Source of the DNA: a virus | DNA length: 27,696 nt | Direction: 5' to 3' (one strand) | Virus record (IMG/VR): IMGVR_UViG_3300037805_000285 | Span: 1-27,696 of that record | Part shown: piece after piece, positions 1 through 27,696 of the stretch | Position numbering within the stretch: the first letter of the stretch is position 1 | Layout: every line of letters begins with the position of its first letter | Notes under the pieces: model-generated | The model's database searches: none | Seen by the model: only the letters and a program-made list of their open reading frames with translations | What the model was told of the DNA's origin: nothing | Made by a program: the position numbers and the translations under genes

Positions 1-511
1 AGCATTAGCCATTGTAGATGAGGAGTGGTTCGCTACAGGTCTTGCGGCACAGGTCACAGGTTGGATTGGTGGCACAGAAGGTCTAAGCTTACAATCTAAA
101 TACAATACGATCAACGCTATTATGGGTTTTGAAGAGTTGCGTAAAATGAGAGCTGAATCTAAGACAGGTGGTGCTCTTGGCCAGGTAACTGAGCTCGAGC
201 TTAAATTGTTGCAGTCAACTACAGCTGAATTGAATAAAGATTTAAAAGCTAGTGTTCAGAAAACACACTTAACTCAAGTCAAGAAGAAATATCTTCGAGT
301 GGTGATTAAAGCTGGTTTTTATGAAAACGCTAAAGACTTCGGTTACGCGCCAGCTACACCTTTGTATGAAGATGGTAAATTAACTAATTGGAAAGTGATG
401 GGTAGACTTATCCCTGATAAAGAAATGAAAGACATTCTTCCAAACAAAGAGTACAACAAACTTAGAGCGATTACTGGTAAGAAAAAACAACAATCACCTT
501 TCTTCAAATAA
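1..511 (+). CDS. C-terminal part of a phage virion/ejection-type protein (5' truncated by window edge)
   Basis: The reading frame is open from base 2 to the TAA at 509-511, 169 codons with no start needed inside the window. The first internal ATG at 122 has no good ribosome binding site, so the real start lies upstream. The part reading GALGQVTELELKLLQST resembles a short helical segment that I recall from large phage internal-virion or tail-lysin-type proteins, where a 'GALG-V-E-E--LLQ' pattern is common. The rest is Lys-rich and helical, ending in a basic tail (GKKKQQSPFFK). It lies 9 bases before the 1044-residue protein and is clearly in the same rightward operon, which suggests the end of the late structural operon. 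The function is inferred from context; the assignment as a virion component is moderate and the exact role is unknown. Confidence 0.6.
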   Translation, partial: ALAIVDEEWFATGLAAQVTGWIGGTEGLSLQSKYNTINAIMGFEELRKMRAESKTGGALGQVTELELKLLQSTTAELNKDLKASVQKTHLTQVKKKYLRVVIKAGFYENAKDFGYAPATPLYEDGKLTNWKVMGRLIPDKEMKDILPNKEYNKLRAITGKKKQQSPFFK

Positions 512-520
512 AGGATTAAT

Positions 521-3500
521 ATGACCATTGACATTCCTTCTAATGTAAACACAGTTAGATTAGCTGACGGCCAGTGGGTCGATGTACCTGAAGAAGAACG
601 TAAAATTGAGAGTTCTGCTTTATGGAATGACGGAGAAGAGTTTACCCAAGAGGTAGACGCTCCTGTCGTAGAGACACAACCTGTTGTAGAGACACAACCT
701 GTTGTAGACGCGCCTGTCGTAGAAACACAACCTGCTTATGAACCTGATCTTCCTTTTGAGCAGATTCAAGCTATTAATAATAAGTATGAGAACAAGCTTA
801 ATAACTTGAATCAACTTAAACAAGAGAATGAAGGTGATGCGCTTATGCAACGTCAGTATGACACACTGCTTGCCAACATGCCTCAAGAGAAATATAAAGA
901 ACAACAGCAAGCGGAGCTTGACTATTTAAAGCTTAAAACAGCTAAGAATAAATTTAGTGAACAAGATGCTCCTGTTGAAGACCCTATTGGTGACCTGGAA
1001 GCATCAGCAACCTCTTTTGGTATTTCTAGTTATAAGTTTGTAGAACCTTTAGGAATGTTGGCTGTTCTCGGTGAAGACTTAGAAAACAAGGTAAGAGACC
1101 TTGTTGGCGCTGAACAAGTGCATGGTACTCGTAAGTGGTTTGCTGAGAATCAAAAGACTATTGCTGATCTTGAAAGACGAATGGGGCATAAAGAGGGTGA
1201 TATTTTCACACCAGCTAACATTGGCTCAATGGGCTTTAACCTAGCAGCTATAGCACTTCCTTTCCTTAAAGGTACTAAATTTGTAGCACCAGGCGTAACT
1301 ACCACAACCACAAAAGAAGTTGTTAGCACTCAATTAGCACACGACTTACGGATTGCTACTGGTTATGAAACAGGCGCTGAATTTGCTAAAGGTGTTGTAG
1401 AAGGTGAAACCTATGGTGAGTCTGCACAACGCGGTACTACAGCAGGTGCTATCACTATGACTGGTGGTAAGTTGATTGGTGCGATTATCAACAAGATACC
1501 TGCGTTAGGTGGTGAGGGTAAGTTATACAGCCGTTTTAAAGAAAACCTTGATATGACCGCTCAGGAAGAGTTATCATATCTTGATAAGTACGCTAAGATA
1601 ATGGGTATTGACGCTCAAACAATGAATGAGGGTCAAAAAGCAACAGCGATTGCCTTCGGAAACCCAAATGCTAGAGAAATTCTATACCAAGGGTTAACTA
1701 AAAGTGACGCAAACAACCTACATTCACAATTCAACAAGTATGCTAAATCTCTTGGTGATGACCTACAGTCTAAAATTGATAAAGCTGATGAGGTAGGTGT
1801 CCAAACCCTTGTAAATGAGGTTGATACACTTAGAGGTCAAGCGTGGGATGAATTTGATAATATTATCAGATCACATTACGGTGACATATCTGTACCACTA
1901 AAGAAACACAGAGAGGCAATTCCTTTATTCCAACAACTTGCGGCTAATGACCAACAAGCTCTAGGTATGCTTTACGAAGGTAAGATAAACTTACCAATGT
2001 TAAAGAAATTAAAATCTAATTTCTTTAACAGGTTTATTAAAAACAAACCATCAAGAGACTTGACTCAAGCTGAAAGAGATATTTACGTCAAAAATACAGA
2101 AATTTATGGCGATTTAAATGCTTTATATAAAGAGTATTTACCAGAAACAATGCACGATAGCTATGACACATTGGCTAAACTTGAGAAAATGAAAGCGCAA
2201 GCTAATGTTAAAAAGCTTTTCTCAAGATTTAAGTACGAAGATAGTAATATCGAGCAAAAACACCTTGATACAATCGTACGTGAGATGAAGGCTAAGAGAA
2301 AAGGTAGCTCGTACGATTCATTTATTTCCCTGATGGGTAAAAGAAGTGAAGCTTCAAATAAAGTAGAAGGTCAGTTAGTTAGCAATATCTTAGATAAGCA
2401 GACGAAAGATGGTTTTGTCAACTTCATGAAAGTGTATGAAAATGTTGATAAGATACAGTTCAAGACACCTCAAGGTAAGGCTCTTCAATCATTGATGAAA
2501 GAATATAAAGACGTATTCGCCAATGTTGAGAAAGTATCTAAAACGGTTCTAAGTAAAGAAGGTGGTGAAAACACACTAACTATGAACCCACTAATAAGAG
2601 CAGCCTACAGTGTTCATTCTTTCGCATTTAAAAACACTGCACAATGGTTAGGTCTAACTAAGGGTGCTAGGATGCACTATGTAGTTAAGAACCTACCAAA
2701 AGTTCTTGATATGGACACTATGCCAAAAGGCTACACGTTGAGAGAACAAAGAGGTGCGATTATGTTCTCAAGATTTGTTAATCAATTGAAAAGTATTAGT
2801 GAGCAAGGTGCTGAAGAGTTTGAAATCGGTCAAAAAGGTGGTTACTACGAATCTAGTCAAATGATTGGTGAGACAGGTGCTGGACGGATGATCGATGAAG
2901 ACGCTGCTCGTCTCGCGGCTGAGAAACAGATTGGTGATATGGTTGTACCAAGTGAAGCTCGTAGAGTTTTCTCTGAAGGTGATATTACAGATGCAGCTAA
3001 TGTCAAAAAGACTTGGGAAAAGACGCAATGGTATTTTGACCAGGTTGATGACAGTTGGAAGTTTCACCTTGACGGTAAAGACGTTAAGATTAGCGCTGGT
3101 AAAGACAAGTTCTTCACTGAAGGCCAACATAAATTAAAAGACCTTATCGATATGCCACAGTTATATGAAGCGTATCCAGAAATAGCTGACAGAGTTGTAC
3201 ACATTACATCAATGGTGGATAGACGCACCCTTGGTTTTTACCGTCCTTCTGATGGTTCAATTGGACTAAATAGACAGTTCGATTGGACGCAAAAAGGTAC
3301 TATAAAGCCGATTAAAAACATCAAAGAGACTTTAGTACACGAGATTCAACACGCTATCCAAGGTTTAGAAGGTTTCGCTAAAGGTGGTAATACCAGTGGT
3401 TTAACTTACCAACAGTACCTATCTTTACACGGTGAAGTTGAGGCAAGAGCCTTGACTGTCGGGCAAGTTGGTAAATACCCTAAATCACTTTATAAAGAGG

Positions 3501-3655
3501 AATACTTCAAATCCAGACCTGTTGAGCATGGGTCTATTGGTGAGGTAGTCTCGAAACCTCTATTAACAGACCAACCAAACTACAGAGGTACACCTCCTGG
3601 TTCTGGTGAAGCTGTTGAGAAGATTTACCCTAAAAAAGGTGTTTTTGACGATTAA
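521..3655 (+). CDS. Large phage ejection/internal virion-type protein with C-terminal zincin-like (LPD23-type) domain
   Basis: This is a 1044-residue protein starting at ATG 521 behind AAAGGATTAAT. Residues 48-71 are VVETQP-type repeats, followed by a Gln/Glu/Lys-rich helical stretch (about 80-150). A hydrophobic segment near 234-250 (MGFNLAAIALPFL) could touch a membrane. Long helical regions follow (about 340-780). The C-terminal part carries H940-E-I-Q-H944 and, downstream, G971-EVEAR976. HEIQHAIQ...EGFA-GGN...GEVEAR is the signature I associate with the large polyvalent protein-associated domain LPD23, a zinc-peptidase-like fold: HExxH gives two metal ligands and the base, and the later Glu could be the third ligand. 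Such proteins are packaged in the capsid and delivered to the host. Seen: motifs and length. Known: the family pattern. Inferred: virion packaging and peptidase activity. Its stop overlaps the stop of the convergent gene by two bases (TTAA). Confidence 0.75.
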   Translation: MTIDIPSNVNTVRLADGQWVDVPEEERKIESSALWNDGEEFTQEVDAPVVETQPVVETQPVVDAPVVETQPAYEPDLPFEQIQAINNKYENKLNNLNQLKQENEGDALMQRQYDTLLANMPQEKYKEQQQAELDYLKLKTAKNKFSEQDAPVEDPIGDLEASATSFGISSYKFVEPLGMLAVLGEDLENKVRDLVGAEQVHGTRKWFAENQKTIADLERRMGHKEGDIFTPANIGSMGFNLAAIALPFLKGTKFVAPGVTTTTTKEVVSTQLAHDLRIATGYETGAEFAKGVVEGETYGESAQRGTTAGAITMTGGKLIGAIINKIPALGGEGKLYSRFKENLDMTAQEELSYLDKYAKIMGIDAQTMNEGQKATAIAFGNPNAREILYQGLTKSDANNLHSQFNKYAKSLGDDLQSKIDKADEVGVQTLVNEVDTLRGQAWDEFDNIIRSHYGDISVPLKKHREAIPLFQQLAANDQQALGMLYEGKINLPMLKKLKSNFFNRFIKNKPSRDLTQAERDIYVKNTEIYGDLNALYKEYLPETMHDSYDTLAKLEKMKAQANVKKLFSRFKYEDSNIEQKHLDTIVREMKAKRKGSSYDSFISLMGKRSEASNKVEGQLVSNILDKQTKDGFVNFMKVYENVDKIQFKTPQGKALQSLMKEYKDVFANVEKVSKTVLSKEGGENTLTMNPLIRAAYSVHSFAFKNTAQWLGLTKGARMHYVVKNLPKVLDMDTMPKGYTLREQRGAIMFSRFVNQLKSISEQGAEEFEIGQKGGYYESSQMIGETGAGRMIDEDAARLAAEKQIGDMVVPSEARRVFSEGDITDAANVKKTWEKTQWYFDQVDDSWKFHLDGKDVKISAGKDKFFTEGQHKLKDLIDMPQLYEAYPEIADRVVHITSMVDRRTLGFYRPSDGSIGLNRQFDWTQKGTIKPIKNIKETLVHEIQHAIQGLEGFAKGGNTSGLTYQQYLSLHGEVEARALTVGQVGKYPKSLYKEEYFKSRPVEHGSIGEVVSKPLLTDQPNYRGTPPGSGEAVEKIYPKKGVFDD
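662..733 (+). repeat. In-frame coding repeats (VVETQP units)
   Basis: Within the N-terminal region of the 1044-residue protein, 18-base units encode PVVETQ PVVETQ, then PVVDA and again PVVETQP (residues 48-71). The first two units are nearly identical in DNA. This is a Pro-containing extended linker that could expand or contract by slippage. Confidence 0.8.
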
Positions 3656-3903
3656 TCTTTCAAAAAAGGATATATTTTAGACTCGACCTTCAGGTACGCC
3701 TCTTCTGGTGTACCTGAGTCGAGAAACATATTCTCCAATTGATTATCCTTTTCCACCCTAAACAACCAAGAAGATAACCTGTCTGATTTGTCAACCTCTA
3801 TCTTCTCAACTGTTATCTGTAACTTAGGGTTCATCTTCTCGTAGTGTTTCGCAAGACCGTGTAAATCGATACTTGCGAACAGATCAACTGCGCGCAGTTC
3901 CAT
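3652..3903 (-). CDS. Hypothetical 83-residue phage protein, last gene of the leftward operon
   Basis: It starts at ATG 3903 behind AAGGAGCTTAAAA, a good Shine-Dalgarno 7 bases away, and overlaps the 3' end of the zinc-finger gene by 20 bases, so it is translationally linked to it. The sequence alternates beta-like segments (LQITVEKIEVDK, WLFRVEKD) with a helix (TPEEAYLKVESKIYPFLKD). No catalytic motif or membrane segment is visible. Its TAA (3654-3652) interlocks with the TAA of the convergent late gene (3653-3655). The function is unknown; position suggests an accessory role beside the nuclease, RHH and zinc-finger genes. Confidence 0.75.
   Translation of the reverse strand: MELRAVDLFASIDLHGLAKHYEKMNPKLQITVEKIEVDKSDRLSSWLFRVEKDNQLENMFLDSGTPEEAYLKVESKIYPFLKD
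3682..3723. other. Long hairpin at the convergent gene junction
   Basis: CTCGAC (3682-3687) and CAGGTAC (3691-3697) pair with GTACCTG (3710-3716) and GTCGAG (3718-3723), around a 12-base loop with a CTT/A internal mismatch. This gives 13 base pairs. It lies just after the stop of the rightward 1044-residue gene and inside the 3' end of the leftward 83-residue gene. No T tract follows directly on the plus strand. On the minus strand a six-T run comes about 15 bases later. It may block or process converging transcripts. Confidence 0.45.
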
Positions 3904-4078
3904 TTTTAAGCTCCTTCAGTTCCATCTCTAACTGGTGTTTAGCCACTGCGTCTCTAGTAGTAGCGATTTGTTTTTCAAGTTTAACTACCCTAGGGTCGCC
4001 AACCACACACTTATGAAGGTGCATGGATAACCCACGTTGGCTAGTGAACTTTCTTTCACATTGTTTACATTCAAACAT
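3884..4078 (-). CDS. Small C2HC zinc-finger protein
   Basis: The protein is about 64 residues. The N-terminal sequence MFECKQCERKF followed by SQRGLSMHLHKC gives C-x2-C-x12-H-x3-C, a classic single C2H2/C2HC zinc finger (CxxC knuckle, then a recognition-like helix). The rest is a charged helix (VVKLEKQIATTRDAVAKHQLEMELKELK), probably a coiled coil for dimerisation. Two ATGs are possible, 4081 and 4078. The second lies 5 bases from GGAG and fits better; the first would overlap the stop of the upstream RHH gene as ATGA. Small zinc-finger proteins in phages often bind DNA or act as adaptors. DNA binding is inferred from the fold; the target is unknown. Confidence 0.75.
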   Translation of the reverse strand: MFECKQCERKFTSQRGLSMHLHKCVVGDPRVVKLEKQIATTRDAVAKHQLEMELKELKNGTARS

Positions 4079-4227
4079 CATTTCTCCTTTTTAAATACTT
4101 TCTTGTGTTCGTCTTCGATCAACTTACTAACTTCAGCACGTTTGGTTCGTAGCGTACCACTGCAAAGCTCTTTTAGTTTTTCAAATACCTCGGGTGTTAC
4201 TGTGATATGTTCGTCTTTTTTACTCAT
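4078..4227 (-). CDS. Small ribbon-helix-helix (RHH)-like protein
   Basis: This 49-residue gene was found by reading the minus strand between the zinc-finger and VRR-NUC genes. The start ATG at 4227 overlaps the VRR-NUC stop (ATGA). The stop TGA at 4080-4078 overlaps the next gene's first ATG. The protein reads MSKKDEHITVTPEVFEKLKEL, then a short turn (SGTLRTKRAEVSKLIEDEH). The order of a short beta strand (HITVTP), helix, turn and helix matches Arc/CopG-type ribbon-helix-helix DNA-binding proteins, which bind operators as dimers. Two-sided stop/start overlaps strongly support a real translated gene. RHH membership is a pattern-based judgement; the operator is not known. Confidence 0.7.
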   Translation of the reverse strand: MSKKDEHITVTPEVFEKLKELCSGTLRTKRAEVSKLIEDEHKKVFKKEK

Positions 4228-4490
4228 AATTGCTCCTTTACGTCTTCTATAGAATCAGCCACAAATGCAACACCACCTGTCTTATTTATCAGGTCTATGT
4301 GCAACATTTGCAGTTTGGTTACGTTCTTCTTTTTACCTTTATCTTTTACTTCAATACCGTAAAACTTACCTTGGTTACTACAAGCGAGTAAGTCTGGCAC
4401 ACCGCTTTTGTTTGCCTTAATTACCTTCACAACGTAATAACCTTTTCCTTCAAGATATTTAGTTATCTGCTTTTGTACGTCTCTCTCCAT
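4224..4490 (-). CDS. VRR-NUC domain nuclease
   Basis: The protein has 88 residues from ATG 4490, six bases after a perfect AAGGAGG; a TTG one codon earlier is less likely. VRR-NUC nucleases are PD-(D/E)xK-fold, often branched-DNA or Holliday-junction-type nucleases. Visible motifs are an early Glu (ERDVQKQI), then GVPDLLAC with the catalytic Asp, then the GIEVKDKG segment with the E-x-K pair, and a Gln in the following helix (LQMLH). This is nearly the whole minimal stand-alone phage VRR-NUC protein, whose usual length is about 90-110. It overlaps the 82-residue gene upstream by 32 bases and the RHH gene downstream by 3 bases. In phages this gene typically sits beside an SNF2 helicase, as here. 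Assignment is confident; the substrate is inferred. Confidence 0.9.
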   Translation of the reverse strand: MERDVQKQITKYLEGKGYYVVKVIKANKSGVPDLLACSNQGKFYGIEVKDKGKKKNVTKLQMLHIDLINKTGGVAFVADSIEDVKEQL

Positions 4491-4707
4491 CAAATGCCTC
4501 CTTTTCTTCTTGCTCTAAATCGAAGAGCATATCAGCAGCTGCTTCTTTCATAGCTACTCGCCAGTCATCCCCTTTTGCTAGTATCGCCGTTGCAATGTTG
4601 CCCTTTCTACCATAGTAATAAGCAACCGCGTGGTAGCTGTCTTCCCAAAAAAGTCCAATAAATTTATCTTCGTTTACCAGGTGGTTTTTAATTTTAATTA
4701 ATCTCAT
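4459..4707 (-). CDS. Hypothetical 82-residue phage protein
   Basis: It starts at ATG 4707, with its ribosome binding site AAAAGGATAA formed by the last codons and stop of the helicase gene. The sequence has an N-terminal beta-rich part (RLIKIKNHLVNEDKFIGLFWED, YHAVAYYYGRKGNIATAILAKG) and an acidic C-terminal helix (AMKEAAADMLFDLEQEEKEAFDGERR). No known motif is visible. It lies between the SNF2 helicase and the VRR-NUC nuclease and overlaps the latter, so it is co-translated with them. Function unknown. Confidence 0.75.
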   Translation of the reverse strand: MRLIKIKNHLVNEDKFIGLFWEDSYHAVAYYYGRKGNIATAILAKGDDWRVAMKEAAADMLFDLEQEEKEAFDGERRTKADN

Positions 4708-4711
4708 ATTT

Positions 4712-6037
4712 TTATCCTTTTAAGTTATCTAATAGTTGTTGTTGAGTTGCGTCTTTCTGACTCAACGTTTTCATTAATTTATATTCAATATCACCAACAG
4801 TAATATGAATACACCTCACATTATCTTTCTGTCCTTGACGATGTAGTCGTTTGTTAAACTGCTGATACAACTCAAGTGACCAGGTAAAACCGTACCATAT
4901 TAATGTCTTCCCTCCTTTTTGTAGATTTAATCCATGACCTGCTGATGCAGGGTGGGCGAGTAGAAGCTTTATCTCACCTCTGTTCCACTGCTCCACAGCC
5001 TTCCCTTCTTTGTCTAACACAACAGCGTCAGGGAATTTCTTTTTAAGCGCTGTAAGCTCATGTTTGTAGTTGTAGCCTACAAGTAAGTTCTCATCAGGGC
5101 TACTGTCAATAATCTCTTGAAGGGTGTCAAGCTTCAGCTCGTGGAAGTGATGTATTTGACCATCCTCCCCGTAAATATTACCACTACAAAATTGTAGAAG
5201 TTTATTTGAAAGAGTGGCTGCACTCATTGCAGTAATTAACTCACCGTCAAGGTCGAGCAACATTTCCTTCTCAAACTCTTTATATTGTTTAAGAAGCTTA
5301 CCGCTAAGTTTGTTTTCTAAGACTGTTGGTATGAAGTCTGGCAGTTCAAGGTAGTCCTCACTGCTCATACTGATCGCAACGTCTTTAATAAGACTCTGAA
5401 TCTTAGCGGGGGCGTAAGGGTTAATCTCGTAAGACCAACCCATAAAGTCTTTTGTAAAGTATCTGTTTCTAAACGCTGTTATGTTTTTACCAAGACGCTC
5501 ACCTCGATCAAGTAAATATATCTGACTCCACAAGTCCATATATCCGTTTGGAGAGGGTGTACCTGTTAAGAGAACCATCTTGTCGATTAGATGCAGAACC
5601 TTCTTCAGTGCCTTAAATCTTTGCGATGAGTAGGACTTAAACGATGAGCTCTCGTCAATAACCACCATATCAAAATCCCACTTACCTTTTGTTGTCTCAA
5701 TTAGAGCTTTAACGTTCTCTCTGTTGATTAAGTAAATGTCGCTAGATTCTTTCAAACCTTTCAACATATTGGCGCTACCACCAGATAGGTTAGTGAAGCT
5801 CATATACGTAGTGTGTTCCCAATTCTCAGCTTCCTGCACCCACACACTATTACAAACCCTAAGAGGGGCAATAATCAAAACCTTCTCAACATCTTTGTAA
5901 ATCAACTCCTCAATAGCTGTCAGGGTAGTAATTGTTTTACCAAGACCCATGTCAAGAAACAAAGCAGAGTTTTTGTGCTCTAAGATGTGCTTCACACCTT
6001 TATGTTGATACTCGTGTAAGTCGCTTTTATTTAACAC
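4712..6037 (-). CDS. SNF2/SF2-family DNA helicase (DEAD-like ATPase)
   Basis: The protein has 441 residues. It starts with GTG 6037, overlapping the polymerase C-fragment stop by 7 bases, with GAGG upstream; there is no ATG ahead of the first conserved residues. Motifs in order: Q-like HEYQHKGVKHIL (8-19); Walker A DMGLGKT (29-35); motif Ia IIAPLRV (55-61); motif II VVIDESS (125-131); motif III LTGTPSPNG (157-165); then the C-terminal RecA-like domain with motif V HPASAGHGLNLQKGG (362-376) and motif VI QQFNKRLHRQGQ (392-403). These are the hallmarks of Snf2-type ATPases, which translocate on double-stranded DNA and remodel protein-DNA complexes rather than unwind strands. The ~440 length is typical of phage versions paired with VRR-NUC. 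It likely serves replication or recombination intermediates with the neighbouring nuclease and polymerase. Confidence 0.92.
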   Translation of the reverse strand: MLNKSDLHEYQHKGVKHILEHKNSALFLDMGLGKTITTLTAIEELIYKDVEKVLIIAPLRVCNSVWVQEAENWEHTTYMSFTNLSGGSANMLKGLKESSDIYLINRENVKALIETTKGKWDFDMVVIDESSSFKSYSSQRFKALKKVLHLIDKMVLLTGTPSPNGYMDLWSQIYLLDRGERLGKNITAFRNRYFTKDFMGWSYEINPYAPAKIQSLIKDVAISMSSEDYLELPDFIPTVLENKLSGKLLKQYKEFEKEMLLDLDGELITAMSAATLSNKLLQFCSGNIYGEDGQIHHFHELKLDTLQEIIDSSPDENLLVGYNYKHELTALKKKFPDAVVLDKEGKAVEQWNRGEIKLLLAHPASAGHGLNLQKGGKTLIWYGFTWSLELYQQFNKRLHRQGQKDNVRCIHITVGDIEYKLMKTLSQKDATQQQLLDNLKG

Positions 6038-6828
6038 CCTAAATCCTCTAATTTACTGTTTGCTTCATCAATGTACCATTGGTAATTTAAGTCCGCAGGA
6101 ATCTCATCTGGTAAGTCCATCATAGGCTTCGCACCATCTGTCTTAGGCACTTTGTTACCGTTAGTTAGGTAAGACAAATAACCTGTACTCTGCGTTGAGT
6201 AGTACCAGCGCACCACCTTACCAAGGTACTCACCATCGTACTCTCCCCCACCTTTAACTGTGCGCCCAGACACGAACTCGTTAATGTCTTTGCAAGTCAT
6301 AATAGTTTCCGACAAGGGCATAGCGTTAAGTAAATACTCTCTAATAGCCTCGAATATAATAGGAGTTGAGCGCCCTTTCATTAGACTTGTTTTTGTATAA
6401 AGACCTTTAGCTTTAACGTAACCATCGTAAACAGCCACATAGTTATTCACGTCCTTAGCGTACAGACCTTTGTACTCACCGTGCTCCATAACCATACCTG
6501 TGTCTATCTCCCAATCAGCGATAATCGCTTGTGCTAGTTGGAGTTTACTTCTCTCACAATAATACTCAACACCATCTGTGTTTGACGATACAACTCTAAA
6601 GCCTCTCTTATGTAGTTGTTCAATTAACATCAACAACATTAGTTGGCCTGTTAACGTAACTTGTAACATTAAGTCTGGTGAATAAAGCTTAGAATACTTT
6701 GAGCCTAGCTTACCAAAAGAGCCGTTTAATTGAATTTTACCACCTTCGTTGGTGACATTTTGCAAAATTAGCTCTTCTTCAAGATCAACTATTTTTTGCT
6801 TTGTATCTTCCAAACTCATCTCTTCCAC
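6031..6828 (-). CDS. Family-B DNA polymerase, C-terminal fragment (motifs B and C)
   Basis: The protein has 265 residues from GTG 6828, preceded six bases upstream by a perfect AAGGAGG inside the HNH gene. This is one of the strongest ribosome binding sites in the region, so the fragment is translated on its own. It carries polymerase motif B as [16 protein letters not shown] (31-46, Kx3NGxxG type) and motif C as [11 protein letters not shown] (81-91), where the usual DTDS is NTDG. That variant is common, to my knowledge, in this phage PolB subfamily. The exonuclease and motif A are missing and are supplied by the gene at 7449-8555. The first 30 residues ([20 protein letters not shown]) form a charged helix. 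It overlaps the helicase gene by 7 bases and HNH by 44 bases. The two fragments probably assemble into one enzyme (inference). Confidence 0.88.
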
Positions 6829-7459
6829 AAGAACCCTCCTTTTTATTTTTCTTTAACCCAGACTCATAAAGCGCAATACCCTCTTCTAAGGACATTGTAT
6901 TCCCAAGATAGACTCGCTTACCATCTATCACTTTACGAACCATATACGACCCATTACTATGAACACTAATCCCAGTGTGACCTGTTGTATTGTTTAAACG
7001 AGGCTCTTCATTTTTCATCCTATTCTTTTGTGCGTTGAGAGCTTCTTTCAATGATGCAAAGACACCTAAAACCTCTCTATCCCCTTTTGTGCGGACTTGA
7101 AACCCTCCACTTTCTGTTAAGCGTATGCCACCATACCCTGTTGATGAGGTCTTGTAGACTCGTTTGTTATTTGCTTGCGTCTTACGAGAAGCCCAAATAC
7201 AATTTTCAGGTGAATAACCTTTATCGTTATCAACTCGTTCTAATGTATAGTTTTTGTTTGGCTTTAAACCCATATCCAATGTAAAGTTTTCAAACGAGGT
7301 CATCCATCTATCACAAACAGAGACACCTCTCCCCCCATAGTTAACATAAGACACATCATAAGTTTTGTTGCATCGTCTTTTCATGCCATTGTAAGTGTTA
7401 TACAAAGGGTGGTCTTTCACCAAATAACCCTGAACTTTTTTACCTCTTTTATGATACAT
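6785..7459 (-). CDS. HNH homing-type endonuclease with two AP2-like DNA-binding repeats, inserted in the DNA polymerase
   Basis: The chosen start is ATG 7459 (224 residues), behind AAAAGGAAAACA; a longer frame goes back to 7516 but lacks a good site. Residues 17-100 match the HNH family of phage homing endonucleases: [14 protein letters not shown], then [15 protein letters not shown] (38-52), [25 protein letters not shown] (71-90) and KTQANNKR. The order of GGRG/C-RW, L-R-DND/NC-WA/Q--N matches the catalytic beta-beta-alpha domain. Two AP2-like modules follow: [19 protein letters not shown] (108-126) and [18 protein letters not shown] (160-177), each followed by a helix. The gene overlaps the N-fragment of the polymerase by 11 bases and the C-fragment by 44 bases, leaving no room for a separate intron body. 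It is thus a free-standing mobile endonuclease lying between two half-genes. Confidence 0.92.
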
Positions 7460-8555
7460 TGTTTTCCTTTTGAAGTTTGTTTTCCAATTGTACCACAGTT
7501 TTTCTAAGTTCGTCAAGTTCAGCTTTTATTTCTTTCACTCTATGTTTGGCCGCGAGTCTGGTGTCATAAATCTTTCGATACACATCAAGAAACTTCCTAC
7601 CAAACTGTTTAGGGTAGAAGCCAAATTCCAAAATCATAGAGGGGTAGTAGGAGGCAACGTCTGCGTTTCTAAGTACAAAATGTTTGTTGCTCTCAACTAC
7701 AAGTCTCTTCTCCTGTGAGTGTAAGCCACCAATACCTATCTTGTAGGTTGTATCACCGATCACAATTTTCCTGTTGGATAACTCCCTAGGCATCTTAACT
7801 GAACCGTTCGCTCCAACTTCAAACCTCACAGCCGTAATGTCTGTTAGAAGTTCATTCAAGTCATCTGTTTCAAAATAGACGCAAGACGGTGGCTTATACG
7901 TAACTCGATAGTTCTTAGGAAGTTCAGGTGGTTTACCTTTGTACCTCAACTCTTTAACAAACACAGCTTCAGCGATTTGAGCATCAGACTTTGATCTAAG
8001 GTCAGTCCTGTACTGTGCGCTTAACTCGCCACGCAGTTCAATGCGATGTTTAATACTATGATATAAATCGATAGTTGTATCAAGGTCGTTCTCACAGTAG
8101 GCGTTAAGAGTTTCAATCTCCGAGTCTTTTAGTGGGATATGTGGGTCAAAGGGTAAGTCCCATAACTTCTTGCTACCAAGACGAGTACCGTAGTTCTTCA
8201 ATGAAATCATCACAGCAGGGGCAGGTTCTTTGATATCGATGTGATCCCAGTCCTCTGTCATCTCTACTATGCGCCAGTGTGGTACACGGTCTTGGATTAA
8301 CTTCTTTGACTTGTTGTACAAGTCCTTACAAGAGTCACCGTTCAACATACACTGAATCAACGGCATATCATACCTAGATGAGTTATAACCGAATGAGGTG
8401 TAAGAACGCAACACCTTGTGGATGCCTCGCTTATCTTGGGGGGCTAGTTTAGTTTGCGTATCAAATGTAATAAGCTTTCCGCTGTCTAAACCTTTGATAG
8501 CCAATAAGAAGTAATTTGGATAAACTTCAATATCCAAGCAAATTAGTTTTTTCAT
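7449..8555 (-). CDS. Family-B DNA polymerase, N-terminal fragment (3'-5' exonuclease and motif A)
   Basis: The protein has 368 residues from ATG 8555 behind AAAAAAGGATAAAA. Exonuclease motifs are Exo [12 protein letters not shown] (D8, E10), Exo [14 protein letters not shown] (N58, D63) and Exo [12 protein letters not shown] (Y153, D157), so proofreading is intact. Polymerase motif A is DVASYYPS (299-306), the DxxSLYPS variant with the metal-binding Asp. The chain then reads [12 protein letters not shown] into a charged helix ([22 protein letters not shown]) and stops. In full-length relatives motif B would follow soon after; here it sits in the separate gene at 6031-6828. The last codons overlap the HNH start. 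The DNA polymerase is thus encoded by two genes. A group I intron or intein is not supported by the sequence. Confidence 0.9.
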
Positions 8556-8598
8556 TTTTATCCTTTTTTAGTGTGGAACACTTAGTTAATAAAATACT

Positions 8599-8666
8599 CA
8601 CAAAGAAGAATATGGAGGGAGATTGTGGGTGCATTGACTAGATGCGATACCATATTCTTCTTTGTG
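8599..8666. repeat. Perfect 17-bp inverted repeat between SSB and polymerase genes
   Basis: CACAAAGAAGAATATGG at 8599-8615 is exactly complementary to CCATATTCTTCTTTGTG at 8650-8666, with a 34-base centre. Short outer arms CTTAGT (8581-8586) and ACTAAG (8670-8675) extend the symmetry. On the minus strand it follows the SSB stop and is followed by AGTATTTTATT before the polymerase gene, so it could act as a terminator or attenuator that sets SSB output above polymerase. It could also be a cruciform-forming site. Confidence 0.8.
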
Positions 8667-8674
8667 GATACTAA

Positions 8675-8692
8675 GGGGAGAGCTATCTCCCC
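8675..8692 (-). terminator. Short GC-rich hairpin just after the SSB stop
   Basis: GGGGAGA (8675-8681) pairs with TCTCCCC (8686-8692) around a 4-base loop, seven bases after the SSB TAA on the minus strand. Only TTAG follows, so it is a weak intrinsic terminator by itself. Together with the 17-bp inverted repeat it forms a tandem hairpin block. Confidence 0.6.
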
Positions 8693-8699
8693 AAAGAGT

Positions 8700-9215
8700 T
8701 TACAAGTCGTCTAACTCATCAAACTCACCAGCGTCAGCTACTTTCGCGCCGTCACCGAAGCTACCACCTTCTTTAACAAACTGAACACCCATCAAGTTAG
8801 CGTTAATACGCTTACCGAAGTTGTTGTTCTGTCCCCAGCAGTTGATAAGAGCATTTACATAACAACCTGCGTAAATGATGTCGTCCTCCTCTAGGATTGG
8901 AGAACGCTCTCTGTCAATTACCGTTGGTCGTTTGTTGTTAGACGCTTTAACCGCCCACATACCTTGATAACCATCGTATCCTTTTTCATCAAATACTTCA
9001 TCGCCATCTTTGATGAACAACTTAGATGCTGATACTTTAATCTTGTTGTCGCTTTTACAAGTTTCAATCGAAGCCATAATTGCATCGTAAGTAGCTGTAT
9101 CTGTTTTAGGGAATAAGAAGGTAGCTTCATACTTACCTTCTTTACCATCGAACACACTCTTTGAGTATAGTGATGGGAAACTTAGTCTTGCGTTTTTAAT
9201 CATTAAATTTGACAT
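8700..9215 (-). CDS. Single-stranded DNA-binding protein, DUF2815 family
   Basis: The protein has 171 residues from ATG 9215 behind ACAAGGATAAAAAAT. DUF2815 proteins are phage SSBs with an OB fold, comparable to T7 gp2.5. Recognisable family features are the N-terminal IKNARLSFPSLYSKSVFDGKEGKYEATFLFPK (written here as the LSFPSL and YEATFLFPK motifs), the central GYDGYQGMWAVKASNNKRPTVIDR, the YAGCYVNALINCWGQNNNFGKRINANLMGVQF core, and an acidic C-terminal tail (EFDELDDL). The acidic tail is the usual contact for polymerase and other replication partners. The gene has its own promoter upstream and a double hairpin downstream, fitting high, separate expression. The next gene in order is the polymerase. 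Confidence 0.9.
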   Translation of the reverse strand: MSNLMIKNARLSFPSLYSKSVFDGKEGKYEATFLFPKTDTATYDAIMASIETCKSDNKIKVSASKLFIKDGDEVFDEKGYDGYQGMWAVKASNNKRPTVIDRERSPILEEDDIIYAGCYVNALINCWGQNNNFGKRINANLMGVQFVKEGGSFGDGAKVADAGEFDELDDL

Positions 9216-9250
9216 ATTTTTTATCCTTGTAGTTATATTTATATTTTAAG

Positions 9251-9275
9251 TGCTAACAAGCTTGTCTTGCTAACA
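9251..9275 (-). promoter_or_regulatory. Direct repeats and palindrome in the SSB leader
   Basis: TGCTAACA occurs at 9251-9258 and again at 9268-9275, and the 10-bp palindrome ACAAGCTTGT (9256-9265) lies between them. They fall at or just after the expected transcription start of the SSB gene. This could be an operator or an autogenous translational control site. Confidence 0.45.
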
Positions 9276-9281
9276 GGTACT

Positions 9282-9307
9282 ATTATATCATAGTTTTCTT
9301 TAAGAAA
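9282..9307 (-). promoter_or_regulatory. Promoter of the SSB gene (extended -10)
   Basis: On the minus strand TGATATAAT (9290-9282) is an extended -10 with a consensus TATAAT at 9287-9282. Immediately upstream is the near-palindrome at 9295-9307 (TTTCTTTAAGAAA on plus), which contains the shared CTTAAAGAA element. No good -35 box is at standard distance, as expected for an extended -10 promoter or an activator-dependent one. Confidence 0.65.
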
Positions 9308-9326
9308 GTTAAATTTTATTAAAGAA

Positions 9327-9502
9327 TTAATCTTTTAAATTAACCTCATTACCCTTTAAAGCATTATCAATTCTATTACCAATAATCTCCCGAAGCACCC
9401 ACTTAGTAACAGGGTTAGTCTCGTGTTCTAACTTATGTAGCACTTGTGCTGTTGTTGTAGGTAAACCTATTGGTACGTTGTTATGGCTTCTTTAATGTTC
9501 AT
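9327..9502 (-). pseudogene. Small gene apparently split by a frameshift
   Basis: ATG 9502 opens MNIKEAITTYQ and stops at 9467. A second frame, shifted by -1 and open from 9491 to TAA 9327, encodes NNVPIGLPTTTAQVLHKL and then EHETNPVTKWVLREIIGNRI, which looks like real protein but has no usable start codon. Joining the two gives one protein of about 58 residues. The ATG overlaps the end of the upstream gene (GAAGATGAACATTAA), as usual for this operon. It may be a real frameshift mutation, a sequence error or a recoded gene; no classic slippery heptamer is visible. Function unknown. Confidence 0.45.
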
Positions 9503-9671
9503 CTTCAAACTCCCCACTTAAATATTCCAAATCTTGTAATGCTAACTCTAGCTTAACTCTAACCCATTGCTCTCTGTCCGTCTTAGGGTATTCCAACTGG
9601 TCTTGTATTTCATCTAAGAAGCCAACGATGCACTCAAGTTTCTTCTTACACAACTCTTCACTATGTTTCAT
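9492..9671 (-). CDS. Hypothetical 59-residue phage protein
   Basis: The likely start is ATG 9671, whose sequence ATGAAACATAG contains the stop of the upstream gene (11-base overlap). An upstream in-frame extension lacks support. The protein is mostly helical and acidic: KHSEELCKKKLECIVGFLDEI, then REQWVRVKLELALQDLEYLSGEF. Paired helices suggest a small coiled-coil protein. No known domain was recognised. It is part of the chain of small genes between DUF2800 and SSB. Confidence 0.65.
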   Translation of the reverse strand: MKHSEELCKKKLECIVGFLDEIQDQLEYPKTDREQWVRVKLELALQDLEYLSGEFEDEH

Positions 9672-9846
9672 GGATACTCTCTGATACGGGTTTAATCCTA
9701 TACTCTTCGTCCTCATGCCACATAGGTGCTACATCTATATCGCACCAAGTTTGGTGAGACTTGTCACAGCATAACTTCTCTAGCTTCTGAATTGTGTAGC
9801 CTTCAGCGAATGCGTGAATAACCTTTGCGTGTTTATGTTGCATCAT
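9661..9846 (-). CDS. Hypothetical small phage protein (WHEDEEYRIKP type)
   Basis: The preferred start is ATG 9846, six bases after AAGGAG, giving 61 residues; the longer frame to 9885 overlaps DUF2800 without its own site. The protein reads HAKVIHAFAEGYTIQKLE, then CDIDVAPMWHEDEEYRIKP. Phage proteins of about 60-120 residues with an N-terminal 'HA--I-A-A-G--I' and a C-terminal 'W--D-EYRIKP' are, to my knowledge, widespread and of unknown function. It follows DUF2800 by 10 bases. Confidence 0.7.
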   Translation of the reverse strand: MMQHKHAKVIHAFAEGYTIQKLEKLCCDKSHQTWCDIDVAPMWHEDEEYRIKPVSESIHET

Positions 9847-9856
9847 ATATTTCTCC

Positions 9857-10975
9857 TTACATCCCTTCAAAACTATCACTAACACTGGTGATGGGCTCTC
9901 GCTTGTCTGAGTTTGGTGCTAACACCACATCTCCTTCAGGTACGTGCCACGAGTCGCCAATGTCAACCATTAGTTGTTTACCAAGCTTCAACGCTTGAGT
10001 TGGTGTAATGATAGACTTCTTAAACCCATCTTCACCAAACTCTTTAGCTAACATCTCTTCAGCTTCTGACTTGTTTCTCCAAGCCTTGTTCTTACGAGAC
10101 TTAACTAACTTGTAGCCCTTGATCGACTCACCGTGCTCCATTCTCTCAAGCGCCACTGCATTGACTGCCTTGATAAACCCTGTGATTAAGGCTTCGTTGT
10201 CCAGGATTTTCTTGATGTGATCGATCGATATCTTGTCTGCTTGACCATCGATATCTTCAATCCCATCAAACGCACCTTTAACAACTGTCTCAACATGGGT
10301 AGCAAGTGCCGTACAATCCACTTGGTGAGGACACCACTTACAAGCCTTATCATTAGGGTTGAACTCTACATTATCCGCTAAAATTTTCTTAGCTATCTCT
10401 TGTGCGTGTGTTCTAAACTCTTCAAGCATCTTTCTACTTAAAGTCCAAGCAGAGATGTGACCTGCTCTTGTTTGTACAATGTGTAAAGTGATCTCTTCAA
10501 TGTCGTGAAACTCAAGATAATCAACTGCACCAACAGCGTACAACATCATCTGAGTGTTGTCTTCAGCGTGTACAATATTGCGACCTGTTTTTAGGTCAAC
10601 AACGTGCAAAGAACTGCCGTCAACAATAGTGCAATCGGAAGTACCAAACTGGTTTTGTGAAATGCTAGAAAGGTTAAAAGTCTCCTCCACCAACACTTCA
10701 CTTGTTTTAGTGTACAAACTACGACAGTAGTCTGTGTAATCTTCTGCAACATCTAATCTCTCCTTATCAACTGTAAAACCAACACCATCTTCTATTAGTG
10801 TTTGTCCAACCTCAATGTTCTCACCCTTCAGTAACTGTTCACCGATATAGTGTACTTCCGTACCCCATCTCGCCGCGGGATTTGATTTGTTCTCATAACC
10901 CTCAGAAGCTTTGACTGAGGCAGTACAGGTTAACCATCTACTACTTGAAGATGGACTTAATCTAGCGTGCTTCAT
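9857..10975 (-). CDS. DUF2800-family Cas4/RecB-like PD-(D/E)xK nuclease
   Basis: The protein has 372 residues. ATG 10975 overlaps the stop of the upstream gene (ATGA). It begins MKHARLSPSSSSRWLTCTAS, with the typical 'LSPS-S-RWL-C--S' opening of DUF2800. The nuclease core has E98 (VEETF), D114 (GTSDCTI), the D127-L-K129 pair (VVDLKTGR) and Q142 (TQMMLYA), matching the RecB/Cas4 order D...DxK...Q. C17 together with C212-x2-C215-x5-C221 (ACKWCPHQVDC) could hold a 4Fe-4S cluster as in Cas4 and AddB. Family length is about 360-400, so it is complete. It likely processes DNA ends in replication or recombination. Nuclease activity and the cluster are inferred from conserved residues. Confidence 0.9.
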   Translation of the reverse strand: MKHARLSPSSSSRWLTCTASVKASEGYENKSNPAARWGTEVHYIGEQLLKGENIEVGQTLIEDGVGFTVDKERLDVAEDYTDYCRSLYTKTSEVLVEETFNLSSISQNQFGTSDCTIVDGSSLHVVDLKTGRNIVHAEDNTQMMLYAVGAVDYLEFHDIEEITLHIVQTRAGHISAWTLSRKMLEEFRTHAQEIAKKILADNVEFNPNDKACKWCPHQVDCTALATHVETVVKGAFDGIEDIDGQADKISIDHIKKILDNEALITGFIKAVNAVALERMEHGESIKGYKLVKSRKNKAWRNKSEAEEMLAKEFGEDGFKKSIITPTQALKLGKQLMVDIGDSWHVPEGDVVLAPNSDKREPITSVSDSFEGM

Positions 10976-11307
10976 GATAAGCTCGACAAGTCTTTATTGA
11001 AGGCAACTAAGTCTTCTGTTTTGATGTCGGCCATCTTCTCACCGTACTTCTTAATCACCTCTTTCACCCTAGCTGAACCGTGTTTCTTAGCCAACTCTTT
11101 AGCTAACTCAAACACTGCACTAGGCTCTAAAGCTGATCTTATTTCAGATTTAGGTTCTTCCTTTTTCACTACCTTTTTGGTAGTCTTTTTAGGTGTTTGC
11201 TTTTCAGGTTCTGTTTTAACTACTTCCTTTTTTACAAGTAGCTTCTGAAGTGTTTGGATCGCTTCAGTTACATCTTCGTTGTTGTTAATTTCAATTGTTA
11301 TTTTCAT
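10972..11307 (-). CDS. Small basic phage protein with Lys/Pro linker and C-terminal helical domain
   Basis: The protein has 111 residues from ATG 11307 behind AAAAGGATAAAACG. The N-terminus is MKITIEINNNEDVTEAIQTLQKLL, a beta strand plus helix. The middle (about 26-58) is a low-complexity Lys/Thr/Pro/Glu linker. The C-terminus (FELAKELAKKHGSARVKEVIKKYGEKMADIKTEDLVAF) is a compact helical domain of the kind seen next to DUF2800 in other phages, where a 'KV-E-L-KYG-K-L-D---E' pattern recurs. The function is not known; a DNA-bound or partner-binding accessory to the nuclease is possible. It has a promoter immediately upstream and is coupled to DUF2800 by an ATGA overlap. Confidence 0.75.
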   Translation of the reverse strand: MKITIEINNNEDVTEAIQTLQKLLVKKEVVKTEPEKQTPKKTTKKVVKKEEPKSEIRSALEPSAVFELAKELAKKHGSARVKEVIKKYGEKMADIKTEDLVAFNKDLSSLS

Positions 11308-11341
11308 CGTTTTATCCTTTTATTGTTGTTGTTGAATTTCT

Positions 11342-11365
11342 ATTATACCTTAAATAAACTTAAAG
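11342..11365 (-). promoter_or_regulatory. Leftward promoter ahead of the DUF2800 gene pair
   Basis: On the minus strand a consensus TATAAT lies at 11347-11342. Directly upstream (11365-11348) is CTTTAAGTTTATTTAAGG, with two TTTAAG boxes; on the plus strand the first reads CTTAAAGTT, the same as in the late-leader operator. The upstream part overlaps the stop codon of the primase-helicase gene. The -35 is poor, suggesting regulated use. Confidence 0.55.
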
Positions 11366-13711
11366 TTCATCAAAATGTGAAATAATAAGTTCATCCTCAT
11401 CTGTGCTATACGGTAATAGCGTGACGTTGTAGACTTTTTTAGGCGTTCCGTTAATCCTCACACTCGTTCTCTTGTTACCGATAAAGTGATCTGTTAGTAT
11501 CTCTTCATACTTACCAATATCAATAGCTGGGACTTCCTGCAAGTGGTCTGTGAAAAACTCTTTAACATCGTGTTTCTTTTTGTAATAATATTTATCGCCT
11601 TTAAGTATCACGTCTCCGTCATCTCTTGCAGACGCTTTCGTTTGTTTGATAAACAGTTCTGCGATGTCGTATAACAACACATCAAGGTCGTTGTTAGTTG
11701 GGAGTCTGTATTTAGCCTGTAAAGCCCTTAATTCATCCTTACCCTTATCAGAGTGTATGATTTCCATAAAACGCCCTAGGATGTAAGATTTCGTAACCTG
11801 AGTGTATCTATCACTGTCTCTCAAGAAGACTTCTGATCCCATGATGGTGTGTTTCATCTCATCTTTGCGTAATTCCACTTGTAAAAAACGGTTGTATAAC
11901 TCATCGGAGTTATTTCTAGTGGCCGTCTTGTGTGTAGAGGTTAACGCTGTGAAGTGAAGGGGCAGTATCTGCGTGCCACCACTACCAAACTGATCAATGT
12001 GTATCTCTTTGTCTAAGTCCTTGATCTCTGCCTCCAGAGGGGTGTTAGCCTCATCGACAAGTAGTAACGCGCTGTTCTTAATCCCGCTAATAACACCACC
12101 ACCTACACCCTTGTTACCTCTCATACCGTTAAGAAGACGGTTCATCGTTATTTTCTGGAAGCCCAGCATTGTGAAAATCTCTGACTTACCACTGTTGGAC
12201 GGTGCAACCAACATCAACCTGTTCAGCTTCTGTTCTTTTAGTTTCACCGTTAAAGCAATAAGTTCAATGATGTCATCTAACTTACCGTTCCAAATCTCAT
12301 AAGCAAAGTCGTTAATAATCTCTTCGTCATGGATGTAACCTTTAACATCGATAAGAGGATTTTTACGCACCATCAGATAAGGTAGTTTGGTAGCGTCTAT
12401 GTCCTCAACACTAAACTCAATGTTCTTGTCTAGTGTGTATTCTGGCAAAACTTTAACATCAGAAATTGCAACCAGATTGTTTTTAAGAGCGTCTATCTCT
12501 TCCTTGCTGTATTTAAACGACTTCAACATTGTGCCAAGCGCCTGTGCTCCAACCTCTTCCACAATTCTGTCACCGCATTTAACAACGTATTTGTTATTGC
12601 ATAAAAACACACTACACCCAGAAGGGTTGTCCACCTCTTCAACTGTTGCCTTTAGGAAATTGTTTCTAAACGTTGATGCCTGTGTAACTTTCCATGTGTC
12701 TTTAGGGTTAGCAGTGTTATGCTCCTTAATTTTCTTGTTAAGTTTTTGTCCGATCTCTTCAGCAACTGTTTTTCTATCCATCCCGCGTTTTCTAAGAGGA
12801 ATCTCACCTCTTTCAATTTTTTCAGCGATAGCGTGGATGTCCTCCAAGCTATCAATCTTTTTAATAAGAGTATCAAGCTCGATGTTCTTTACCTCACCAA
12901 CAATTGATCTGAGTGTGCGGTAGTCCATCTGGTTAGGGATCAAGTGACCGTTATCCCACTTACTGCGTGTGAAGTCCTCATTGTTTTTATCTGACTTCTC
13001 ACCAAACTCTAAAAATTTGTTAAGCCCCTCTTCACCACCTTCGTATCTGTCGTATAAACACATACCAACCTGTAACCAAACGTCATACTCGAGTTCAGAC
13101 GGTAACGCGCTTAATAAACTGATAACCTCTTGTTCTGGCATGTTGTCTTCTTTAGTCGCCAGAGTTAAACCCATCTCGTCATAGTCGTTATCTCGTTTCT
13201 CACCTCTATCTCGCATATTTAGCGTTGTTAAGAAAGTATTATTCCAAGCGTTAACGATAAACTCGTCAAACTCATCAGCCCAAGCGTAACTGGCCAACTC
13301 TCCTTGTTTGTTCTCTACTGTTGTACCTACAATTGGGATGACTGACTGATAACCTGCGTAAATGTCTAACGCTGGATAGTCTTTAGTGCTACCAACGAGT
13401 TTATCAGGGTATTGATTATAAAAGGCGTAGTGTTCACCGCCCGAAGGTGTTGTGGCAAAAGGTTCTGCGTTTAGTAAATTGTTATCTTTGATAAATTTAC
13501 TCATAGACGCTCCTTCATCTTGATACTTATCGTTGTCAACAATGATTATGCCTTTAGGAATAATTCCCACGTAACCTGTTGCAGTGTGTTCGTATGGTTC
13601 GTTCTCTCGCTCCTGGTAACTGCCTTTTCTGTGAGCGTGTTTTTTATGCTTTGCTGCCTTTTGTAAAATAAAGCCAAGTTCTTGGTATTGTTTATAACTG
13701 TTTTCTAACAT
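11360..13711 (-). CDS. Primase-polymerase / SF3 helicase fusion
   Basis: The protein has 783 residues from ATG 13711 behind AAGGAGAAAGA. The N-terminal prim-pol domain (about 1-160) shows GIIIVDNDKYQDEG with D59 and D61, SGGEHYAFY (S90-H94) and ALDIYAGYQSVIPI (D116); these are the DxD, sxH and D motifs of AEP-type primase-polymerases. A PriCT-2-like helical segment follows (ALPSELEYDVWLQVGMCLYD, about 202-221, up to 255). The C-terminal helicase has Walker A VAPSNSGKS (502-510), Walker B ALLLVDEAN (548-556), a sensor region LHFTALTSTHKTATRN (585-600) and the Arg in NRFLQVEL (607-614). This fits an SF3/D5-type replicative helicase. Length and order match the primase-helicase fusions that initiate phage and plasmid replication. 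The adjacent non-coding 13712-14017 may be its origin. Confidence 0.9.
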   Translation of the reverse strand: MLENSYKQYQELGFILQKAAKHKKHAHRKGSYQERENEPYEHTATGYVGIIPKGIIIVDNDKYQDEGASMSKFIKDNNLLNAEPFATTPSGGEHYAFYNQYPDKLVGSTKDYPALDIYAGYQSVIPIVGTTVENKQGELASYAWADEFDEFIVNAWNNTFLTTLNMRDRGEKRDNDYDEMGLTLATKEDNMPEQEVISLLSALPSELEYDVWLQVGMCLYDRYEGGEEGLNKFLEFGEKSDKNNEDFTRSKWDNGHLIPNQMDYRTLRSIVGEVKNIELDTLIKKIDSLEDIHAIAEKIERGEIPLRKRGMDRKTVAEEIGQKLNKKIKEHNTANPKDTWKVTQASTFRNNFLKATVEEVDNPSGCSVFLCNNKYVVKCGDRIVEEVGAQALGTMLKSFKYSKEEIDALKNNLVAISDVKVLPEYTLDKNIEFSVEDIDATKLPYLMVRKNPLIDVKGYIHDEEIINDFAYEIWNGKLDDIIELIALTVKLKEQKLNRLMLVAPSNSGKSEIFTMLGFQKITMNRLLNGMRGNKGVGGGVISGIKNSALLLVDEANTPLEAEIKDLDKEIHIDQFGSGGTQILPLHFTALTSTHKTATRNNSDELYNRFLQVELRKDEMKHTIMGSEVFLRDSDRYTQVTKSYILGRFMEIIHSDKGKDELRALQAKYRLPTNNDLDVLLYDIAELFIKQTKASARDDGDVILKGDKYYYKKKHDVKEFFTDHLQEVPAIDIGKYEEILTDHFIGNKRTSVRINGTPKKVYNVTLLPYSTDEDELIISHFDEL

Positions 13712-14017
13712 TCTTTCTCCTTTTTTGTGTAAATTTGGTGTGGTACAGCTTAAAAACGGTTTGGATACATACTAAACCCTTATGTAGCAAGGGTTTGAGT
13801 GCCCTGTACCCCTGTGTCCCTTAATTTTACATTACTACCTGTATATATTATTTTTTTTTATTTATTTTTATTTATATATATATTAATTACTATATACAAG
13901 TAAAGGGTACAAGACTACATAGCTATAAAACCTATACCCCATATAGATTTGAGATGTATTCCCAATGTATCCAAAAGGGGGTGTCTGGTTTGACTACATG
14001 ACCACAAAACCCCTATT
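13712..14017. other. Non-coding region with nested inverted repeats and AT-rich core; candidate replication origin
   Basis: There is no gene in these 306 bases. Four pairs of perfect inverted repeats are nested: TTTGGATACAT 13760-13770 with 13965-13975; TATGTAG 13781-13787 with 13915-13921; TGTACCC 13805-13811 with 13905-13911; TGTATATA 13840-13847 with 13891-13898. The core 13848-13890 is almost pure A/T. A local hairpin AAACCCTT/AAGGGTTT lies at 13774-13796. The region sits directly upstream of the primase-helicase gene. Symmetry plus an easily melted centre is what an initiation site could look like. A long structured leader RNA is the alternative. Confidence 0.5.
13978..14013 (-). terminator. 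Possible terminator of the small-gene cluster
   Basis: On the minus strand, shortly after the stop at 14018, GGGGT pairs with ACCCC and TGGT pairs with ACCA around an 11-base loop, followed by CTTTT. The stem is interrupted by an internal loop, so strength is uncertain. Confidence 0.4.
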
Positions 14018-14242
14018 TTAGGCCTCTTCATCCTTATGTTGTACGAATTTGATTAAAATATCTTCACCATCGTTTGTTGGAAATACCCATTCTACAATTT
14101 CGTTTTTATGAACAACATCACTTAAAACGGATTCAATATCGTCATACGTGAGATCAATTTCAATCGATCTCATTTGTTTTTTAGGTTCAATGCCATGTGC
14201 CTCTCCAACATCTTTTGCTATTTTATTAAATAATTCACTCAT
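14018..14242 (-). CDS. Hypothetical 74-residue acidic phage protein
   Basis: It starts at ATG 14242 behind AAGGAGAAAGA, a strong site 10 bases after the previous gene. The sequence has an N-terminal helix (SELFNKIAKDVGEAHGI), a beta-helix stretch (RSIEIDLTYDDIESVLSDVV) and two C-terminal strands (EIVEWVFPTNDGEDILIKFVQH). The mixed alpha/beta composition and acidity are visible; no family was recognised. It is the last gene of the small-gene cluster, with a terminator-like hairpin behind it. Confidence 0.75.
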   Translation of the reverse strand: MSELFNKIAKDVGEAHGIEPKKQMRSIEIDLTYDDIESVLSDVVHKNEIVEWVFPTNDGEDILIKFVQHKDEEA

Positions 14243-14252
14243 TTCTTTCTCC

Positions 14253-14567
14253 TTAAATACATTTATTAATTAACGCCCAGTGTCCAAGGGGATCAAAATA
14301 CATACGTTCTTTCATCTCCTTAGTGGTTCTCATGGTGTTTATTTGTTTGTTATCAACTGTTGATTGTGCAAAAACCCCTCCTTTTTGTTTTGGTTTATTT
14401 TTATTTATAGATTGACCTATCCTTCTAAAAACATCTCTTGGGTCGCTTGATTGTTTTAATCTAACCCTTGCCCCTGGATTTGACATCCTTAATTCTTTGG
14501 CTAGTTGTGACGCTGTTATTTTTTGTCCGTCATCTAATATAAATATTTGTTCTGTTCTGTCAATCAT
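14253..14567 (-). CDS. Small helix-turn-helix DNA-binding protein candidate
   Basis: The protein has 104 residues from ATG 14567, with AAAGGGGG upstream. The N-terminus reads IFILDDGQKITASQLAKELRMSN, then GARVRLKQSSDPRDVFR. The pattern 'hD-G-- hTa-qLAkeL-hs---ar-RLk-s-Dp--hf' is a short winged or plain helix-turn-helix that I recall from phage small proteins. A Lys/Gln-rich linker follows, with a helical tail (RTTKEMKERMYFDPLGHWALINK). It may be a regulator of early genes. HTH is a pattern judgement; no binding data are implied. Confidence 0.65.
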   Translation of the reverse strand: MIDRTEQIFILDDGQKITASQLAKELRMSNPGARVRLKQSSDPRDVFRRIGQSINKNKPKQKGGVFAQSTVDNKQINTMRTTKEMKERMYFDPLGHWALINKCI

Positions 14568-14578
14568 GTAAACCCCCT

Positions 14579-14749
14579 TTATTTTTCGTATTCTTTATTT
14601 TTAACTGTTTTAGCCCATTTTATTGCGTCAACTTCATTATCAAACTCTTGCCATAAAATACGCATCCAGTTACCCTTTGATATAACACCCTTAAAACTAT
14701 CTCTAACGCTGTTTTTACAAGGCAATGCACCCGTTATATATTTAGTCAT
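14579..14749 (-). CDS. Hypothetical 56-residue phage protein
   Basis: The preferred start is ATG 14749, nine bases after GGAG; ATGACTAA overlaps the stop of the membrane peptide gene upstream. A longer frame to 14785 would run through that peptide. The protein reads MTKYITGALPCKNSVRDSFKGVI, then NWMRILWQEFDNEVDAIKWAKTV. It is basic, with Trp-rich amphipathic segments. No family was recognised. Confidence 0.6.
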   Translation of the reverse strand: MTKYITGALPCKNSVRDSFKGVISKGNWMRILWQEFDNEVDAIKWAKTVKNKEYEK

Positions 14750-14825
14750 CTCCAAAATCTCCATAAAAACAAAATAGAAGAACACCTGCCCATAAGACGA
14801 TTAAGCCATAAAATATTATTTCCAT
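14742..14825 (-). CDS. 27-residue single-span membrane peptide
   Basis: This is a very short gene: ATG 14825 overlaps the TGA of the upstream gene by one base (TGATG), and its TAA at 14744-14742 lies inside the start region of the next gene (ATGACTAA). A weak AAGG lies nine bases upstream. The product is MEIIFYGLIVLWAGVLLFCF followed by YGDFGDD: one hydrophobic helix and an acidic C-terminus. Couplings on both sides support translation. Small phage membrane peptides can act in lysis timing or exclusion, but the role here is unknown. Confidence 0.6.
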   Translation of the reverse strand: MEIIFYGLIVLWAGVLLFCFYGDFGDD

Positions 14826-15106
14826 CACTCGTCACCTTCCATAATTATCTCTTTAAGCTGTTTTAACTCGTGCCTATATTCTTTTGTTAACTCATTATCA
14901 ATATCATGTGAGACGGTCGCATAAGCGCTTTCAAACTCTTCAAAATGGTTTGATATATCATCAATCGCATCTTGATTATCTTTTTCGCACTGTTCCAACC
15001 TATTAACCAAATCATCGATTATATCTTTTAAAATATCGTTGCTATAATCTAGTCCACCAGATATAAAACTAACCACCTCACTATCGTTTAAATGTTTAAT
15101 ATTCAT
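14825..15106 (-). CDS. Hypothetical acidic coiled-coil protein (93 residues)
   Basis: ATG 15106 overlaps the stop of the upstream gene (ATGA), with GGAGATGAGAAA as the ribosome site. The protein is highly acidic and helical: NDILKDIIDDLVNRLEQCEK, AIDDISNHFEEFESAYATV, ELTKEYRHELKQLKEIIMEG. This suggests a coiled-coil dimer, possibly a DNA mimic or an inhibitor of a host protein, but nothing specific is recognised. Confidence 0.7.
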   Translation of the reverse strand: MNIKHLNDSEVVSFISGGLDYSNDILKDIIDDLVNRLEQCEKDNQDAIDDISNHFEEFESAYATVSHDIDNELTKEYRHELKQLKEIIMEGDE

Positions 15107-15327
15107 TTTCTCATCTCCATAACATAACTTAAATGTGCATCAACTCCAAAAGAATTAACACGCTCCATTGCATCTTCTTTATTTTTAAAACGTAAACCTA
15201 TATCCATACCTTCAACCACTACGGTATAAAACTTTTTTTTAATTGGTTGATACTCTTTCGCGTTTGGGTTGTATTTATACTCCCCGCGTTCAACCTTATC
15301 CATAAGATCATTTTTAATTCTACTCAT
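15103..15327 (-). CDS. Hypothetical 74-residue phage protein
   Basis: It starts at ATG 15327 seven bases after GGAGG and is linked by overlap to the next gene. The N-terminal helix is MSRIKNDLMDKVERGEY, followed by KKKFYTVVVEGMDIGLRFKNKEDAMERVNSFG, whose beta-helix pattern (YTVVVEG, LRFKNKEDAMERV) resembles small beta-alpha phage proteins of unknown function. No catalytic residues are visible. Confidence 0.7.
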   Translation of the reverse strand: MSRIKNDLMDKVERGEYKYNPNAKEYQPIKKKFYTVVVEGMDIGLRFKNKEDAMERVNSFGVDAHLSYVMEMRK

Positions 15328-15329
15328 TG

Positions 15330-15638
15330 TTACACCTCCACTGCTATTAATAACCTGGTGCGCTTATCTTTGCCCACCTTATGGTAAATTAGTCGATTAT
15401 CCAATAACCAACCAACAGCCCGCTTAAGCGTTGAAAGGCTTGTATTTTTAAATGCTATTTGTTTTTGCATCCTGGTTATAGTTGCACCCATATCAGCGTT
15501 TATATAAGCAAACACATCAACCGTTACACCTGGCATTTCAGCCATCCTATAACCTTGCTCGTTAACTAGTTTTTCTCGTAATAAATACGCCTGCTGGGTT
15601 TTGATCCAAGGGTCTTGTATTAATTTTCTATTATTCAT
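15330..15638 (-). CDS. Winged-helix DNA-binding protein candidate
   Basis: ATG 15638 is chosen because GGAG lies eight bases upstream. A longer frame to 15671 would start inside the terminator hairpin upstream. The 102-residue protein has PWIKTQQAYLLREKLVNEQG at the start, then a helix-turn-helix with wing: ATITRMQKQIAFKNTSLSTLKRAV, GWLLDNRLIYHKVGKDKRTRLLIAVEV. The order helix, recognition-like helix (SLSTLKRAVGWLLDNRLI), then a basic beta hairpin (VGKDKRTRLLI) is typical of winged-helix regulators. It could regulate the early or late promoters. The fold is inferred from sequence pattern only. Confidence 0.65.
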   Translation of the reverse strand: MNNRKLIQDPWIKTQQAYLLREKLVNEQGYRMAEMPGVTVDVFAYINADMGATITRMQKQIAFKNTSLSTLKRAVGWLLDNRLIYHKVGKDKRTRLLIAVEV

Positions 15639-15651
15639 TTTATTTATCTCC

Positions 15652-15676
15652 AAAAAATACCAGGCTTGCACCTGGT
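15652..15676 (-). terminator. Intrinsic terminator in the small-gene cluster
   Basis: On the minus strand ACCAGG pairs with CCTGGT around TGCAAG and is followed by ATTTTTT. This is the clearest rho-independent terminator in the cluster. It lies upstream of the winged-helix gene, so read-through or a separate promoter would be needed for that gene. Confidence 0.6.
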
Positions 15677-15738
15677 TATATAGTTTTATTATTAAAGGTT
15701 ATTTATTAAAGTTATTTACTTGCATTTCATTACCCCTT

Positions 15739-16128
15739 TTAGTTTGTTTGAAATGTATTGTTAAAATAATCTTTTTGTTTGGCTTTAAAACCAGGCGCTA
15801 CCATTTGATCGATAATTTTTTCAATAGTTGATTTAACACTGTTTACATTATCTGGATCAAGCTGTGTTAATTCAGTATCTACCCTTCGGACAAATACAAA
15901 CACGCCTAAAACCTTCACATATAAGTTTCTAAACATTGAATAACTGCCTTTACTCATAGTCGTATATCTAATTTTTAAGCTGTCACTATCGATATAATAG
16001 GTTTTATCGCTTAAAAAGTATTCTATACCAGATTGTTTTAATATTGTTTTTGGCGCTTGTCTATTGCTTAATTCACCTTTAAACACCTGCGCTTTTGATC
16101 CCCAACCTTTTTTAATTGTAATTTCCAT
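15739..16128 (-). CDS. Hypothetical 129-residue phage protein
   Basis: It starts at ATG 16128 behind AAAAGGATAAAATAAA, in a 31-base leader identical to that of the gene at 17170-17430. The protein is beta-rich: EITIKKGWGSKAQVFKGELS, EYFLSDKTYYIDSDSLKIRY, NLYVKVLGVFVFVRRVD. A helix follows (VKSTIEKIIDQMVAPGFKAK). No known domain is visible. Unlike the chained genes around it, it has about 100 bases before and after it. Confidence 0.7.
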   Translation of the reverse strand: MEITIKKGWGSKAQVFKGELSNRQAPKTILKQSGIEYFLSDKTYYIDSDSLKIRYTTMSKGSYSMFRNLYVKVLGVFVFVRRVDTELTQLDPDNVNSVKSTIEKIIDQMVAPGFKAKQKDYFNNTFQTN

Positions 16129-16156
16129 TTTATTTTATCCTTTTAGTTTTAAAGTT
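16126..16156 (-). repeat. 31-bp leader repeat, copy 1
   Basis: The 31 bases covering the start codon and ribosome site of the 129-residue gene (AAAAGGATAAAATAAAATG at the end) are identical to 17428-17458, ahead of the 86-residue gene. Coding sequences after the ATG differ. Confidence 0.85.
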
Positions 16157-16226
16157 AGCCATTGTTGGCCTTTGATCTTAATCGATCATATATAAACACG
16201 GTTATACCATGCTTATAAATTATTGA

Positions 16227-16391
16227 TTAAAGTGTGTTTATATTGTATTGGCCTAGGGTTAAATAATCGATCACGCCATCAGTTAACAAAAACAAAACAA
16301 CCGCGAAAAGGGTAAATATAAACGCGTACATTATAAATTGAGCCATCCGAACGGTTAACCGCTCAATTAATGTTAAATCTTTAATATTCAT
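16227..16391 (-). CDS. 54-residue single-span membrane protein
   Basis: This gene was read from ATG 16391, which overlaps the stop of the upstream gene (ATGA), with GGGGATAT nine bases upstream, the same leader motif as its neighbours. The product begins MNIKDLTLIERLTVRMAQFI and continues with MYAFIFTLFAVVLFLLTDG, one clear transmembrane helix, then a short tail. No signal-peptide cleavage site is visible, so an inner-membrane anchor is likely. Function unknown; a small early membrane protein could act in superinfection exclusion or takeover (inference). Confidence 0.7.
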   Translation of the reverse strand: MNIKDLTLIERLTVRMAQFIMYAFIFTLFAVVLFLLTDGVIDYLTLGQYNINTL

Positions 16392-16642
16392 TGAAAATAT
16401 CCCCTATATTTATTTTTAAATTTGACCGCCTGGCTTGTGTTTGGCTCGTATTGTTTACACTCATTGCACCAGCTCGCACCGTTTAACCTATCCTGTATTA
16501 AAAGCCTTTTATATCGATATTTAATACTGTAAAGCATTGCAGGCTCGTTTATATCCCTTGTAAAAACAATCGATCCATTAATAAAACTCATTTTAGAATC
16601 AATATTATTTTCTTTATAATTGATAATTTTATTTATATCCAT
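16388..16642 (-). CDS. Hypothetical 84-residue protein with a CxxC pair
   Basis: It starts at ATG 16642 with AAAGGGGATAT just upstream. The N-terminus is DINKIINYKENNIDSKMSFI, then beta-rich YSIKYRYKRLLIQD, and SWCNECKQYEPN near the C-terminus. A single CxxC could bind metal in a dimer or be redox active. The rest is basic (AVKFKNKYRGYF). No family recognised. It is coupled to the membrane-protein gene downstream. Confidence 0.7.
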   Translation of the reverse strand: MDINKIINYKENNIDSKMSFINGSIVFTRDINEPAMLYSIKYRYKRLLIQDRLNGASWCNECKQYEPNTSQAVKFKNKYRGYFQ

Positions 16643-16651
16643 ATATCCCCT

Positions 16652-16837
16652 TTATAGTGTTTTTAAAATTGCCTTGATTTTATCAAGTTGGCTTTTGTTT
16701 ATATCTATCCAGGTTGTAGCATCACCATTAGCGCCGCTTCTAATTTGCACCTTATAACCATAAGCACCGCCATTGGTTAAACAGCCGATTTGATTATTAA
16801 TATAGTCCGCTTGCGTTTGTTTTTCTTTGTTTGTCAT
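16652..16837 (-). CDS. Hypothetical 61-residue phage protein
   Basis: It starts at ATG 16837 next to GGGGATATT. The protein reads TQADYINNQIGCLTNGGAYG, then YKVQIRSGANGDATTWIDIN and a helix LDKIKAILKTL. The 'YGYKVQ-RSG---TTWIDI---Q---I-AIL' pattern recurs, as far as I recall, in small phage proteins of unknown function. It sits 9 bases after the preceding gene's leader. Confidence 0.7.
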   Translation of the reverse strand: MTNKEKQTQADYINNQIGCLTNGGAYGYKVQIRSGANGDATTWIDINKSQLDKIKAILKTL

Positions 16838-16847
16838 AATATCCCCT

Positions 16848-17159
16848 TTAATTAAGATTGATTTTCATTTGATTATAAAATGGCGTTAACTTTCTACTAC
16901 TCATATCCATAACGAACCACTCAAAATTGCGCTGCACTATTTTCAAGCCTGTATTAAAAACAGATAAAACACCGTTTAGCCTTTCTTTAGTTGTGACCGT
17001 TAACCAGCCACAATTATCAAGATATAAAGCATTATTAGCTAATTCAACAATCTCATAACCGTGTAAAGTTAAATGACCGCCAGTCACTTGCGTGTTGCTG
17101 TTTTTGTAATATTCTCTATTAAGTAAAGCTGTTGCACTTTCTTTAGTTATTTTTCTCAT
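16848..17159 (-). CDS. Small phage protein, DUF8033-like
   Basis: The protein has 103 residues from ATG 17159 next to GGGGATATT. It reads RKITKESATALLNREYYKNS, then TLHGYEIVELANNALYLDN, CGWLTVTTKERLNGVL and KIVQRNFEWFVMD. The order 'RK-T-E---ALL, LHG--I, L---G-LTVTTKERLNG-L, Q-N--WF' matches a widespread phage family that I remember as DUF8033-type. The family is beta-rich and of unknown function. The naming is from memory of the pattern. Confidence 0.7.
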   Translation of the reverse strand: MRKITKESATALLNREYYKNSNTQVTGGHLTLHGYEIVELANNALYLDNCGWLTVTTKERLNGVLSVFNTGLKIVQRNFEWFVMDMSSRKLTPFYNQMKINLN

Positions 17160-17169
17160 AATATCCCCT

Positions 17170-17430
17170 TTAGTTTAATTTAACAGTTGAAGCACCTAAT
17201 TCAGCGAAAAATTCACGGTCGAACCAATCCAACCAACCGCCAATACAATCGTCTAGTGAATTGATATACTTGATTAAATCAGTTGTGGTGTAATTGTTGT
17301 CCGTCATTTCTTTAACTGAAGCCGACCAATTACCACAGTAGAATTGATACAATAAAGAGTCGCCAACCGTGTAAATTGCTTCTTCTTCGTTTAGTTCGTC
17401 TTTCGGTAGATTATTAAATAATTTATTCAT
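17170..17430 (-). CDS. Hypothetical acidic 86-residue phage protein
   Basis: It starts at ATG 17430 in a leader identical to the one at 16126-16156. The protein is acidic and Trp/Tyr-rich: NNLPKDELNEEEAIYTVGDS, LLYQFYCGNWSASVKEM, CIGGWLDWFDREFFAELGAS. No domain recognised. Its acidity would fit an antirestriction-like DNA mimic or a partner-binding protein, but nothing specific supports this. Confidence 0.7.
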   Translation of the reverse strand: MNKLFNNLPKDELNEEEAIYTVGDSLLYQFYCGNWSASVKEMTDNNYTTTDLIKYINSLDDCIGGWLDWFDREFFAELGASTVKLN

Positions 17431-17458
17431 TTTATTTTATCCTTTTAGTTTTAAAGTT
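17428..17458 (-). repeat. 31-bp leader repeat, copy 2
   Basis: Identical to 16126-16156, covering the start codon, ribosome site and upstream AACTTTAAAACT of the 86-residue gene. Confidence 0.85.
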
Positions 17459-17486
17459 TTTCTCACTTGATCCAGATCGATCACAT

Positions 17487-17514
17487 AAAACCAGGCGCCA
17501 ATTATCCTGGTTTT
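17487..17514 (-). terminator. Hairpin after the first early gene
   Basis: AAAACCAGG (17487-17495) pairs with CCTGGTTTT (17506-17514), a perfect 9-bp stem with a 10-base loop, 12 bases after the stop of the 84-residue gene. The U run is inside the stem, so it is an attenuator or partial terminator rather than a strong one. Confidence 0.5.
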
Positions 17515-17525
17515 AAATTATCTAT

Positions 17526-17780
17526 CTAAAATTCTATTGAATAGCCAACCTGGCTAGACTTTACAAAATCATCCTTTTTAAATGCCTTGTGTATATCGTA
17601 TTCAAAACCAGGGTTTTTGCCTAGCAGCTGCGCCGCCTTCATTGCTGCCCTAACGTGATTTTCTTTTGTATTATATTGATACTGATAAGGGATAATTTTT
17701 AATGATCCATTTACTAACACTGATATTCTAGATCCAGCAAAATCAGTTGGTTTTAAGTATTTTGTTTTTATTGTATTCAT
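17526..17780 (-). CDS. First leftward early gene; hypothetical 84-residue protein
   Basis: It starts at ATG 17780 behind AAAAAAGGAGCTAGAAAA, only about 30 bases from the expected start of transcription at the strong leftward promoter. The protein reads IKTKYLKPTDFAGSRISVLVNGSL, then NTKENHVRAAMKAAQLLGKN. The combination 'TKYL-PT---GSRI-a ... ENH--AA---A--LG' is common in small phage and plasmid proteins of unknown function. As the first gene after the promoter it should be made early and abundantly. Confidence 0.75.
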   Translation of the reverse strand: MNTIKTKYLKPTDFAGSRISVLVNGSLKIIPYQYQYNTKENHVRAAMKAAQLLGKNPGFEYDIHKAFKKDDFVKSSQVGYSIEF

Positions 17781-17813
17781 TTTTCTAGCTCCTTTTTTGT
17801 TTAAGTCAGGGTC

Positions 17814-17841
17814 ATTATAACATTAAGTTTCTTTAAGTCAA
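17814..17841 (-). promoter_or_regulatory. Strong leftward sigma70-type promoter
   Basis: On the minus strand TTGACT (17841-17836) and a perfect TATAAT (17819-17814) are 16 bases apart. The spacer holds CTTAAAGAAACTTAATG (17837-17821), a copy of the recurring CTTAAAGAA element, overlapping the -35. This suggests a repressible early promoter for the whole small-gene cluster. Confidence 0.8.
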
Positions 17842-17852
17842 GTAAAAGAGTG

Positions 17853-18090
<238 letters not shown>

Positions 18091-18104
18091 GTCAATGCTT
18101 GCAC

Positions 18105-18116
18105 CTGGTGCACCAG
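18105..18116. repeat. 12-bp perfect palindrome
   Basis: CTGGTGCACCAG at 18105-18116 is a perfect palindrome. Its left flank GCTTGCACCTGG also occurs at 15664-15675 in the terminator near the winged-helix gene. It may be a protein-binding site. Confidence 0.5.
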
Positions 18117-18136
18117 CAAAGGGGAGATCATTAATA

Positions 18137-18190
18137 TTATATTATGTTAAATTTGGTGGATAGGTTCACATAATTTATATTATGTTAAAT
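18137..18190. repeat. 16-bp direct repeats 38 bp apart
   Basis: TTATATTATGTTAAAT occurs exactly at 18137-18152 and 18175-18190. The offset of 38 bases equals that of the operator-like pair further right, so both may bind proteins on the same phase of the helix. Confidence 0.7.
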
Positions 18191-18459
18191 AACTAATTAT
18201 TTACTTATAACTAAAAACGGTTGTATGCTGTATCAACTGACAAGGTAAATATTATCCTGGCCATTAAAAATATAATTTATAGATATAGTGTATAGATTAT
18301 TAAACACCTTGCACCGTTGCGCGTGTAATGCTGGCCTGCTATATGCTGGCATTATATTAAACTTTTACAATGGCATCTTATACCCCCCTACCCTAAAAGT
18401 TGGAAGTAGTAATAGTAACAGTGACACCACAACAAATTTGACAAAAAATAACTTAATCC

Positions 18460-18524
18460 AAGGCTTAAAGTTCTTTAAGGTTGAAATAACCTAATGTAAG
18501 GCTTAAAGAACATTAAGGTTGAAA
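18460..18524 (+). promoter_or_regulatory. Tandem operator-like repeats upstream of the late operon
   Basis: AAGGCTTAAAG...TTAAGGTTGAAA occurs at 18460-18486 and 18498-18524, 38 bases apart. The first centre CTTAAAGTTCTTTAAG (18464-18479) is a perfect 7+2+7 dyad; the second, CTTAAAGAACATTAAG (18502-18517), is a partial dyad. A TTGACA lies at 18438-18443 but no good -10 follows at normal distance. Confidence 0.65.
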
Positions 18525-18584
18525 AACGCAATCATAGCTAAACGGTAAAGTTTGTGGGTATAAAACCACCCTTGCCCCCACATC

Positions 18585-18638
18585 TGATATACTGTTTCGC
18601 GTTGGGGTTGTTTCCCTCTTTCCCTTTTCAATCCCAAC
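18585..18638 (+). promoter_or_regulatory. Candidate late promoter and leader hairpin of the terminase operon
   Basis: TGATATACT at 18585-18593 is an extended -10 similar to that of the SSB gene (TGATATAAT). The expected transcript would start near 18600, directly at GTTGGGGTTG (18601-18610), which pairs with CAATCCCAAC (18629-18638; one G-U pair) around a pyrimidine-only loop. Another small hairpin TGTGGG/CCCACA lies at 18553-18582. Confidence 0.45.
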
Positions 18639-18661
18639 ACTAAATTAACAGGGTAGAAATT

Positions 18662-19201
18662 ATGGCATTAACTAAAAAAGACTTAAAAAACCTTCCGAAA
18701 TCTAACGGCGATCCACGCAGAGAACAAGGTAGACTCTACACAGAGCTGGTGTTCACTGGGTTATCTCGGCGCAAAGCGTTTGAAGAAGTGTTCCCTGAGA
18801 AGGTTGCGGCTCTTAAAGTTAAGTATCCAGCCTCAGCTTATCCACGAGAAGTTGCTCGTATGGTGCATCGCATAGAGAGAGGTAGTTTCGTACAAGAGTG
18901 TTTCACCATTGCTAACAAAGACTGGTGGACAAAGTTCATCACTAAAAAGCAAGACATCTACGAGAACCTGTACAACACTGCGATGGACAAGAACGAGAAG
19001 ACGGTTGATCGCCTTAACGCCTCTAAGATATTTCTAACCAACGTACCAGACGCACCTAAAGAAGACATCAAGGTTAACGTTGAGGTTAAGGTCGGCTCTG
19101 ATGACTTTAAGAAGATGCTGGATCAGAAGAAGCGTGAGCTACATGGTGCAGCGAACGGTAACATCATTGACGTAGAGGGAGAGGTTGTCGCTGATGAGTG
19201 A
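18662..19201 (+). CDS. Terminase small subunit
   Basis: The protein has 179 residues from ATG 18662, with a weak AGGGTAG site nine bases upstream. The N-terminal region has an HTH-like part typical of small terminases: YTELVFTGLSRRKAFEEVFPE, after a basic start (TKKDLKNLPKSNGDPRREQG). The helical core continues with DIYENLYNTAMDKNEKTVDRL, and the C-terminus is Lys/Glu-rich with a short strand (EDIKVNVEVKV). It is directly followed by, and overlaps, the large subunit. It would bind the packaging site and load the motor. Identification rests on position, length and pattern; small terminases are poorly conserved. Confidence 0.8.
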   Translation: MALTKKDLKNLPKSNGDPRREQGRLYTELVFTGLSRRKAFEEVFPEKVAALKVKYPASAYPREVARMVHRIERGSFVQECFTIANKDWWTKFITKKQDIYENLYNTAMDKNEKTVDRLNASKIFLTNVPDAPKEDIKVNVEVKVGSDDFKKMLDQKKRELHGAANGNIIDVEGEVVADE

Positions 19202-20714
19202 CTGGACAGCTCGACCAACCGAAGACATATTCAAGTATCGCAAGTGGGCTAATGCGCGTGGTGCTAATGCGATGAACGGGGCGAACAACAGGGCGCAGGC
19301 TGAGGCGTTGATGTTGTTTGGGCAGAGTTACTTTAAAGATCACTTTCCATCACTACACCCAGAGCTTCATAGTGATATGCTTGCGTTGATGTGTTCAGCG
19401 TATAAGTTTAAAGCGATCGCTGTACCACGAGGACACTCTAAGTCGACATTAATATCGTTCCTGTTGGCGATATACCGCATCGTGTTCATGGAGCGTAAGT
19501 TTATTGTTATTGTGTCTGAGAGTGAGGACAAGGCTAAAGACTTTGTTATTAGACTACGTGACGAGCTGGAGTTTAATCAGAAGCTGATAAGGGACTTCTC
19601 TGGGGGCAAAGGGTTCAAGACAGTTGACTGGGCTAAAACTGACTTCGTTACTAAGAGTGGCATACGAGTAGTCGCTAAAGGTGCAGGGCAGTCGCTTCGT
19701 GGTCTGATCCATAAAGACACTCGACCTGACTGCATCATCCTGGACGATATTGAGACCAACGAGACGGCGGGTGAGAACAGTGTACTTAACTTCATCTTAA
19801 CCGATGTGTTCAAGGCGGTTAATAAGAGAGGTCTGTACGACATCTGTTACGTTGGTACGATAATCAAGGACATGGCTGTTTTGCATCAGATGTTAATAAA
19901 CGATGAGTTCGCATCAGCCAAATGGGAGGCGATAGACGATGACGATGAGATGGTCGCTCCGATGTTACTGCCTAAAGCTGAGTACGAGCGCGAGAAGCGC
20001 ATCGCTAATCAGTTGGGCAAGATGAGTACGTTCTACGCTGAGTATCATAACAACCCGATGGTTGCAGATGATGAGGCTACCTTCAAACAAGAGAACTTTC
20101 AGTATTTTGATGCTGGTAAACTTGACTTGAAGCAGATGCACGTCTACATCGCTTATGACCCAGCGCTACCCAACCGTGTAGGCAAGCGGCAAAGGGCGGA
20201 TAGAACCGCTCTGGTCGTGTTGGCAACCAGCTCAAACGAGGACTGGTACGTGCTTAAAGTTATTGCAAACAGAGATACACCATCAAACAACCGAAGATTG
20301 TTGTATAATCTGGTAAAGAAGTATAGCCCGCGTAAAGTTTGGATGGAGACGATAGCAGCACAAAGAGCGATGTACCTTGAGATTCGTGAAGATATGAAGA
20401 GGGAGGCCATTAAGTTTCCATTTGAAGAGATTTCATCCCACGCAGGTACAAAAGAGGCTAGAATTGAGCAACTACAACCACTTTATGAGTCAGGTAGGGT
20501 GTTTCATAACAAAAGTGATAAAGAGCAAGTTGAGTTAGAGAGGGAGTTGTTGCTGTTTGGTAGGACATCCCATGACGATAGGAGTGATAGTCTAAGTTTT
20601 TTCCTAAATAGGGTAAAATACCCTAGGGAAGTAGCAAAAGTCTCAGGAAGAACGCGTGATTTTTATGAAAACGCTTTTAATAAGCACTCTAAAGCTAGTT
20701 GGAAAATTATTTAA
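19194..20714 (+). CDS. Terminase large subunit (ATPase/nuclease)
   Basis: The preferred start is ATG 19194, with ATGAGTGA overlapping the small-subunit stop and GAGG nine bases upstream; a TTG at 19185 is possible. The 506-residue protein has Walker A PRGHSKST (78-85), a coupling region with ISES-like IVSESEDKA (107-115), Walker B CIILDDIE (180-187), then the nuclease domain with YIAYDPALP (D322) and ADRTALVVL (D336), an acidic WMETIAA segment, and DDRSDSLSF near the C-terminus as the third metal site. This is a complete motor that translocates DNA into the prohead and cuts it. The first two-thirds of the gene look richer in GC than the end, which may reflect recombination. It is eight bases from the portal gene. 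Confidence 0.93.
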   Translation: MSDWTARPTEDIFKYRKWANARGANAMNGANNRAQAEALMLFGQSYFKDHFPSLHPELHSDMLALMCSAYKFKAIAVPRGHSKSTLISFLLAIYRIVFMERKFIVIVSESEDKAKDFVIRLRDELEFNQKLIRDFSGGKGFKTVDWAKTDFVTKSGIRVVAKGAGQSLRGLIHKDTRPDCIILDDIETNETAGENSVLNFILTDVFKAVNKRGLYDICYVGTIIKDMAVLHQMLINDEFASAKWEAIDDDDEMVAPMLLPKAEYEREKRIANQLGKMSTFYAEYHNNPMVADDEATFKQENFQYFDAGKLDLKQMHVYIAYDPALPNRVGKRQRADRTALVVLATSSNEDWYVLKVIANRDTPSNNRRLLYNLVKKYSPRKVWMETIAAQRAMYLEIREDMKREAIKFPFEEISSHAGTKEARIEQLQPLYESGRVFHNKSDKEQVELERELLLFGRTSHDDRSDSLSFFLNRVKYPREVAKVSGRTRDFYENAFNKHSKASWKII

Positions 20715-20722
20715 GGTTAAAT

Positions 20723-22483
20723 ATGGAAGACATCAAAGTAAGTAAGTTAACAGGCGATAAACTTTTAGAGCAGGTCACAAGTTGGTTCGCTGATTCAGTT
20801 AGTTGGGATGATGAATGGCGAGATGACGCTAAAACTTGGTACGACTACTACCACGGCAGGCACTGGACATCAGAAGAGATTGAGCAGTTGCAAGATAGAG
20901 GTCAAGCAGTAACTACTTATAATCATATTAAACCTTCGATTGACTCTGTGATCGGTTCAGAGCGTCAAAACCGACCTAAAGTTACAATGGCAGGTCGCAC
21001 ACTTGACGATGAGAAGTTAGCTCAAGCCAAAACACAACTATATAACTATATTACATACAACTCTAAAACAGATGATGAGCTTGATCGCATGATTAAGGAT
21101 GCGTTTGTTACTGGTAGAGGTTGGATGTACGCTTATGCAGACACCTCTTCAGATGACATTGACCTAATGCACTCGTTTATTGACTATCGAGATATGTTCT
21201 CAGATGGTTACTCTAAACGAGATGACCTTGGAGACGCACGATACGTTCACTACGCTGTATATACAGATGAGAATATGGTTAAAGCCCAGTTTCCTAAGTT
21301 TAAAGCAGAACTTGGTAACGTAGAAACATCAGCATCAGGCGTAATCAGTTTTGAGTCAAGCTCAGATGATGAGATTTGGTACGCAGGTGGCGACAAAACA
21401 CGCCCTAGACTAATTAGCACTTGGTACAGAGATGAGGACGGTAACGTCAACACTGTTATCTGGGTGAAAGGTCAGATTTTATACGAGCAGAAAGCACCGT
21501 ATAAGATGAACCGCTTCCCATTTGTTCAGTACACTGTTTCAAGAGACCTTGATAACAGACCATACGGCCTTGTTAAGCAGATGGTGTCAGCTCAAGATGA
21601 GGTTAATAAACGTCATTCTAAAGCACTTCACTACCTTAACGCTAAACAGGTTATGGCAGAAGAGGACGCGTTTGTTGACTGGAACGATGCAAAGAAAACA
21701 TTAGCTAAACCTGATGGCATCACTAAGTTAAACGATGGCGCACTAACTAACGGTAAAGTTCAGATTATTGACAATACAGCGTTAGCAAGCACTCACATTC
21801 AGATGATGCAGATCGCTAAAGACAACATTCTGTATTCAGCTGGTCTTAACCCATCGTTCGTAGGGCAAGCGTCTCAGTATGAGTCAGCTAAGAAGGCTAA
21901 CCTGTCTATCGCTCAAGCACAGAACTCAATCGTTCCTGTACTTAACAAGTTGCGTATCGCTAGATTTGACCTGGCTGAGATTACTATGAAGCTTGTTCCA
22001 GAGTTCTATGGTGAAGAGCGCATCGTTCGTATTACTCAACCTGATGGTAAGTATGCGTTTATGCCGTTGAACCAAGTTAATTTACTTGATGATGGTACTC
22101 TAGCTAAACTTAACGATATGACCAACGATGACGTTGATGTTATTATTGAGGACGCTCCAAGAGGTCTTAACGAGCGTGAAGAGCAGTTCGCTCAACTTAT
22201 GCAGATACAAGGTCAAACATCTCGTCCGATTCCGATGGAGGTGTTACTACGCTACAGTTCGATCAAAGATAAACATCAGTTAGCAGAGGACTTGAAGCAG
22301 TATTACGCGATGGAGTCTCAACTACAGCAAGCTCAACAACAGATGGAGCAGATGGCGCAACAGATTCAACAGCTTGGCGGTCAGGTACAACAGAAGGACA
22401 GTCAGATTGTGCAGATTCAAACAGCGAGAGCTGTAGACAACGAGGTGTCTAAAGTAAAAGATAAGATGGGTGGGGTTATTTAA
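20723..22483 (+). CDS. Portal protein (P22-like family)
   Basis: The preferred start is ATG 20723 (586 residues), with AAGG seven bases upstream. It reads WDDEWRDDAKTWYDYYHGRHW, then QAVTTYNHIKPSIDSVIGSE and RQNRPKVTMAGR, the recognisable N-terminal pattern of P22-type portals ('R--W--YY-G-QW', 'P--N-I-p-I----G--R-nrp--k--p'). The middle has FPFVQYTVSRDLDNRPYGLVKQM and DEVNKRHSKALHYLNA, the helix near the tunnel; GLNPSFVGQASQYESAKKANLSIAQAQ follows. The C-terminus (about 535-575) is a Gln-rich coiled coil, which could form a barrel inside the capsid. The dodecamer at the vertex would pass the DNA and dock the terminase and adaptor. Confidence 0.92.
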   Translation: MEDIKVSKLTGDKLLEQVTSWFADSVSWDDEWRDDAKTWYDYYHGRHWTSEEIEQLQDRGQAVTTYNHIKPSIDSVIGSERQNRPKVTMAGRTLDDEKLAQAKTQLYNYITYNSKTDDELDRMIKDAFVTGRGWMYAYADTSSDDIDLMHSFIDYRDMFSDGYSKRDDLGDARYVHYAVYTDENMVKAQFPKFKAELGNVETSASGVISFESSSDDEIWYAGGDKTRPRLISTWYRDEDGNVNTVIWVKGQILYEQKAPYKMNRFPFVQYTVSRDLDNRPYGLVKQMVSAQDEVNKRHSKALHYLNAKQVMAEEDAFVDWNDAKKTLAKPDGITKLNDGALTNGKVQIIDNTALASTHIQMMQIAKDNILYSAGLNPSFVGQASQYESAKKANLSIAQAQNSIVPVLNKLRIARFDLAEITMKLVPEFYGEERIVRITQPDGKYAFMPLNQVNLLDDGTLAKLNDMTNDDVDVIIEDAPRGLNEREEQFAQLMQIQGQTSRPIPMEVLLRYSSIKDKHQLAEDLKQYYAMESQLQQAQQQMEQMAQQIQQLGGQVQQKDSQIVQIQTARAVDNEVSKVKDKMGGVI

Positions 22484-22598
22484 TAACCCTAACTCTACCA
22501 CCCTAAGATACACTCTAGCTGGAGTTTAAACGTAGCAAACACCGCACTATATTTATATGGTATAGTGTATTTAGTAATAAAAAGAAAAAGGATGCGTT
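22484..22598 (+). other. Intergenic gap with two small hairpins
   Basis: CACTATA (22545-22551) pairs with TATAGTG (22561-22567) around a 9-base loop, and ACTC/GAGT flank TAGCTG near 22511-22524. No T tract follows either. The gap may be a processing or regulatory site that sets scaffold and capsid expression. Confidence 0.4.
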
Positions 22599-23381
22599 AT
22601 GGCTACCCAAGAAGATAAGAGCCCAGTGGCTTCATTAATGGAAGACCTAGGGATTGGCTCTGATGATTCTACCCCAGTAATGGGAGATGATTCAAATAAC
22701 CCTGAAGAAATCGATTCTGATACGCTTACCCCTAATAAGGATGGCAAAGTAGCAGAAGAGGCTGAAGAAACAGATACAGTGAAGGCTGACACAGAACCCT
22801 CAGATGACGAAACAACAGCTTTGAAGGCTGAACTTGAAAAAGCAAATAAACGTATTCGTGATAAAGACAAATACATTAATGAGCTTCGACAGGGTAAGCC
22901 CGAAAAAGAAGAAAAAATGGTTGGAGATGATGAGACATCGTCTGGAGATGACTTTTGGGAAGACCCAGAAGGAAACTACAAGACATTGTTAAGTCAACTT
23001 CAAATGGCAAATTTAAGGATCGATGAAAACGCGTATGCTATGAAGAACGTGGACTATTTCGATGTTGTAAATGCGGAATCGATTCAGGAGGCGTTTCAAA
23101 CGAACCCTGAGTTTATGGAAGAGTTTAATACAAGCTCTCGCCCGTATGAAGCAGCATATATATTCTTAAAAGCCAATTTAGAAACTAGAGAATTGAGTGA
23201 TAAGCAACAGAAGGATCAGCTTGAGAGTGAGATTAGAGATAAAGTGTTAGCTGAATTAGGGATCGATAAAGATACCCCGAAAAAGCAAATACCGCCTAAT
23301 ATGCGCTCACTTGGTAGCTCGTCAACTGGTAAGAAAGGTGGTTCAGATGATGGTTTTACTTCAGTTTTCGGTGGAATGTAG
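22599..23381 (+). CDS. Scaffolding protein
   Basis: The protein has 260 residues from ATG 22599 behind AAAAAGGATGCGTT. It is acidic and low in complexity at the N-terminus (DDSTPVMGDDSNNPEEIDSD, EEAEETDTVKADTEPSDDE), then has a coiled coil (TALKAELEKANKRIRDKDKY), a central helical region around DPEGNYKTLLSQLQMANLRI, and a C-terminal helix plus a Gly/Ser/Lys tail (SSSTGKKGGSDDGFTSVF). Position between portal and capsid and this composition are typical for scaffolds, which bind capsid monomers through a basic or helical C-terminus. No protease domain is visible. Confidence 0.8.
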   Translation: MATQEDKSPVASLMEDLGIGSDDSTPVMGDDSNNPEEIDSDTLTPNKDGKVAEEAEETDTVKADTEPSDDETTALKAELEKANKRIRDKDKYINELRQGKPEKEEKMVGDDETSSGDDFWEDPEGNYKTLLSQLQMANLRIDENAYAMKNVDYFDVVNAESIQEAFQTNPEFMEEFNTSSRPYEAAYIFLKANLETRELSDKQQKDQLESEIRDKVLAELGIDKDTPKKQIPPNMRSLGSSSTGKKGGSDDGFTSVFGGM

Positions 23382-23411
23382 TTTTTTTAATTAATATATG
23401 AGGTAATAAAA

Positions 23412-24395
23412 ATGGCAAGCACAAGCATTGCAACAAGCCACGGTTTAACTGTGGAACAATGGAACGCCGATCTGTTCAGACTCTATCAAGAGCAAACTTT
23501 CTTCGGTAAATTTAAAGGTGTTGGCGGTAAGTCAATCGTAGCTGTAAAACGTGATCTAACTAAGCAAGCGGGCGACGCGGTTACTTTTGGTTACTCTAAC
23601 ACTATTCGTGGTACATCAGGTGTAACTGGTAACACTCCTCTTGAGGGTGAAGCATCAGGTACTTATACTGTAAACAACGAAGCGATGACTTACAACTACC
23701 AACGTGTAGTTATCGATCAACTACGTCAATCAATTAAGATTGCTGGTTTGATGGATGAGAAACGCGTTGCGTTTAACATGCGTAATGACGCTAAGTCACA
23801 GTTAACTGATTGGTTAGCTTACAATGAAGACCAAGCTATTTTCACTGCGATTAAGACTTGTGACACAGTATTAACTACTGTTATCACTGGTACTGGTGTG
23901 ACTTACGATGCGATTGTTGACATGAAGAAGGAAGCGATGTTTCCATCTGCTAACAACATTGCAGCTAGTAAGACGACTCGTAAGATTGAGCCTGTTAAGG
24001 TTGAGGGCGGCGAAGAGTTTTTCGTATTAGTAGTTAACCCTTCTGATGCAGCAGCGTTCCGTAAGTCTGATGACTTTAAAACGTTCAATCAGTACGCAGC
24101 TAATAGAGGTATGGACAACCCTATCTTTACAGGTTCGTTAGGTGTATTTAACGGTGTTATTGTTCACGAGCATAGTTCAATAGTAGTAGGCGCTCCAGTT
24201 CTTATGGGTGCTAACGCTATTCTTCTTGGTTACGGCCAAGAGATTATGTATGGTGAAGATACGTTTGATTATGACAACCAAACAGGTTTTATGATCGGTT
24301 CTGTTCGTGGTGTAGCATTAGCTAAACACGATGGTACTGATGATAACGCTGATGGTTCGTCTTACGGCGCTATCAAGTTCAACATCGCTACTTAA
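23412..24395 (+). CDS. Major capsid protein, N4-gp56/DUF4043 family
   Basis: The protein has 327 residues from ATG 23412 with AGGTAATAAAA upstream. Diagnostic pattern: QWNADLFRLYQEQTFFGKF, then VAVKRDLTKQAGDAVTFGY (residues about 43-61), GVTGNTPLEGE, YNYQRVVIDQLRQSIKI and DEKRVAFNMRNDAKSQLTDWLA. These match the N4-gp56/DUF4043 capsid family ('ik-DL-k-pGD-Vtf', 'L-G', 'v-idq-rh-v', 'R-a---LadWl'). The rest holds an acidic A-domain-like part and FFVLVVNPSDAAAFRKSDDF. The fold is HK97-like in this family by established knowledge. It should be the most abundant protein made from this operon. Confidence 0.9.
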   Translation: MASTSIATSHGLTVEQWNADLFRLYQEQTFFGKFKGVGGKSIVAVKRDLTKQAGDAVTFGYSNTIRGTSGVTGNTPLEGEASGTYTVNNEAMTYNYQRVVIDQLRQSIKIAGLMDEKRVAFNMRNDAKSQLTDWLAYNEDQAIFTAIKTCDTVLTTVITGTGVTYDAIVDMKKEAMFPSANNIAASKTTRKIEPVKVEGGEEFFVLVVNPSDAAAFRKSDDFKTFNQYAANRGMDNPIFTGSLGVFNGVIVHEHSSIVVGAPVLMGANAILLGYGQEIMYGEDTFDYDNQTGFMIGSVRGVALAKHDGTDDNADGSSYGAIKFNIAT

Positions 24396-24406
24396 AATTA
24401 GCTAAA

Positions 24407-24436
24407 ATGATGTCAGGGTTTCGGCTCTGACATCAT
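24407..24436 (+). terminator. Strong hairpin after the capsid gene
   Basis: ATGATGTCAG (24407-24416) pairs perfectly with CTGACATCAT (24427-24436); the loop GGTTTCGGCT can extend the stem to a TTCG tetraloop. There is no T run on the plus strand. It is probably an attenuator or RNA-stabilising 3' end that keeps capsid levels above those of the downstream genes. Confidence 0.65.
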
Positions 24437-24452
24437 CACATAAGGATATACA

Positions 24453-25037
24453 ATGACACTTAGAGAACTAATTGCCAAGGTAAGGGACAAACTTCAAGAC
24501 GCTGATGCAGTCTATTGGAGTGACTCTGAATTTATTGATTTATACAATGAAGGTAAGAGATATTTAGCTTCCGAGCGTAAAGAGAACCCCACAACCACAA
24601 GTGTATCTTTATCTGATGGTGTTTACGAGTACAATATAGACGGTGTACTCAGATATATTTCAGCAAAAGACAATGATAAAATTAATAGAGAACTGTACCC
24701 TGACGATGGTAACGGGGATAATGATGCTGATGGCATCATTATTATGGATTATGATACTATCTATGTTAATACCCCTGTTACTGGTACAACGATTACACTC
24801 AAACATATCGCATTTCCTGCGGACGATAACTTAAACGATCCGATTAGAAGTGGTGATGAGGAGTCATACACATACTTCCTTTTAAGTAAGGCGTATGAGA
24901 AAGACACAGATATGGAGCAGTTCCAAAAAGCTCAATACTTTTGGTCTATGTTTACAGGTGCTATGAAATTTATAAAAAAGAATAGCAGCCTTAATTACAT
25001 AGATAAAACTCAAACTGTAAAAGGATATTACTACTAA
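24453..25037 (+). CDS. Head-tail adaptor/connector protein (DUF6682-like)
   Basis: The protein has 194 residues from ATG 24453 behind ATAAGGATATACA. The N-terminus MTLRELIAKVRDKLQDADAV, followed by WSDSEFIDLYNEGKRYLASE, has the 'L--Li--vr--L-D-----w-d-el--ylN-a---l---rp' pattern of phage adaptors placed after the capsid gene. The middle is beta-rich (GVYEYNIDGVLRYISAKD, TIYVNTPVTGTTITLKHIA). The C-terminal helices are SYTYFLLSKAYEKDTDMEQ and AQYFWSMFTGAMKF. It would sit below the portal ring. The stop codon overlaps the next start (TAATG). Confidence 0.8.
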   Translation: MTLRELIAKVRDKLQDADAVYWSDSEFIDLYNEGKRYLASERKENPTTTSVSLSDGVYEYNIDGVLRYISAKDNDKINRELYPDDGNGDNDADGIIIMDYDTIYVNTPVTGTTITLKHIAFPADDNLNDPIRSGDEESYTYFLLSKAYEKDTDMEQFQKAQYFWSMFTGAMKFIKKNSSLNYIDKTQTVKGYYY

Positions 25038-25348
25038 TGCCAAAAGAAATATTAGATATTTATATTGAGCCAAGTTACGAGTATGAGTTTAATTTAAACT
25101 TTGATACCGTAACTGGTACTGACTTAGAGCCAGACTACAACTGTTACTTTAAGAGCGCCTCTATTGGTGAGATTCAGTTCACCCATAACGCTACGAGTGA
25201 ACAGTACGAACTGACTATCTCTGAGGCGAACACTGCTAAGGTAACATCTAACTTAGAAGAGTATTCTGTTTATGTCAAGAAGATCAGTGACAACAAATAT
25301 GATAAACTACTTTCTGGTAGAATACACATAGATAACAAGGTAAGGTAA
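25037..25348 (+). CDS. Small beta-rich phage structural protein
   Basis: The protein has 103 residues and is coupled to the adaptor by a one-base stop/start overlap. It reads DIYIEPSYEYEFNLNF, then beta stretches (NCYFKSASIGEIQFTHNA, YELTISEANTAKV, YSVYVKKISDNKYDKLLSGRIHI). I recall a family of small phage proteins beginning 'i--G--f---l-w' and ending 'L--G-v-v-p-vt' between adaptor and fibre genes; this fits in order and ending (LLSGRIHIDNKV). A role at the fibre-attachment or tail-hub site is inferred. Confidence 0.65.
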   Translation: MPKEILDIYIEPSYEYEFNLNFDTVTGTDLEPDYNCYFKSASIGEIQFTHNATSEQYELTISEANTAKVTSNLEEYSVYVKKISDNKYDKLLSGRIHIDNKVR

Positions 25349-25350
25349 AT

Positions 25351-27696
25351 ATGCAAGTTAACTTAACGAAAGGAGCTACTAAAGCCGAGATAGATGCTTT
25401 ATACGCACAAACTCTAACAGCTAAAACAGGTGCTGAAACAGCTGAAACAGGGGCAGCGAGCTCAGCTACAGGCGCTGCGAACTCAGCTACAGATGCAGCG
25501 AATAGTGCTACAACCTCAGCTACGTCAGCTACAGCATCAGCCTCAAGCGCATCAACAGCAGCGGCATCCGAAGCGGGTGTTGACGCAGATAGAGTTGCGG
25601 CACAAACAGCAGCAACAGCAAGTGCAGCAAGTGCAGCAGCAGCTTTAGTATCAGAGAATAATGCTCAATCATCAGAGAATGATGCAGAGACAGCTCAGGC
25701 TGCTGCGGAGTTAGCAGAGACACACGCTGAAACAGCAGAAACTAATGCAGAGACAGCTGAAACTAATGCAGAAAGTAGTAAGACAGCAGCAGCTAGTTCA
25801 GCTACTACAGCGACAACTCAAGCATCAACAGCTACAACTAAAGCTTCTGAGGCGTCGACCTCTGCTACTAATGCAGCAACCAGTGCTACTAACGCAGCAG
25901 CCAGTGCTACTACAGCTACTACTAAGGCAGCTACAGCAACAACTCAGGCAACAGCGGCTTCTGGTTCAGCTACGAGTGCTAGTAGTTCAGCTTCTAGTGC
26001 TACAACTGCTCAAGCGGCAGCAGAGGCGGCAAGAGATTCCGCTTTGGCAGCTTTTGATTCCTTTGATGATAGATATCTAGGTCAGAAAACTTCAGACCCT
26101 ACACTAGACAATGATGGTAATGCCTTAGTTGCAGGCACTTTATACTTCAATACAACTACTGATGCTATGAAGGTCTATGAGGGCTCTACTTGGGTTGCAG
26201 CTTATGCTTCTCTTTCAGGTGCTTTGATTGCTACTAGTAACTTATCAGATTTAAATAACGCAGGTACAGCTAGGACTAATCTAGGTGTCGATGCCGCAGG
26301 TACGGTTAATTATACACATCCCACTAATCACGCTATTTCTGTTATTACAGGCTTACAAACAGCCTTAGATGGTAAGGTAGATGACACACAGGTATTAACA
26401 GATGTTCCAGCAGGAGCAGTATTCACCGATACAACTTATACAGTTGGAGATGGTGGTTTAACTCAGGTTAATTTTACAACAGCCGATAATACTAAACTAG
26501 ATGGTATTGAAGCTCTTGCAGATGTAACAGACACAACCAACGTGGTAGCTGCATTATCAGCAGGAACAGGTGTATCTATCAGTGGCGCTGGTGAGATTGC
26601 AGTAACTGCAGTGGCATTAACTACTGTTCAGACTGCTGTAAGTGAAGTTGCACATTTAGCTTTGACAGCTCAAGAAGGTGACGTTGTTGTTCGCTCAGAT
26701 GAGAACAAGTCTTACGTACATAATGGTGGTGTTGCTGGAACTATGGCAGACTACACTTTACTAGCTACTCCAACCGGTGCTGTTCTAAGTGTTGCTGGAA
26801 AGACTGGTGCTGTTACTTTAGATACTTCAAATGTATCTGAGAATGCTGCAAACAAATATTACACGGAAGCGAGAGTTTCTGCAAATACTTCTGTTGCAGC
26901 TAATACAGCTAAGGTTGGAATAACTACCGCTCAGGCTAATGCAATCGTAGCGAATACAGCTAAAGTAACTAACGTATCTACTAACTTATCTACAACCACA
27001 ACTGCTACTACTAACACTGTAGTAAGTTCAGATGGAACTAACGCTGTTCTACCTGCTGCTACTACAACTGTTGCTGGTATGCAGACGGCTGCTGATAAAA
27101 CTAAACTAGACGGTATCGAAGCATTAGCTGACGTAACTGATGTTACTAACGTAACAGCTTCAGGTGCATTGATGGATTCTGAGGTAACTAACCTTGCTCA
27201 AGTAAAAGCTTTTGATTCTACTGATTATGCTACTTCTACTCAAGGTACTACAGCGGATAACGCACTACCTAAAGCGGGTGGAGCAATGACGGGAGCTATT
27301 ACTACAACTTCAACCTTTGATGGAAGAGATGTATCTGTAGATGGTGCTAAGTTAGACACTATTGCTACTTCAGCAAACAATTACACACACCCTACAGGTG
27401 CAGGTAATCTACACGTTCCAACAGCAGGTACAGTTGGTCAGGTATTGACTAACACTGCTAGTGGTACTGGTACTTGGCAGGATGCTGCTAGTGGAACGCC
27501 AGAGGGTACATCAATTTTATCTACGGGTGAAACTGGTGGTACTAAATACCTAAGAGAAGATGGTGATGGCACGAGTTCTTGGCAAGCAGTTTCTGCAGGT
27601 GGTGCTAGTGAGATTAATGATTTATCCGATGCTACAACCAGCGGTACAGCAAATGTAGGTCTAGGTCCAACAGCATTAGATAGTATTACAACAGGT
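25351..27696 (+). CDS. Tail fibre protein (3' truncated by window edge)
   Basis: ATG 25351 opens a frame of 782 codons that is still open at the end. The first part, MQVNLTKGATKAEIDALYAQ, is followed by about 200 residues (about 27-230) made almost only of Ala, Ser, Thr and Gln/Glu, a coiled-coil-like shaft (ATSATNAATSATTATTKAAT-type runs). Then comes FDDRYLGQKTSDPTLDNDGNAL and LYFNTTTDAMKVYEGSTWVA, the conserved shaft-body module of many marine podovirus fibres. A 20-residue unit, D(N/K)TKLDGIEALADVTD(T/V)TNV, appears at 379-398 and 582-601. The frames listed as Gln/Leu-rich inside this region are shadows. The receptor-binding tip lies beyond the window. Confidence 0.9.
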   Translation, partial: MQVNLTKGATKAEIDALYAQTLTAKTGAETAETGAASSATGAANSATDAANSATTSATSATASASSASTAAASEAGVDADRVAAQTAATASAASAAAALVSENNAQSSENDAETAQAAAELAETHAETAETNAETAETNAESSKTAAASSATTATTQASTATTKASEASTSATNAATSATNAAASATTATTKAATATTQATAASGSATSASSSASSATTAQAAAEAARDSALAAFDSFDDRYLGQKTSDPTLDNDGNALVAGTLYFNTTTDAMKVYEGSTWVAAYASLSGALIATSNLSDLNNAGTARTNLGVDAAGTVNYTHPTNHAISVITGLQTALDGKVDDTQVLTDVPAGAVFTDTTYTVGDGGLTQVNFTTADNTKLDGIEALADVTDTTNVVAALSAGTGVSISGAGEIAVTAVALTTVQTAVSEVAHLALTAQEGDVVVRSDENKSYVHNGGVAGTMADYTLLATPTGAVLSVAGKTGAVTLDTSNVSENAANKYYTEARVSANTSVAANTAKVGITTAQANAIVANTAKVTNVSTNLSTTTTATTNTVVSSDGTNAVLPAATTTVAGMQTAADKTKLDGIEALADVTDVTNVTASGALMDSEVTNLAQVKAFDSTDYATSTQGTTADNALPKAGGAMTGAITTTSTFDGRDVSVDGAKLDTIATSANNYTHPTGAGNLHVPTAGTVGQVLTNTASGTGTWQDAASGTPEGTSILSTGETGGTKYLREDGDGTSSWQAVSAGGASEINDLSDATTSGTANVGLGPTALDSITTG

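What the first reader, a model, noticed from the sequence alone, without database searches (positions are those of the whole stretch)
6031..8555. Family-B DNA polymerase encoded by two genes with an HNH endonuclease gene between them
The exonuclease motifs and polymerase motif A lie in one gene (7449-8555). Motifs B and C lie in another (6031-6828). A free-standing HNH gene with two AP2-like repeats (6785-7459) lies between, overlapping both (11 and 44 bases). The overlaps leave no space for a separate intron body, and no intein motifs are present. I know split family-B polymerases with mobile endonucleases from T4-like Aeromonas phages; this is a different phage type and a different PolB branch. 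It could be a functional two-subunit replicase or a recently broken gene.
Basis: partly seen in the sequence, partly recalled or inferred. Interest (0 to 1): 0.75.

Follow-up and report, generated by a model that had tools for sequence, protein, structure and literature searches.

The report
DNA polymerase split by endonuclease gene
A phage's DNA-copying enzyme is made from two genes because a selfish endonuclease gene sits in the middle of the original gene, and relatives show the same break in separate lineages, once even after the endonuclease is gone, which suggests the two pieces work together as one enzyme.

Summary
In detail: coordinates, motifs and both overlaps are right. On the minus strand a family-B DNA polymerase of the phrog_1252 type lies in two genes (7449-8555 and 6031-6828), with an HNH-type endonuclease gene (6785-7459) between them. 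Together the halves cover the whole enzyme with every catalytic motif, and each gene has its own ribosome-binding site. No intron or intein was detected; the same search finds T4's intron. The break falls at the tip of the fingers hairpin.

Among about 190 related loci, two other metagenomic phages have the same break. One (L113/L035) carries an orthologous endonuclease. The other (L115/L057) has only a 3' remnant of it, yet its polymerase is still split and as constrained as in intact sisters (dN/dS about 0.1). The three split polymerases are not one clade, so the arrangement arose, or was undone, more than once. Split copies carry longer fingers tails than intact sisters.

Best reading: a homing endonuclease split the gene and the halves reassemble as a two-chain replicase. 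Published precedent: gp43A/B of Aeromonas phage 25, broken at the matching fingers site by a GIY-YIG-type gene. New variant of a known kind; assembly and activity untested.

The parts
7449..8555 (-). polB N half: 3'-5' exonuclease motifs, motif A, first fingers helix (368 aa)
   Evidence: phrog_1252 positions 52-399, E 9e-89; alignment to intact relatives
7452..7544 (-). C-terminal tail of the N half (about residues 338-368) that lengthens the first fingers helix relative to intact sisters
   Evidence: alignment, census; AlphaFold helix 321-367
6785..7459 (-). free-standing HNH-type homing endonuclease with two C-terminal DNA-binding-like repeats (224 aa)
   Evidence: phrog_374/3377; orthologue in L113, 55% identical; repeats
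7465..7469 (-). Shine-Dalgarno AAGGA for the endonuclease, inside the end of the N half
   Evidence: sequence read
6031..6828 (-). polB C half: second fingers helix, motifs B and C, thumb (265 aa, GTG start)
   Evidence: phrog_1252 positions 397-652, E 2e-87
6757..6828 (-). N-terminal head of the C half (about residues 1-24), absent from intact sisters; its first 44 bases overprint the endonuclease tail [11 protein letters not shown]
   Evidence: alignments, same 34-residue head in all three split loci
6835..6841 (-). Shine-Dalgarno AAGGAGG for the C half, inside the endonuclease gene
   Evidence: sequence read
4712..6037 (-). downstream SNF2-type helicase gene, uninterrupted here; it carries a second endonuclease in some relatives
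   Evidence: PF00176 5e-21

Best explanation
A homing endonuclease gene entered polB at the codons for the tip of the fingers hairpin and cut the gene into two. The three genes are translated from one mRNA, each from its own ribosome-binding site, helped by the overlaps. The two polymerase chains then reassemble: each contributes part of the palm and one of the two antiparallel fingers helices, both lengthened by extra tails that came with the insertion. The endonuclease would spread by nicking unsplit polB alleles in co-infecting phages, repair then copying the split arrangement. Shown: the gene structure, no detectable intron or intein, the break at the fingers tip, orthologous insertions in non-sister phages, persistence without the endonuclease, purifying selection on both halves. 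Inferred: co-translation, assembly, polymerase activity, DNA cleavage and the direction of the changes.
For: Both halves cover phrog_1252 without loss. Uninterrupted polymerases in 177 of about 190 fetched loci. Same break with an orthologous endonuclease in L113 and with only its 3' remnant in L115. Break at turn 360-362 between helices 331-359 and 363-390 of the predicted intact relative, pLDDT 92.9. Split loci not one clade: AU p 3e-76 whole, 2e-54 N half, 2e-6 C half. dN/dS of L115/L057 halves against intact sisters 0.08-0.18, intact-intact pairs 0.09-0.15. Rfam finds no intron at E up to 10 where T4 nrdB's intron scores 9e-7. A Shine-Dalgarno before the C half in all three split loci, differing in sequence between the window and L113/L115.
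Against: No experiment; all sequences are metagenomic contigs. The date of each split is unknown, so dN/dS on a pair mixes time before and after it, and dS is near or above saturation. The endonuclease motif is not canonical HNH and Pfam does not recognise it. DNA identity of the endonuclease between window and L113 is no higher than that of the polymerase, so transfer, if any, is not recent. Heptad periodicity is clear only in the window's N tail (p 0.003), not in the C heads.
Confidence: 0.82

Rival explanations
1. The gene is recently broken and the phage relies on another polymerase (host or its own).
For: Only one sequence of this exact lineage; the window record is a fragment of 27.7 kb.
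Against: Three diverged lineages keep both halves open with all motifs; constraint unchanged; separate strong SD for the C half; no PolA or PolIII alpha and no second PolB in six records up to 45 kb.
Confidence: 0.1
2. The coding sequence is joined after all: a self-splicing intron removes the endonuclease from the mRNA, or a split intein joins the proteins.
For: Phage 25 carries a group I intron in 43B (PMC2993671); jumbo phage MIJ3 has a split PolB with a split intein and HNH gene (PMC6892783).
Against: No intron model at E up to 10 in 5800-8800, control positive; the overlaps leave no room for an intron core; both tails are about 25 residues, too short for an intein N half, with no intein family match; in L115 only about 150 bases separate the halves.
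Confidence: 0.03
3. The split is functional but old and single; the many intact relatives regained an unsplit gene by recombination.
For: Endonuclease in window and L113 has diverged as much as the polymerase; L027 is intact but has long fingers that resemble a healed split.
Against: The tree needs three changes, and intact sisters share the exact 26-residue short form; many independent precise restorations would be needed.
Confidence: 0.2
4. Assembly artefact or chimera.
For: All data are metagenomic.
Against: Three contigs from different metagenomes with the same junctions and the same conserved out-of-frame overlap.
Confidence: 0.01

Closest known systems
gp43A/gp43B of Aeromonas phage 25 (and 44RR2.8t)
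   Same: Family-B polymerase in two genes with an endonuclease gene between; break aligns between T4 gp43 residues 500 and 512, between motifs A and B in the fingers; 44RR is split without an endonuclease, like L115; the two gp43 pieces co-purify and are active (PMC2988022)
   Different: T4-type polymerase and myovirus; seg (GIY-YIG) endonuclease; group I intron in 43B; here a short phrog_1252 polymerase, HNH-type endonuclease, overlapping genes, no intron
NrdA-a/NrdA-b of Aeromonas phage Aeh1 split by MobE
   Same: Free-standing HNH endonuclease splits an essential enzyme, function retained (PMC2988022). From memory and from the title of Crona et al. 2011 (paper not held): assembly uses interaction domains derived from the mobile element, as proposed here
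   Different: Different enzyme and endonuclease family
Phage T4 topoisomerase genes 39/60 with MobA
   Same: Endonuclease insertion split one gene into two working subunits (PMC2988022, PMC5009743)
   Different: Different enzyme; gene 60 also has a translational bypass
MIJ3 jumbo phage split PolB with split intein and HNH gene
   Same: PolB in two genes around an HNH gene (PMC6892783)
   Different: Halves joined by predicted protein splicing there; no intein here

Membership tests
Enzyme fragmented by a free-standing homing endonuclease (genes in pieces) | Two co-directional genes that together encode the whole enzyme with all motifs | tested here: met
Enzyme fragmented by a free-standing homing endonuclease (genes in pieces) | Free-standing endonuclease-family gene between the halves | tested here: met
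   (PHROGs); Pfam silent
Enzyme fragmented by a free-standing homing endonuclease (genes in pieces) | Uninterrupted close relatives and no intron or intein | tested here: met
Enzyme fragmented by a free-standing homing endonuclease (genes in pieces) | Insertion distributed across lineages in a way that implies mobility | tested here: inconclusive
   split loci not one clade, but gains and restorations cannot be told apart and identity is not raised
Enzyme fragmented by a free-standing homing endonuclease (genes in pieces) | Endonuclease cuts the unsplit allele; halves assemble into active enzyme | not testable with these tools
   needs biochemistry
T4-type split gp43 (phage 25 / 44RR) | T4-type gp43 with a GIY-YIG (Seg-type) endonuclease | tested here: not met
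   phrog_1252 polymerase and HNH-type gene; phage 25's endonuclease is a seg gene (PMC2988022) and its N terminus was read
Group I intron | Catalytic core detectable by covariance model | tested here: not met
   control
Split intein | Intein halves fused to the two fragments | tested here: not met
   tails of about 25 aa, no intein family match

The most novel reading that the evidence does not exclude
The mobile unit is larger than the endonuclease: it carries coding sequence for two helices that lengthen the fingers on both sides of the break, part of it overprinted on the endonuclease's own tail, so the element supplies the parts that let the enzyme it breaks reassemble, in place of an intron or intein.
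Probability: 0.35. Interest if true: 0.72.

Novelty: new variant of a known kind. Interest (0 to 1): 0.56.

Why it matters
Characterised split replicative polymerases of this kind are few (I found one in the papers held, in T4-like Aeromonas phages). A second polymerase family, broken by a different endonuclease family at the same structural point, suggests that the fingers tip is where a family-B polymerase tolerates being cut. The series intact / split with endonuclease / split with endonuclease remnant makes the step from parasite to fixed two-subunit enzyme directly testable, and gives a small split polymerase for engineering.

Tried and rejected
Intron: no Rfam match to an intron at E up to 10 in 5800-8800, nor any match in three related loci at E up to 1. 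Intein: tails too short, no domain match. Three split phages as one clade from one inherited insertion: rejected. Raised DNA identity of the element as a sign of recent transfer: not seen for window-L113, slight for the L113-L115 remnant. Coiled-coil clamp from sequence: only the window N tail shows significant heptads. Junction DNA pattern in viral contigs: found only the two known loci; endonuclease profile scan: no further polB insertion. BLASTP between the two endonuclease repeats gave nothing; a shuffled local alignment did. Solved-structure search with the endonuclease: nothing. Crona et al. 2011 is not held.

Full report
What is there. The window is a 27,696-base IMG/VR virus record. 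On its minus strand, among replication genes (primase-like, DUF2800 exonuclease, Enc34-type ssDNA-binding protein, polymerase, SNF2 helicase), lie three overlapping genes: 7449-8555, 6785-7459 and 6031-6828. The outer two are the two parts of one family-B polymerase: phrog_1252 positions 52-399 and 397-652. Against intact relatives the conserved columns are present in one or the other part, and the main difference is in the fingers segment between motif A and motif B. A profile of intact relatives matches solved family-B polymerases, and the predicted structure of one matches KOD, 9N and Tgo polymerases. The middle gene belongs to phage endonuclease families that PHROGs names HNH and has two C-terminal repeats; Pfam does not recognise it.

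Where the break is. AlphaFold on the intact relative L027 (31-sequence alignment, mean pLDDT 92.9) gives fingers of two antiparallel helices, 331-359 and 363-390, joined by a three-residue turn. The split proteins part at this turn. The window's N half is predicted to end in one helix, 321-367, about 18 residues longer than the L027 helix (mean pLDDT 79.6, lower confidence). In Aeromonas phage 25 the known split gp43 breaks between T4 residues 500 and 512, also between motif A (408) and motif B (561).

Relatives. Scans of viral contigs brought about 190 loci with this polymerase. 177 have one open gene; three contigs are split, the window and two others; the remaining exceptions run off contig ends. 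L113/L035 has N half, orthologous endonuclease (55% identical) and C half. L115/L057 has N half, then only the last 66 codons of the endonuclease frame with no start and no nuclease domain, then C half. This resembles phage 44RR, whose gene 43 is split by an untranslated stretch (PMC2988022).

History. On a tree with the fingers linker removed, the three split polymerases lie apart: the window with intact L116 and L026, L057 inside a tight group of intact sisters, L035 elsewhere. One clade is rejected on the whole protein (AU p 3e-76) and on each half separately (2e-54 and 2e-6), and the two halves broadly agree in placement, so they have travelled together. Parsimony counts three changes; one gain with recombinational restorations cannot be excluded, because the endonucleases have diverged as much as the polymerases.

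Tails. Intact sisters have 26 residues between FLxVY and motif B (93 of about 118 measured). The split ones have 76, 67 and 63 (the window value counted from its real start codon), with the same 34-residue C-side head in all three. The first 44 bases of that head are read in another frame as the endonuclease's tail, and this overlap is conserved even where the endonuclease is dead. L027 is intact but has long fingers like the split ones (47), either an ancestor-like target or a healed split. Some distant intact polymerases also have long fingers, so the tails may be native fingers sequence from a long-fingered donor and not born of the element.

Function. No stops in either half in any of the three; dN/dS for L057 halves against intact sisters is 0.08-0.18, against 0.09-0.15 for intact pairs. 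Each gene in the window has a Shine-Dalgarno before it. No second PolB, no PolA and no PolIII alpha in the window or in five related records of 29-45 kb; these records may be incomplete. No intron (control 93) and no intein. I conclude that the two chains most likely assemble into the working replicase. Assembly, activity and cleavage are inference.

Known or new. Papers held here describe one experimentally supported case for a polymerase (phage 25: pieces co-purify and polymerise), plus Aeh1 NrdA and T4 topoisomerase for other enzymes (PMC2988022, PMC2993671, PMC5009743), and a split-intein PolB in MIJ3 (PMC6892783). Searches for a split family-B polymerase with an HNH gene outside these found nothing. 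The finding is a new variant of a known kind.

Side finding. In three relatives (L027, L113/L035, L042) the neighbouring helicase gene carries its own HNH/AP2 gene and, inside the Walker A codons, a 7-base insertion that makes a CTT TGA C stop/frameshift site. The downstream helicase codons remain constrained. This looks like a homing cassette with a recoding signal, comparable to T4 gene 60 and MobA (PMC5009743), and deserves its own study.

Noticed in passing
L027:5476-5502, L113:7196-7222 (=L035:5487), L042:4128-4154: The SNF2 helicase gene next to polB carries a 7-base insertion inside its Walker A codons: GGN CTT TGA CCT NGG NAA AAC in place of GGN CTT GGN AAA AC. CTT TGA C is the release-factor-2 type +1 frameshift site; a hop from CTT to the next CTN would restore DMGLGKT exactly. 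The roughly 400 codons after it are open and constrained in L027 and L035. Exactly these three contigs match the pattern in viral contigs, and each also has a second HNH/AP2 gene inserted at the helicase's 5' end. It looks like a homing cassette with a recoding signal, as with T4 gene 60 and MobA.
   Followed up: partly
L037:5842-5870: Helicase Walker A with a different 9-base insertion containing an in-frame TGA (GGC TGA CTT GGT TTA GGG AAA), no endonuclease gene seen nearby, 413 open codons after it.
   Followed up: partly
L027:4782-5480: The second endonuclease is flanked by two copies of about 40 bases of the helicase start (TATCAAGAAAAAGCTGTTAATCATATCCTAACTACTCAAA), so the insertion supplied or duplicated a new helicase 5' end.
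   Followed up: no
L042:5150-5330: The L042 helicase has a further lesion near its 3' end (frame lost after GGSLIV), so that copy may be dead or misassembled.
   Followed up: no
window 7190-7250: The endonuclease has Arg where canonical HNH has its first His (E/D-R-x-D-N...N-C-x-W), in the window and in L113; whether this family cuts DNA is not established here.
   Followed up: partly
L027 residues 331-390 and census: Fingers length in this polymerase family varies in apparent steps (26, 40, 47-53, 63), 26 to 40 being two heptads; could reflect hairpin growth by one heptad per helix.
   Followed up: no
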